From positions 1 through 49,729 of the IMG/VR virus record IMGVR_UViG_3300022818_000040: 49,729 bases of DNA. One strand, given 5' to 3'. The notes below the pieces were generated by a model. That model saw nothing but the letters and a program-made list of their open reading frames with translations. It had not been told where the DNA came from and did no database searches. Made by a program: the position numbers and the translations under genes. This DNA comes from a virus. Each line of letters begins with the position of its first letter. Positions within the stretch are counted from its first letter, which is position 1. Shown piece after piece: positions 1 to 49,729 of this stretch.

Positions 1-594
1 TATCCATATATACATCCTGCCAACGTCTATGGTACTCATTCCCCAATCCCTTCGCTGTCGTCTCTAATACTACCAGTGAGTTCTTACTGTCCGGTACTGG
101 GAGACCGGTATTTGATATGATGAAATGTCAGAGGCGGTTAGACGAAGCGAACAAGATAGAATTCAGGCAAGGTGATTTAGTACCGATATATACACAGGAT
201 AGCAGATATTTAAAGGCATTAAGTTCAGAACGGAATTCTTACTATGATTTAGTACCGTATTTAAAGGGTGTAGAGTTTCAGGAAAGCGGGAAAGGGCTAT
301 ACAAGATTTGGGATTATAAGGTAGTGGAGCAGGGAGATAGGAATGTATTTGTAGGCGGTTGGGACATAGCCGAAGGATTAGAGCAGGAGGACTGGACAGA
401 CGGCTCATATTTAGACAGAAGAACAAATAAGGTAATTTTAAGTTTTCACGGACATTTAGACCCGGATTTAATAGCAGATGAACAGCACAAGATAGACAAG
501 TATTTAGGGGGTGAAGTAGAGGTCTGCACAGAGCGGAACAATCACGGAATTACGGTAGTAAATTCAGCAAAGAAATACAATTTAAGGCAATATC
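1..594. repeat. Left terminal inverted repeat (assembly fold-back)
   Basis: Exact reverse complement of 49136-49729 where compared. It is composite: 1-99 is the reverse complement of 48635-48733 (inside the large terminase gene), and from 96 on the sequence runs forward through the same gene. The two parts share the 4-nt microhomology ACTG at 96-99. An inverted join inside an essential gene with short microhomology is what amplification or library chimeras produce. True terminal repeats are less likely because both arms break the terminase frame. Confidence 0.85.
96..210. repeat. Direct overlap with 49027-49141 (map closure)
   Basis: These 115 bases recur in the same orientation at 49027-49141. 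Joining the two copies keeps the terminase reading frame open and gives a 48,931-bp unit (96-49026). This supports a circular map or a circularly permuted, terminally redundant molecule. Confidence 0.85.
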
Positions 595-950
595 ATCAGG
601 AAGTATTCACCGATACAGATGTAAAGGAAACCGAAAAGTTAGGATTCTTAACAACTCAACAAACAAGACCGCTTATAATAAATGACTTAAATGAATATAT
701 AAGGGAAGATTTATTCACAGATTACGATACTCTATTCTGGCAACAATGCTTAACTTTTGTAAAAAACTCGAAAGGCAAACCGCAGGCACAGGATAAAGAC
801 AACAACGGCACTTGTTTTGACGATGCAGTTTTTGCAAGGGCATTAATGTTAAGATGCCATAAATCAGGAATACCATATTATCATCCTGTACAGAAAATTT
901 CAAATAGATATTCAGAAGTAAAAACAGGTTCAATTTATTCAACATATTAA
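96..950 (+). CDS. terL: Terminase large subunit, C-terminal part (nuclease domain)
   Basis: In-frame continuation of the gene beginning at 48100. Position 96 corresponds to codon 310 of the rejoined 593-residue protein; the ATG at 117 is an internal Met. This part is the RNase H-like nuclease that cuts concatemeric DNA during head filling. Visible acidic candidates in rejoined numbering are Asp399 (GGWDIAEG), Glu455 (CTERNNHG) and Asp551/Asp552 (TCFDDAVFA), spaced as in TerL nuclease domains. The preceding TGRPVFDMM segment is the usual linker following the ATPase. It is followed after 12 nt by a small charged protein gene and then the portal gene, the normal packaging-to-head order. The split is an artefact of where the contig was cut. 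Confidence 0.9.
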   Translation, partial: TGRPVFDMMKCQRRLDEANKIEFRQGDLVPIYTQDSRYLKALSSERNSYYDLVPYLKGVEFQESGKGLYKIWDYKVVEQGDRNVFVGGWDIAEGLEQEDWTDGSYLDRRTNKVILSFHGHLDPDLIADEQHKIDKYLGGEVEVCTERNNHGITVVNSAKKYNLRQYHQEVFTDTDVKETEKLGFLTTQQTRPLIINDLNEYIREDLFTDYDTLFWQQCLTFVKNSKGKPQAQDKDNNGTCFDDAVFARALMLRCHKSGIPYYHPVQKISNRYSEVKTGSIYSTY

Positions 951-962
951 AATAAAAACAAA

Positions 963-1358
963 ATGAAAAAATCAAACGATTTAAACAAAGCAAATGTACC
1001 AACTGATGTTCCGGCAGTACCAAAAAACGAAGCGGAAAAAATAGCTCTTGAAAAAGCACAAGCCGAGAAATTGGAGAACAAAAAGATAGCGGATAAAAAA
1101 CTGGAAGTAAAGAAACTGGAAGATGACAAGTTGCAAAACAAATTAGACGACAGTAAACTGGGAAACAAATTGGAAGATAAAGATGTGGAAAAGAAAATTA
1201 CCGATATGCTTGATAAAGAAATCGACCAGTGCTGGCTTTCTTTACGTACGGCAGATTTAAGTTTAACTACCCTCAAGAAAATTTTAGACAACTTGAAAGT
1301 AGCAATGGAATACAAAGAATTGTATTTAAAATATTTAAACGATGGCAGAAAAGACTAA
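963..1358 (+). CDS. Small highly charged coiled-coil protein
   Basis: 131 residues, Lys/Asp/Glu-rich. Residues ~20-75 contain quasi-repeated KKLEV/KKLED/NKLED units predicting a long coiled coil, then a more ordinary C-terminal helical part. It lies between the large terminase and the portal and overlaps the portal start by 17 nt, so it is probably translated with the head genes. No family was recognised. A head-assembly accessory role is possible from position only. Confidence 0.7.
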   Translation: MKKSNDLNKANVPTDVPAVPKNEAEKIALEKAQAEKLENKKIADKKLEVKKLEDDKLQNKLDDSKLGNKLEDKDVEKKITDMLDKEIDQCWLSLRTADLSLTTLKKILDNLKVAMEYKELYLKYLNDGRKD

Positions 1359-3333
1359 AGTACAGCAACTTGTAGAAATATACGAAAAGTCTTACCAGTG
1401 GTATAAAGACACCTACTGGACTTCAGGTGAGGAAAATGCACGTTTCTCAAGGGGACAGCATTGGAACGAAGAAGAGATACAAGCACATTACAATCAGAAA
1501 AGAATACCTTATTCTATTCCGCTTATAGAGAGTAAAGTAAATATTATACTTTCACAGCAGATGCAGACCCCTTATGATATAATAGCAATACCAAGAACCG
1601 AAGAAGATGAAATATCCGCAGAAATAAAAAATGCAATCTTCAAATACTTAACAGATGTAAATGATTTTAAATATTTAATATCAGATTCATACAGAGACGG
1701 ACTAATCAAAAAATACGCAGTAATAAAAAGGGAAATTGATTTTACCGATAATGTAGAAGGTGAGATATTAATTGACAAGGTGATATATAATAATTTTATG
1801 TGGGATACTAACTGCAAGAAATACAATATATCACGATATGCTAACTGGGCGTGTGAGAGTGTATTTATTACAAGGCAGGAACTCGCAGATACATATCCTG
1901 ATCTTGCAGAAAAAATAAAATTAATACCGGAGAAAGAAACATCGGAGGCAGGTGAAAAAGCAGACCAGTATAAGATGTGGTATATGTCTAACAACGGAAT
2001 GAATTATATAAACGTAGTGAAATTCTGGGAAAGAAGATTCAAAAAGTTTTACAAAACAACATACGCAAAAGGCATAGACCAACAGGGACAGTTAGTTACA
2101 GAGATAAGAGATGAAGATACCAAACCCGATATACCGGAAATGAATGACTTAGAAAGAAATATGATGTTACAGCAAGGTGCGGAGTTCCCTGTAAGTACAA
2201 TGTCAAGAACAAAAGAATACCTTACATTATATTTATTCAGTAAAGATTTATCGGAAATACTTGAAGAAAAAGAAATTGACAGCAGGATAATACCACGGCA
2301 TTGTTTCTTCGCAAACTTTGACGATGGAGAGATTTGGAGTTTTTACGATTTATTAAAAGACCCGCAGAAAATTATTGACAGGTATTTTACACAGATAGAT
2401 GCAAGTATAGGCAAGTTAATAAAGAACTCATATCAAATAGAATGGAATAAACTCCATCCTGACGACCAAGCAGACTGGGCTAATATTGCTAAAGACCTTG
2501 TGAGCGGAGGCGGTATGATAAGAAGTATGGGTGGTGGTGATGTAATAAAACCGATAGATTCAAATTCAGTTCCCCCGCAATTATTTACCACAATGCAGTT
2601 AATTGTATCAGTATTAGAAGATATAGCAGGTGGCAGAAACGTACAGGGCTTACAGGAAAATTCAGGTGAATCAGGTAGGGCTGTACTGGCAAGGCAACAG
2701 CAGGGTTTCTTAGTTGCTTATTTATATATCTATAATCTTACAAGATTTATCAAAGGATTAGGTGAAGGATTAAATGAAGATATAAATGAAGTATATGGGA
2801 CAAGTGAAGAAAGAATAATTGATATAACAGACAATTCACTTGATGAACTTGTAAAAATGAAATTCCAGAAAATGGGAATTTACAAACCGAGTGAATTTAT
2901 GAGAGGCAGGGGCTATCTGAAAATCAATAAACAGATAGGCGATAAAATGCTTGGCGAAGCAAAATCAAGAATTATAATAATGGAAGGCAAATACGAACCT
3001 ACTGAAAAACAACGGAAGTTACAGCAGTGGTATTCAATAAATGAAATGCAGATAAGAGCAGGACAGCAACCTTATCCTGTAAGTTTATGGGCTGATGATT
3101 TAGATTTCGCACCAAGCGTAGTACAGAAGATGAAAGACTTTGAAGCTAAAATGGAACAGCAGAAACAACAAGCAATGGAAGCACAAGCAAAACAACAACA
3201 GATAGATAGTAATTTAAGACAGCAAGAAGGCATAAGAAAAACAGGGGAAACATTAAATAAAAATCACGTGGCTTTAACGCAATCAGAACAAGCGGTTAAT
3301 CCCGCAGAAAAAACGGTGGTAAGTGCAGGATGA
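1342..3333 (+). CDS. Portal protein (P22-like family)
   Basis: 663 residues, expected to form the dodecameric ring at the capsid vertex through which DNA is packaged and ejected. Position directly after the terminase, length and composition fit P22-type portals. Features are a WTSGEENARFSRGQHW-type N-terminal segment, a central region with the motif NSGESGRAVLARQQQG (~430-445) typical of these portals, and a Gln-rich coiled-coil C-terminus (~585-640) matching the barrel helix of P22-like portals. The start overlaps the upstream gene by 17 nt, and the stop overlaps the next start by 4 nt (ATGA). The family call is by motif recognition, not by alignment. Confidence 0.85.
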   Translation: MAEKTKVQQLVEIYEKSYQWYKDTYWTSGEENARFSRGQHWNEEEIQAHYNQKRIPYSIPLIESKVNIILSQQMQTPYDIIAIPRTEEDEISAEIKNAIFKYLTDVNDFKYLISDSYRDGLIKKYAVIKREIDFTDNVEGEILIDKVIYNNFMWDTNCKKYNISRYANWACESVFITRQELADTYPDLAEKIKLIPEKETSEAGEKADQYKMWYMSNNGMNYINVVKFWERRFKKFYKTTYAKGIDQQGQLVTEIRDEDTKPDIPEMNDLERNMMLQQGAEFPVSTMSRTKEYLTLYLFSKDLSEILEEKEIDSRIIPRHCFFANFDDGEIWSFYDLLKDPQKIIDRYFTQIDASIGKLIKNSYQIEWNKLHPDDQADWANIAKDLVSGGGMIRSMGGGDVIKPIDSNSVPPQLFTTMQLIVSVLEDIAGGRNVQGLQENSGESGRAVLARQQQGFLVAYLYIYNLTRFIKGLGEGLNEDINEVYGTSEERIIDITDNSLDELVKMKFQKMGIYKPSEFMRGRGYLKINKQIGDKMLGEAKSRIIIMEGKYEPTEKQRKLQQWYSINEMQIRAGQQPYPVSLWADDLDFAPSVVQKMKDFEAKMEQQKQQAMEAQAKQQQIDSNLRQQEGIRKTGETLNKNHVALTQSEQAVNPAEKTVVSAG

Positions 3334-3563
3334 CAATTCAAGATTTAATAGATGTTATAGAACGGGGCAAAAAAGAATACGGAGAAGAATTTTCTAATTG
3401 GGATGTATATTCCGAACAATGTGATGAAGCTGACATAGCATATAAAAGAGAACATAATTGGAAAAGTATTAAAGATGATGAGGATTGGGAATATTTTAAA
3501 TGTGTGGGATTCAATACAAGATTTCCAAAGGAAAAAATATTTACTATTAACATAAATTATTAG
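3330..3563 (+). CDS. Small acidic hypothetical protein
   Basis: 77 residues, rich in Glu, Asp, Trp and Tyr, with no signal peptide or membrane segment. Its start overlaps the portal stop (ATGA), implying translational coupling. No family recognised. Confidence 0.65.
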   Translation: MTIQDLIDVIERGKKEYGEEFSNWDVYSEQCDEADIAYKREHNWKSIKDDEDWEYFKCVGFNTRFPKEKIFTININY

Positions 3564-3565
3564 AG

Positions 3566-4144
3566 TTGAATTACAAAATATACATATTATTTATATTAAT
3601 AATTTTATTCGGAATAGGAGTATTCACTTCTCCTGTAAATGTAAATTCCGATAGAGATGAAGCTGTAATTATAACTGCACGTTCAATAATAAATCTTGAA
3701 AACCCTTATGAACACAGTCTTTACAATGGCAGTCCTAATAGAACAGGACTATTTGACGGTGCAATTGCAATTCCTTTTGTAGCGATATTCGGTGATTATC
3801 AAATACTTACTTTTATATTCTATATAATATTTTTAATTATAATGTATAGGAGTAAGAACTTTTATTTAATTTTAATAGGATTGATTTTATTATCTCCTGC
3901 ATTAATAAGAATAATGTATTATAGATTAGATGAATTGTATTGGGTATTACTTTATATATATGCTTTAGTATCAATCAAAAAATGGTACAGGTGGTTTTTT
4001 ATTATACCTATAATTTTTTGGAGGAATATTTTCACATTCGGAACAGCGAGAGAATTATTACCTATGTTAGATTATTGGCTTTTAATAATTGCTATATATA
4101 CTTTTTCATTATATAAATTTAGAAATATAATCAAAGATGAGTGA
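3566..4144 (+). CDS. Polytopic membrane protein, GT-C-like N-terminal loop
   Basis: 192 residues starting at TTG, 2 nt after the previous stop. About five hydrophobic segments are visible: residues 5-20, ~65-85, ~90-112, ~120-150 and ~160-185. Between the first and second is a polar loop containing SDRDEAVIITARS, NPYEHSLYNG and GLFDGAIAIPF. Acidic residues, an Asn-Pro-Tyr and a Gly-rich run into the next membrane helix resemble the first exoplasmic loop of GT-C glycosyltransferases. It is far shorter than a normal GT-C enzyme (400-600 residues), so it may be a stub, an exclusion protein or something unrelated. A membrane protein between portal and scaffold genes is unusual. Confidence 0.6.
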   Translation: MNYKIYILFILIILFGIGVFTSPVNVNSDRDEAVIITARSIINLENPYEHSLYNGSPNRTGLFDGAIAIPFVAIFGDYQILTFIFYIIFLIIMYRSKNFYLILIGLILLSPALIRIMYYRLDELYWVLLYIYALVSIKKWYRWFFIIPIIFWRNIFTFGTARELLPMLDYWLLIIAIYTFSLYKFRNIIKDE

Positions 4145-4256
4145 AGAATTAAGAATAATATTAATGTGGGGCGTAGGTGTTTATGCTTGTATGGCAATCG
4201 GTTTTATTTTAGGAATAACTTTTATGTCAGAAATTCTAATAAAACATAATGAGTAA
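4137..4256 (+). CDS. 39-residue single-span membrane peptide
   Basis: Begins at an ATG overlapping the end of the preceding membrane protein gene by 8 nt and ends 8 nt inside the next gene. The sequence starts MSEELRIILMWGVGVYACMA and continues as one hydrophobic helix of ~22 residues followed by a short charged tail. Tight overlap on both sides argues that it is translated. No family recognised. Confidence 0.5.
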   Translation: MSEELRIILMWGVGVYACMAIGFILGITFMSEILIKHNE

Positions 4257-4671
4257 TATAATAATAAATAAAGACAGACACCCCGAAGAACGGGGGAACA
4301 AAGCAGTTAAGCAGGATTTAAAATTCGGTAATGATAAAACTTTATTACAGAATGATAAATTAACATATACAGATGAAAAGGTAGAAATATTAAGATACAT
4401 AAAGATATATGATAAAAGAAGAGACACAGTTGCTTACACAGAATTAAGTCCGGGTGTAGAAAAACCTAAAGACACCATAGACTTCAGTTTTGAATACGTT
4501 TCAAGATTAGAGGCATTAAAGTATTTATTTATAATGACACACGGTTATAAAAAATGGGTCACGTTTAAAAATGCTTTCAGAAGAAAGAAGAGAATGGAAA
4601 AGATTTTAGAGTTAGAAATAATAAGAAGCAATGCAAAAGAATTTAATAAAAAATTAAAAGGACAAACCTAA
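4249..4671 (+). CDS. Hypothetical basic protein
   Basis: 140 residues, mixed alpha/beta by appearance, with a Lys/Arg-rich C-terminal helix (FRRKKRMEKILELEI region). It overlaps the upstream peptide by 8 nt and shares 1 nt with the scaffold candidate. Position suggests a head-assembly accessory, but nothing in the sequence identifies it. Confidence 0.6.
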   Translation: MSNIIINKDRHPEERGNKAVKQDLKFGNDKTLLQNDKLTYTDEKVEILRYIKIYDKRRDTVAYTELSPGVEKPKDTIDFSFEYVSRLEALKYLFIMTHGYKKWVTFKNAFRRKKRMEKILELEIIRSNAKEFNKKLKGQT

Positions 4672-5648
4672 TGGAATCCGAAAAAGAAGCAATTGTGGGT
4701 CAAGAGGAATCAACCCCAAGTAAATACGATGAACTGTTTGAGAAAATAGAATCTGAAAATCCAACAGAACCTATTGCACCAGTAGAACCAGTTGAGCCGA
4801 TAGAGCCAGTTGAACCTGCTGAACCAATAGAACCTGCTGAACCAAAGACAACCGAAATTGAAGAACAAATAACTTATGATGATGAGAAGTTAATAGTTGC
4901 AAAAGGAGAGGATAAGAAGGAGTTAGTAAGAGTTGTTTTAGACGATGGCAGAATTGTATTCGTACCCGAAGATTTAAAAGGCGGTTATCTAATGCAATCT
5001 GACTATACAAAAAAAACAATGGCACTTGCAGATGAAAAGAAAAAGTTTGAAGAGGACACAAAAGTAAATCAGAAACAAGCAGATGAGGTTTTTAAACTCC
5101 GGTATGCCGATGTTTTAGGGCAGGAATTTAACGAACCAAAACCACTTGAATCTGAATTTCTGAATGACCCCAAATATGAATCAGAGGAACAAGCAAAGAA
5201 AGCATATAGAGACGCTGATACTAAATGGTGGAATGGAAGGGCTGTTCATACAGAAAACCGTGCAACTTTAAATTCAAGAATAGCACAGGTTACACAAAGT
5301 AACCAAAAATCCTTTAATGCTTTTAAAGAAAAGTACGGTGAAGAAGTTTACAATAAGGTATTTGAAAAAGTACAAAGTTATATCAATCCATTTGTATTTC
5401 GTAACATAGACCCATTCCCTAACGATGCATTAGAACTATTGCATAAGGGAATGAACTACGATACTGACTTAGCTAAAGCACAGGCAGAAGCATCAGTAAA
5501 GACGGTTAAAAATCTTAATGAAAAACATACTAAAACCGCAGTCAAACTTGATTCAGCAAAAACACAAGTACACAAAACTCCCGATACGACTTTTATCAAT
5601 ATGCCCGATAGATATAAAGATTTAAACAAAAAGATTAACGAAACTTAA
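4671..5648 (+). CDS. Probable capsid scaffold / assembly protein
   Basis: 325 residues. Residues ~30-60 form a Pro-Glu repeat tract (units such as EPVEPIEP, PAEPIEP), followed by an acidic region and long charged helices rich in Lys, Glu, Gln and Ala. It lies immediately before the major capsid gene, where tailed phages place the scaffold, and its low-complexity acidic/coiled-coil make-up is typical of scaffolds. Sequence similarity in this class is weak, so the call rests on position and composition. Confidence 0.6.
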   Translation: MESEKEAIVGQEESTPSKYDELFEKIESENPTEPIAPVEPVEPIEPVEPAEPIEPAEPKTTEIEEQITYDDEKLIVAKGEDKKELVRVVLDDGRIVFVPEDLKGGYLMQSDYTKKTMALADEKKKFEEDTKVNQKQADEVFKLRYADVLGQEFNEPKPLESEFLNDPKYESEEQAKKAYRDADTKWWNGRAVHTENRATLNSRIAQVTQSNQKSFNAFKEKYGEEVYNKVFEKVQSYINPFVFRNIDPFPNDALELLHKGMNYDTDLAKAQAEASVKTVKNLNEKHTKTAVKLDSAKTQVHKTPDTTFINMPDRYKDLNKKINET

Positions 5649-5663
5649 ATAAAAGAAAATATT

Positions 5664-6878
5664 ATGGGCAACATAGTAACAGGAACTCGTACAAGTAAAC
5701 TTTCTACCCCTACCAATCAAGCACAGGATATGGATAGAGTAATGCACTATGTACAGGATTATCAAACTCCAATACAGCAGTTTTATGTATTCAATAAAGA
5801 TGCTTCTAAACCAGTAACAAACAAAAGAAGCAAATTTGAATGGCACGAAAAAACTGCAATAGCAAGAACATTCCTTATTGATGCTTTGGTTGGTGCAGGT
5901 GGCACTACCGGAACATTTACATTGGCAACAGCAGATTCAGGTCTATTAAGAATGGGCGATACATTGTTTGTTGAATCAACAGGACAAATATTTATCGTAA
6001 CAGGTTCTTCTGACCCGACAGTTTCGGCAACAGTAAGACTTGTGGCTTCGACAGGTACAATATTAGCAATAGCCGCAAGTGCAGTAATTCGCATAATCAA
6101 TTCTGCAAAGAAAGAAGATTACGCAAGGCAAGGTGCATTAACCAAAAACGCAGACCCGAAATACGGGTACTGTCAGATTGGACTTGATGCAGTTGCAATG
6201 AGTGGAAGAGAAGATGCCGGAGAAGCAATGACAGACGGTGAATCATTTACCGACTTAATGCTTGAAAAAAGCAATGAAATAGCGAAATACGAAGAAAGAA
6301 AATACCTTTACAACGGTGTACCGTGGGATGATACAACAAACAATATTACATATTCCGGTGGTGCAAGAGGAATGATTACAACTAACGTAGGATATTATGA
6401 CGGTGATGTTGATGAATCAGAACTCGAAGATCAATTGGAACTTATAATGGCAAAGAACGATGGCGGAGAAGTTATCGGATATTGTGGTGCTAAATATGCA
6501 AAAGGACTTAACAAGTTCTTGAAAGAAGCATACCAGTATAATACAAACGATATAATCTCTGTCTATGGTGGAATTACAAAGAAGGGTACATCTGACCCGA
6601 CAGTATTAAAGTATTTATCCCTTTGGGGTGCAGTCAAGTTTGTTCTTGACCCAATGCTCGAAGGAGATGTTTATGGTAATGCTTGTTTGTTCCTCAATAA
6701 GAAACATCACAGATTACGTTATATGAAGAACGATAGTAGAGGCGGAACAAGAAAATACAGAGTTGAACCGAACGTACAAGACCCCGGCACAGGTGTTATT
6801 CAAGACCAGATAATGTGGGACACCGGACTTGAAATAAACGAGGAAGTAATGCACGGTTGGCATTTAAAGAGAGCGTAA
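5664..6878 (+). CDS. Major capsid protein (SU10 / DUF5309-like)
   Basis: 404 residues, the HK97-fold shell subunit. The N-terminal part has the TPIQQFYVFNKD and KFEWHEKTAIA segments, then a Gly/Thr/Val-rich insertion (~residues 72-145, LRMGDTLFVESTGQIFIV and an IIRII-type strand) of the kind seen in SU10-type capsid proteins. A long-helix region follows (ESFTDLMLEKSNEIAKYEER) and a C-terminal part with LRYMKNDSRGGTRKYR. It is preceded by the scaffold candidate and followed by a strong hairpin. Length fits the family. Confidence 0.85.
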   Translation: MGNIVTGTRTSKLSTPTNQAQDMDRVMHYVQDYQTPIQQFYVFNKDASKPVTNKRSKFEWHEKTAIARTFLIDALVGAGGTTGTFTLATADSGLLRMGDTLFVESTGQIFIVTGSSDPTVSATVRLVASTGTILAIAASAVIRIINSAKKEDYARQGALTKNADPKYGYCQIGLDAVAMSGREDAGEAMTDGESFTDLMLEKSNEIAKYEERKYLYNGVPWDDTTNNITYSGGARGMITTNVGYYDGDVDESELEDQLELIMAKNDGGEVIGYCGAKYAKGLNKFLKEAYQYNTNDIISVYGGITKKGTSDPTVLKYLSLWGAVKFVLDPMLEGDVYGNACLFLNKKHHRLRYMKNDSRGGTRKYRVEPNVQDPGTGVIQDQIMWDTGLEINEEVMHGWHLKRA

Positions 6879-6886
6879 ATTTTTTA

Positions 6887-6916
6887 AGGACAAGGGGGAT
6901 TTAATTCCCCCATCCT
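6887..6916 (+). terminator. G/C hairpin downstream of capsid gene
   Basis: GGGGGA (6894-6899) pairs with TCCCCC (6906-6911) around a 6-nt loop, extended by AGGA/TCCT (6887-6890/6913-6916) across a small bulge. There is no T-run afterwards, so it is more likely an mRNA-stabilising or partial-termination hairpin than a full intrinsic terminator. Confidence 0.55.
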
Positions 6917-6936
6917 AAATTTAAAATAAAATATAT

Positions 6937-7344
6937 ATGGAATTAGAAAAAGTAAAAGAACCGGAAACAGTAACATTTCTTACTCTAAACGGTAATCTGC
7001 GATACCCCGTTAGAATTGGTACAAAGCTAACCAAGTTAGCGTGGACAAATTGCAATTTAACACTCAACAAAGAAAAAGATAAAAAGGTTATTGAAGAATT
7101 GAGAAAGACCATTGACAGCCAATGGGTGAAAGATGAAAACGATGAGTATATAAAAGATGACTCCGGCAATCGTGTATCTCAAAAGACAATCCCATTTTGG
7201 GAAGATAAGGCTTTTGAAGCAACAATCGTGAAAGACGATCAACCAATTAACATTCCTGATGGCAAAGGGGGAGTAGTGAAAATTACACCCGAAAAAATCA
7301 GGGAACTAAATGAAAAAGATAATTTAAACAAAAAAGAAGAATGA
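6937..7344 (+). CDS. Hypothetical head-region protein
   Basis: 135 residues, charged, with beta-strand-like stretches (TVTFLTLNGNLRYPVR) and a Lys/Glu-rich end. Its stop overlaps the next start by 4 nt (ATGA). It sits between the capsid and adaptor genes, where decoration or completion proteins are often encoded. No family recognised. Confidence 0.6.
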   Translation: MELEKVKEPETVTFLTLNGNLRYPVRIGTKLTKLAWTNCNLTLNKEKDKKVIEELRKTIDSQWVKDENDEYIKDDSGNRVSQKTIPFWEDKAFEATIVKDDQPINIPDGKGGVVKITPEKIRELNEKDNLNKKEE

Positions 7345-7895
7345 AGAAATTAATTTTTGCAATGATTTTGCTGTTCGTGATTTCGACAGCACAAAGTCAA
7401 ACTACCGTAAGTTACGGTCATTACAATGGGGCGTTATCAATCGGAGTAACAATGACAATTGATAGTAATGCAACTTCAATGACTACCCCGTACGTTGACT
7501 GGACACAGTTTGGAAGCACAATATATGCAACTTATTCGCTTGTTCAAACCAACTGGGATTATGCGGCAGGACACGATACAGTGGTAGTATATTTAAAAGG
7601 TCAGGACATATTAGGTAACACTCTAAATAGTGATACTATAAGTGCAAGACTGGTCTCGCAAGTAGCCGCTACTGTTGTAACTGCAAGTACAGGTGCAATT
7701 TCAGGGAAAACCATAACGGGGGCTACACAGACAGCACTCACAATAACAAGTTATTTCCCTCAATATGCTGTATATGTAGCACCATTAAAGACAGGGGCGG
7801 TAACAAAGAATGGCAAGTTAGCTATATTGTATATTACATTCTATTCACCGACAATGAATACAATACCATATCAAACACAAAACAGGTGGTTCTAA
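7341..7895 (+). CDS. Exported beta-rich protein within the head module
   Basis: 184 residues. The N-terminus MKKLIFAMILLFVISTAQSQ is a textbook Sec signal peptide (Lys-Lys, hydrophobic core, Ala-Gln-Ser cleavage region). The rest is Thr/Ser/Tyr-rich and looks all-beta with no membrane anchor. It overlaps the upstream gene by 4 nt and is followed by a strong GC hairpin. A secreted protein in the capsid/connector operon is unexpected; it could be exported to the periplasm or use the segment as a membrane anchor. Function unknown. Confidence 0.7.
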   Translation: MKKLIFAMILLFVISTAQSQTTVSYGHYNGALSIGVTMTIDSNATSMTTPYVDWTQFGSTIYATYSLVQTNWDYAAGHDTVVVYLKGQDILGNTLNSDTISARLVSQVAATVVTASTGAISGKTITGATQTALTITSYFPQYAVYVAPLKTGAVTKNGKLAILYITFYSPTMNTIPYQTQNRWF

Positions 7896-7899
7896 ATTA

Positions 7900-7917
7900 A
7901 AGGGGGGAAACCCCCTT
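7900..7917 (+). terminator. Strong hairpin with GAAA loop
   Basis: AAGGGGG (7900-7906) pairs perfectly with CCCCCTT (7911-7917) around the tetraloop GAAA. Five G:C pairs plus two A:T pairs make it very stable. It is followed by ATTAAAA rather than a T-run, so it may act as an mRNA boundary or processing structure between the exported protein and adaptor genes. Confidence 0.6.
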
Positions 7918-7928
7918 ATTAAAATACT

Positions 7929-8576
7929 ATGGATTACAAAACAGCAATATCACAGTTTAAAATGTCTATCGAAGAACAGGGGTTTCTTCGTAGAGTGCCT
8001 ATTAAGGATTACTATAATGCTGAAATAATGTTCAAGTTATCCACTATTCAGAAATACCTGAATGAGACTTACAGGATAATTGAGAAATCAACAACACAAG
8101 CATTAACAACAGGGACAAATAGTTATCCGTTAAGTAACGTACTTGATGTTAAGAATATACTTATTGACGGAGTAATTAATCAGAATCCATTTACTAAGGG
8201 ATCTCGGCAGGAAGTTGAAAATTCAATAACAAACGGAACGAATAAAGGACTATATTCTTTTGAAAATGGAACTTTATATATAGACGGAGTACCAACAACA
8301 GGACAGACACTCAATATTTACTATTGGGAAAGAACATATTTATTTATGCCCGGTGATACAGGTACTAATCTTTCATTCCTTAATTATGATGAAACCGCAT
8401 CAGGGTATGGAGGCAGTTTTGATATACCCGATTATTACAGTGATTTACTTATAGAAGGTGCAGTTGCAAGTGTTTTCCCTGATATGAAACAAGTATGGCT
8501 AATGAATTGTGGACTAAGACTATTAAACAGACAATTAAATGTAACTCCTAAACTTGAATATCACATAGGACTATGA
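7929..8576 (+). CDS. Head-tail adaptor-like protein
   Basis: 215 residues. Helical N-terminal and C-terminal parts flank a beta-rich middle. The segment IPDYYSDLLIEGAVASVFPD (~160-180) is typical of P22 gp4-like or gp6-like adaptors, which ring the portal and connect the tail. First of three adaptor-like genes in a row; it overlaps the next by 4 nt (ATGA). Confidence 0.6.
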   Translation: MDYKTAISQFKMSIEEQGFLRRVPIKDYYNAEIMFKLSTIQKYLNETYRIIEKSTTQALTTGTNSYPLSNVLDVKNILIDGVINQNPFTKGSRQEVENSITNGTNKGLYSFENGTLYIDGVPTTGQTLNIYYWERTYLFMPGDTGTNLSFLNYDETASGYGGSFDIPDYYSDLLIEGAVASVFPDMKQVWLMNCGLRLLNRQLNVTPKLEYHIGL

Positions 8577-9547
8577 GCCAAATAACCGATATGTTAGCGA
8601 GACTTCGCAGTGTAATAAATGAAACAAGTGCAGGATTCAATGTAGATGCAACGGACTTATATCCTTATCTTGACAGTGGACAGAATTTAGGATATGAAAG
8701 TCTATTAAGGGAACAGAAGCAAATGCGGATGATTAAAGACCCTTATTATGAAGGTGAAGCATTAAAAAGTTTATTAAAGAGTAACGATATAGCTTCGGGA
8801 GTAAAGGCATATATAGTTATAGCTTTTACTACACCCACAGGTGAACTTACATTCACAGCAATAAGTGGCGGTACAGACGGGAATAATATAGCAATATCTT
8901 ATGACGATACAGCTTCGGGTGCAGTAGAGGTTTCAACCGCATATACTACCTCTTGGGTTATAACAGTAAATTGGAAGGGTGGTACTTCTACTTGTCAGGA
9001 TATAATAAATGCTGTAAATGCACACGCAGTAGCAAAGACTTTAGTCTTAGGAACGACAACTACACCAACAGCACTTATATTAACAACGGGTAGGAGTGTT
9101 CCTTTAGCAAATGGAACAGCATCTGCAAACTTTATTCTACCTACGGATTTGATTGAAATACATAGTGTGGAACTTGCAAAAAGCACAGGTATATTTTTAC
9201 CTATAACATATATACCACTTTCATATTTCAGAAAAATGATAGGTGATAGTTATAAGGGACATAATTACGATTCTACTTTACACAAAGGGGAAGTGTTATG
9301 TGCCTTAAATTCGGCAACAACAATTATAACAAGTTTTACAACGTGGGATACTTATTGGGATTATTTAAGAATTTATTACTACGGTAAACCCACAACTATA
9401 TCGGCTTCAACAGGTTGTTTACTGCCTCCGCAATGCTACGAAGCAATAATAGAATTTGCGGCACATTATGTGTGCATAAAAGCAAAAGATTACCAGAGAG
9501 CAGGGCAACATTTACAAAAGGGAATGGGATACATTCAGGGGCTATGA
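8573..9547 (+). CDS. Adaptor-like protein with inserted beta domain
   Basis: 324 residues. The helical start (MSQITDMLARLRSVINETS) and the C-terminal helix (QCYEAIIEFAAHYVCIKAKD) look like a head-tail adaptor. Between them, residues ~80-185 form a Thr/Gly/Ala-rich beta segment with the pattern TAISGGTDGNNIAIS followed by an ITVNWKGG strand and a DIINAVNAH helix. This pattern recurs in many phage structural proteins and in the gene at 9635. It is translationally coupled on both sides (ATGA at 8573 and 9544). Confidence 0.6.
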   Translation: MSQITDMLARLRSVINETSAGFNVDATDLYPYLDSGQNLGYESLLREQKQMRMIKDPYYEGEALKSLLKSNDIASGVKAYIVIAFTTPTGELTFTAISGGTDGNNIAISYDDTASGAVEVSTAYTTSWVITVNWKGGTSTCQDIINAVNAHAVAKTLVLGTTTTPTALILTTGRSVPLANGTASANFILPTDLIEIHSVELAKSTGIFLPITYIPLSYFRKMIGDSYKGHNYDSTLHKGEVLCALNSATTIITSFTTWDTYWDYLRIYYYGKPTTISASTGCLLPPQCYEAIIEFAAHYVCIKAKDYQRAGQHLQKGMGYIQGL

Positions 9548-9627
9548 GAAATGATTTAAAAAATTTTATAGAAAATTTAATTTTAATAATTCTTTTAGGG
9601 TTAATTGTAGCCCTATTATTATGGTAA
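9544..9627 (+). CDS. 27-residue membrane peptide
   Basis: Starts at an ATG overlapping the previous stop (ATGA). The product MRNDLKNFIENLILIILLGL then continues hydrophobically to a Trp end: a short polar head and one transmembrane helix. It may be a real micropeptide of the tail operon or a chance frame. The overlap is the main support. Confidence 0.4.
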   Translation: MRNDLKNFIENLILIILLGLIVALLLW

Positions 9628-9634
9628 AAATAAA

Positions 9635-10657
9635 ATGAACTTAACAGTACAGCAATTAATCGACCTCACAAAGAATGACGTGGGGCAAACCGATTCACAA
9701 AAACTCGATACGGGTGTAATGATAGTCAAGGCATCTCTAACACAAAGAGAAGTTCAGACTGATTTAATGCCTCTGCTTGGTATGAAGTTATTTACCAAGA
9801 GTGCAATATTAACAACAAACAATCCGGTAGTGCCTACTGATTTAAGACCGGAGGCAAATTCTATAATTGATATGAAAGCAAGTATAGGGACAAGGGCAAC
9901 CATAACAGGTAATATCGGCACAGTAAGTAACGTACCTGTGCAGGCAATAATAACAGCATTACAACCCGGAACAGCAGGGAACGGATGGGCTTTTACTTGG
10001 GGTTCTGCAAGTGTGGGGACACGTGGGATTACAATTAACACAACTGCAAAAACCGTTTTAATAACGTGGCAAGGTGATGGGGAACAAGGAACAAATACAC
10101 TTGCAGAAGTAGTAGCACTAATAGCCGCTGATTTATATTTGACAGCTAACTTTACAATCACACTCGGACTTGGGCAAACAGGTACATTACTATTTAATTC
10201 ACCAAAGACAACACTAACAACTGCAACCGGTTCAGCAACAGGATATTATCCTTGCAAGGAATGGACTATTGAAGAAGAAAATCAAAATCAGGAGGACAGT
10301 TACAAAGCGCCTTCAGTAACACAACCTAAATATATAAGACGTGGTGATAGTTCGGGGACACAAAAATTATTCTTCTATCCAACTACAATAAATTATTCTA
10401 CAATATATTATAGGTATAATCTTGCGGAATTAACCGCAGTAACTGATTTACTAACTATACCTACAATATACGAACCATTACTTTACAAAAAGTTCTTAGT
10501 GAATATTTATATTGTATTAAAAGCACAAACCGAAAGCGAAGAAGCAAAAGCGGATTACCAGACAAAAATGAAGAATTTATTTGATTCGTATCAAATGGAA
10601 CTTGCAAGTTTCGTGCAGGAAAAAACAAGACTTCAATCTAATAATCCTCAAAAATAA
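9635..10657 (+). CDS. Adaptor-like protein with the same inserted beta domain
   Basis: 340 residues. The N-terminal helices (TVQQLIDLTKNDVG) and the C-terminal helix (YEPLLYKKFLVNIYIVLKAQ) fit an adaptor. Residues ~105-195 contain ITALQPGTAGNGWAF, a strand like TVLITWQGDG and the helix TLAEVVALIAADLY. They match the insertion in the gene at 8573 in order and spacing. The gene ends 1 nt into the following gene. Confidence 0.55.
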   Translation: MNLTVQQLIDLTKNDVGQTDSQKLDTGVMIVKASLTQREVQTDLMPLLGMKLFTKSAILTTNNPVVPTDLRPEANSIIDMKASIGTRATITGNIGTVSNVPVQAIITALQPGTAGNGWAFTWGSASVGTRGITINTTAKTVLITWQGDGEQGTNTLAEVVALIAADLYLTANFTITLGLGQTGTLLFNSPKTTLTTATGSATGYYPCKEWTIEEENQNQEDSYKAPSVTQPKYIRRGDSSGTQKLFFYPTTINYSTIYYRYNLAELTAVTDLLTIPTIYEPLLYKKFLVNIYIVLKAQTESEEAKADYQTKMKNLFDSYQMELASFVQEKTRLQSNNPQK

Positions 10658-13281
10658 TGCCTGTAAAACAGATAAATAATGACAAGGGTTTATTAAGGCA
10701 GGAGATTGAAGATTTCAGTGGTGGTCTTAACGTAGCAGTTGAACCATCTAAAATAAAAGATACTGAATTTCAAATTCTTGAAAATGCTATTTTATATTCT
10801 TTAGGTAAACTTGGCAATGCGACTAAAAGATATGGTCTCGAAAGATACGATGCAATAACCTCTACAAATGTAATTCAGAATATTTATGAATATATAAAGC
10901 AAGGTTTAAATCCGTTACTTGTAGTAAAAAACGGTGCAAGACTTGATTATAAAGACGGTGCAGGAAGTTACTCGAATATTTCTACTACGGAAGGAACAGA
11001 TAAAGTCAAAATGCTTACACTGAATGATTTACTTTTCATTCTGAATCGTGGTACTTCAGGAAGTCTTATACAGAATAAAGTTTGGGATAGAACGACTTAT
11101 TTAGATTCATCCCCTTTGAACTGTCCTAATACATTTGCTGTGGCTTTAAGGGCAGGGACAGGGCTTACAGCAGAACAGACTTATGCTTATTTGGTAACCT
11201 ATGTTTATGCGGATGGCACTGAAACCCCACCTATGGGACTTGAATTACATAGCGGTCTTATTTATAATCGTTTTCAATTTGGGACTTATGGCGGCAGTTC
11301 ATCTGCCACATCAATAAAAACATCTACTGCAATAGTAGGAAATGTAAGTATATTGCTTACTGATATTCCGATAGGTAACGGACTTGTAGTGAACAGAAAG
11401 ATTTACAGGACAAAGGGAATAGTAGATAATCCTACTACTTTTGATGGTTATTTTTATCTTGACACACTTGATAATAAAACAACTTCTTATATTGATACAA
11501 TACCGGATTCACATATTGCAGTACCTTATGCAGTTGATAATTTGAATCATCATTATATGGCAAAACGTGGTACTGTTCATCAGAGTAGATTATTTTTAGG
11601 AAATCTTACTCTTGATTCAACTGCAATAGATACAACAGTTGTAACTAAAGCTACAACCGCAGGTGCTACAATTGAAGGCGATGGCAGGGCTTATGAAATA
11701 TTTTATAAATTCGCATACTTTGAAAACCTCTTTGACTTCTCACAATTTATGCATCCTTCGGGTTATGATTGGGCTTTGCTTGAATCAAAATATATTTATA
11801 AAACTTCTGCATACACGTTATCAGATAATAACAATGGTGCAACAGGATATGAATTTAATATTCATCAAACCATAGACCCTTACTATCAGCAATATGGTAT
11901 ATTTAGAACTTTACCCGATATTATAATGACTTGTTCAGAAACAGGGGGAACAATAACATTTACTACCAATAATCCTTTCCCTGTAAAAGTTGGAGAGTTT
12001 GTAAATATAAAAGGTGTATTAAATACAATAGGCGGTAGATTTATTCCTGACGGTAAATATGAGATTATAACCAATGTTACAGATGGAACATTTACGGTAG
12101 CAGGAACATCAACAGGGACTTTACAAACCTCGCCTCGTAGTGGTTACGTTAATTCTGACAGATATTATTTTGAAGGTACTTCACAAGCACAAACAATACA
12201 ATCGGTATTAGATAATCAAACTTTTATATACACAGGGGTTTATCCTTCCAGTGACCCAAATGAATATTCAAAAATAACCAATGCAGAAGATAATACAGTA
12301 AATTATAGTTCTATTGTAAAATGGAGTGATACAAATAAAGCACTAACATTCCAATTACTGAATGAAGTAGCAATAGAAAACGCTGACAATGATGAAATAA
12401 CGGGAATACATCAAGGGCAAGACGGACTATTCATTTGGAAGAACAGGAATATTTATAAGTTAATAACTTACGGACAACCCTCTCAATGGTACTATGAAAG
12501 AATAATTGAAAATATAGGTTGTAGTGATACAGGCAATATTAATTCTCTTTGTGAAATGACACAGGGTGAATACATCTGGCAAATGGGAACAAAGTTTTGG
12601 CATTGGCGAGAAGGCACAATGCCTACAATTTGCAGTAATAAAATTCAGACTATCATTGACGGATTCGGTGCAATGACAAATTTAGATGTTTGTTATAATC
12701 CTGCACTGAATTGGGTAATAATGACTTTTACCACGGGAAGTGTCACGGGTAATATCCTTATATATGACTTGAACTTACGAGACGAACAGGGACACGGAAC
12801 GTGGTATGTATTTAAAGCTAATCAAGGTTTCTTGAATTGTGTTTCACCCATAACAACAAAAGCAGGTATTTTATTATTAGGTATGCAAACTGCAATAGTT
12901 CAATATAACAAAAACGGTATTTATGCAGATGTTTTATATTATGGCAATACACCTTCTTATCATACGGGGGAAGCAATAATATTTTCATTAACAACTAAAT
13001 TGTTTGAATATATTTATGCTGACATAGTAAGATTTTTATTAAAAGCAACTACCTCTACATCGGGAACAATTGTAATTAAGATTACTTGTAATAGCACGGA
13101 CAACACTATTTCTTATACGATAACCGCAGTAGATACAAGGGTAAACAGTGGTTTTAATTATCAGCAAACAAAAAAAATGCAGATAAATATAGCAGAAAGT
13201 TCTACAAGTGTTTTCAGTATAAAATACATCGGATTTGATTATACCGAAGTAAGCGAGGAGGATGGCTTTGTCACTTCCTAA
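10657..13281 (+). CDS. Tail stabilisation / nozzle-like protein (P22 gp10-type role)
   Basis: 874 residues, beta-rich. The N-terminus has EDFSGGLNVAVEPSKIKDTE and GKLGNATKRYGLERYD, the start pattern (FSGGLN...I.D.E..N......G.L..R.G) common in phage tail hub/stabilisation proteins that bind below the adaptors. The middle contains repeated beta strands and GIHQGQDGLFIWKNRNIYKL, also typical. It lies after the adaptors and before the internal virion proteins. The family is inferred from pattern and position. Confidence 0.6.
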   Translation: MPVKQINNDKGLLRQEIEDFSGGLNVAVEPSKIKDTEFQILENAILYSLGKLGNATKRYGLERYDAITSTNVIQNIYEYIKQGLNPLLVVKNGARLDYKDGAGSYSNISTTEGTDKVKMLTLNDLLFILNRGTSGSLIQNKVWDRTTYLDSSPLNCPNTFAVALRAGTGLTAEQTYAYLVTYVYADGTETPPMGLELHSGLIYNRFQFGTYGGSSSATSIKTSTAIVGNVSILLTDIPIGNGLVVNRKIYRTKGIVDNPTTFDGYFYLDTLDNKTTSYIDTIPDSHIAVPYAVDNLNHHYMAKRGTVHQSRLFLGNLTLDSTAIDTTVVTKATTAGATIEGDGRAYEIFYKFAYFENLFDFSQFMHPSGYDWALLESKYIYKTSAYTLSDNNNGATGYEFNIHQTIDPYYQQYGIFRTLPDIIMTCSETGGTITFTTNNPFPVKVGEFVNIKGVLNTIGGRFIPDGKYEIITNVTDGTFTVAGTSTGTLQTSPRSGYVNSDRYYFEGTSQAQTIQSVLDNQTFIYTGVYPSSDPNEYSKITNAEDNTVNYSSIVKWSDTNKALTFQLLNEVAIENADNDEITGIHQGQDGLFIWKNRNIYKLITYGQPSQWYYERIIENIGCSDTGNINSLCEMTQGEYIWQMGTKFWHWREGTMPTICSNKIQTIIDGFGAMTNLDVCYNPALNWVIMTFTTGSVTGNILIYDLNLRDEQGHGTWYVFKANQGFLNCVSPITTKAGILLLGMQTAIVQYNKNGIYADVLYYGNTPSYHTGEAIIFSLTTKLFEYIYADIVRFLLKATTSTSGTIVIKITCNSTDNTISYTITAVDTRVNSGFNYQQTKKMQINIAESSTSVFSIKYIGFDYTEVSEEDGFVTS

Positions 13282-13462
13282 AACAAAAGATGATAAAAAA
13301 AATATTGATAATTTAATAAATATGTTCAATGTATTAGAAGCAAAAGTATTGGCACTTGAAACAAAATTAAACGGTGGTACTACAAATGATTATTGGGTTT
13401 CATCTACAAGCGGTGGTGCAGTAACAACTAAATTAACAGTTGTAACAGGAGTGGTAAAATGA
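13262..13462 (+). CDS. Small structural-region protein with coiled coil
   Basis: 66 residues. A Lys-rich start is followed by heptad-like DNLINMFNVLEAKVLALETK, then a Gly/Thr/Ser-rich beta tail. It overlaps the upstream gene by 20 nt but has a strong ribosome-binding site (GAGGAGG just upstream), which decides the start at 13262. Its last codons overlap the next gene by 4 nt. It could be a short fibre or trimerisation protein. Confidence 0.6.
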   Translation: MALSLPKTKDDKKNIDNLINMFNVLEAKVLALETKLNGGTTNDYWVSSTSGGAVTTKLTVVTGVVK

Positions 13463-13797
13463 GATTAACAACGACTGACATAGAACGCAAGAAGTGCTTT
13501 GAATACTTGACAGATAAGGGATTACACCCTATCGCACCTGATTATGTTTATACTGAAAAAGACGGAGTGGTAACAGCTTGTTGCGGAATATTATTAGTTG
13601 GTATGTTAGAACCATTTGCAAGTGATAATAAAATAGACGGACTGCTATTATTTGGTTTTGCACAAGGGATAGTGAGAAATTTCAGTAAGTTCACAGTTGC
13701 TTTTACAGATAAAGAAGAAGTAAAAAGTATTTTAAATCAAATGGATTTTAATAAATGGAGTAAAGATTACTCCGATATTTATATAAAGGAAACTTAA
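13459..13797 (+). CDS. Hypothetical protein, possibly GNAT-like
   Basis: 112 residues, alpha/beta. The segment GVVTACCGILLVGMLEPFAS resembles the small GNAT-like proteins encoded among phage structural genes, but the acetyl-CoA loop is not clear. It overlaps the previous gene (ATGA) and is followed after 2 nt by the next. Treat the fold as a guess. Confidence 0.55.
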   Translation: MRLTTTDIERKKCFEYLTDKGLHPIAPDYVYTEKDGVVTACCGILLVGMLEPFASDNKIDGLLLFGFAQGIVRNFSKFTVAFTDKEEVKSILNQMDFNKWSKDYSDIYIKET

Positions 13798-13799
13798 TT

Positions 13800-14396
13800 A
13801 TGGGCGGTGCAGATATTCCTACAATGGATAAAGTAAACATTAATCCCGCAACACAAGGGAAAGATGGCACTTATGGAATTAACAATAACATTCAAGGCGG
13901 AGAGCAATTACTTGCTTCATTACAGCAAAGAATGAATCAGGGAATAGACCCTAATACATTAAATCAGTGGCGTAATTACGGACAAGGTGCAATCGGTGCT
14001 AACTTCAAAAGTGGTATGGACACAATGAATAATTCAAATCCCAATGCAACATTATCAGGCAAAGCAGGGATGATGGATAAACTTTATCAAGGTAGAGGAC
14101 AGCAACTTGCAGGGCTTGAAAATAATATTTCACAGTCAGACCAAGAAGCAAAAATGAAAAACTATTGGAGTAGTGCAGGTGCAATTCCCGGACTATCACA
14201 AATGGCTTACGGAATAGGTGCAGGTAAATTCGGACAGGATATGCAACGACAATTCGGACAGGCACAAATGAATAACCAATCAATGACAAACCAATATAAT
14301 ATGGAACAGCAGGGTCAATTTGACTGGGGTGGATTACTTGGTAGTCTATTCGGAATAGGCGGGCAATTAGGTTCAGCCGCAATATTGAAACCATAA
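13800..14396 (+). CDS. Gln/Asn/Gly-rich internal virion protein candidate
   Basis: 198 residues, very rich in Gln, Gly, Asn and Met, with a C-terminal hydrophobic/glycine stretch (DWGGLLGSLFGIGGQLGSAA). Composition and place, just before two more large proteins and after the tail nozzle, resemble the small ejected proteins of podoviruses that help build a trans-envelope channel. Inference only. Confidence 0.55.
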   Translation: MGGADIPTMDKVNINPATQGKDGTYGINNNIQGGEQLLASLQQRMNQGIDPNTLNQWRNYGQGAIGANFKSGMDTMNNSNPNATLSGKAGMMDKLYQGRGQQLAGLENNISQSDQEAKMKNYWSSAGAIPGLSQMAYGIGAGKFGQDMQRQFGQAQMNNQSMTNQYNMEQQGQFDWGGLLGSLFGIGGQLGSAAILKP

Positions 14397-14406
14397 GGAG
14401 AAAACA

Positions 14407-15582
14407 ATGGCACAGAATTGGAATAATTTAAATAAAGCATTTTACGGACTATTAAGCGGAGGTCAGCAGATAGGGCAGGGCTTAATGGCAAAGTCTATTT
14501 ACAATGATTCAGCACAGAAATTAAAAGATGCTTATGCAAAGTTATTAAATGATAATATGCAGACAATAAGTACACCTCCGCAGGATAATCCGCAATCGAA
14601 TATATCCGTAGATGCAAATGGCAGACCCACAGCAGGGACAGAAGTCCCTGGCCCTAATACAGCATTTGGGAGTACACAAACTGTTTCTAATCCTACATTA
14701 GATGCAGAGAATAGAGCAGGATTAGTCCAGAATTTATATAATAGCATAATGCCTTTAAGTATGTTAGGGCAATCAGGAAAGGTAGCTTCACAGGGATTAA
14801 GTGCAATGTATGAAGCAATGAATCCTCCGATAGACGACACAAACAGGTATGATTTACATACAGGGGCAAATGGGACTTATCTGATTGATAAACGAAAAGG
14901 AACACATACTTTAGTAGATAAAGCACCGGAAAAACCCACTAAAGAAGAAAATGATGTAATAGTAAAAGAAGGTGATTTAACTAATACTTACAGATATAAT
15001 AAAAGTGAAAAACCATTTATGGAAGATGGTGTAACTCCTAATCCGAAATATAAAACACTTGTGAAAAGTGAGCCAAATTATCATACACCCACGAGTGGCA
15101 GAAGTGGTTATCGTGGTAGTAGTAAAATAAAAACAGAAAATTTAACAAATAAAGAAAAAGAAATTCAAGCGGATTTAGCAACATATAGTAAATATATGGA
15201 AAATCCCGAAGGCAATGCAGAACTAATAAAAGGGGCAAGGGAAAAATATGCAAGTCAAGGAATAAATATTGATGAGGAATATAATAGGTGGCAGTCGGAA
15301 AGTTCAAAGTCCTCTGAACAAGAAGGATTGTTAGGTGATATTGCTAACAGGGAATATGCTAAAAATGAAGCACATAACCAAATTTATGATGAAATAAAAA
15401 TGGATAATTGGTGGAGTGATATGTATGGTGCAAATGATATAAATGAACTCAATGATAAATATAATTATTATGCGGATTATATGAATACAGAATTAAAAAA
15501 TATTGACCCCGATGTATGGAATATGCTGTGGAGTACATTCCAAAAGTCATACGATAATGTTAAAAGAGATAAAAAGTTTTGA
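14407..15582 (+). CDS. Internal virion protein candidate
   Basis: 391 residues. The N-terminal ~60 residues are helical, then a Pro/Asn/Ser-rich linker (~60-95) and a long charged helical C-terminal half. It is second of three consecutive genes whose sizes (198, 391, 1271 residues) and composition mirror podoviral ejection-protein sets. A good ribosome-binding site (AAGGAG) precedes 14407. It overlaps the next gene by 4 nt. Confidence 0.55.
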   Translation: MAQNWNNLNKAFYGLLSGGQQIGQGLMAKSIYNDSAQKLKDAYAKLLNDNMQTISTPPQDNPQSNISVDANGRPTAGTEVPGPNTAFGSTQTVSNPTLDAENRAGLVQNLYNSIMPLSMLGQSGKVASQGLSAMYEAMNPPIDDTNRYDLHTGANGTYLIDKRKGTHTLVDKAPEKPTKEENDVIVKEGDLTNTYRYNKSEKPFMEDGVTPNPKYKTLVKSEPNYHTPTSGRSGYRGSSKIKTENLTNKEKEIQADLATYSKYMENPEGNAELIKGAREKYASQGINIDEEYNRWQSESSKSSEQEGLLGDIANREYAKNEAHNQIYDEIKMDNWWSDMYGANDINELNDKYNYYADYMNTELKNIDPDVWNMLWSTFQKSYDNVKRDKKF

Positions 15583-18500
15583 TAGAGAACAATCCATATT
15601 ATACTCAAGTTAAAGCACCGTCTAAATGGCAAGGGTCTATTGATGACCCGAAACCAACAGGTACGCCTAAAGAAGAAAGTCCTTTAGCAACAAGTGAAGT
15701 TATGACACCTGAACAACCAAAACCCATTGTACCTCCAAAAAGCGAACTATGGCATAGTTTAAATCAAATTTATTTTAAAGATTATCCGAAAAATGAGAAA
15801 GGTGGAATTTCTTTTACTCCCACAAAAGACCAAGAAGCAATATTAAAAACCCGATATGGTATAAGAATAAAAGAAGGTGAAAATAATATCATTTCTAATG
15901 ATGCAATTTTAGATGTAACAGGATTTAATGATTTTTATAAAAAGCATACCGAAACCACACTTGACAAAAAAGGTGAAGAAATAAAGACAGAAGAAATACC
16001 TGTTAAAGCTGAAGCACCTTTGAATATGCAAAATGCACCGAATGAAATGAAGACTCCTGAAGTTTATAAAACAACTTCTTTTTCAAACGAAGGATTAGAA
16101 TATGGTAAAAAATATTTTTCAGACCCTGATATAGGTAAACGTATCAAAACTAACATTGATGAATTTACAGCAGAAAGTTCACAAGCATTTAGCGGATTAG
16201 TTGATAAGTTAGATAACTTTAAAAATCCCGACCCTGAAAAAAGAGATTTAACTGGTGTGGCAAATGATATATTTGATTTATCAATGATGCCTTTTAATGC
16301 AATGTCAAAGACACTTTCGGTAGTGCCGGGTGGTGAAGATGTTAATAAAATATTATTTGCCGTTCCTAATGCAGTGGGAGAGGGTATATATTATGGTACA
16401 GATAAATTATTCCCTGACCTTGATGAAAAATATAAAAAACTTATTACAAATGTAGGTACAGTTGCACTTCTTTACGGAATGGGAAAAGTAGGGAAAATTA
16501 ATACACCCGAATTTAGAACAAAAGTAATGGAGGGAATAAAAACAAATCTACCTAAAATTTGGGATGAGTTAAACAAACCTCTTCCCGGAATGGAAAATGT
16601 TAAAACACAAGGAATAAGCTTTGGGAAAAGTAAAAAAGAAATTGAGGTTTACAGAGGTGAAAGGACGGGGGAGAAACAAGAAAGTAAAGGTCAATGGTTC
16701 ACAACAAAACCCGAAAATGCAGAATGGTATGGTGAAGTAAGTAAAACCAAAATAAACACTGAAAAATTTATTGATTTAACCTCGACTGAAAAACGAAATG
16801 AACTCTTAAAAAATACAGATATACCCGAAGTTCTTTGGGATAAAAATAATGCAGAAGTGCAAAATGCTTTGTACGATGAGGCACAAAAATTAGGGTATAA
16901 AGGAATGATTGTAAAAGATATGTTTTTTGGAAAAGAAGATGTTTCTTATGTATCTTTTGAAAATCTTAAAACAGATAAAATTACTACCGAAGGAATAAAA
17001 CCCGAAGTTCCCAAAGTTGAAGAAGTAAAACCTGAAATAGCAATAGAAAAACTTTATGAAAACAACCTGAAAGAAAAAAGTCTAACAGGTGAGTTACCTA
17101 CTGAACCTTTTACGGAAGATAAATTATTAAATAGAGTTACACCCCCAATGGGTGAAAAACCACAAACAACAAAAGGTTATAACGAGAAAACCTTACACCC
17201 TGATTTAGAAAAATCTATTCCGAATATACTTGACGAAATAACGGAATTCAATAAAATAAGGGGTGAAAGATTAACTAATGAACAAACCAAAAAGGCAAGT
17301 TTAGATTATGCTACTAATCTATCCGATGAAAAGATTATAAGAATGGATAGAGGAACGACTATGAACGCAGTAGAATTAACAGGTTCAAGATTATACGTAG
17401 AGGATAAATTATTAAAACTTAACGATAAAGTAGAAAAACTTTCAAGTGAAGGAAGTCCGATAAATATAAAAGAAAACACACAAGAATTAGCAAAAGATTT
17501 ATATATGTTAATGAAAGTTCAGGCAGTCGGAACAGAAGTAGCAAGAAGTACACAATCAATGCGTATTCGTATAAATGAATCAATGATAAAAGGACTTGAA
17601 AAATTAAACGTAGAGTATGCGAAAATAAACCCTGAACACGCACAAATTTTAAGTGATATACTTCACGATTATAAGAAAGCAAATAATGCAACATTAAAAG
17701 ACAGAATATTTTTCTGGTATTACAATTCAATTCTTTCATCTCCATACACAGACCTTGCTAATGTCACGGGTAACGTAAGTTCATTAGGGTTTGAATTTAT
17801 GTCTCAATTACTCAATCCTTATGCAATAGCAAAAGGTGATTTTGTACCATTATTAAAGGGACTTACAAAGGGTATAAAAGAAGGTTCTATGGAAGCAAAG
17901 TTAGAATTAAAAGGTGAACGGGAAGTTTTAAGTAAATTTGATGATTTAGATAAAAATTATTTTCATAGATATTCATTACACCCTAAATCTACCATAGGAA
18001 AATTTGGCAACGCAATATTACCTACTACAAGATTAGGCGTAGAAGATGCTTTCTTCAGAAAAATATTTGAAGGAGTAGAAGGTGAAGTTTTATCTAACCG
18101 ATTAGCAAAAAAAGAAAAGATTTCTATTGATGATGTAAAAAAGACAATGAAAGAAGTTATGGATAACCCTACCCTTGTTGATTCTAAAAGTAGAGAATAT
18201 AGAAGGTTATACAAGGAAATGAAAAGTTATGCTGATTACGGAGTGTTCCAAACCGAATTAGGAAAATATGGGAAAGCAATTGAATCGCTTTCACAGAATT
18301 ATTTTGTAAAACCTATTATACCTTTTGTTAAAATCGCAACAAATATATTGAAACACGGAATTGATACAACACCATTGGGATTGACTCGACTGTTAGGTGA
18401 AAAGGCAAAAGATATGTCTATGAGAGAAAAAGAACACATAGTAAGGCGTGTTGTTGCAGGAACAGTTTTATATACGGGAATTGGCACTCTAATTGCAAAT

Positions 18501-19394
18501 GGTGTAATGGACATAACAGGACACGGACCGAAAGATAAAGCAGACAGAGATATGTGGGAACGACAAGGTTACGAACCCAACCATATTTATATAGGTGGAA
18601 AAGGAATTAGTTATCAGAATATTAATCCCTTCAATGTAATTTTAGGGATAGCAGGGAATTGGCGAGATGACAACAGATATAACAAAAAACCTAAAGAAGA
18701 TGATTATAATTTTATACAAAAAGTTACTTCTGTATTAGCAGGTACACTATCTACATTAACAGACCAATCATTTATGCAGGGTGCATCAAATTTCTTTACT
18801 TTTATCAAAACAGAAAATCCCGATTATCTTACGCAAATGGCAACGAATATTACTACCCCTAATGTGTTAGGAACAGTAAAAGATACAAAACAATATATAA
18901 CAGGTAATAAACCCACTTTTGAAGCAGATACTTGGTGGGAATCCATAAAGAGAAAAGTAGGATTAAACGAAGGGTTAAAACCAAAATTAGACGTATTTGG
19001 TGAACAGAAACAAAATACTTATGAAAGATTCCCATTTTTTCCTAAATCAATTGGCAAAGACCCGACAAGTAAATACTTACTTGAAAATAATCTTAACGTA
19101 GGTTATCCGAGTAAGACTACAAAAATAGATGATAAACAAATGACGGATGAACAATACAGATACTATATGCAGGAAAGTGGTAAAAGGTTATATAATGAAT
19201 TAAAAAGTTTAATTCCTCAAATCAAAAATAAAACACTTGAAGAACAACAAAAAGAAATAGATAAAACAAGAGATGACATAAGGGATAAGGTGAAAGAAGA
19301 AATGAAGGGAAGCAAAACAAATAGCAAACCTAAAAAATTAGGTGAAAGTAATAATAGTGGAACTAAACCAAAAATTAAAAAATTAGGTGAATAA
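15579..19394 (+). CDS. Large internal virion protein with ART-like segment
   Basis: 1271 residues starting at TTG, coupled to the gene above by a 4-nt overlap. The largest protein of the window, placed as an ejected inner-core protein. Residues ~356-460 look like an ADP-ribosyltransferase-like polyvalent domain: VYRGERTG (Arg in the YRG motif), then GQWFTTKPENAEWYG, a helical middle, and VSYVSFENLKT as the final strand. Residues ~950-1030 contain a hydrophobic stretch (VAGTVLYTGIGTLIANGV) and the pattern RQGYEPNHIYIGGKGISYQN...NPFNVILG, known from large phage internal and polyvalent proteins. The C-terminus is Lys-rich. It is likely injected with the DNA. The ADP-ribosyltransferase call needs a profile search; catalytic competence is unproven. 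Confidence 0.65.
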   Translation: MIENNPYYTQVKAPSKWQGSIDDPKPTGTPKEESPLATSEVMTPEQPKPIVPPKSELWHSLNQIYFKDYPKNEKGGISFTPTKDQEAILKTRYGIRIKEGENNIISNDAILDVTGFNDFYKKHTETTLDKKGEEIKTEEIPVKAEAPLNMQNAPNEMKTPEVYKTTSFSNEGLEYGKKYFSDPDIGKRIKTNIDEFTAESSQAFSGLVDKLDNFKNPDPEKRDLTGVANDIFDLSMMPFNAMSKTLSVVPGGEDVNKILFAVPNAVGEGIYYGTDKLFPDLDEKYKKLITNVGTVALLYGMGKVGKINTPEFRTKVMEGIKTNLPKIWDELNKPLPGMENVKTQGISFGKSKKEIEVYRGERTGEKQESKGQWFTTKPENAEWYGEVSKTKINTEKFIDLTSTEKRNELLKNTDIPEVLWDKNNAEVQNALYDEAQKLGYKGMIVKDMFFGKEDVSYVSFENLKTDKITTEGIKPEVPKVEEVKPEIAIEKLYENNLKEKSLTGELPTEPFTEDKLLNRVTPPMGEKPQTTKGYNEKTLHPDLEKSIPNILDEITEFNKIRGERLTNEQTKKASLDYATNLSDEKIIRMDRGTTMNAVELTGSRLYVEDKLLKLNDKVEKLSSEGSPINIKENTQELAKDLYMLMKVQAVGTEVARSTQSMRIRINESMIKGLEKLNVEYAKINPEHAQILSDILHDYKKANNATLKDRIFFWYYNSILSSPYTDLANVTGNVSSLGFEFMSQLLNPYAIAKGDFVPLLKGLTKGIKEGSMEAKLELKGEREVLSKFDDLDKNYFHRYSLHPKSTIGKFGNAILPTTRLGVEDAFFRKIFEGVEGEVLSNRLAKKEKISIDDVKKTMKEVMDNPTLVDSKSREYRRLYKEMKSYADYGVFQTELGKYGKAIESLSQNYFVKPIIPFVKIATNILKHGIDTTPLGLTRLLGEKAKDMSMREKEHIVRRVVAGTVLYTGIGTLIANGVMDITGHGPKDKADRDMWERQGYEPNHIYIGGKGISYQNINPFNVILGIAGNWRDDNRYNKKPKEDDYNFIQKVTSVLAGTLSTLTDQSFMQGASNFFTFIKTENPDYLTQMATNITTPNVLGTVKDTKQYITGNKPTFEADTWWESIKRKVGLNEGLKPKLDVFGEQKQNTYERFPFFPKSIGKDPTSKYLLENNLNVGYPSKTTKIDDKQMTDEQYRYYMQESGKRLYNELKSLIPQIKNKTLEEQQKEIDKTRDDIRDKVKEEMKGSKTNSKPKKLGESNNSGTKPKIKKLGE

Positions 19395-19424
19395 ATGTTA
19401 TACAAAATTAAATATAAAAATAAA

Positions 19425-19811
19425 ATGAAAAAATTAATTGTAATCTTAATTCTGTTTTGTGCCAGTTACACTATGGCACAAGAAGATTGGAGTTTGGGGA
19501 CTTACTCATTCACTAAAACCGATTTATTAACAACCGTAGATACTTTAACAAGGCATATCTCATCCACCGGTACAAGTGTGGGTACTTATGCTAAAAATTG
19601 GTATCAGGTTATGATATGGACAAGTGATACAATTTATGTAAGCACAAGTTCAAGTTTCCCTGCAACAAATACTACTACGCTATATCCGAGTGAATACTGG
19701 ATAACAGAACAAATATCAGTTAATACTTCTAATATGTACTGGAAATCAGCACTATCGGGAAGCAGGGTAGCAATACCCGTTACAATAAGAGTAAGAATAA
19801 TATACCATTAA
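19425..19811 (+). CDS. Small exported protein
   Basis: 128 residues from the ATG at 19425, chosen over an ATG at 19395 because it gives an intact signal peptide (MKKLIVILILFCASYTMAQ). The mature part is Thr/Ser/Tyr-rich and probably all-beta. First of four genes with export signals that follow the internal virion proteins. No family recognised. Confidence 0.65.
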   Translation: MKKLIVILILFCASYTMAQEDWSLGTYSFTKTDLLTTVDTLTRHISSTGTSVGTYAKNWYQVMIWTSDTIYVSTSSSFPATNTTTLYPSEYWITEQISVNTSNMYWKSALSGSRVAIPVTIRVRIIYH

Positions 19812-19823
19812 AGGAGAAAAAAA

Positions 19824-20954
19824 ATGAAAAAATTAATAATTTTAATATTACTGTTAGTTGCAACAAGCTGTCAGGCACAGGATTGGGGAAGAACGGTACA
19901 CGATACGACAATTCAGAATTTCAATGTAAACCTCGACACAACCCGCATCCCCTACCTCTCGAAGAATAATGTATTTACAGGGGTGAATACTTGGAACTCT
20001 AACATTATTACTCGAAGGATATATCTTGTAAATGATTCAATTGCAATTCCTTATAATACAATAGCAAGTGCAATATCTGCTTGGAGTAGAGGTAAAACAA
20101 TATTACTTTCAGGCGGTACATTTAGCGAAAATATTATACTTAATCAAGATAGTATGATTATTGTTGGAATGTCAAAAGAGAATACCAAAATAAATAATTT
20201 ATCTATACGGGGTAAAGATTGTGTGGTAAGAAATTTAACAATAGGAGGAGATTGTTCAATAATTAATTCAACAGTTAATTATTTTAAAGAGGGAACTGAG
20301 ATAATTGAATGTATTTTATTAGGTAATATAAATATCGGCTCTTCCGATACCGTTAATAGCTATCCTTTTATTTTTAGAAGCTGTGATATAATAGGAGAAT
20401 CAAAATCAATTAACTCTTACAATGAATGTTACAATAATGTTTTTTTTGATTGTTTTATCAAAAGTGGTCACGATACTTCGATGTTGACAATAAATATATA
20501 TCAAGGTCATTTAGGTTTTAATAGTGGCAGACAAACTAATTTAAAATCATTGTATTTAAATAATGCTAATCATTATGTTGTGATAGGTTTTAAAAATTGC
20601 CAAGACGTAGAAATTTTTCACGGGATTTTCAATGATTCTTCTAACAACAATTATGCGGTTTTTGTATTTATTCAAACAACATTACTTCTGGCAGACACTA
20701 CAACGTGGACAATAAATGGAAAAGTTGAATTAGATTTGTGGCATTGCAAAATTGGCAGACCAAGTATAGTATTTAATTCAACAGCAATGAGTAGGTGGGA
20801 ATACACTACTGACGTAGGTTGGGGAACACAATCCACAATAACAGGAACAGGAGTAGGGTCTTTACATATATATTATTCTATTTTTGGATGTCCTGCTCCA
20901 GCTGGATTAGGAAGAGATGCCTACAATGCTTGGAATAATTTACTTGACGCATAA
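19824..20954 (+). CDS. Exported beta-helix protein (spike/fibre-like)
   Basis: 376 residues. MKKLIILILLLVATSCQAQ is a signal peptide whose Cys in VATSCQ could be a lipoprotein site, although the -3 residue is Ala rather than Leu/Val/Ile. Residues ~70-220 show short repeated strands (TILLSGGTFSENIIL, MIIVGMSKENTKI, IRGKDCVVRNLTIGGD) typical of right-handed parallel beta-helices such as tail spikes and polysaccharide lyases. Preceded by AAGGAG. It may be a spike or a secreted surface-glycan enzyme; no catalytic residues can be assigned. Confidence 0.65.
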   Translation: MKKLIILILLLVATSCQAQDWGRTVHDTTIQNFNVNLDTTRIPYLSKNNVFTGVNTWNSNIITRRIYLVNDSIAIPYNTIASAISAWSRGKTILLSGGTFSENIILNQDSMIIVGMSKENTKINNLSIRGKDCVVRNLTIGGDCSIINSTVNYFKEGTEIIECILLGNINIGSSDTVNSYPFIFRSCDIIGESKSINSYNECYNNVFFDCFIKSGHDTSMLTINIYQGHLGFNSGRQTNLKSLYLNNANHYVVIGFKNCQDVEIFHGIFNDSSNNNYAVFVFIQTTLLLADTTTWTINGKVELDLWHCKIGRPSIVFNSTAMSRWEYTTDVGWGTQSTITGTGVGSLHIYYSIFGCPAPAGLGRDAYNAWNNLLDA

Positions 20955-20976
20955 AAATATTAAATAAAAAATAATT

Positions 20977-21954
20977 ATGAAAAAGATAATCTTAATTTTA
21001 ATTTTCAGTTTTTTAGCCTTAGAATTACCGGCTCAAATAACTTCTCCAAATCCCAATAATGCGAAAGCAGATTCTTTGACTGCAAATTATTTAGAACTCA
21101 ATGGAAAATTATTAAAGAGTAATATTTTCTATGGATTAGATAGTTTTACTGTTGATAACGATATGATAACTAAACTTTATACTACTGTTACAACAAACCA
21201 AAGATTAATAAGTTTAAGGGGTTTGATTGGGTATTATGGTTCTGATTCATTGCTTCGTGCAAACAATGCTTTGGTCTATGCTTTCCCTAATCTTATAGGC
21301 ACGGAAGGAACTGTTATTAATTATGGGAATACTTATATATCATCTGGAACAGGGTTGTACGGAAGAATTTATAATCCTCCAGTTTACTCGAATAACTATA
21401 TTGATACTGCATTTGGAATCCACTCAACTGTTGAAACCGATAATGCTAACAATATAAAAACAAGTTACTTATTCCACGGAATAAACGTAATGAATGGGAG
21501 TACTGACAAATATGGTATTTATATAGATGCAGGCAAAAATTATTTAGGGGGGCAATTACAAGTACAGAATATTTTACCAATTGCTCACAACACATATACT
21601 CTCGGCACTCCGACTTTAGTATGGGATAAAACATATTCTAATGTATATAAAACTTCAGTATTTACTGTTTCAGGGACTACATTAAACTGCGATACTTCAA
21701 ATAGTTTCACAAAGATTTTAGATGCAAATGTAACTCTTGATTTAGCAAATATTTCAGATGGACAGGTTCTTAATATAACCACTATGAATGATTCTACTTA
21801 TACCGTTGCTTGGACTGCGACAGGACTCACGATTAAATGGAGTGGTGGTACTCCGATAGCAAGCACAGGGACTTTCGCACTTAGAAAAACGGACTTATGG
21901 AGTTTCACAAGACAGGGTAGTTTTGTTTATGGCTCGGTAGTGAAAGGATACTAA
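20977..21954 (+). CDS. Exported fibre-like protein
   Basis: 325 residues with an N-terminal signal (MKKIILILIFSFLALELPAQ). It is Asn/Thr/Tyr-rich with many short beta units. The segment ILPIAHNTYTLGTPTLVWDK resembles the LG.p...W...y motif near the end of tail fibres with chaperone-type ends, but no chaperone domain follows. The C-terminus is a compact beta region (KWSGGTPIASTGTFALRK). A receptor-binding or baseplate decoration role is plausible. Confidence 0.6.
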   Translation: MKKIILILIFSFLALELPAQITSPNPNNAKADSLTANYLELNGKLLKSNIFYGLDSFTVDNDMITKLYTTVTTNQRLISLRGLIGYYGSDSLLRANNALVYAFPNLIGTEGTVINYGNTYISSGTGLYGRIYNPPVYSNNYIDTAFGIHSTVETDNANNIKTSYLFHGINVMNGSTDKYGIYIDAGKNYLGGQLQVQNILPIAHNTYTLGTPTLVWDKTYSNVYKTSVFTVSGTTLNCDTSNSFTKILDANVTLDLANISDGQVLNITTMNDSTYTVAWTATGLTIKWSGGTPIASTGTFALRKTDLWSFTRQGSFVYGSVVKGY

Positions 21955-21955
21955 T

Positions 21956-22963
21956 ATGAAAAAATTAATTTTAATATTACTTTTAATTTCGAGTTCAGCA
22001 TTTGCACAAATCCCTTCTCTCGGTAGTTTGAGAGAAGGTGTAAGAGGCGGATATGAATTTGATGGAGTAACTCAATATGTAACTTCTGCTTTGACACAGA
22101 AAAATTCAAGTGTTTCATTTTGGATTTTACCGACTGTAACAAATCAAGCAGTATTAAATTTCGGAACTGATATGGGAATTACTTTTGATGGAAGTAATGT
22201 AATTACTTATGGTACTACATTTGCAGGGACTACAACTTATGTAAATGGAATTGTAGGAACTACACTCACACTTAATAGTTGGAATCACGTGGTTTGTGTT
22301 TATACTGAAATAACTCCGACAGTGTTAGAAATAGGCAGAGTTTCAACAACTTATTTCACAGGTAATATAAATCTTGTAAGAGTATTCAGTCGTGCATTGG
22401 TTCAGGCAGATATAAACTTATTATACAACAATGGCAGACCTGATCTATATGAATTATCTCCGAGTATAAATTGGAGTGCAAGTTTAAATCTTGCGACAAT
22501 AGTTAATAATGTTAGTTATCCTTTTGAGGTTTTTAGTAATGCTTCAACAACAGGATTTCACGCAGAGAATAGTTCGGCGGATGGTGTTGTAACAACAACA
22601 GATGCAATTTCTTTTACGTCTAATAAATATAGAATGTCATTTACCTGTTCAGCTATAACGGGTACTGCTCCTTTTTACGCTCCCGCGAAAGCCACGAATA
22701 TAGCAGAATTGGCAGGTACTCTTACTTCAAATGTTTGTCAAGAGGGGAGCAATGTTTATGAATTTACGCCAACAGAAACTACCATAGGATGTTGTGGATG
22801 GTGGGTTAATTCTGGCAATACATCGTTTACTATTTCAAACTTTTCAATCACCAAAATCGGTTGCGTTGCCGAATATCTTCCGTTTAACAGAGATGCAAGC
22901 ACTTGGTATGAAAGTTTTAACGGATTAAATGGAAGCACTTACGGTAGTCCGAAGCAATATTAA
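21956..22963 (+). CDS. Exported LamG-like (concanavalin-fold) protein
   Basis: 335 residues with a signal peptide (MKKLILILLLISSSAFAQ). Residues ~35-165 fit a LamG/concanavalin-A-like lectin jelly roll: YEFDGVTQYVT, SVSFWILPT, LNSWNHVVCVYTE, GNINLVRVFSRAL and YNNGRPDLYE in the expected order. The C-terminal half is a second beta domain with two close Cys pairs (CCGWW region). Probably binds host glycans. Starts 1 nt after the preceding stop. Confidence 0.75.
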   Translation: MKKLILILLLISSSAFAQIPSLGSLREGVRGGYEFDGVTQYVTSALTQKNSSVSFWILPTVTNQAVLNFGTDMGITFDGSNVITYGTTFAGTTTYVNGIVGTTLTLNSWNHVVCVYTEITPTVLEIGRVSTTYFTGNINLVRVFSRALVQADINLLYNNGRPDLYELSPSINWSASLNLATIVNNVSYPFEVFSNASTTGFHAENSSADGVVTTTDAISFTSNKYRMSFTCSAITGTAPFYAPAKATNIAELAGTLTSNVCQEGSNVYEFTPTETTIGCCGWWVNSGNTSFTISNFSITKIGCVAEYLPFNRDASTWYESFNGLNGSTYGSPKQY

Positions 22964-23014
22964 CAATAGCATATTTTATAAACATAACTTAATAACTCGG
23001 AAAAGGATAAAACA

Positions 23015-23416
23015 ATGAATGTACCAGATATAAATTTAGTATTAAATGTTTTTCTAATTATCATAATCGGGATTGTAGGATACATTTTCAGGCGTGAACA
23101 AAAACGAATAGATGAATTAACAAAGTCAGATATGATTTTGAAGGACACAATTGGAGAATCAACACTAAAATCTAAAGCATCAGCTGTGGAAGAATCTCGT
23201 AAATTAAGAGAGGAGTTAACTGAAGATATGCGGATAATAAGGAAAGAAACGGTAGAGATAAAAAATAATTATCTTGAAAGATTTGAAACACAAAAAGACT
23301 TACTAATGAAACATCACGAGGAACTGATAACAAAATTTGGAGAAATAAAAAATATAGTAACTGAACAAAAGATACTTATTGAATTAATACAAAAAAATAA
23401 AGAAAAGGAGAAATAA
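23015..23416 (+). CDS. Membrane-anchored coiled-coil protein (lysis region)
   Basis: 133 residues. A short N-terminus and one membrane helix (~8-25, LVLNVFLIIIIGIVGYIF) are followed by ~100 residues of charged coiled coil. Topology resembles small phage proteins beside holins, or an inner-membrane spanin. It is 1 nt upstream of a small membrane protein gene, which suggests a lysis unit. Confidence 0.6.
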   Translation: MNVPDINLVLNVFLIIIIGIVGYIFRREQKRIDELTKSDMILKDTIGESTLKSKASAVEESRKLREELTEDMRIIRKETVEIKNNYLERFETQKDLLMKHHEELITKFGEIKNIVTEQKILIELIQKNKEKEK

Positions 23417-23417
23417 A

Positions 23418-23600
23418 ATGGATTTACTAACAGTAGTTATCGTCTTAGTAGTTGTAGGTTTTGCGTTATGGTTAATCAATCGCATACCTATGGAAGCAAC
23501 GGTTAAAACAATCTTGAACATAGTTGTTATAATCATAGTTGCAATTTGGGTTCTGAAAGTGTTGGGAGTTTTGGCTTATTTATCAAAAGTAACTATTTAA
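23418..23600 (+). CDS. Small two-span membrane protein, holin candidate
   Basis: 60 residues, almost entirely hydrophobic, with two spans (~3-20 and ~30-55) around a short polar turn (NRIPMEATVK). Size and location before the endolysin suit a class II-type holin. Holins are too diverse for more than a positional call. Confidence 0.5.
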   Translation: MDLLTVVIVLVVVGFALWLINRIPMEATVKTILNIVVIIIVAIWVLKVLGVLAYLSKVTI

Positions 23601-23618
23601 AAATTTTAATTAAGTAAA

Positions 23619-24029
23619 ATGAATCCATTAGATTTCCATTTGTTTTTATTCGGCGGCTTTGCGGCTCGACTTATAAAGTATTGGAGTGCCGGAGACTTTA
23701 CATCGACAGATACAACACCTGCAAGAATGAATTTGCCGAAAGTTGCGGCAAGTTTATTTATTGTGTTTTTATTTTATCTATTATTTTCTTTTGTAGATAT
23801 GAGTCAGTATTATGCTACCACAAACAAAGCTTTAATGGCGGGACTTTTTTATATCCTCGCTTCTTACACTGCCGATAGCACTTTTCAATGGTTAGTAGAA
23901 TTATATAATAATTGGAAAAAAGCAAAAACACTTGCAGGGTTACCATTGTCATCGCAGGCAGAGATTAAGCAAATTGATGCGACAGCAATACAGGATAAAA
24001 AAGATATAACGGAAAATAATAAACAATAA
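23619..24029 (+). CDS. Three-span membrane protein, alternative holin candidate
   Basis: 136 residues. Hydrophobic segments lie at ~5-20, ~48-66 and ~75-95, followed by a charged cytoplasmic-type tail (NNWKKAKTLAG and Lys/Gln-rich end). This profile also fits holin-like proteins of this host group. Either this or the gene at 23418 could form the lysis pore. Confidence 0.5.
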   Translation: MNPLDFHLFLFGGFAARLIKYWSAGDFTSTDTTPARMNLPKVAASLFIVFLFYLLFSFVDMSQYYATTNKALMAGLFYILASYTADSTFQWLVELYNNWKKAKTLAGLPLSSQAEIKQIDATAIQDKKDITENNKQ

Positions 24030-24037
24030 TTTTAAAA

Positions 24038-24170
24038 GGGTTGAGTGTTTTTCCTTAATTTAAAATTAAAAATGGTTAATAAATAATTAGCTCAATCCTT
24101 AATTTTATCAGGTCTTGACGCTTTGTTTTTAAGTAATGCAATTAACATTGAAAAATTTGTTAAGACCTGA
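24038..24170 (+). other. Paired stem-loops in the gap before the SGNH gene
   Basis: Stem A: GGGTTGAG (24038-24045) with CTCAATCC (24091-24098), including one G-T wobble. Stem B: TCAGGTCTT (24108-24116) with AAGACCTGA (24162-24170), perfect 9 bp. The 154-nt gap has no gene. The structures may terminate upstream transcription or shape the leader of the SGNH/endolysin mRNA. Confidence 0.5.
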
Positions 24171-24183
24171 ATTTTAAAAAACG

Positions 24184-24687
24184 ATGTTCATAGATATAAT
24201 AACTAAAATATTATTAAGTTTAACGTTAATGACTACTACTCCGAAATACTATATAACAGGACACTCTTGGGCGGTTGGTACATTTGAATCACTTGATAGC
24301 ATTGATACTATTGACTATAAATTAGAAGCGAAAACAGGTGCAAGTATGGACTGGAGTTTAAGACGAATTAAACGACTTGAACAAAACGAATATACAGCAA
24401 TAGTAATATTTACGGGGATTAACGACTATCGGAATGGTAACGAATTTATAAAAAACAAGTTTAATGAGTTAATAACCGAATCATTCAGAAAAGTATCAAA
24501 AGTTTATTTATTTAACATTCCTAAATACTATTTATTTGATGTAACCGAAATAAACGAATACTTGAATGGTTTACAGATTGAGGGATTAATTATATTAGAT
24601 GTTTGTAGTGAATACGAAAACTCTAATTCACTTCATCCACGTTCATATTTTAAAGCAAAACAACTATTTTTAAATTCAATAAAATAA
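24184..24687 (+). CDS. SGNH/GDSL-like hydrolase
   Basis: 167 residues. A hydrophobic N-terminal ~18 residues is followed by the family blocks in order: GHSWA with nucleophile candidate Ser28, Gly52 in KTGAS, GIND (78-81), and LHP with His151. These correspond to the Ser, Gly, Asn, His of SGNH esterases, which deacylate glycans, lipids or peptidoglycan. The acid normally three residues before His is Asn148 here, so the triad may be incomplete. It sits between holin candidates and endolysin, suggesting action on the cell envelope at lysis or on surface glycans. Confidence 0.75.
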   Translation: MFIDIITKILLSLTLMTTTPKYYITGHSWAVGTFESLDSIDTIDYKLEAKTGASMDWSLRRIKRLEQNEYTAIVIFTGINDYRNGNEFIKNKFNELITESFRKVSKVYLFNIPKYYLFDVTEINEYLNGLQIEGLIILDVCSEYENSNSLHPRSYFKAKQLFLNSIK

Positions 24688-24694
24688 AAGCTAT

Positions 24695-24865
24695 ATGCCT
24701 AAAAAAGTAATTAGTAAAGCGAAAACAAAAGAGGAATTAAAGGCGGCTTTGCAAATGATATTATATGATTACCATTGTTCAAATTATCAACTAACCTTGA
24801 TTGATGAAACGGTAGAACGAATTTTAAATAAACTATCTAAAAATTTAATTTATCCAAAATGTTAA
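24695..24865 (+). CDS. 56-residue hypothetical protein
   Basis: Starts with MPKKVISKAKTKEELKAALQ and reads through to a stop 7 nt inside the endolysin gene. Basic, helical, no signal. It fits exactly between the hydrolase and endolysin genes with an overlap, so it is probably real. No family recognised. Confidence 0.55.
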   Translation: MPKKVISKAKTKEELKAALQMILYDYHCSNYQLTLIDETVERILNKLSKNLIYPKC

Positions 24866-25686
24866 TCAAAAAGGGGAGTATCAGTCCGCTTGTTAAAGTG
24901 TGGCAGGAGTTCCTTAATGCACAGGGTTTTAATTGTGGAAAACCAGATGAAAATTTTGGCAGATTAACTTATAATGCAACGAAATTATTTCAGACCGGAA
25001 ATGGACTTGATGATGACGGAAAGGTTGGGGATTTAACTTTTAATAAAGCAAAAGAAAAGGGGTTTATTATGCCTGAGGTAACAAAAGATTTAATTGATAG
25101 AGATTATTTTTTCAGCAATGTATTAGGTAATAAACGGAATGTAATAGAACCATTATTTGATAAGTTTGACAAATCTGAATTATTAGATGACAGAAGGAAA
25201 TATGCTTATTTCCTTGCAACTGCCGAACTTGAAACAGCAGGGACTTTCAAACCTGTTATAGAAGGTTATTGGATTAAGAACAATAGAAAACAAACATTAT
25301 ATAATTATTATCAGCGTACAAATCCTTATGCACTAAAGGGTATATTCCCGAATGGTGTAAACGGTGTAAGTTATGAAGGTAGAGGATTCGTTCAAATAAC
25401 CTTATTGAGTAATTATATCACGTTTCAAAAATATGTATTAGATAAATATGGTGTTGATATAGTTGAGAATCCTGACAAATTGTTAGACTTTGATATTGCT
25501 TTTGATTGTTGCGAATTGGGAATGACAAACAGAGACTATTCATTTACAGGGAAAGTATTATCTGATTATATTAATGATAAAATAACAGATTTTTTTAATT
25601 CAAGAAAAATAATTAATGGTTTATCCGGTGCAGGTGAAATCGCAAAGAGGGCAGAATTATTTTATAAGTACTTACAATATGTTTGA
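24859..25686 (+). CDS. Endolysin: peptidoglycan-binding plus GH19-like domain
   Basis: 275 residues, no signal peptide. Residues ~1-70 form a PG_binding_1-type wall-binding domain (LVKVWQEFLNAQG, DENFGRLTYNATKLFQTGNG, DGKVGDLTFNKA). Residues ~95-270 resemble a chitinase-19/lysozyme-like catalytic domain: YFLATAELETAGTF with candidate acids Glu123/Glu125, YEGRGFVQIT (172-181), and NPDKLLDFDIAFDCCE. It degrades peptidoglycan at the end of infection after holin release. Domain order (binding first) is common in endolysins of Gram-negative hosts. It is flanked by the hydrolase and spanin candidates. Confidence 0.85.
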   Translation: MLIKKGSISPLVKVWQEFLNAQGFNCGKPDENFGRLTYNATKLFQTGNGLDDDGKVGDLTFNKAKEKGFIMPEVTKDLIDRDYFFSNVLGNKRNVIEPLFDKFDKSELLDDRRKYAYFLATAELETAGTFKPVIEGYWIKNNRKQTLYNYYQRTNPYALKGIFPNGVNGVSYEGRGFVQITLLSNYITFQKYVLDKYGVDIVENPDKLLDFDIAFDCCELGMTNRDYSFTGKVLSDYINDKITDFFNSRKIINGLSGAGEIAKRAELFYKYLQYV

Positions 25687-25732
25687 AGAAACAATAAAAA
25701 TATGAAAAAACTAATCAGAAAGGATAATCCGA

Positions 25733-25975
25733 ATGGCTGAAAAAATAAAAGAAATAACCTGCAAAGTCTTAATGTTTAAAATACCATTAGATGATTTTCT
25801 ATTTGCTATTCCATTAGCAGATAATACTTTCGGAGGTTCGCAATTACCTGAACCAGTATTTCCGGAACAAGCAACTGTAAAAGGACTGAAAAAGATATAT
25901 CCTAAACATAATTTCAAAGACATAAAATTAGACTATGCAGTAATAAGAGTTTACGTAAAAAAGGAGAAAAAATGA
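25733..25975 (+). CDS. Hypothetical protein of lysis region
   Basis: 80 residues, mixed alpha/beta, with a Pro-rich centre (GGSQLPEPVFPEQ) and a basic C-terminus (VYVKKEKK). It overlaps the next gene by 4 nt (ATGA). No membrane segment. Function unknown. Confidence 0.55.
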   Translation: MAEKIKEITCKVLMFKIPLDDFLFAIPLADNTFGGSQLPEPVFPEQATVKGLKKIYPKHNFKDIKLDYAVIRVYVKKEKK

Positions 25976-26310
25976 AAACACTCTGGGAATTTATCAAAAT
26001 CAACATAATACCTATAATCATTGTCTTGGCGGTGATTGTGGCGGTTATTATCTTCGCTGTAAAATTTAAAGGTTGTGGTAATGATACAATTAACACTAAT
26101 CGAGATAGTTTACAGGAATTGAAAATCGACAGTTTAACACTTTCAAATTCGAGAATTGAAATTAAGCTTGATTCGCTGTTTGTAATGATTGCAAACATTA
26201 ACATTGAGCAGAAAATTAATTATATAATCTATACAAAGGACAAAGAAATCCTAAACAATATGAGCAATGATTCACTTTATAATTGGCTAATTAATCAGTA
26301 TAAGAAGTGA
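25972..26310 (+). CDS. Inner-membrane spanin candidate
   Basis: 112 residues: a short basic N-terminus, one strong membrane helix (~10-30, NIIPIIIVLAVIVAVIIFAV), then an 80-residue charged helical ectodomain. This is the topology of Rz-type i-spanins that fuse inner and outer membranes after wall degradation, and it follows the endolysin gene. There is no obvious nested outer-membrane lipoprotein. A positional and topological call. Confidence 0.5.
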   Translation: MKTLWEFIKINIIPIIIVLAVIVAVIIFAVKFKGCGNDTINTNRDSLQELKIDSLTLSNSRIEIKLDSLFVMIANINIEQKINYIIYTKDKEILNNMSNDSLYNWLINQYKK

Positions 26311-26516
26311 AAAACATAGAAATCTGTTCGTATTGTAAAAAAGAAATGAGTATATGCGAATGTTCACATACACATATTCCCTATGGTAAGAAAACCCCTG
26401 TAACTCCTAACTATGACAACATTAAAGATTTGTATTCTTATAGTTATAAAATAAATGAAGAAATTTATGAATATGCTTTAAATGACAACAATAGAGATTT
26501 TATTTGCGAATTTTAA
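26307..26516 (+). CDS. Zinc-knuckle miniprotein
   Basis: 69 residues. CSYCKKEMSICECSHTH near the N-terminus gives CxxC, CxC and His ligands for one zinc. The rest is Tyr/Asn-rich and acidic. It overlaps the upstream gene by 4 nt. One of about seven small Cys-rich proteins in this genome; function unknown. Confidence 0.6.
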   Translation: MKNIEICSYCKKEMSICECSHTHIPYGKKTPVTPNYDNIKDLYSYSYKINEEIYEYALNDNNRDFICEF

Positions 26517-26623
26517 TAAAAAACAATTGGTAACCCTTGATTTCAAGGATTTACAAGGATTAGAAATAAATAGATGAATATAAACTTATTGATTATAAAT
26601 TTACAAGAAATCCCACAATATAA

Positions 26624-26700
26624 CTCCAGAGGGGCTATGACTAATATGAGATATTGGACATTTCATAGACTTGTCAGTGGGTTAGCCCCTCTGCTTTTTA
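26624..26700 (+). ncRNA. Compact multi-stem structured RNA candidate
   Basis: Outer stem AGAGGGGCTA (26628-26637) pairs perfectly with TAGCCCCTCT (26683-26692). Inside, TGAC (26638-26641) pairs with GTCA (26673-26676) and AATAT/ATATT (26643-26647/26651-26655) closes a GAG loop. A TTTTT run follows the outer stem. The gap (26517-26725) holds no convincing gene. This could be a small RNA with its own terminator or a cis-acting mRNA element. It matches no class I can name. Confidence 0.5.
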
Positions 26701-26725
26701 AAACCTGCATCATAAGGAAGAATAT

Positions 26726-26917
26726 ATGAGAATGAATAAAAGGAGGCGCTTTGAGTTAAAAATGCTGAAATTTAAGAAAAGATTAAAGCAATTATGCTTA
26801 AAAGACAAAGAAGGCGCTTTCTATGCTTATCGTTCTCACGGTAGTCCTTGCAGTTGTTATATGTGCAGTCCGTATAAATATAAAAGAAAGAAACATAAAA
26901 TAATTATTGAATTATGA
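26726..26917 (+). CDS. Basic protein with PCSCYMC motif
   Basis: 63 residues, about a third Lys/Arg. The segment SHGSPCSCYMCSPYKY contains CxCxxC and resembles the small PCSCxMC proteins found widely in bacteria and their phages, of unknown function. It overlaps the next gene by 4 nt (ATGA). Confidence 0.65.
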   Translation: MRMNKRRRFELKMLKFKKRLKQLCLKDKEGAFYAYRSHGSPCSCYMCSPYKYKRKKHKIIIEL

Positions 26918-27369
26918 AACACTTTACATTTTTTAAGTTATTTCCGTTTTACTTGACAGGAAAAGCTGTCAAGTGCGAAAGAAAAAAAGCAATATTTGTC
27001 AAGTTACTATTAATTATTCTCCTATTAATCTCGGCACGAGTATATTCGCAAACGGACACTCTAAAACCTTATTGTTTTTCAGCAGAGCAAATCCGCTTAA
27101 TTGCAAATGACAAACTTGAACTCAAATATTTACAGGGTGAAATTAAACTCTGGTTTGCAAAGGACAGCTTATCACAAATTGTGATAAGCGATTTGAAACA
27201 GATTGTTAAATCTGAAAAGGATATTAACATAAGTAAAGAGAAACAAATCATTTTACTTGAGGCACGTCCGCAGGTAATAGAGAATAAAGCAAACTGGACT
27301 TTTTGGCATTTAATTGGGGCGGTAATATTAACAGGAATTTCAATTTATGCAGGTACGCAAATAAAGTAA
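26914..27369 (+). CDS. Membrane-tethered periplasmic protein (spanin-like)
   Basis: 151 residues. A basic N-terminal extension is followed by a hydrophobic stretch (VKLLLIILLLISARVYSQ, ~30-47) that reads as a signal peptide, a ~70-residue charged coiled coil, and a C-terminal membrane helix (WHLIGAVILTGISIYAG). Two anchors around a periplasmic coil resemble a unimolecular spanin. The gene also contains an 8-bp hairpin (26952-26973) and a 23-bp palindrome. Confidence 0.55.
   Translation: MKHFTFFKLFPFYLTGKAVKCERKKAIFVKLLLIILLLISARVYSQTDTLKPYCFSAEQIRLIANDKLELKYLQGEIKLWFAKDSLSQIVISDLKQIVKSEKDINISKEKQIILLEARPQVIENKANWTFWHLIGAVILTGISIYAGTQIK
27167..27189. promoter_or_regulatory. 23-bp perfect palindrome, operator-like
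   Basis: GCTTATCACAA (27167-27177) and TTGTGATAAGC (27179-27189) are perfect inverted repeats around one base. It lies inside the coding sequence of the membrane-tethered protein. Perfect half-sites of 11 bp are typical of dimeric repressor sites; a codon-level coincidence cannot be excluded. Confidence 0.45.
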
Positions 27370-27476
27370 GGTATAATACCAAAAGGTATAATGCTAATTA
27401 ACATAAACAAAATGCTATGGTTGGTACAGCACAATAAGCTATATGCTAATATTTAATAAATCTTAAAAACAAAAAA

Positions 27477-27695
27477 ATGATAACAAAATATTTTCATCAT
27501 AGAGAAGAAGTTTCCGTCAGAGAAGAGTTAAAGGGCAAACACACAGAACACTGCCTTTGTTATTCTAATTGTAAATATTTCAAACCCACCGAAGAAGATA
27601 ATTGTGAAATAGCACAGGAATTATATGGAATTGATGTCAAGTATAATCTCGTTACTCCTGTTTGGGAATGTCCGAAATTTAAATGTATATGCTAA
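27477..27695 (+). CDS. Cys-rich conserved-type phage protein
   Basis: 72 residues with Cys at HCLCYSNCKYF, DNCEIAQELY and VWECPKFKCIC, enough for one or two zinc sites. The pattern HC.C..C..FKP...NC.IAQ.LY..........TPVWECP is one I associate with small phage and bacterial proteins of unknown role. Preceded by a 107-nt gap in which I see no gene or clear motif. Confidence 0.6.
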   Translation: MITKYFHHREEVSVREELKGKHTEHCLCYSNCKYFKPTEEDNCEIAQELYGIDVKYNLVTPVWECPKFKCIC

Positions 27696-27759
27696 TAATT
27701 ATACCCATACGGGTACTAAAAGTACAAGGAAATTATACTATGAGGAGCTAAGTAAACAT

Positions 27760-28041
27760 ATGACTACTAAACTAAACAAACACATTCAGATTATTCTCAA
27801 AGAAATGTGTAAACGTGTTAAAGCACCTTACTCTAAAATAGACTTCAAAAAAGATGACTGGTTTATGGATTACAAGTGGACAGAGAAGCAAGAAAATGAT
27901 TTTGCAAAATGGTTAATGGAATATATGAAAACAAATCCCGAAGCAAGAAGGCAACTAATGAGAATTGACCATAAAGATTGGGCAGGCAAATTTGCAAATG
28001 ATTTTATCGGTAATTATGGATGGAGTTATTTTGAAAAGTAA
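27760..28041 (+). CDS. Small hypothetical protein, Trp-rich
   Basis: 93 residues from the ATG at 27760, chosen because AGGAG lies 12 nt upstream; the longer frame from 27625 overlaps the previous gene and gives implausible sequence. Basic N-terminal half, then DDWFMDYKWTEKQENDFAKW, which resembles short proteins carrying a K.W...E.DFA.W pattern in related phages. No catalytic motif. Confidence 0.6.
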   Translation: MTTKLNKHIQIILKEMCKRVKAPYSKIDFKKDDWFMDYKWTEKQENDFAKWLMEYMKTNPEARRQLMRIDHKDWAGKFANDFIGNYGWSYFEK

Positions 28042-28410
28042 AAGTAGATATGTTTTCAACACAATTCAGAAGAGTTACATACTTAAAATATGTATGCACA
28101 ATAAAAATTTAAACGACCATCAACTACCTTTGGTTAGAACCAAAACATCAAAAATAGCGAAAAAAGTCCATATATGCGAAATTTGACAGATTTCAAAGAT
28201 TAAAAAACGCTTAAGGATTTGATACATACTTCCAGTGGAGTGATAGATTTCAATTCCTACCCCATATAAGTCTAATTTGCCACCAAAAGAACAGGCGTAA
28301 AGCGAGGTGAATGATAACAGAAAATACGTATGCTAACTTGTATCTTGATTATTATATAATATATATGTATATTCCGTATAAGAATTATTTATAAATTATA
28401 TACTATTATA
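28042..28410. other. 369-nt gap without a convincing gene
   Basis: No frame with a ribosome-binding site is present. 28190-28330 is less AT-rich than its surroundings and contains TTTGCCACCA, which first suggested a tRNA end but has no matching arms. 28345-28410 is extremely AT-rich (TATATAATATATATGTATAT). The stretch may hold a promoter or control region for the methyltransferase genes that follow. Confidence 0.5.
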
Positions 28411-28542
28411 ATGGTAAAATTTAAAGTGTTATTCAGTTTCTTAATTCCGATAAATCTTTTAAATAAAATCCGTACTGAAGCAAAAGAAAACGGTCTTACA
28501 GTTTCGGAACTAATTAGGAAAATATTGGGGGATTATTTTTAA
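28411..28542 (+). CDS. 43-residue ribbon-helix-helix-like protein
   Basis: Starts MVKFKVLFSFLIPINLLNKI and contains NKIRTEAKENGLTVSELIRK, a typical second-helix pattern of Arc/CopG-type DNA-binding proteins (short beta strand, helix, Gly turn, helix). The stop directly abuts the ATG of the methyltransferase gene at 28543, so the two are probably co-translated. It may regulate the methyltransferase or its own AT-rich upstream region. Confidence 0.6.
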   Translation: MVKFKVLFSFLIPINLLNKIRTEAKENGLTVSELIRKILGDYF

Positions 28543-29346
28543 ATGCTTGAACTTAATAAAATAATATGCGGAGAAAGTTCCGAAATACTAAGACATTTCC
28601 CTTATGACTGTATAGATTTAACGGTTACAAGTCCACCTTACGATAATTTAAGAAACTACAACGGATATGAATTTGACTTTGAAGCAATAGCAAATGAATT
28701 ATTCAAAGTTACAAAGCCCGGCGGTGTAGTTGTTTGGGTTGTTGGTGATGCTACAATTAACGGAAGTGAAACAGGCACAAGTTTTCAACAAGCACTTTAT
28801 TTTAAAGAAATAGGATTTAATCTGCACGATACAATGATATATGCGAAAAACGGTTTTTCAAATCCTTCAAGCAATCGGTATCATCAAGTATTTGAATATA
28901 TGTTTGTGTTTAGTAAAAATATTCCGAAAACATTTAATCCCATAAAGGATAAAAAAAACTTATGGGAAACTTGGGGAGTTAATACAAGCAGACAAAAAAA
29001 TGGTGAATTAGAAGAAAAGAAAAAAAGAAAAAGTTATGTTGGTGAATTGGGTATGAGATATAATATTTGGAATTTTAATGTTGGCGGTTCTGGAATGTCA
29101 ACAAAAGATGATTTGGCGTTGAACCATCCTGCAACTTTTCCCGAAAAACTTGCACAAGACCATATTTACAGTTGGAGTAATGAGGGTGATTTAGTTCTTG
29201 ACCCATTCTGCGGAAGTGGTACAACATTAAAAATGGCTCACTTACAAAATAGAAAATTCATAGGAATAGATATTTCGAAAGAATATTGTGAATTAGCAGA
29301 AAAAAGAATTAATCCTTATTTAATGCAAGAAAAACTTATTTATTAA
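28543..29346 (+). CDS. DNA methyltransferase (N6-adenine/N4-cytosine type) 1
   Basis: 267 residues. TSPPYDNLRNY (29-39) is the catalytic motif IV with SPPY, and LDPFCGSGTTLK near residue 220 is the AdoMet-binding motif I, so the order is the beta class (IV before I). This class methylates exocyclic amines of adenine or cytosine. The C-terminus LAEKRINPYLMQEKL is nearly identical to that of the enzyme at 35177. It has no restriction partner beside it, which suggests self-protection against host restriction or epigenetic control. Confidence 0.9.
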   Translation: MLELNKIICGESSEILRHFPYDCIDLTVTSPPYDNLRNYNGYEFDFEAIANELFKVTKPGGVVVWVVGDATINGSETGTSFQQALYFKEIGFNLHDTMIYAKNGFSNPSSNRYHQVFEYMFVFSKNIPKTFNPIKDKKNLWETWGVNTSRQKNGELEEKKKRKSYVGELGMRYNIWNFNVGGSGMSTKDDLALNHPATFPEKLAQDHIYSWSNEGDLVLDPFCGSGTTLKMAHLQNRKFIGIDISKEYCELAEKRINPYLMQEKLIY

Positions 29347-29393
29347 AGTTCCAATTTTCAGAAAATAAATAAAAATATATTTTCGTTTTGCTA

Positions 29394-29424
29394 TTGACTT
29401 TCAAATGTAACAATGTTAATTTTA
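29394..29424 (+). promoter_or_regulatory. Candidate Bacteroidota-type promoter
   Basis: TTG at 29394-29396 and TAATTTTA at 29417-29424, spaced 20 nt, approximate the -33 TTG / -7 TAnnTTTG promoter of this host group (last base differs). It lies in the 103-nt gap before the ribbon-helix-helix gene at 29450. Confidence 0.35.
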
Positions 29425-29449
29425 CCATAGAAATTAAAAACAAATAAAA

Positions 29450-29635
29450 ATGGACACAAGATTAACAATAGAAATTCCCCTCTCTTTAAAGAAACAACTC
29501 AACGCCATTACGGGGTTAGAGGGTATTTCTTTAAAAGATTATCTTTTAAATCTGATTGAAAAGGATTTAAAAAAAAGAAAACCCGTAACTCTTAACTGTA
29601 ATGATTCAGGAATATCAATTGCAAAACAACAATGA
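29450..29635 (+). CDS. Ribbon-helix-helix protein
   Basis: 61 residues. RLTIEIPLSLKKQLNAITG (strand plus helix A) and SLKDYLLNLIEKDLKKRK (helix B) fit the Arc/CopG fold. It ends 4 nt inside the GIY-YIG gene (ATGA). Likely a local repressor of the operon it opens. Confidence 0.65.
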   Translation: MDTRLTIEIPLSLKKQLNAITGLEGISLKDYLLNLIEKDLKKRKPVTLNCNDSGISIAKQQ

Positions 29636-29907
29636 ATATAGAGTATGAAACACATTTTGTTTATTGTTTATCTTGTGATAAGAAAATATTTTATATCGGG
29701 ATTACCGATAATCCAATCACGAGATTTTCTGCACACAAAAGGCGATTCGGTAAATATAAAAATTTCGAATTAAATATTATGGGTATATTTGAACACAAAC
29801 ATCAAAGTTTAAAATTCGAGAAAATAATGATAGAGAAGTTTAGCATATTATACGATTTAAAAAATTCTCAAAGACATTACTTAATAAAGGTTAAAAGAAC
29901 AAGATGA
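29632..29907 (+). CDS. GIY-YIG endonuclease domain protein
   Basis: 91 residues, essentially one domain. VYCL (10-13) stands for the GIY strand, FYIGITDNPITRF gives YIG (21-23) with Arg31, then AHKRR, and Glu63 (KFEK) is the metal-binding Glu. Such proteins act as homing nucleases or DNA processing enzymes. There is no visible DNA-binding extension. It overlaps the genes on both sides by 4 nt, so it belongs to the operon rather than to an insertion. Confidence 0.8.
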   Translation: MNIEYETHFVYCLSCDKKIFYIGITDNPITRFSAHKRRFGKYKNFELNIMGIFEHKHQSLKFEKIMIEKFSILYDLKNSQRHYLIKVKRTR

Positions 29908-29990
29908 AAGAAAACATAATCATCCACACTGAAAAAGTAGTTATAAATCCATTTTCAAAATTATTCAGAAGGGCAAAAGCAAAATGTTGA
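29904..29990 (+). CDS. 28-residue peptide
   Basis: ATG overlaps the previous stop (ATGA) and its stop lies 7 nt inside the next gene. The product MKENIIIHTEKVVINPFSKL then ends basic (FRRAKAKC). Supported only by its fit in the overlapping operon. Confidence 0.35.
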   Translation: MKENIIIHTEKVVINPFSKLFRRAKAKC

Positions 29991-30181
29991 AAGAATCAAA
30001 AACGGCATTAGGGTTGATAATGTTAATGGCTATGAGTGGTATGCCACAAGGGAAACCAATGTATTCAACAAAAGTAAAATGTGGGAATTGTGGAAAATCT
30101 TTTGAAAGAACTAAAACTATTATAAAATACGGTAAAAGAGTTTGTTCCAAATGTTTCGATAATTTTAAGGAGAACAAATGA
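29984..30181 (+). CDS. Zinc-ribbon miniprotein
   Basis: 65 residues. The hydrophobic Met-rich start (LGLIMLMAMSGMPQG) precedes CGNCGKSFERTKTIIKYGKR and CSKC, a classic CxxC-18-CxxC zinc ribbon. It overlaps the next gene by 4 nt. Possibly a nucleic-acid-binding or adaptor protein. Confidence 0.65.
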   Translation: MLKESKTALGLIMLMAMSGMPQGKPMYSTKVKCGNCGKSFERTKTIIKYGKRVCSKCFDNFKENK

Positions 30182-30627
30182 TTAACGGATTCGAGAAAGA
30201 AACCAAACCTTTAACTGAAAACGAACTCGATAAAGTCGTTCCGGCAGTTGTTGAAATTCTCAAAACAAAAAGGGGAAGTGTATCTGCTATAAAGAATTTT
30301 GAAATTTCAGATTTATTATTCAAAGATAACAATTTAGTATGTGTTGGCGAAAGAATACGGGCAGTCATTCACTATATCAGAGTAAACCATTTAATCAAAT
30401 GTCTTGTGGCAAGTTCAAAAGGTTATTTCATAGAACCGGATATAAAGAAACTTAAAGATTATGAAAATTCACTTTGGGGCAGGGAAGCATCTATTCAAAA
30501 TGTAAGATTAGCATTGCATCAGAATATAAAAGAAGTTGAGAATCAGGCGGGGGGCTGTAAATTCTCGGATATAAAAACAAGTAACAATAAGTTTTATCGG
30601 GAATATCAAGAAACAATTTTTTCATAA
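30178..30627 (+). CDS. Winged-helix-like protein
   Basis: 149 residues. Residues ~18-85 (VVPAVVEILKTKRGSVSAIK, GERIRAVIHYIRVNHLIKCL, GYFIEPD) fit a winged helix followed by a wing hairpin, as in small phage regulators. The C-terminal half is charged and helical. Likely DNA-binding. It starts 4 nt inside the gene before. Confidence 0.55.
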   Translation: MINGFEKETKPLTENELDKVVPAVVEILKTKRGSVSAIKNFEISDLLFKDNNLVCVGERIRAVIHYIRVNHLIKCLVASSKGYFIEPDIKKLKDYENSLWGREASIQNVRLALHQNIKEVENQAGGCKFSDIKTSNNKFYREYQETIFS

Positions 30628-30649
30628 AACTAAACAAAGGGAGAAAGTT

Positions 30650-30856
30650 ATGAAAAAATGTAATATTTGTAATGAAAACGAACTCAACGATGAGGAAGTT
30701 GAAAATCAATTTTCTGTTTGTGAAAATTGTAAAAATGAAATGGAGAGTCATTCATCTTGTTGTTCGACCTCAATTTATCCCGATACTGATATTTGTAGTT
30801 CTTGTAAAGACCACTGCGATACCGCTTGGGATTCATATATCCAAGAACTAAAATAA
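30650..30856 (+). CDS. Cys-rich acidic zinc protein
   Basis: 68 residues with ten Cys in pairs: KKCNICNEN, VCENCKNE, SSCCSTS, ICSSCKDHC. Probably two zinc sites. A good ribosome-binding site (AAAGGGAG) precedes it. Function unknown. Confidence 0.6.
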   Translation: MKKCNICNENELNDEEVENQFSVCENCKNEMESHSSCCSTSIYPDTDICSSCKDHCDTAWDSYIQELK

Positions 30857-30873
30857 ATTTTAAAACTAAAACT

Positions 30874-31218
30874 ATGAAAATAAAAATTAAAAAAGAAATA
30901 ACGGCTTATGCGAATATATATAAAAATGGTCTATACCTTCACGAAAATATAGAAAATGCAAAAGGGGGTTGTTGTTTAGATATGGTTGTTGCTAAATTAG
31001 TCGAACTCAAGGGTACTTATGAAGTCGAAGAAGAATGGCAACCGAAAGAGGGGGAGAAGGTATTTAAAATTTTGCTTCATAACGATATTTTAATTACGGA
31101 AACCAGATTTCTCAATAATTTTGATTGCAATTATAACAAATACAATCTCATATTCCCTACACGTGAACTTGCAGAAGCAAGATTAAAGGAAATACAAGAA
31201 TTTTTAACAAAGGAGTAA
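30874..31218 (+). CDS. Hypothetical protein
   Basis: 114 residues from the ATG at 30874, preferred over an upstream in-frame ATG at 30826 that overlaps the Cys-rich gene. Basic start, then a beta-rich middle with GGCCLDMV and a Glu/Lys-rich end. No family recognised. Confidence 0.55.
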   Translation: MKIKIKKEITAYANIYKNGLYLHENIENAKGGCCLDMVVAKLVELKGTYEVEEEWQPKEGEKVFKILLHNDILITETRFLNNFDCNYNKYNLIFPTRELAEARLKEIQEFLTKE

Positions 31219-31223
31219 AAATA

Positions 31224-31604
31224 ATGGCACGTTATTTAATCAAATCAAACGAAATGCTTAATGACAGGCAATTTGTTGAGTATGCAATTTCAAAAGGTCT
31301 AATTTACAGTTCAGATGGTGAATTTTATGTTTGCGAAAACGAATGTATAGATAATGTGGAATGGTATTTCAAGGGTTTCGTTGATAAAAAACAAATTTTC
31401 GTTGATTCAATAATTGCAAGTTTCAGCGATAACAAGGAGAGACTTGTCAGCGAGTTGAAAAACTCGATTTATAAATTCAACACCGAAGAAATTGATGAAA
31501 TCATTAATGAAGCAGATTTGGAGTTTCCGGAAGAAAAACCCTGCAACTTAAAAGAAAGAATTTACAACATCACAAAAATGGCATTTCCAACAATGATTTT
31601 ATAA
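31224..31604 (+). CDS. Hypothetical protein
   Basis: 126 residues, acidic, helical C-terminal half. The N-terminus (MLNDRQFVEYAISKGLIYSS) hints at a small helix-turn-helix, without certainty. A good ribosome-binding site (AAGGAG) lies upstream. No family recognised. Confidence 0.55.
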   Translation: MARYLIKSNEMLNDRQFVEYAISKGLIYSSDGEFYVCENECIDNVEWYFKGFVDKKQIFVDSIIASFSDNKERLVSELKNSIYKFNTEEIDEIINEADLEFPEEKPCNLKERIYNITKMAFPTMIL

Positions 31605-31629
31605 ATAAAAACTAAAGGAGAAAATAAAA

Positions 31630-31689
31630 ATGGACGGTCTTTTATTTATCGAAAAAATCTGTAAAAGGTTAAAAGATGAAAAACTATAA
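31630..31689 (+). CDS. 19-residue peptide
   Basis: MDGLLFIEKICKRLKDEKL, preceded by AAAGGAG at a fair distance and followed shortly by a terminator. It may be the last small gene of the operon or a chance frame. Confidence 0.35.
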   Translation: MDGLLFIEKICKRLKDEKL

Positions 31690-31730
31690 AACTCGGCTTT
31701 TAAGCTCAGGATATTAAATTAAAATCAAAA

Positions 31731-31768
31731 ATCCCCGATACTTCCAATTTGTACCGGGGATAATTTTT
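31731..31768 (+). terminator. Intrinsic terminator
   Basis: ATCCCCG (31731-31737) pairs with CGGGGAT (31755-31761), extended by TA/TA past one mismatch, and TTTTT follows at 31764-31768. It separates the accessory operon from the recombination/replication operon starting at 31789. Confidence 0.75.
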
Positions 31769-31788
31769 AAAACTATAACAAAACAAAA

Positions 31789-33030
31789 ATGGAAAAATCA
31801 GAAACAAAAAGCAATTTAGAGATGTTTGCTACTCCCATCAAAGCAAAAGACCACTTCATTAAAGCAAGTTTTGGGGGCTTTGCGGGCAGTGGTAAAACAA
31901 GAACAGCAACGGAATTAATAATCGGTTGCTATAAACTTATGCAAATCACAAAACCTTTACTTATCATTGATAACGAAAAAGGTTCTCGGTTCTTAATCCC
32001 TATGTTTGAAAAAAACGGTATCAAGGTATATATCAAAGAAACAACTCAATTAGCGGATATTCTCAAAGCATTTGAAATGCTTAACTCCGGTGAGATTGGC
32101 TTTCTCTTTGTAGATTCACTTTCAAAAGTATGGTATGAATATACAAGACAGTATAAAACAAGTAACAATAAGAAGTTTCTAACTTTACAGGACTGGGGGA
32201 AAATACTCCCCTCTTGGCAGGAACAGTTTTCTGATAAATTTGTCGAGTTAAACGGAAATTGTGTATTTACAGGCAGAGGCGGAAATACTTATGAAATGGA
32301 AGAAAATGAAGAAACACATAAAAAGGAATTTACAAAATCCGGTGTTAAAATGAAGTTAGCAGGTGAAACACCTTTCGAGCCGGATATAAACGTATGGATG
32401 GACTTGGAACAGGAGTTGAAAGACGGAAATCCTGTTGTCTGGAGAACTGCACAAATAATGAAAGACCGTTCAGGGCTTATTGATGGTATGCTTTTTAAGA
32501 ATCCCACGTTTGAAAATTTTAAACCTGTAATTGAATTTTTAATGAATGTCCCGGTTGGTGAAGTAGCCGGACAAAGTTCAACTGAAAATTTATCTCCGAA
32601 AGAATCAAGGGAATATTGGAAAATCAAAGAACGCAAAGAAAATGTTTTTTCTGAACTTAAAACCCTTTATGAAAAATATGCTTTCGGGGCTTCGGTTGAA
32701 TCAAAACAATTAAAAGCGGTTATTAATGAAAAGGTGTTTGGTTTTACTTCGGGGGATGCTATCAGTAATATGCCCGTTGAACTTTTAGAGCAAGGATTAG
32801 AAATGACAAAAATCATTTTAAAGAATCTTGAAAACTATACAGACCACAAAACGAAACTTGACTATGTGAATAAATACGATTTATCAGAGTTAAACGATGA
32901 AGTAAAAGAATTAACCGGAACATTCTCTCAAGACGATATATTTAAGGTTCCCGAAGATACTTCACAGCCGGTTTATACAATCCCCGAAATATCCCCACAG
33001 GATAAAAAAGAAAAGAAAACGAAGAAATAA
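31789..33030 (+). CDS. RecA-like AAA ATPase, Sak4-type recombination protein
   Basis: 413 residues. Walker A GGFAGSGKT (29-37) and Walker B GFLFVDS with Asp109, in the compact RecA-like core of phage Sak4-type single-strand annealing/recombination ATPases. An acidic, disordered C-terminal tail ends in Lys-rich KKEKKTKK. It shares its last base with the NinB-like gene, so the pair likely forms the phage recombination module. An ATPase that only resembles Sak4 is possible. Confidence 0.75.
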   Translation: MEKSETKSNLEMFATPIKAKDHFIKASFGGFAGSGKTRTATELIIGCYKLMQITKPLLIIDNEKGSRFLIPMFEKNGIKVYIKETTQLADILKAFEMLNSGEIGFLFVDSLSKVWYEYTRQYKTSNNKKFLTLQDWGKILPSWQEQFSDKFVELNGNCVFTGRGGNTYEMEENEETHKKEFTKSGVKMKLAGETPFEPDINVWMDLEQELKDGNPVVWRTAQIMKDRSGLIDGMLFKNPTFENFKPVIEFLMNVPVGEVAGQSSTENLSPKESREYWKIKERKENVFSELKTLYEKYAFGASVESKQLKAVINEKVFGFTSGDAISNMPVELLEQGLEMTKIILKNLENYTDHKTKLDYVNKYDLSELNDEVKELTGTFSQDDIFKVPEDTSQPVYTIPEISPQDKKEKKTKK

Positions 33031-33440
33031 TGTATTCAATTACAATTATACAGAGTGGCACACTTGAAAAGAAAGTTTCTGAAAAGATTAGGGATTTTTT
33101 AAAGTTGAACAATGGTAAAAGAATTTCCATTGAGATTAGAAAGTTCTATAAAAAACGTGGTATTCAGGCGAATCGGTATTATTGGGCGGTTGTTGTTAGG
33201 AATTGGGCTTTACATTATTTAGGAGACGAAGAAGCAATACAAGAAATGCACAGTTATCTGGGTGATTGGTATAGGAAAAGGGAGGGTGTAAACAAACTAA
33301 CAGGACAAATATTTGAATATACCCTCTCTACAACTGCAATGAATACGGTAGAGTTCAGTAGTTATGTGAATCAATGTATGTTAAAAGGTAATGAAGAAGG
33401 AATTGAATTTGAATGTTCGGAACATTTTTACGAAACTTAA
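33030..33440 (+). CDS. NinB-like recombination protein
   Basis: 136 residues. RGIQANRYYWAVVVRNWALH (52-71) with its basic lead-in corresponds to the R...QNxYYW.VV pattern of NinB/DUF1367-type proteins, and TAMNTVEFSSYVNQC fits their C-terminal helix. NinB binds single-stranded DNA and can replace RecFOR functions. Located directly after the Sak4-like ATPase. Confidence 0.6.
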   Translation: MYSITIIQSGTLEKKVSEKIRDFLKLNNGKRISIEIRKFYKKRGIQANRYYWAVVVRNWALHYLGDEEAIQEMHSYLGDWYRKREGVNKLTGQIFEYTLSTTAMNTVEFSSYVNQCMLKGNEEGIEFECSEHFYET

Positions 33441-33518
33441 AGCAGGGCGGAGAATTGCAAAAAAGAAGTGATGCTCTAACAATTTGAAACCCTGCAATTT
33501 AAAAGAAAGGAAAATAAA

Positions 33519-33779
33519 ATGACAGCAGAAGAATATTTAAAACGGGCATTATCAGAATTTGATGATAATGAAGATAGTAATGATAAATGTATTGCAGTAT
33601 TTATAAGAACAGTTAAAGCAATGGAAGATTTTGCGGAAATTAAATATGCTGAACGGATTAATCCGAATTGGAAAGAGGAATTGAAAAAATATTTTATGGA
33701 TAGATATTTCTTTTCTTCTGATTTTGCCAATAAAGAATTAAAAATTATTGAACAAATTATTTTCGGGAGTAAAAAATGA
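33519..33779 (+). CDS. Small acidic helical protein
   Basis: 86 residues, helical, with Asp/Glu-rich N-terminal half (DDNEDSNDK). It has a clear ribosome-binding site (AAAGGAAA) and overlaps the MazG-like gene by 4 nt. No family recognised. Confidence 0.55.
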   Translation: MTAEEYLKRALSEFDDNEDSNDKCIAVFIRTVKAMEDFAEIKYAERINPNWKEELKKYFMDRYFFSSDFANKELKIIEQIIFGSKK

Positions 33780-34072
33780 AAGATATATTTAAATTAATCG
33801 GAGTTTGGGCGGAAAATACATTTAAGAAATCAACGGAATATTCCTGTCATTTACATTTGCAGGAGGAAGTGAACGAATTACATATCGCATTAAGAGACCA
33901 TAACACTGAATCAATCAAGGAAGAAATTGCAGATTGTATGATTATATTAATTCACCTTTCATATAAATTTAAAATTGATGTTTTAGAAGAAATAATCAAT
34001 AAGCATTGTATTAATATGTTAAGTGATTGGAAATACAATGAAGATTTAGGTTATCACAAAAGAATTAAATAA
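33776..34072 (+). CDS. MazG-like nucleotide pyrophosphohydrolase
   Basis: 98 residues, a single all-alpha unit. LQEEVNEL (Glu30, Glu31, Glu34) and KEEIADCMIIL (Glu49/50, Asp53) form the EExxE...ExxD metal-binding signature. Such enzymes hydrolyse (d)NTPs to monophosphates and may lower ppGpp or clean dNTP pools during phage growth. Overlaps the gene before by 4 nt. Confidence 0.75.
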   Translation: MKDIFKLIGVWAENTFKKSTEYSCHLHLQEEVNELHIALRDHNTESIKEEIADCMIILIHLSYKFKIDVLEEIINKHCINMLSDWKYNEDLGYHKRIK

Positions 34073-34080
34073 AGGAGTAA

Positions 34081-34293
34081 ATGATGAAATACATAAACAA
34101 CAAAATAGCAAATTGTAACGGTGAAACTCCTCCGAAATTAGCGGACTGTAAAACCTGTAATTTTTTCTTTGACTGTGAGAAAAGGAAAACACTGTTTACG
34201 TCTTGTCAGGATGATAAGCCGAAAGGATTAGCAGTAATAATTTCGATTGCAGTTGTAACAATTTTTTCAATAATAATTTATTTAAGTTTTTAA
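34081..34293 (+). CDS. Cys-containing protein with C-terminal membrane helix
   Basis: 70 residues (69 if the ATG at 34084 is used, better spaced from the AAAGGAG site). Cys pattern LADCKTCNFFFDCEKRK could bind zinc; the last ~20 residues (LAVIISIAVVTIFSIIIYLS) are a membrane anchor. Tail-anchored topology. Function unknown. Confidence 0.55.
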   Translation: MMKYINNKIANCNGETPPKLADCKTCNFFFDCEKRKTLFTSCQDDKPKGLAVIISIAVVTIFSIIIYLSF

Positions 34294-34294
34294 A

Positions 34295-34582
34295 ATGAAA
34301 AAACTACTTAAAAAGTTTTACTTCCGCATAATTGCATTTTACTATGCAATTGAAAAGGAATCCCGAATTGCAAAGATGAATATTAAGGAACGAATCAGTA
34401 ACAATATGCTCACTTGTGCTGGTAAACAATTAAGAGATTTAGAAACAAAGAAATCAGTCAGAGAATTAATATTTGACGATACGAAAACAGAAGGACTAAA
34501 AATTGATTTTGCAAACATTGAAACTTATGATGAAAGATGGAATAACTTTGTTAATAAACTTGACATTAAAATTTACAGATGA
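34295..34582 (+). CDS. Basic helical hypothetical protein
   Basis: 95 residues starting 1 nt after the previous stop. Lys/Arg-rich N-terminus, then an amphipathic helical body. No family recognised. Confidence 0.5.
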   Translation: MKKLLKKFYFRIIAFYYAIEKESRIAKMNIKERISNNMLTCAGKQLRDLETKKSVRELIFDDTKTEGLKIDFANIETYDERWNNFVNKLDIKIYR

Positions 34583-34650
34583 AAAAACTTATATATAAAA
34601 CTCTAAAAATAAATAAATCAAAAAGTGAGAAGCTCTGCATTCAAATATAA
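34579..34650 (+). CDS. 23-residue basic peptide
   Basis: ATG overlaps the previous stop (ATGA), and the frame ends 26 nt inside the DUF1064 gene. Product MKKLIYKTLKINKSKSEKLC plus three residues. The overlap with a better gene lowers support. Confidence 0.3.
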   Translation: MKKLIYKTLKINKSKSEKLCIQI

Positions 34651-34984
34651 AAACGTTTTTAATATTAAGCAATCAAAATACTGTAACAAAAGAATTGATT
34701 ACAATGGTAAGAAGTTTGATTCAACTAAAGAAAAGAACCGTTATATTCAATTACAAACTATGCTGAAATACGGACAGATAGCGGGTTTCCAGACTCAAGT
34801 AACTTTTGAACTAATTCCAAAAAATAAACATTTCCGAGCAGTTTCTTATAGATGTGATTTTGTCATTTCATATCCTGACGGTCATAAAGAAATCGAAGAT
34901 GTAAAAGGATTTAGGACTAAGGATTATATAATTAAGAAAAAATTAATGTGGCATATACACAACATTCTTATAAAAGAAATATAA
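34625..34984 (+). CDS. DUF1064 phage endonuclease-like protein
   Basis: 119 residues starting at GTG. The family pattern is clear: SKYCNKRIDYNGKKFDSTKE, then NRYIQLQ, QTQVTFEL, YRCDFVISYPDG, IEDVKGFRTKDYIIKKKL. The FDS-KE, the DF and the E-DVKG residues form a PD-(D/E)xK-like nuclease core. Its position in the recombination block suggests processing of replication or recombination intermediates. Confidence 0.8.
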   Translation: MRSSAFKYKNVFNIKQSKYCNKRIDYNGKKFDSTKEKNRYIQLQTMLKYGQIAGFQTQVTFELIPKNKHFRAVSYRCDFVISYPDGHKEIEDVKGFRTKDYIIKKKLMWHIHNILIKEI

Positions 34985-34997
34985 AATTATTCAATTT

Positions 34998-35180
34998 ATG
35001 AGCGAAGAAAAATTATATACCGAAGATGAAAAAGGGATCAGAACTTTCGACTTGAGAGGGAAGCGGGGTTTATTCCATAGAAATAGCAGTGCCAGACCGA
35101 AAGACATTATCATAATTGATGACAAACATAAATACGAAATTCAGAAAGGTGGTTCATCCAGGAGGATAAAAAAGATATGA
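34998..35180 (+). CDS. Small basic protein
   Basis: 60 residues with an acidic start and Arg/Lys-rich body (RGKRGLFHRNSSARPKD). It overlaps the methyltransferase gene by 4 nt (ATGA). No family recognised. Confidence 0.5.
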   Translation: MSEEKLYTEDEKGIRTFDLRGKRGLFHRNSSARPKDIIIIDDKHKYEIQKGGSSRRIKKI

Positions 35181-36508
35181 AAACGGAATTAGAGTGTAAT
35201 ATTTGTAAAGCAAGAATCCCGAATAGTAAGAATTGGAGACGAGACGTAAAAGACCATTTCGGACTTAATCATTATCGAATCAAAAAGGGTATTGCCGCTT
35301 ACAAAGTAAAAGAAGATTTATTTAAAATAATAAAAGTTAAACAATCTGAACAATTAATGACAGAAGTAAATAAAATAATATGCGGTGATGCTTTAACGGT
35401 ATTGAAAACCTTTCCCGATAATGTAATTGATTGTTTTGTGTCAAGCCCGCCGTATTATGGATTAAGAGATTATGGAGTAGCCGGGCAATTAGGACTTGAA
35501 AAGACTTTCCACGAATATTTGAATAAGTTAATTGAGATATTCGCAGAAGTAAAGCGTGTATTAAAACCGACAGGTACAATATGGGTAAATATGGGAGATA
35601 GTTATTCGGGAAGTTCAAACGGAGCCGGTGATACAACTTCAACGAATAGATGTAAACCTGAAAGTTATAAGCAAATGTATCAAGGACAAAAACCCGGAAA
35701 ACAAATAACAGATAAATCCCTTCTCAACATTCCTTCACGTTTTGCAATTAAGATGACAGATGAACTGAATTTAATACAGCGAAATGAGATTATCTGGCAC
35801 AAACCGAATTGTATGCCGAGCAGTGCAAGCGATAGGTTTACGGTAGATTTTGAAAAGGTTTATTTCTTTACAAAAAGTAAGAAATATTATTTTGAACAGA
35901 TATTTGAAAAATATACAGCACCATTAGACCGATGGGGAGGCACCATGATAAGAGGAGACTTTAATACCAAGACAAAAGATTTTGCTGTTCAAGAACGTGC
36001 AGGTAGAAATATGAGACCAAACGAGCAGGGCAGAAACAAACGCTGTGTATGGGATATAACAACAAAGCCATATAAGGAAGCACATTTTGCAACTTTCCCC
36101 GAAGATTTAGTAAGACCAATGATACAGGCGGGCTGTCCTGAGTTTATTTGTAACAAATGCGGAAAGGTAAGAGAAAAGATATATGAAGAAAAAACTGGTA
36201 TGAAATATACGGAAGAAGGTAATCCCGAAGGAATGCACAGAAGTAAAATGAAATGGAACGACAGTCATCCAACAAAGAATCCAAGATTTTGGAGTAACAC
36301 AAATGTAATTGCATTAACCGACTGCAACTGTAACGCAGGATTTACAGGCGGAATAGTTCTTGACCCATTTTTTGGAAGTGGTACAACCGGAGTAGTAGCC
36401 TTAAAGCAGAATAAGAATTTTATAGGAGTGGAATTAAATCCTGAGTATATAAAGTTAGCAGAGAAGCGAATTAATCCTTATTTAATGCAAACTAAATTAG
36501 CAATATGA
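35177..36508 (+). CDS. DNA methyltransferase 2 with zinc-finger additions
   Basis: 443 residues. Residues 1-60 carry a C2H2-like finger (C7xxC10, His27, His32), ahead of the usual enzyme start (an internal ATG at 35357). Motif IV is SSPPYYGLRDYG (89-100); motif I is LDPFFGSGTTG near 395. Between them, residues ~315-390 contain CPEFICNKCGK and TDCNCN, a zinc insertion missing from the paralogue at 47162. The central segment is highly similar in DNA to that paralogue, while the C-terminal LAEKRINPYLMQ matches the enzyme at 28543. It probably modifies adenine or cytosine amines. Coupled to its neighbours by 4-nt overlaps. Confidence 0.9.
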   Translation: MKTELECNICKARIPNSKNWRRDVKDHFGLNHYRIKKGIAAYKVKEDLFKIIKVKQSEQLMTEVNKIICGDALTVLKTFPDNVIDCFVSSPPYYGLRDYGVAGQLGLEKTFHEYLNKLIEIFAEVKRVLKPTGTIWVNMGDSYSGSSNGAGDTTSTNRCKPESYKQMYQGQKPGKQITDKSLLNIPSRFAIKMTDELNLIQRNEIIWHKPNCMPSSASDRFTVDFEKVYFFTKSKKYYFEQIFEKYTAPLDRWGGTMIRGDFNTKTKDFAVQERAGRNMRPNEQGRNKRCVWDITTKPYKEAHFATFPEDLVRPMIQAGCPEFICNKCGKVREKIYEEKTGMKYTEEGNPEGMHRSKMKWNDSHPTKNPRFWSNTNVIALTDCNCNAGFTGGIVLDPFFGSGTTGVVALKQNKNFIGVELNPEYIKLAEKRINPYLMQTKLAI

Positions 36509-36693
36509 CTTTATACGAAATAAGAATAGCAATGGAAAACGCTGTAACTGAAGAGGAAATTGAGAACATTTGGAAAGCGAATAAAGATGTTATAGACGCA
36601 CAGCCTGACGATGTGAAACTGATTATTACCAGAACTAAAACAAGATTAATTAACAAACTTATTATAGAAAATAATATTGAAAAACACGGATAA
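36505..36693 (+). CDS. Small helical hypothetical protein
   Basis: 62 residues, helical, acidic (MENAVTEEEIENIWKANKD). Starts 4 nt inside the methyltransferase gene. No family recognised. The 67-nt gap after it has only tiny frames. Confidence 0.5.
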   Translation: MTLYEIRIAMENAVTEEEIENIWKANKDVIDAQPDDVKLIITRTKTRLINKLIIENNIEKHG

Positions 36694-36760
36694 ATATGTT
36701 ATATTGGGAATGCGCACTATCGGAGGCGGGGTTTTTGCATTTCTGAAAGGAATTATCTAA

Positions 36761-37492
36761 ATGGCTAAACGCAGAATGTTAGCACAGGATATAATTTTCG
36801 ATGAAGATTTTAATTCATTATCAATAGAATCTCAAAACTTATTTCTAAGATTATTGACAATAACAGATGACTGTGGCATCGTTCCGGGTAATGAATACCA
36901 ACTTAAAACAATGTTGAATCTTCATTCTAAAATTTACAGTAATTTACAGAAATTTTTAAAAGAATTGGTAATATCAAAGTTATTGATTTCTTTTACTCAC
37001 AATGAAAAACCCTTTTTTGCTTTTAAACAAGAACCATTTGAAAACTATCAGGCATTCATTATCAAGAATAGAACCCGTAGTGAGTATTTAAAATTAAAAC
37101 TCTCTGATTTTCAATTACTTAAATCAAATTTACAAGAATTTACAGTAAATTACGGTAATTACTTAGATAACGGAAGTTATCATATAGAGAGTAAAGAGTA
37201 TAAAGTAATAAGTAAAGAGTATAAAGATAAAGAGCAAAAAATTGAAAAAATTATTCCTCCACTTCTTGAAATTGTAAAAGAATATTTTGAGATAAAAGAA
37301 CAATCAAATGAACAGGCTGAAAAGTTTTTTAATTATTATGAATCGAATGGCTGGAAAGTTGGTAAAAACAAAATGGTTAATTGGCATTGTGCAGTTGCTA
37401 ATTGGATTAAAAATATAAAAACATTTTCAAATGATAAGACTCCTAAACGCAGAAATAACATTCAAGAATTTAAAGCGGAGAAAACTTACTAA
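36761..37492 (+). CDS. Replication-initiator-like protein
   Basis: 243 residues. The N-terminal ~80 residues (DIIFDEDFNSLSIESQNLFL, LTITDDCGIVPG) match the winged-helix start of phage replication proteins that pair with a DnaC-type loader. A Lys-rich linker and a C-terminal helical region (FFNYYESNGWKVGKNKMVNW) similar to DnaD/O-type ends follow. It probably binds the origin and recruits the helicase loader encoded immediately downstream (1-nt overlap). Confidence 0.7.
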   Translation: MAKRRMLAQDIIFDEDFNSLSIESQNLFLRLLTITDDCGIVPGNEYQLKTMLNLHSKIYSNLQKFLKELVISKLLISFTHNEKPFFAFKQEPFENYQAFIIKNRTRSEYLKLKLSDFQLLKSNLQEFTVNYGNYLDNGSYHIESKEYKVISKEYKDKEQKIEKIIPPLLEIVKEYFEIKEQSNEQAEKFFNYYESNGWKVGKNKMVNWHCAVANWIKNIKTFSNDKTPKRRNNIQEFKAEKTY

Positions 37493-38148
37493 TGGAAAAT
37501 TTGCAAGCAATTTGTTCAGTAATCTGGCAACAATCAACAAGAAGTATTCCCTCTTTATATCGTAATATGTATTTAAATAATATTAAAGGAGATGAATATA
37601 AACCAATTTTAGAAAAAATAGAAAATTGGGATTTTAAAGACCCTCCGGTATTTGCAATAATTTCAAAGCAAAACGGGATAGGGAAAAGTCATTTAGCAAG
37701 TGGAATGTTAAAATTGTTTATTAAAAAATATGTAATTGATAATTATGATAGTGTCAACAAACAATATTTAGAATCAAATCAACTTCAAAACTTTTATCAG
37801 AGATTTAGTTTTTCCTTTATTCCCGAAAGAATGATTTTAAGAGAAATTAGAGACTCATATAAATCTAAATATAAAACGGAATCAGATATATTTGATGAAT
37901 ATTGCAAACCGACAGTATTAGTAATTGATGATATATTTTCAAGTAAAGAAACAGGCGACAAGGATTTTACACGCAGGACTATTTTAGATTTGATTAATGA
38001 CAGGGCTGAATATTATTTAAGACCTACAATTTTAACAAGCAATTTGAGTTTAAATGAGATTGCTGATATTGATACACGGTTGGCAAGTAGAATCAGGAAT
38101 GAAAACTTGATTGAAATAACCACAAAATTAAAAGACTGGAGAGAATAA
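37492..38148 (+). CDS. DnaC-like helicase loader ATPase
   Basis: 218 residues. Walker A SKQNGIGKSHLASG with Lys65-Ser66, Walker B VLVIDDIF with Asp146-Asp147, then TRRTILDLINDRAEYYLRPT and TSNLSLNEI, the typical DnaC/IstB order. It would load the host replicative helicase at the phage origin, since no phage helicase is visible. Partner gene is directly upstream. Confidence 0.85.
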   Translation: MENLQAICSVIWQQSTRSIPSLYRNMYLNNIKGDEYKPILEKIENWDFKDPPVFAIISKQNGIGKSHLASGMLKLFIKKYVIDNYDSVNKQYLESNQLQNFYQRFSFSFIPERMILREIRDSYKSKYKTESDIFDEYCKPTVLVIDDIFSSKETGDKDFTRRTILDLINDRAEYYLRPTILTSNLSLNEIADIDTRLASRIRNENLIEITTKLKDWRE

Positions 38149-38242
38149 TAAATGGACTTTTCGAACACCTTAAAAAGGAGAAACGGAAATCATTAAAAGA
38201 AAAATTAATATTTTATAAAAATTATTATAAGGAGGCAAGTAA

Positions 38243-38914
38243 ATGAAAATTACATTAGAATTTTTAAAAGAAAAAGATGCTTGTTCAGCAGGCGTTAAAT
38301 GGTTCAAAGAAAATCAGTTGGAGGGTATGGAGCAAGTTCCGATTGTTAACAAGTTAATTGAAAATGATAAATTGGACTGGGCTAACTGGTTTATAGTTAG
38401 AATAATGACTTACAAGCAATATGTTTCTTATGCGGTTTTTGCAGCGGAGCAAGTTATTGATATTTACGAAAAGAAATATCCAGAAGACAAAAGACCGAGA
38501 AACGCAATAGAGGCAGCGAAAAAATGTATAGAAGATGATTCACAAGAAAATAGGTTTGCTGCTGATGCTGCTGCTGCTTATGCTGATGCTGCTGCTGATG
38601 ATGCTGCTGCTGCTGCTTATGCTTATGCTGCTGATGCTGCTGCTGCTGCTGATGCTGCTGCTGCTTATGCTTATGCTGCTGCTGCTGATGCTGCTGATTA
38701 TGCTGATGCTGCTGCTGCTTATGCTTATGCTGCTGCTGCTGATGCTGCTGCTTATGCTGATGCTGCTGCTGCTTATGATGCTGCTGCTGCTGCTGATGCT
38801 GCTGATTATGCTGATGCTGCTGCTGCTTATGATGCTGCTGCAAGAAAAGAAATGAGATTAAGAATTTTAAATTATGGGTTGGAATTATTAAAAGAAAAGG
38901 CCATCAATGATTAA
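38243..38914 (+). CDS. Imm5-like protein with Ala/Asp/Tyr repeat tract
   Basis: 223 residues. Residues ~1-100 (FLKEKDACSAGVKWFKENQL, LDWANWFIVRIMTYKQY) resemble the start of putative Imm5-like immunity proteins: an ACxxG..WF motif followed by a D..W block. Residues 106-200 consist only of Ala, Asp and Tyr, then a basic end. Related proteins often carry Ala-rich repeats, but this tract is unusually pure. A clear ribosome-binding site (AAGGAGG) lies upstream. Function in the phage is unknown; inhibition of a host toxin or defence factor is a possibility only. Confidence 0.65.
   Translation: MKITLEFLKEKDACSAGVKWFKENQLEGMEQVPIVNKLIENDKLDWANWFIVRIMTYKQYVSYAVFAAEQVIDIYEKKYPEDKRPRNAIEAAKKCIEDDSQENRFAADAAAAYADAAADDAAAAAYAYAADAAAAADAAAAYAYAAAADAADYADAAAAYAYAAAADAAAYADAAAAYDAAAAADAADYADAAAAYDAAARKEMRLRILNYGLELLKEKAIND
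38558..38842 (+). repeat. 95-codon tract built from GCT, GAT and TAT
   Basis: Every codon except the last (GCA) is GCT, GAT or TAT, so the third base is always T and the tract behaves like an interrupted trinucleotide repeat. This also opens long chance frames on both strands. Such tracts expand and contract by slippage, so copy number may vary between isolates. Confidence 0.95.
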
Positions 38915-39098
38915 AGGAATCCAACACTGCAGGAGTTGTAACGCAGAGATTCTATTCGTTGAGACTGCTAAGGGTCACATGATGCCGGTTAATTACAAGC
39001 CGGAGTTTGAGAACGATAAGGAATACGATAAAACGAAACACATAAGCCATTTCAGTACTTGCCCGGAAGCGGATAAATTCAGAAAAAAGAAAAAATAA
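38907..39098 (+). CDS. Small zinc-binding-type protein
   Basis: 63 residues: HCRSCNAEILFVETAKGHMM, then HISHFSTCPEA. A CxxC plus a later His/Cys pair makes a zinc site, and the C-terminus is Lys-rich. This pattern is common in small phage proteins of unknown role. Overlaps the repeat protein gene by 8 nt. Confidence 0.65.
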   Translation: MIKGIQHCRSCNAEILFVETAKGHMMPVNYKPEFENDKEYDKTKHISHFSTCPEADKFRKKKK

Positions 39099-39106
39099 TA
39101 TTACCA

Positions 39107-39310
39107 ATGCAGATTAAAACAGTATTTGTAAGAAGTAATAACGAAAAAGACTTTCTTGAAGAGTTGCTTAAAGATTTCAGATCAATTAACGGAAATTCTA
39201 AATATGGGAAAATTAACGTGAGTGTGGTAGCCGGTCAATATCACAAATCGGAAGTTTCAACAATGCGAATAAAGAAAAAATTAAAAAATACAAATGGGAA
39301 AACAATATGA
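39107..39310 (+). CDS. Small hypothetical protein
   Basis: 67 residues, alpha/beta, basic C-terminus. Overlaps the next gene by 4 nt (ATGA). No family recognised. Confidence 0.5.
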   Translation: MQIKTVFVRSNNEKDFLEELLKDFRSINGNSKYGKINVSVVAGQYHKSEVSTMRIKKKLKNTNGKTI

Positions 39311-39633
39311 CAGCTAATATAATTAAAAATGATATAATTATGTACACAAACACACGTAAAGAAATAATAAATTGCATCGCACAGGAAATTAACTCTGTTC
39401 CTTGCATACTTTCGCATTTAAAAACAAAGGGTATTAATACAACTGAAGCAAGAATAAGAGGATATTTAGGAGTTATGACACACGAATACAAAATAATTGA
39501 ATTGGGAACAATAGGGCGTTGGATTACTTATGGACTGCCGGGTGCAACAACCATGGAACGGAAATTTAATTTAAAGCGTGAGTATCAATTATATTTTGGA
39601 AATCAAGCAGAATTATTGAGGAAATTAACTTAA
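39307..39633 (+). CDS. Possible winged-helix protein
   Basis: 108 residues (97 if the internal ATG at 39340 is used). ILSHLKTKGINTTEARIRGY and the segment LGTIGRWITYGLPG look like a helix-turn-helix with a wing. DNA binding is a guess. The 4-nt overlap favours the 39307 start. Confidence 0.5.
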   Translation: MTANIIKNDIIMYTNTRKEIINCIAQEINSVPCILSHLKTKGINTTEARIRGYLGVMTHEYKIIELGTIGRWITYGLPGATTMERKFNLKREYQLYFGNQAELLRKLT

Positions 39634-39652
39634 AAAAAAAGGAGTAAAGGAA

Positions 39653-39805
39653 ATGAGTGAAGAAAAAGGATTAGTAATTGAAATAAATATGGATAAAAGA
39701 TGTGTAAAATGTGGGGAAAAAGGTGCTATGCCGAATGGATATTGTTTAAAATGTGCAGGGGAAATACTTATTAAAAATCTTAAAAACAAAAAGATAAAGA
39801 AATGA
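39653..39805 (+). CDS. 50-residue zinc-ribbon protein
   Basis: Strong ribosome-binding site (AAAAGGAG) upstream. The product has CVKCGEKGAMPNGYCLKC, a CxxC-11-CxxC zinc ribbon, then a Lys-rich helix. It overlaps the AP2-like gene by 4 nt, which supports translation. Confidence 0.6.
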   Translation: MSEEKGLVIEINMDKRCVKCGEKGAMPNGYCLKCAGEILIKNLKNKKIKK

Positions 39806-40251
39806 AAAGAGAAAAGACCAGAAATATAGTTTACCAAAAAAGAGATAGAAGTGGTAAAGGAAAAGAAAAGGGGACTTGGGTTGTTTTTATTACTAAAAGT
39901 TTCTGTGTGTCACAACAAAAAGATAAAGCAAAACAATTAGAAAAAGCACAGGAATTTAGAGATTGGATTTATTCAATAATCTTTAAAAAGTTTAAGGAAG
40001 ATTATATGCAAGAGAATGTTAATTTAAAAATAGTGAAAGATAGAAAGGGCAATGTAACAAAACATTGGACAGGCACTTATTATGATTCAAAAGGAAAAAG
40101 AAGGCAAAGGTCTTTTGGTATAAGAAAATATGGATATGATTATGCTTTGCAAATGGCACAAGATTTTGCAGAACCCGGGAAAAGGTGGGATTTAATTAAA
40201 ACTTATTTAAAAGAAGATGAAAAAGATATTTTAAAAATAAATGAGTTATGA
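39802..40251 (+). CDS. AP2-like DNA-binding protein
   Basis: 149 residues, strongly basic. Residues ~80-120 (RKGNVTKHWTGTYYDSKGKR, RSFGIRKYGYDYALQMAQD) show the W-strand, GK..R and F....YG...A..A pattern of AP2-type three-strand DNA-binding domains found in homing nucleases and phage regulators. The N-terminal half has a second shorter beta set. No nuclease motif is present. Overlaps both neighbours by 4 nt. Confidence 0.6.
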   Translation: MKREKTRNIVYQKRDRSGKGKEKGTWVVFITKSFCVSQQKDKAKQLEKAQEFRDWIYSIIFKKFKEDYMQENVNLKIVKDRKGNVTKHWTGTYYDSKGKRRQRSFGIRKYGYDYALQMAQDFAEPGKRWDLIKTYLKEDEKDILKINEL

Positions 40252-41018
40252 GTGAAGTTTATAATGTAACCGATATAAAAAACAATCAATCTAATCCAGA
40301 TGGTATTATGACAAATAACGATTGGAACAAGATTGATAATAAATTCAAGGAAATTATGAGCCGTGACGTGCTTAAAATCGGTGATTATGTGAGGGTATAT
40401 CATCAGGAGAAAGGTCTTATTGAAGGCAAATTAAAATTTATGAAAGACGGGCTTATGGAGATTCAAGACGATGAAGGCAGTTTTCATATGATAAATAAAA
40501 AATACTGTAGGATATTAGAGCAGGATGAAAAGATAGAAAATAAATCAAATATTTTAAAAAACAAAATAAAACAAAACGAAATGAAAAAACAACAATTTCT
40601 AACGGAAGAAAACAAAACGCAATTAGATGATTTATTCAGAGACGGTAAAAGTTCTGTGCAGGATAAATGCGAAAACGAGAAAGCAAAGAATTATGCAAAA
40701 AAATCAATGTTCACCCTTGCAGTAGCAAACGAGATTGATGTACATCCAAAATTAGTAGATACATATTTAAAAGAAAAAGGATATATCGGGGGTAAAATAA
40801 TTAAAAACAGTTATAAGAAAAAAAGTCTTGAAAGGAAAAATTTACCCGTTAAGAAAATGATGGATATGCCGGACAAAATATTTGCAACCTGCCGGAAAAT
40901 TGAAAAGCAAAACTTAGGCAATGACACTGCATTATTAACTTTGACACTAAATTCCGGTGATAACATTATTATCGGAAATATATTAATATCTGAAATTTTA
41001 TTAGAATCAATTATATGA
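40248..41018 (+). CDS. Hypothetical protein with SH3-like barrel segment
   Basis: 256 residues. Residues ~40-90 (LKIGDYVRVYHQEKGLIEGK and following strands) resemble a small SH3/KOW-like barrel. The middle is a Lys/Gln-rich coiled region, and the C-terminal ~60 residues are beta-rich. No family recognised. Confidence 0.5.
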   Translation: MSEVYNVTDIKNNQSNPDGIMTNNDWNKIDNKFKEIMSRDVLKIGDYVRVYHQEKGLIEGKLKFMKDGLMEIQDDEGSFHMINKKYCRILEQDEKIENKSNILKNKIKQNEMKKQQFLTEENKTQLDDLFRDGKSSVQDKCENEKAKNYAKKSMFTLAVANEIDVHPKLVDTYLKEKGYIGGKIIKNSYKKKSLERKNLPVKKMMDMPDKIFATCRKIEKQNLGNDTALLTLTLNSGDNIIIGNILISEILLESII

Positions 41019-41248
41019 AAACAATAAATATTGCAAATAAAAGACTCCTTCCATTTATAAAGGGTGCAAAATTACATTTGAATAATATTGATGAGATAAT
41101 GAAACTGCCAGAGGGAAGAATCAGAGATGAAACTATTGCAAAAGAAATGAATCGTTTTAATCTTGACCTTGATATGTTTTTACATTTTGGACTAAATGTT
41201 CCTCTTGACAAATTGCAGTCTGTTTTAAATGAAAATTTCAAATTATGA
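41015..41248 (+). CDS. Small hypothetical protein
   Basis: 77 residues, helical, with a possible helix-turn-helix (KLPEGRIRDETIAKEMNRFN). Overlaps both neighbours by 4 nt (ATGA). Function unknown. Confidence 0.5.
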   Translation: MKTINIANKRLLPFIKGAKLHLNNIDEIMKLPEGRIRDETIAKEMNRFNLDLDMFLHFGLNVPLDKLQSVLNENFKL

Positions 41249-41538
41249 AACCCCCCACGTTCAGCGATGAAGTAAGAGTAGCAATGTGGACTTTGCAGGG
41301 CTGTAAATGTTTTCTTTGTGATGAAACGAAAAACTTAACTGCTCATCACATCATTGAAAACGGAAAGACCAATAGGAAAATATATCTCGATAAAGTTCAG
41401 GATATAAGAAACGGTCGTTATGTCTGCTCCGTGCATCACAATAATACAAGTTGGGATAGGAAACTTAAAAAGGATTTGCATAAGATTTTCAAAGCGGAAT
41501 TACAAACTAAAGGGAAGTGGAAAGGTAAATTACCATAA
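41245..41538 (+). CDS. HNH endonuclease
   Basis: 97 residues. Cys22/Cys25 (KCFLCDE) and Cys61 (with His64/His65 in CSVHHNN) form the zinc frame, and TAHHIIENG (His34, His35) is the catalytic His block of the HNH/McrA type. Small stand-alone HNH proteins in phages can act in packaging or as homing nucleases. Here it is far from the terminase and coupled to the operon by a 4-nt overlap. Confidence 0.85.
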   Translation: MKPPTFSDEVRVAMWTLQGCKCFLCDETKNLTAHHIIENGKTNRKIYLDKVQDIRNGRYVCSVHHNNTSWDRKLKKDLHKIFKAELQTKGKWKGKLP

Positions 41539-41560
41539 ATGCGTCTCGAATAATTTCTTA

Positions 41561-41588
41561 AGGGGGTGAAATTTAAACAGAAACCCCT
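41561..41588 (+). terminator. Weak hairpin after the HNH gene
   Basis: AGGGG (41561-41565) pairs with CCCCT (41584-41588). The 10-mer AAATTTAAAC occurs twice in this gap. There is no T-run, so termination would be partial at best. Confidence 0.35.
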
Positions 41589-41653
41589 CAAATTTAAACG
41601 AACTCCATTGGGAATGGGAAAATCATCGAGTTTAAAATTAAAGTGTCTTAGGA

Positions 41654-42139
41654 TTGATTAAAACAATAAAATTCAATACACAATATTCAGTAGATGCACA
41701 AGGAAATATTATCCATAAAAATAAAACCCTCAAAACTTTCCAGAAATCGAATCATCATAAGAATATATATGTATTTATTGATAGAAAATCCTTTCAAGTC
41801 CGTTATTTAGTTTTAAATGCATTTATAGGACACAGAAATAAGAACTGGACAGCTTGTAACCATAATGGAAACCTCTCCGACTGCCGATTATCTAATCTCA
41901 AATGGAAATTAATTGTATCTCTTACCGAATCTTTAAGCAATAATGCCTTCAAATGCTATAATTTACTTCAAGACAAATTGAAAGAAAGGGGAATGAGTTG
42001 GATTGTATTTAATCGGATAGCTTTGAATGTATATGAAAAAAGCGGAAACCTTCCGATTCCCGCTTGTCAAATTGATTGCAAGTTTGTTGAGATGCTGAAT
42101 CAGAAGTTTAAAACCTCTGAAAATATTCCCCCGTTGTAA
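41654..42139 (+). CDS. HNH_3-type homing-endonuclease-like protein
   Basis: 161 residues from TTG. The family signature is visible: YSVDAQGNIIHKNKT at the start, LVLNAFIGHRN, then CNHNGNLSDCRLSNLKW with the catalytic His-Asn (CNHNGN...D.R..NL.W). It lacks an obvious C-terminal DNA-binding repeat but has a helical end (~105-150). It meets the - strand gene tail-to-tail with a 32-nt overlap. May be a mobile nuclease. Confidence 0.75.
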   Translation: MIKTIKFNTQYSVDAQGNIIHKNKTLKTFQKSNHHKNIYVFIDRKSFQVRYLVLNAFIGHRNKNWTACNHNGNLSDCRLSNLKWKLIVSLTESLSNNAFKCYNLLQDKLKERGMSWIVFNRIALNVYEKSGNLPIPACQIDCKFVEMLNQKFKTSENIPPL

Positions 42140-42428
42140 CCTTTGAATCCTTAAAATATTCTTTTAAAACGTAACCTTTTTCCTTAAATATTTCCGTATC
42201 GCCTTTTAAAATTCTAATCTTAATTGCTTCAACCACTTCAATAATTTGTTTCGTTAATCCGTCATACATATATCCTTCAAATATTTTCCAATTCTGATAA
42301 CCTAAAATAGTTGCTGTAAACCTTCTGTAAGAAACAGAGGATTGACTATATCCTTCTTTTTTTTCATCAAAAGATTCGGTGATTGAACACTTTGTTACCC
42401 AATCTTTATGAACTGCTAATTTTTTCAT
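42108..42428 (-). CDS. Hypothetical protein of the - strand block
   Basis: 106 residues, alpha/beta, ending 32 nt into the convergent + strand gene. The middle (RRFTATILGYQNWKIFEGYM) is aromatic-rich. Its start overlaps the excisionase-like gene by 4 nt. No family recognised. Confidence 0.55.
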   Translation of the reverse strand: MKKLAVHKDWVTKCSITESFDEKKEGYSQSSVSYRRFTATILGYQNWKIFEGYMYDGLTKQIIEVVEAIKIRILKGDTEIFKEKGYVLKEYFKDSKVTTGEYFQRF

Positions 42429-42607
42429 TTCATACCCCCTTTCTTTCTCGGTTTAGGCGGTTTAATTACATCAAGCGAAAGAATCATCCAATCCCTTCCG
42501 AATTTTTTCGCTTTAATTCGTTTTTGATTGCATAAGTCCCGGACACGCTGAACCGAGATTCCTTTTAACCGCGCCATTTCTTGAACTGTTAATTGAATTT
42601 GTTCCAT
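42425..42607 (-). CDS. Excisionase/MerR-type helix-turn-helix protein
   Basis: 60 residues. LTVQEMARLKGISVQRVRDL, then RIKAKKFGRDWMI, is the standard HTH_17 pattern (LT..E.A...G.S...VR.L...G.I.A.K.G..W.I). Basic C-terminal tail. In temperate phages such proteins direct excision. No integrase is visible here, so a simple regulator role is as likely. Confidence 0.75.
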   Translation of the reverse strand: MEQIQLTVQEMARLKGISVQRVRDLCNQKRIKAKKFGRDWMILSLDVIKPPKPRKKGGMK

Positions 42608-42608
42608 T

Positions 42609-43544
42609 TTACGCTACCTTTCTTTGATTTTTAATATCATTAGTTAATAAAGAAATTTCATTAATTAAGTTATCTTTTACAATTTTAAAGTAATTTTCTA
42701 ATTTATTTTCATTGAAAATCATACATTTTTCATAATGGCTGTAATAAGCATTTTTATTTCTTAAAATAATTCTTATTTCATCCGGTGGAAAATTCTGATT
42801 TTTTGCTTTAGAATTCAAGAAACCGTCTTTTCTGAAATATTCAGGATATTTATTTCTTGTTTGTGATACGAAACCATCAAAATTTAACAATCCATTACCT
42901 TGTTTAATTATATAATCTAAATCATCTAATTCAATTTCGTTAATATCGGTATCTAACAAACCGAGAAACTCTGCTAAATGGAAACTTTCTAATTTTAACC
43001 AGTAACTTTTATCAGGATATTTCATTTTATATTTATCAAATTCTTTGTAATCTAATGCAGATTGATGTTGGCGAATCCAGTTTTCTCTAATGCTTTTTTC
43101 ATTCTGTCCGTACAAACTCTCCTTTTCAAGTTTTACTTTCTTTTCATAAAATTCAATCATATCAGAAATACCGGATTTCTTTGCTTCCTCTAAATTATCC
43201 AATGTATCTTGAAAATGTTCTTTTATGTTATTTATATATATATCCGGTGTTGAATCGAGATAATCAGGACTGGGCATTTGAGAGACTGGGGATTGTTTTG
43301 GAATTTTGTATTCCGGTATTTTTGTATTTTTAGGATATGAATGTGAAAATTTCTTCACTATTTCATCTAAACAATCCAAAGGAATTTTATATATAATTTT
43401 ACCATTATCATATGAGAAAATAATACATTCATTCCTAAATCCATAACCCAGTTTACGTAACTGTAATTTAAAACCGTCTTGAGTATCTCCCGTAGCTTTT
43501 TGGATTTTTTTAAGTTCCTCGTAAATCAATTTATTTTTTTCCAT
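42609..43544 (-). CDS. Hypothetical protein of the - strand block
   Basis: 311 residues. The N-terminal ~80 residues are alpha/beta (YGFRNECIIFSYDNGKIIYK), followed by a Pro-rich linker and a long charged helical region to the end. Preceded by GGAGT just upstream. The two-part layout suggests a polyvalent-type protein, but I recognise no domain. Confidence 0.6.
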   Translation of the reverse strand: MEKNKLIYEELKKIQKATGDTQDGFKLQLRKLGYGFRNECIIFSYDNGKIIYKIPLDCLDEIVKKFSHSYPKNTKIPEYKIPKQSPVSQMPSPDYLDSTPDIYINNIKEHFQDTLDNLEEAKKSGISDMIEFYEKKVKLEKESLYGQNEKSIRENWIRQHQSALDYKEFDKYKMKYPDKSYWLKLESFHLAEFLGLLDTDINEIELDDLDYIIKQGNGLLNFDGFVSQTRNKYPEYFRKDGFLNSKAKNQNFPPDEIRIILRNKNAYYSHYEKCMIFNENKLENYFKIVKDNLINEISLLTNDIKNQRKVA

Positions 43545-43575
43545 TTTTTACTCCTGTTTAGTTTAGTTGCATTAA

Positions 43576-43591
43576 GGCAGTTTTACCTGCC
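43576..43591. other. Hairpin in the 77-nt gap
   Basis: GGCAG (43576-43580) pairs with CTGCC (43587-43591) around a 6-nt loop, between two - strand genes. It could influence transcript levels of the block. Confidence 0.4.
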
Positions 43592-43621
43592 CTCATCTGC
43601 ATTTATACCGACTGTGAACGG

Positions 43622-43960
43622 TTAAGAATTAATATAATCTTGAATTGCATTATATAATCCTGCATAATGTCCATTATCCAGTTCAAATTTTTCTGCTGTT
43701 TCTGCTGTTTCAATCGTATAATAATTTAAATCGTGTTCAAATGATTCTGACTTCGCATAATATTGAACATTGTTATTACAATCCTCAATATCACCATCAT
43801 CATTAAGATTATAATTATCTGAACTATTCAAAGCAATTTGAGACAATGAGGATAATAATATATCCTTATTTTCATTTGCTTCAATAACTGTCCATTTTCG
43901 ATTCAATCCGGTATGATTTCCGTGATTAGATTTCAAGAGAAAATAAGTTTCTTCTTTCAT
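43622..43960 (-). CDS. Acidic hypothetical protein
   Basis: 112 residues, strongly acidic and Asn-rich (SSDNYNLNDDGDIEDCNNN). Strong AAGGAG site upstream on the - strand. Acidity and place in an accessory block are compatible with a DNA-mimic or inhibitor, without direct evidence. Confidence 0.6.
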   Translation of the reverse strand: MKEETYFLLKSNHGNHTGLNRKWTVIEANENKDILLSSLSQIALNSSDNYNLNDDGDIEDCNNNVQYYAKSESFEHDLNYYTIETAETAEKFELDNGHYAGLYNAIQDYINS

Positions 43961-43993
43961 TTTAAACTCCTTATAATTTAATTTTAGTAATAT

Positions 43994-44027
43994 ACGGGAC
44001 TTTCGCCCCGTTTCGACTTTTCAAGTC
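43994..44027. other. Two adjacent hairpins between - strand genes
   Basis: ACGGG/CCCGT (43994-43998/44007-44011) and GACTT/AAGTC (44015-44019/44023-44027) lie back to back just past the stop of the LPD29-like gene. They could form a terminator or attenuator on the - strand transcript, but no T-run of length is present. Confidence 0.4.
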
Positions 44028-44036
44028 TCGTCAGTA

Positions 44037-44909
44037 TTACTGAATTTGTTTATATGGTTTGTCCCACTTTCCTATTGATAAACTTGAATAGAAATTTACA
44101 TTAAAATAATCAGTTTGCGAATCTGAATCATCATAATTAAATGAATTAACTAAATCATTAACCCGATTAAATAATTTTTTACCCTCTTCAGTTAATTTTT
44201 TGCTATCATTTATATAAAATTGATTAATATCATCGTGTCCGATATATTCATTTAATACTTGAATATCTGATTCCATTAAGTTTACATATAAATGTTGTCC
44301 GCCTGAATAACTTTCAATTCTTACTGAAAATTTAGAGTTTGGAAAGTCTTTTTTAAATTGATTTCTTAACAGTTTCGCAATGGTTTTTAAATCAAGTTTT
44401 GAATGATAGTTTAAACCTTCGCATCCTCTACCGGAATAGTTTTGTTTCGCTTTATCTTCAAAACCCGTTTTTATATCATTTCCGGCTAATAAATTATCAA
44501 TCCTTTCATTTTTTGCTTCGTTTCGTTCTCTCTGCTTTTCTTTTTCAATGATTGAATCCGCTTGTCTTACAACATTCATTTGTTTTGTTTTTTCAATTGC
44601 TTCCTCAATTTCCTGCATTGTAGCAACTTGACCATCTTTGTAATATGTACCTATTCCGAATTTATCATTCCAATTTCTGATATGATAAGCATCGTGAATT
44701 TCAAATTTAAAAGCATCTAAATTAACAGTATAATATCTTAATCTGTTATCCATACCATCAAATTCTTTTTTATAAATTGCTTTTCTTTCATTTTCTTTAT
44801 TGTACCCCCAGAGAAATACAATTTGCCCGATTTCTAAAATTGCATCTTTGACAGGTTCGAGTTTACCGGAACGACCCAATAGAAAAATTCCTGTTGTTGT
44901 AATGCTCAT
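44037..44909 (-). CDS. LPD29-like polyvalent protein
   Basis: 290 residues. Residues ~175-260 (KTIAKLLRNQFKKDFPNSKF, then SVRIESYSGGQHLYVN) match the pattern of large polyvalent-protein-associated domain 29: a helix, FP..KFSVR, a beta hairpin and a DYFNVNFY strand later. The N-terminal ~90 residues are alpha/beta and the middle is a Lys/Glu coiled coil. LPD domains occur in proteins that phages and conjugative elements deploy against host defence. The domain call is from memory of the pattern. Confidence 0.6.
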   Translation of the reverse strand: MSITTTGIFLLGRSGKLEPVKDAILEIGQIVFLWGYNKENERKAIYKKEFDGMDNRLRYYTVNLDAFKFEIHDAYHIRNWNDKFGIGTYYKDGQVATMQEIEEAIEKTKQMNVVRQADSIIEKEKQRERNEAKNERIDNLLAGNDIKTGFEDKAKQNYSGRGCEGLNYHSKLDLKTIAKLLRNQFKKDFPNSKFSVRIESYSGGQHLYVNLMESDIQVLNEYIGHDDINQFYINDSKKLTEEGKKLFNRVNDLVNSFNYDDSDSQTDYFNVNFYSSLSIGKWDKPYKQIQ

Positions 44910-44942
44910 TGTTTGTTTTCCTTTATTTTTTAGTTTGTGGAA

Positions 44943-45137
44943 TTAATTAATTGGATTTATGAAATCTTTTGTTCTGAATTGAGGATATAAATATTGAAAT
45001 AATTGGCTATATCTTTTATGTTCAATATCGTTATCATCTAACACAACAAATTTATAATTACCGAATATCTTATTTTTCAGTATTATATATTCACTGGCTA
45101 ATTTTGAGAATTGACTTTGTTGTCTTGTGTTTTTCAT
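44943..45137 (-). CDS. Small basic protein, first gene of the - strand block
   Basis: 64 residues, mostly helical, with a hydrophobic strand (NYKFVVLDDNDIEH region). Opens the leftward operon from the divergent region. No family recognised. Confidence 0.5.
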   Translation of the reverse strand: MKNTRQQSQFSKLASEYIILKNKIFGNYKFVVLDDNDIEHKRYSQLFQYLYPQFRTKDFINPIN

Positions 45138-45375
45138 TTGGTTTTTAATTTTTTAGTTTGTGTTTTTAATTTCTACCCTCAACTTAAACAATAGCAATTT
45201 CAAAAGAAAGGCATAAATTCGCCCCCATTTCTAAACCCTTATGTTTATTGACTTCGCATTTGTTTTGACTATGCGTAAAAACACACTTTCAAAAAAAGAG
45301 ATTTTAAAATTGTTATTAGCAAAAAATAAAACCTACTGCAAATAGCGAGCCAAAGTTTGCTATATTTGTATCCCA
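45138..45375. promoter_or_regulatory. Divergent control region
   Basis: 238 nt without a gene between the leftward block and the rightward small-gene chain. It is the only place in the window where transcription diverges, so it should hold promoters for both directions. TTGACT-like and TAnnTTTG-like elements occur; the leftward promoter could not be located with confidence. Confidence 0.6.
45361..45368 (+). promoter_or_regulatory. TAnnTTTG -7 element
   Basis: TATATTTG matches the Bacteroidota -7 consensus exactly. It lies only 7 nt before the ATG at 45376, so the mRNA would be leaderless or nearly so. No clear -33 TTG at the usual spacing was seen. Confidence 0.45.
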
Positions 45376-45570
45376 ATGAAGCGAGTTAACTTTGAGTTTA
45401 GTTATTTTTGTATAGTGAGCGATAAGAATAAGATATTATCCGATATATATTTTGAACAGCATATTATATCTAACCCAATACATAATATAACCATAAAAGC
45501 ACCTGTAATATTTACTCCGATTAAAATCAATCAATTTCAAACTGTAATATTTAAAACAATGTTGAATTGA
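45376..45570 (+). CDS. Small hypothetical protein, first of the small-gene chain
   Basis: 64 residues, beta-rich, with IKAPVIFTPIKINQFQTVIF near the end. Lies right behind the TAnnTTTG element with no ribosome-binding site, as expected for a leaderless gene. Overlaps the next by 4 nt. Confidence 0.5.
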   Translation: MKRVNFEFSYFCIVSDKNKILSDIYFEQHIISNPIHNITIKAPVIFTPIKINQFQTVIFKTMLN

Positions 45571-45962
45571 ATAAAAACAGTAAAATAAGTAAAGCAATTG
45601 AGAGCCAAAAAATTAAAACATTACGAGAGCCACAAAAAAGCGTAAAGGATATAATAAAGCATAAAAAAACAGGTATAAGGCATTTAATCAACCCGAAAAA
45701 AGCTATTAAGGAATACGGAGAGCCGGAACAAGACACAATCAACCGACTTAATCAGCAATTGAACGAAAAAAAACCGAAAAATGTAATGTTTGTAGGTAGT
45801 CAATACCTTAAAGACCATAAGGAATTAGAAAAACGAAATGAAATATTCCGAGATACAATTAACAATATTGACAAGGTTTTAACAAAAAAACAAGCGAAAA
45901 CGAGCATATTTGCTATAATATACAATTACATAAGGAATATATTAGCAAGGATATTGAAATGA
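45567..45962 (+). CDS. Basic hypothetical protein
   Basis: 131 residues from TTG (TTGA overlap with the gene before). Strongly basic N-terminal half, a strand-like NVMFVGSQYL, then a helical part ending hydrophobically (IFAIIYNYIRNILARIL), possibly membrane-associated. No family recognised. Confidence 0.5.
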   Translation: MNKNSKISKAIESQKIKTLREPQKSVKDIIKHKKTGIRHLINPKKAIKEYGEPEQDTINRLNQQLNEKKPKNVMFVGSQYLKDHKELEKRNEIFRDTINNIDKVLTKKQAKTSIFAIIYNYIRNILARILK

Positions 45963-46051
45963 GACTGTTTAAAAAAGAAAATCACGATATAATTGATTAT
46001 GCAGTAATAGGAATATTAATTCTTTTTGTAATAATATATATAATGAAATGA
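45959..46051 (+). CDS. 30-residue membrane peptide
   Basis: ATGA overlap with the gene before. MRLFKKENHDIIDYAVIGIL then continues hydrophobically: a basic head and one membrane helix, the profile of small phage membrane effectors. Confidence 0.45.
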   Translation: MRLFKKENHDIIDYAVIGILILFVIIYIMK

Positions 46052-46125
46052 TTGAAACAGTATTTACAATATGGTTAGTTATATCAGGAATATATTTAGT
46101 AATTGAGCATTTTACAAGAGTATGA
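46048..46125 (+). CDS. 25-residue membrane peptide
   Basis: ATGA overlap on the upstream side and again with the next gene. MIETVFTIWLVISGIYLVIE followed by HFTRV: a single hydrophobic helix. Confidence 0.4.
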   Translation: MIETVFTIWLVISGIYLVIEHFTRV

Positions 46126-46271
46126 GATTAATAAATCCCCCATATAGTTTAGTAAAGCAGTTATTTGATGATGAAAATGTTAAAGATATGATATTTTATG
46201 CAGATAACACAATAGATGTTATATTTACGTTGAAATATCACATTAAACGTATAATACAATGGTTCAAGTAA
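46122..46271 (+). CDS. 49-residue hypothetical protein
   Basis: ATGA overlap with the peptide before. MRLINPPYSLVKQLFDDENV then a basic C-terminal helix (KYHIKRIIQWFK). No family recognised. Confidence 0.4.
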   Translation: MRLINPPYSLVKQLFDDENVKDMIFYADNTIDVIFTLKYHIKRIIQWFK

Positions 46272-46330
46272 TGAGAAACAACATTTTTTTTAACTATTCA
46301 GCTTTACATAACCACATAATATTTTTGTAA
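46271..46330 (+). CDS. 19-residue peptide
   Basis: Start shares one base with the previous stop (TAATG). MRNNIFFNYSALHNHIIFL. Weak support; last candidate of the chain. Confidence 0.25.
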   Translation: MRNNIFFNYSALHNHIIFL

Positions 46331-46427
46331 AGTGAAATACGACTAAAAAAAACGTAGTTTCAAGACTACAAATAAGCAAGTGTTTAATTAAGCGATTAAG
46401 TAATAAAATAAACAATACATAAACAAA

Positions 46428-46733
46428 GTGTTTAAACAAGGTAATAAATACGGTAATAGAAAAGGAAAGCCAAAAGGTGCTAAAAACGTGATTTGTAAGT
46501 CAAGATTGAAAGCGGATTTGATGACTTGGAACGAAGTCGAGGGACTTTTAGAACAAAATGCAATTAAGTTACTGAAATCAAAAGACTTAAGAGTTTCTGC
46601 AAAGGCAACTGAAGTATTTATGCAATACGTAAAGCCAAAGAAATCAGATAATAAGATTGAAGGTACAGTTAGCTTTGAGTCCTTCCTTAATGATGCAACA
46701 GACAAGGCAGATGACAAGGATAACAAGCCATAA
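46428..46733 (+). CDS. Terminase small subunit candidate
   Basis: 101 residues from GTG. GNKYGNRKGKPKGAKN is the basic Gly-rich start shared by DUF5681-like and related small-terminase proteins; helical middle (EGLLEQNAIKLLKSKDLRVS) and acidic tail (DATDKADDKDNKP). It recognises phage DNA and hands it to TerL. Its place upstream of terL, with one methyltransferase between, supports the call. The gap before it has a small GTAGT/ACTAC hairpin at 46354-46369. Confidence 0.65.
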   Translation: MFKQGNKYGNRKGKPKGAKNVICKSRLKADLMTWNEVEGLLEQNAIKLLKSKDLRVSAKATEVFMQYVKPKKSDNKIEGTVSFESFLNDATDKADDKDNKP

Positions 46734-47161
46734 TGTTGTGAACTATATGTCAATGGCAGTGTTAAGTTCTCTAACTAACTGTTTTAACAACAAAACAAAT
46801 GTTATATAATAACTTTTATGTAAAGGCGTTATGTAAAGTTGCACAAAACAGACTACCCAGAGGGGTGAGGGGTATGCATTGAATAGACCGTTACCTCGAC
46901 CTTGCTACGTGCCAGTACAATCACGACCTCTCTTTTATGCGTATAAAGGTATAGGGGGTAGTAGGGTGTACACTTTGAAAAGTTGTAAAAAGGTAAATAT
47001 GGGAAAGTGGAAAAAAATATTTCTAATTTTTTTAAAAAGTGTTTTAGCGGTATATTTTCAATTAACTCACAAACCTAATTTAAACATTAAAAACGCAATA
47101 AGTTGAAAAAAGTTGATATTGTAAAAACAATACTTAGGTCAAAAAACTCGGGAAAACAGTT
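46734..47161. other. 428-nt gap: packaging-site candidate
   Basis: No convincing gene; a frame from 46879 (TTG) lacks a ribosome-binding site and has atypical codons. The gap holds TTATGTAAAG twice with a 13-nt period (46816-46825, 46829-46838), a GTTAT/ATAAC inverted repeat near 46801, and two G-rich patches (46861-46876 and 46948-46970). Location beside the small terminase gene fits a pac or cos region. Confidence 0.45.
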
Positions 47162-48103
47162 TTGATAGTTCCAAACCAAATATATTGCGGAGATAGTTTA
47201 GAAGTCTTAAAGGGATTTGAGAGTGGTAGTATAGATTGTTGTATAACTTCTCCCCCTTATTATGCTTTGAGAGATTATGGGTGTAAGGGACAGTTAGGAT
47301 TGGAAAAGACATTCCACGAATATTTAAATAAGTTAATTGAAATTTTCGCAGAAGTAAAGCGTGTATTAAAACCGACAGGCACAATATGGGTAAATATGGG
47401 AGACAGTTATAATTCACATTCAACAGGACAGGGAAATGTTGGGGGATTAGAAGGCAAAAGAAAAGACAAAGAAAATAATAAGGCAAATATATCTAAACAG
47501 TTTAAACAAGTTCCCGACAAATGCTTATTAAACATTCCTTCACGATTTGCAATTAAGATGACAGATGAACTCAACTTAATACAGAGAAATGAGATAATAT
47601 GGTATAAGCGGAACTGTATGCCGAGTAGTGCAAGTGATAGGTTTACAGTGGACTTTGAGAAAATTTACTTCTTTACAAAGAATAAGAAATATTATTTTGA
47701 ACAGATATTAGAAGAAATTTCAGAGGTTAGTAAGCGGGACCGTAGATTAGATAATGGCAGGTTTGAATATATAGGTAAAAATAAGAATAAAGAGTTCAAT
47801 GTTCAGAATGGATTTTGTGGAGTAAACACACAAGGCAGAAACAAACGCTGTGTATGGGATATAACTACAAAGCCATATAAGGAAGCACACTTCGCAACTT
47901 TCCCAGAAGATTTAGTAAAACCTATGATACAAGCGGGCTGTCCAGAGAACGGAATAGTTCTTGATATTTTCGCAGGTAGTGGAACAACTTTAAAAGTAGC
48001 AAAAGAAATGAACAGAAATTATATCGGAATAGAATTGAATAAAGATTATTTACCATTGATAGAGAAACGGATTAATGGAATACCTTTAAGATTAGCAGTT
48101 TGA
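47162..48103 (+). CDS. DNA methyltransferase 3
   Basis: 313 residues from TTG, which overlaps no upstream gene; the start is fixed by the early IYCGDSLEVL block. Motif IV is TSPPYYALRDYG (29-40) and motif I LDIFAGSGTTLK near 272. Residues ~42-190 are highly similar, also in DNA, to the enzyme at 35177, but it lacks that enzyme's zinc insertion and N-terminal finger. Its stop overlaps the terL start (TTGA), placing it in the packaging operon. Confidence 0.9.
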   Translation: MIVPNQIYCGDSLEVLKGFESGSIDCCITSPPYYALRDYGCKGQLGLEKTFHEYLNKLIEIFAEVKRVLKPTGTIWVNMGDSYNSHSTGQGNVGGLEGKRKDKENNKANISKQFKQVPDKCLLNIPSRFAIKMTDELNLIQRNEIIWYKRNCMPSSASDRFTVDFEKIYFFTKNKKYYFEQILEEISEVSKRDRRLDNGRFEYIGKNKNKEFNVQNGFCGVNTQGRNKRCVWDITTKPYKEAHFATFPEDLVKPMIQAGCPENGIVLDIFAGSGTTLKVAKEMNRNYIGIELNKDYLPLIEKRINGIPLRLAV

Positions 48104-49141
48104 CCAAAGAGCAGTTAAGAAATATTATCAATGATTACAGGCGGTACGCATTAAACTTTTTAGTATTGCGGAATAAGCGTAGTGAGTTAGTACCATTCAA
48201 GTTTAACAAGACACAGGAGATATTAGATTGGATAAGGGGATATGCGAGGGATAATGGATTACTGGAGAGGTATTTAATTTTAAAGGCAAGGCAGAAGGGA
48301 ATTAGTACATATTGGGAAGGTGTCTTAGATTGGATGACAAGTACGAGGTACAACACGAAGGCGGTAGTAATCGGACACGTAGAGGAAGCCAGCAGGAATT
48401 TATTTGAGATGGTACAGAGATTTTTCAAGCACAAGCCGGAGCAATTAAGACCAGTAACGCAGAACACGAATGAACGGAAGATAAAGTATTTAAAATTAGA
48501 TTCAGAGATAAAGGTAAAGACAGCGGGAGTAAGCGGCGAAGGAACGGGCAGGAGTGACACGATTAATTTATTACATTGTACAGAGGTAGCATTTTGGAAT
48601 GATGCAGAGCAGAGTCTTTTGGGATTATTACAGGCAGTACCGGACAGTAAGAACTCACTGGTAGTATTAGAGACGACAGCGAAGGGATTGGGGAATGAGT
48701 ACCATAGACGTTGGCAGGATGTATATATGGATAGGAACAAGATAGAGATAATCCCGAACACAGCGTGGCGGACACCTAATTCTAAGTACATAGCAATTTT
48801 CATAAGTTGGTTGATTGACGATGAATACTCAATGGCATTTGACAGTGAAATAATGAGAAGTGGATTCGAGAGAAGTTTAACGGATGCGGAAAAGGAGTTG
48901 ATAAAACGAGGTGCAACACTTGAACATTTGAATTGGCGTAGATACACGATTAAGGACAAGTGCAGTGGGGATGAAGGGCAATTTCAGCAGGAATATCCCT
49001 CCACACCGGAGGAAGCATTTTTAGTAACTGGGAGACCGGTATTTGATATGATGAAATGTCAGAGGCGGTTAGACGAAGCGAACAAGATAGAATTCAGGCA
49101 AGGTGATTTAGTACCGATATATACACAGGATAGCAGATATT
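48100..49141 (+). CDS. terL: Terminase large subunit, N-terminal part (ATPase domain)
   Basis: Starts at TTG overlapping the methyltransferase stop. RQKGIST (64-70) within LILKARQKGISTYWEG is the Walker A-type loop of terminases, and INLLHCTEVAFW (155-166) with Glu162 is the Walker B/catalytic block. It pumps DNA into the prohead. The true sequence ends its overlap at 49141 and continues at 211; codons past 49141 are chimeric. Rejoined protein: 593 residues, normal for TerL. Confidence 0.92.
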
Positions 49142-49729
49142 GCCTTAAATTGTATTTCTTTGCTGAATTTACTACCGTAATTCCGTGATTGTTCCGCTCT
49201 GTGCAGACCTCTACTTCACCCCCTAAATACTTGTCTATCTTGTGCTGTTCATCTGCTATTAAATCCGGGTCTAAATGTCCGTGAAAACTTAAAATTACCT
49301 TATTTGTTCTTCTGTCTAAATATGAGCCGTCTGTCCAGTCCTCCTGCTCTAATCCTTCGGCTATGTCCCAACCGCCTACAAATACATTCCTATCTCCCTG
49401 CTCCACTACCTTATAATCCCAAATCTTGTATAGCCCTTTCCCGCTTTCCTGAAACTCTACACCCTTTAAATACGGTACTAAATCATAGTAAGAATTCCGT
49501 TCTGAACTTAATGCCTTTAAATATCTGCTATCCTGTGTATATATCGGTACTAAATCACCTTGCCTGAATTCTATCTTGTTCGCTTCGTCTAACCGCCTCT
49601 GACATTTCATCATATCAAATACCGGTCTCCCAGTACCGGACAGTAAGAACTCACTGGTAGTATTAGAGACGACAGCGAAGGGATTGGGGAATGAGTACCA
49701 TAGACGTTGGCAGGATGTATATATGGATA
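49136..49729. repeat. Right terminal inverted repeat (assembly fold-back)
   Basis: Reverse complement of 1-594. At the left junction the forward gene switches to its own opposite strand at a 5-nt microhomology (GATAT, 49136-49140); at 49631-49634 (CAGT) it switches again to a forward copy of 48635-48733. Two inverted switches with 4-5 nt homology indicate a chimera. Confidence 0.85.
49142..49634 (-). pseudogene. Inverted artefactual copy of part of terL
   Basis: Opposite-strand copy of 96-593. It contains an open frame of terminase sequence but no start or end of its own. It should not be counted as a gene. Confidence 0.8.

What the first reader, a model, noticed from the sequence alone, without database searches (positions are those of the whole stretch)
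42108..45137. Opposite-strand accessory block with excisionase-like and LPD29-like proteins
Six genes run leftwards in an otherwise rightward genome, separated by hairpin-bearing gaps. The set (excisionase-like regulator, LPD29-like polyvalent protein, acidic protein, two unknowns of 311 and 106 residues, one small basic protein) is typical of early host-takeover or anti-defence cargo, yet no integrase is present. This is the best candidate for an undescribed system.
Basis: partly seen in the sequence, partly recalled or inferred. Interest (0 to 1): 0.6.

Follow-up and report, generated by a model that had tools for sequence, protein, structure and literature searches.

The report
Phage operon cut by self-cleaving RNAs
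A block of six backward-facing genes in an unclassified phage carries two different self-cleaving RNAs (a hammerhead and a twister ribozyme) in its only two long gaps, so its single transcript probably cuts itself into three messenger RNAs; this kind of arrangement is known from other phages, but its purpose has never been settled.

Summary
The six leftward genes are real (42108-45137) and end at a strong terminator (42065-42040). One is a type I hammerhead (44041-43986; 52.3 bits, E 5e-15 against a covariance model built only from other phages). The other is a type-P3 twister (43631-43559; Rfam RF03154, 47.1 bits, cut-off 39.9). Both overlap the stop codon of the gene before them, and predicted cleavage leaves 32- and 29-nt leaders on the next gene. 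An unrelated 62-kb phage has an opposite-strand operon, also with an LPD29 gene, holding three twister-P3s and two hammerheads. Among 81 distinct phage hammerheads between same-direction genes, 66 start within -22..+7 nt of the upstream stop and 64 cleave 10-60 nt before the next start. Best reading: the operon RNA is cut into three mRNAs (64 aa + LPD29; 112 aa; 311 aa + HTH + 106 aa). Clustered phage ribozymes were reported in 2011, so this is a new mixed-class member of a known kind. The proteins are mostly orphans; "early", "anti-defence" and "excisionase" are untested; no integrase was found.

The parts
44943..45137 (-). 64-aa small basic protein, first gene of the operon, no relative found
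44037..44909 (-). 290-aa protein: about 170 uncharacterised N-terminal residues plus C-terminal LPD29 domain (phrog_10415)
   Evidence: PF18847 39 bits; phrog_10415 E 8.5e-20; alignments A1/A4; AlphaFold pLDDT mostly above 90 over residues 161-290, no solved fold match
43986..44041 (-). type I hammerhead ribozyme; stems I/II/III of 7/5/7 bp; predicted cleavage between 43993 and 43992 (GUA|U); stop codon 44039-44037 lies inside stem I
   Evidence: strict descriptor, only hit in window, 0.025 expected per strand; model R1 52.3 bits, E 4.6e-15; RAGATH-1-hammerhead 22.7 and Hammerhead_1 15.7 bits, below Rfam cut-offs
43622..43960 (-). 112-aa acidic protein, no relative found; 32-nt leader after predicted cleavage
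43559..43631 (-). type-P3 twister ribozyme; predicted cleavage between 43574 and 43573 (U|A); starts inside the end of the 112-aa gene
   Evidence: Rfam RF03154, 47.1 bits, cut-off 39.9, E 4.3e-7 over the window, full model; cleavage position
42609..43544 (-). 311-aa orphan protein; 29-nt leader after predicted cleavage
   Evidence: no family, no relative, single-sequence model pLDDT 46
42425..42607 (-). 60-aa HTH_17 DNA-binding protein, 1 nt after the 311-aa gene
   Evidence: PF12728 34.8 bits; gap
42108..42428 (-). 106-aa orphan protein, overlaps the HTH gene by 4 nt
42040..42065 (-). intrinsic-terminator-like hairpin (11 bp stem, T tail) closing the operon; lies inside the 3' end of the convergent HNH gene 41654-42139

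Best explanation
The block is one leftward transcription unit from upstream of 45137 to the terminator at 42040. As RNA polymerase passes each long gap, the nascent RNA folds into a ribozyme, a hammerhead after the LPD29 gene and a type-P3 twister after the 112-aa gene, and cuts itself. This yields three mRNAs: (64 aa + LPD29), (112 aa), (311 aa + HTH + 106 aa). Each downstream mRNA starts with 5'-OH and a 29-32 nt leader holding a purine-rich ribosome site. Each upstream mRNA ends in a folded ribozyme with a 2',3'-cyclic phosphate, which should resist 3' exonucleases. Cistrons kept together (1 nt apart or overlapping) are probably translated together; those separated by a ribozyme can have their own stability and dose. 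Shown here: gene order, terminator, both ribozyme motifs, their position, and recurrence of the arrangement in other phages. Inferred: co-transcription, actual cleavage, and its effect on mRNA stability or dose.
For: Twister-P3 above the Rfam cut-off. Hammerhead with full consensus core, single hit in the window, E 4.6e-15 against a model from 40 other phage hammerheads whose stems covary strongly (98.1% of cells paired, covariation score 0.747 versus 0.155 shuffled). Both lie on the coding strand, in the only two long gaps, overlapping the upstream stop. Unrelated phage G002 has an opposite-strand operon with LPD29 (58.9 bits) and RadC, three twister-P3 and two hammerheads, all on the operon strand. 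In 80 IMG/VR loci fetched by hammerhead core, 66 of 81 distinct hammerheads between same-direction genes begin within -22..+7 nt of the upstream stop and 64 of 81 cleave 10-60 nt before the next start, median 27.5 nt; random positions give about 11% for comparable criteria. Gaps with a hammerhead have a median of 71 nt, gaps without one 4 nt. Literature: tandem phage hammerheads flanking ardA cleave in vitro and in E. coli (PMC3088659).
Against: No cleavage, transcript or expression data for this phage. The hammerhead is below Rfam's own gathering scores, and its cleavage triplet is GUA rather than the common GUC. No clear promoter was found upstream of 45137. Twister pseudoknots and hammerhead loop-loop contacts could not be tested. 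No close relative of the phage exists in the collections searched, so the window's ribozymes cannot be checked for conservation in a near relative.
Confidence: 0.76

Rival explanations
1. Translation-coupled switch: because the upstream stop codon lies in or next to the ribozyme, a terminating ribosome masks its 5' strand, so cutting happens only when the upstream gene is little translated. The ribozyme would then sense translation rather than simply process mRNA.
For: Stop overlap in both window ribozymes; in 18 of 81 distinct phage hammerheads the offset of -9 puts the stop on the conserved UGA of the CUGANGA core.
Against: Tight packing of phage genes (median gap 4 nt without a ribozyme) already places any inserted element next to the stop; a TGA stop in the core is expected in one frame of three.
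Confidence: 0.15
2. The ribozymes are active but serve RNA circularisation or religation rather than mRNA separation.
For: Hammerheads and twisters make circular RNAs in other settings; Perreault et al. considered splicing or circles for phage arrays.
Against: Perreault et al. could not detect such products. The window pair is of two classes and no RNA ligase was recognised among the proteins searched here (not every window ORF was searched).
Confidence: 0.04
3. Ordinary hairpins or decayed ribozymes: the motifs are chance or relics and do not cleave.
For: Hammerhead below Rfam gathering score; no experiment.
Against: Full consensus core, E 4.6e-15, twister above gathering score, both on the operon strand in adjacent long gaps; 0.025 hammerheads expected per strand of the window.
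Confidence: 0.05
4. One reading: the block is best understood as an early anti-defence cassette, the gap structures being incidental. The anti-defence role itself is compatible with the best explanation.
For: LPD29 is a polyvalent-protein domain tied to early invasion (PMC5512222); G002's matching operon has RadC; phage hammerhead arrays flank ardA elsewhere (PMC3088659).
Against: Four proteins have no relatives; no known anti-defence family among them. 94 proteins flanking phage hammerheads match almost no known family (10 Pfam families in all).
Confidence: 0.3

Closest known systems
Clustered hammerhead ribozymes in prophages (Perreault et al. 2011, PMC3088659), including the Agrobacterium tumefaciens triple array around ardA
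   Same: Several self-cleaving ribozymes on one strand flanking single genes or short blocks of phage accessory genes; proposed to process long phage transcripts.
   Different: Here two ribozyme classes (hammerhead and twister-P3) alternate in one operon; the phage has no recognised integrase; the genes are LPD29 and orphans, not ardA.
Twister ribozyme, type P3 (RF03154)
   Same: Full-length match above the curated score; U-A cleavage step present.
   Different: Context: operon separator at a stop codon. Found in only two other contigs by the core pattern, one of them with three copies.
RAGATH-1 hammerhead (RF03152) / Hammerhead_1 (RF00163)
   Same: Same core, type I topology and stem II sequence pattern.
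   Different: 22.7 and 15.7 bits, below the gathering scores of 56.3 and 34.
LPD29 polyvalent-protein domain (PF18847)
   Same: Conserved NYDDSDxQTDYF and IGxWDKPY motifs.
   Different: The only recognised domain in this 290-aa protein; relatives in gut elements carry an N-terminal J-domain-like segment instead.

Membership tests
Hammerhead ribozyme, type I | Core CUGANGA, GAA and A15.1-U16.1 / H17 intact | tested here: met
   CUGACGA ... GAA A ... U A|
Hammerhead ribozyme, type I | Three stems, ends in stem I | tested here: met
   7/5/7 bp; 52.3 bits with covariation-supported model R1
Hammerhead ribozyme, type I | Rfam gathering score (a curation threshold, not a structural feature) | tested here: not met
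   22.7 bits of 56.3 (RF03152), 15.7 of 34 (RF00163); filed on structure and core, not on the Rfam score
Hammerhead ribozyme, type I | Self-cleavage | not testable with these tools
   needs in vitro transcription
Twister ribozyme, type P3 | Rfam gathering score, full length | tested here: met
   47.1 bits of 39.9, positions 1-73/73
Twister ribozyme, type P3 | U-A cleavage dinucleotide after P1 | tested here: met
   CUGCCUU|AAUGCA; U-A step per PMC5408937
Twister ribozyme, type P3 | Two pseudoknots | not tested
   not modelled
LPD29 polyvalent protein | LPD29 domain | tested here: met
   39 bits of 27
LPD29 polyvalent protein | Two or more disparate known domains in one polypeptide | tested here: not met
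   no second family in the 290 aa; a solo LPD29 protein rather than a proven polyvalent one
Excisionase / lysogeny module | Integrase or recombinase in the genome | tested here: not met
   PF00589 and PF00239 absent, controls ring
Clustered phage ribozyme operon | Two or more self-cleaving ribozymes on one strand between phage genes | tested here: met

The most novel reading that the evidence does not exclude
Phages use self-cleaving ribozymes as interchangeable cistron separators placed by one rule: at the upstream stop codon and about 27 nt before the next start. Class (hammerhead I or II, twister-P3) does not matter, and with the stop codon built into the catalytic fold, cleavage may be coupled to translation.
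Probability: 0.4. Interest if true: 0.75.

Novelty: new member of a known kind. Interest (0 to 1): 0.52.

Why it matters
Bacterial and phage hammerhead and twister ribozymes cluster together for reasons that remain unknown (stated in PMC10085705). An operon in which two unrelated classes fill equivalent positions, plus a positional rule seen in dozens of other phages, points to transcript cutting itself as the selected function and gives exact sites to test.

Tried and rejected
Close relatives of the LPD29, 311-aa and portal proteins in IMG/VR: none. Portal and 404-aa structural protein in INPHARED: none; only the terminase has distant relatives. Twister core pattern in genome contigs and some viral loci (L014-L022): chance, no Rfam support. 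LPD29 as a general ribozyme neighbour: rejected. Of 80 LPD29 loci only one (L106) has clean hammerheads, the type I model R1 found none in them, twister-P3 is absent from 50 LPD29 records, and no hammerhead locus of 80 encodes a detectable relative of the window's proteins. Twister-P3 in 50 hammerhead records: none. Bacteroidota-type promoter motif: not enriched, so no host assigned. LPD29 fold: confident domain but no PDB match. 311-aa protein: poor model. An RNA structure in the 41539-41653 gap: no better than shuffles.

Full report
Observation. The six leftward ORFs are present exactly as listed. HTH_17 and LPD29 are confirmed by Pfam above cut-off; the other four proteins match nothing above threshold in Pfam or PHROGs. 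A strong intrinsic-terminator-like hairpin at 42065-42040 (11 bp, T tail) closes the block on the minus strand, inside the end of the convergent HNH gene. Gaps within the block are 33, 76, 77, 1 and -4 nt.

The hairpins are ribozymes. Rfam calls a full-length type-P3 twister at 43631-43559 (47.1 bits, gathering 39.9, E 4.3e-7 for the whole window). In the other long gap a strict descriptor finds one hammerhead in the whole window: type I, 44041-43986, stems 7/5/7 bp, core CUGACGA / GAA / A-U / H17 = A. Markov-shuffled sequence gives 0.025 such hits per strand. Rfam's own hammerhead models see it only weakly (22.7 and 15.7 bits, below cut-off), so I built an independent model.

Independent model. 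A core pattern (CTGANGAGNC ... GNCGAAAC ... Forty of these were aligned; 98.1% of paired cells are standard pairs with a covariation score of 0.747 (shuffled 0.155, slid versions at most 0.116). The pattern fixes only a few of these pairs and none of stem I, but the descriptor had required stems, so the percentage leans towards the structure. Model R1 from these 40 finds the window's hammerhead at 52.3 bits, E 4.6e-15, and nothing else in the window.

Position. In the window the LPD29 stop codon lies in stem I of the hammerhead, and the 112-aa gene ends inside the start of the twister. Predicted cleavage leaves leaders of 32 nt (112-aa gene) and 29 nt (311-aa gene). In other phages, 81 distinct type I hammerheads sit between two same-direction genes (of 92 with neighbours on both sides). 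Of these, 66 start within -22..+7 nt of the upstream stop and 64 cleave 10-60 nt before the next start, median 27.5 nt. Random positions satisfy comparable criteria in about 11% of cases. Gaps with a hammerhead have a median of 71 nt, gaps without one 4 nt. Gene calls for these loci came from a simple ORF chooser of mine, and related loci were thinned only at 85% identity.

Recurrence of the mixed arrangement. The twister core pattern found IMG/VR contig 3300017716_002569 (62 kb, G002). Its minus-strand operon holds three twister-P3 (62.2, 58.7, 58.5 bits), two hammerheads (63.9 and 38.6 bits), a RadC gene and an LPD29 gene. Apart from weak matches of the DNA methyltransferases, none of the window's proteins has a match in the first 60 kb of G002, so the two operons are not inherited with a common phage genome. 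A third LPD29 locus (L106) has two type II hammerheads in two successive gaps upstream of the LPD29 gene. One phage (G073) has nine hammerheads in 4.3 kb. LPD29 is not a general marker: ribozymes were seen at 1 of 80 LPD29 loci found without regard to ribozymes.

Proteins. The LPD29 domain (C-terminal about 130 residues) is well modelled but matches no solved fold. Other LPD29 proteins are solo domains in large phages or follow a J-domain-like segment in human-gut elements. Polyvalent-protein domains were proposed to act at the earliest stage of invasion (PMC5512222). The 311-aa protein is an orphan with a poor model. Proteins flanking phage hammerheads are likewise mostly unknown: 94 proteins matched only ten Pfam families.

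Mechanism. The most likely working is co-transcriptional self-cleavage of one leftward RNA into three mRNAs: 64 aa + LPD29; 112 aa; 311 aa + HTH + 106 aa. Tightly coupled genes stay together. The chemistry (5'-OH downstream, 2',3'-cyclic phosphate upstream) is established knowledge for both ribozyme classes; the effect on stability or dose is inferred.

Known versus new. Perreault et al. 2011 (PMC3088659) described clustered hammerheads around genes in prophages, proposed transcript processing, and showed cleavage of an array around ardA. Later work states that hammerheads and twisters are enriched near each other and near Mu-like phage genes, with the biological reason unknown (PMC10085705). 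The window is a new, mixed-class member of this kind. The stop-codon and leader-length rule was not found in the papers I could read; several key papers (Roth 2014, Weinberg 2015, known to me from their citation) were not available here, so no priority is claimed.

Genome. The contig ends are an assembly feature: a 594-bp perfect inverted end repeat, and a 115-bp direct repeat (96-210 = 49027-49141) across which the terminase gene reads through as one ORF. The genome is therefore probably a circle of about 48.9 kb, and the absence of an integrase is meaningful.

Noticed in passing
window 1-594, 49027-49729: Contig ends carry a 594-bp perfect inverted repeat and a 115-bp direct repeat; the terminase gene reads through across the direct repeat, so the record is probably a closed circle of about 48.9 kb with snap-back assembly ends.
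   Followed up: partly
window 28543-29346, 35177-36508, 47162-48103: Three separate genes match the same DNA methyltransferase family (phrog_67) in one 49-kb phage.
   Followed up: no
window 41245-41538 and 41654-42139: Two HNH-endonuclease-like genes sit just left of the block; the block's terminator lies inside the second.
   Followed up: no
L009 / G002:C1:9827-14665: Leftward operon with three twister-P3 and two hammerhead ribozymes, RadC and LPD29 genes; the same phage has a 4516-aa protein (44748-58298).
   Followed up: partly
L149 / G073:C1:4448-8718: Nine type I hammerheads in 4.3 kb of one phage, all on one strand.
   Followed up: partly
L106:6298-6349 and 6594-6645: Two near-identical type II hammerheads in successive gaps upstream of an LPD29 gene; not called at Rfam gathering thresholds.
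   Followed up: partly
L003:3230-4300, L002:18249-19163, L027:5785-7923: LPD29 preceded by J-domain-like sequence (HPDKGG or HPDNGG motif in L003 and L027) in human-gut mobile elements, suggesting a chaperone link for LPD29.
   Followed up: no
window 38603-38772 (+): Sub-threshold isrG RNA match (33.6 bits, cut-off 100, E 2.5e-5) inside a coding gene; unexplained.
   Followed up: no
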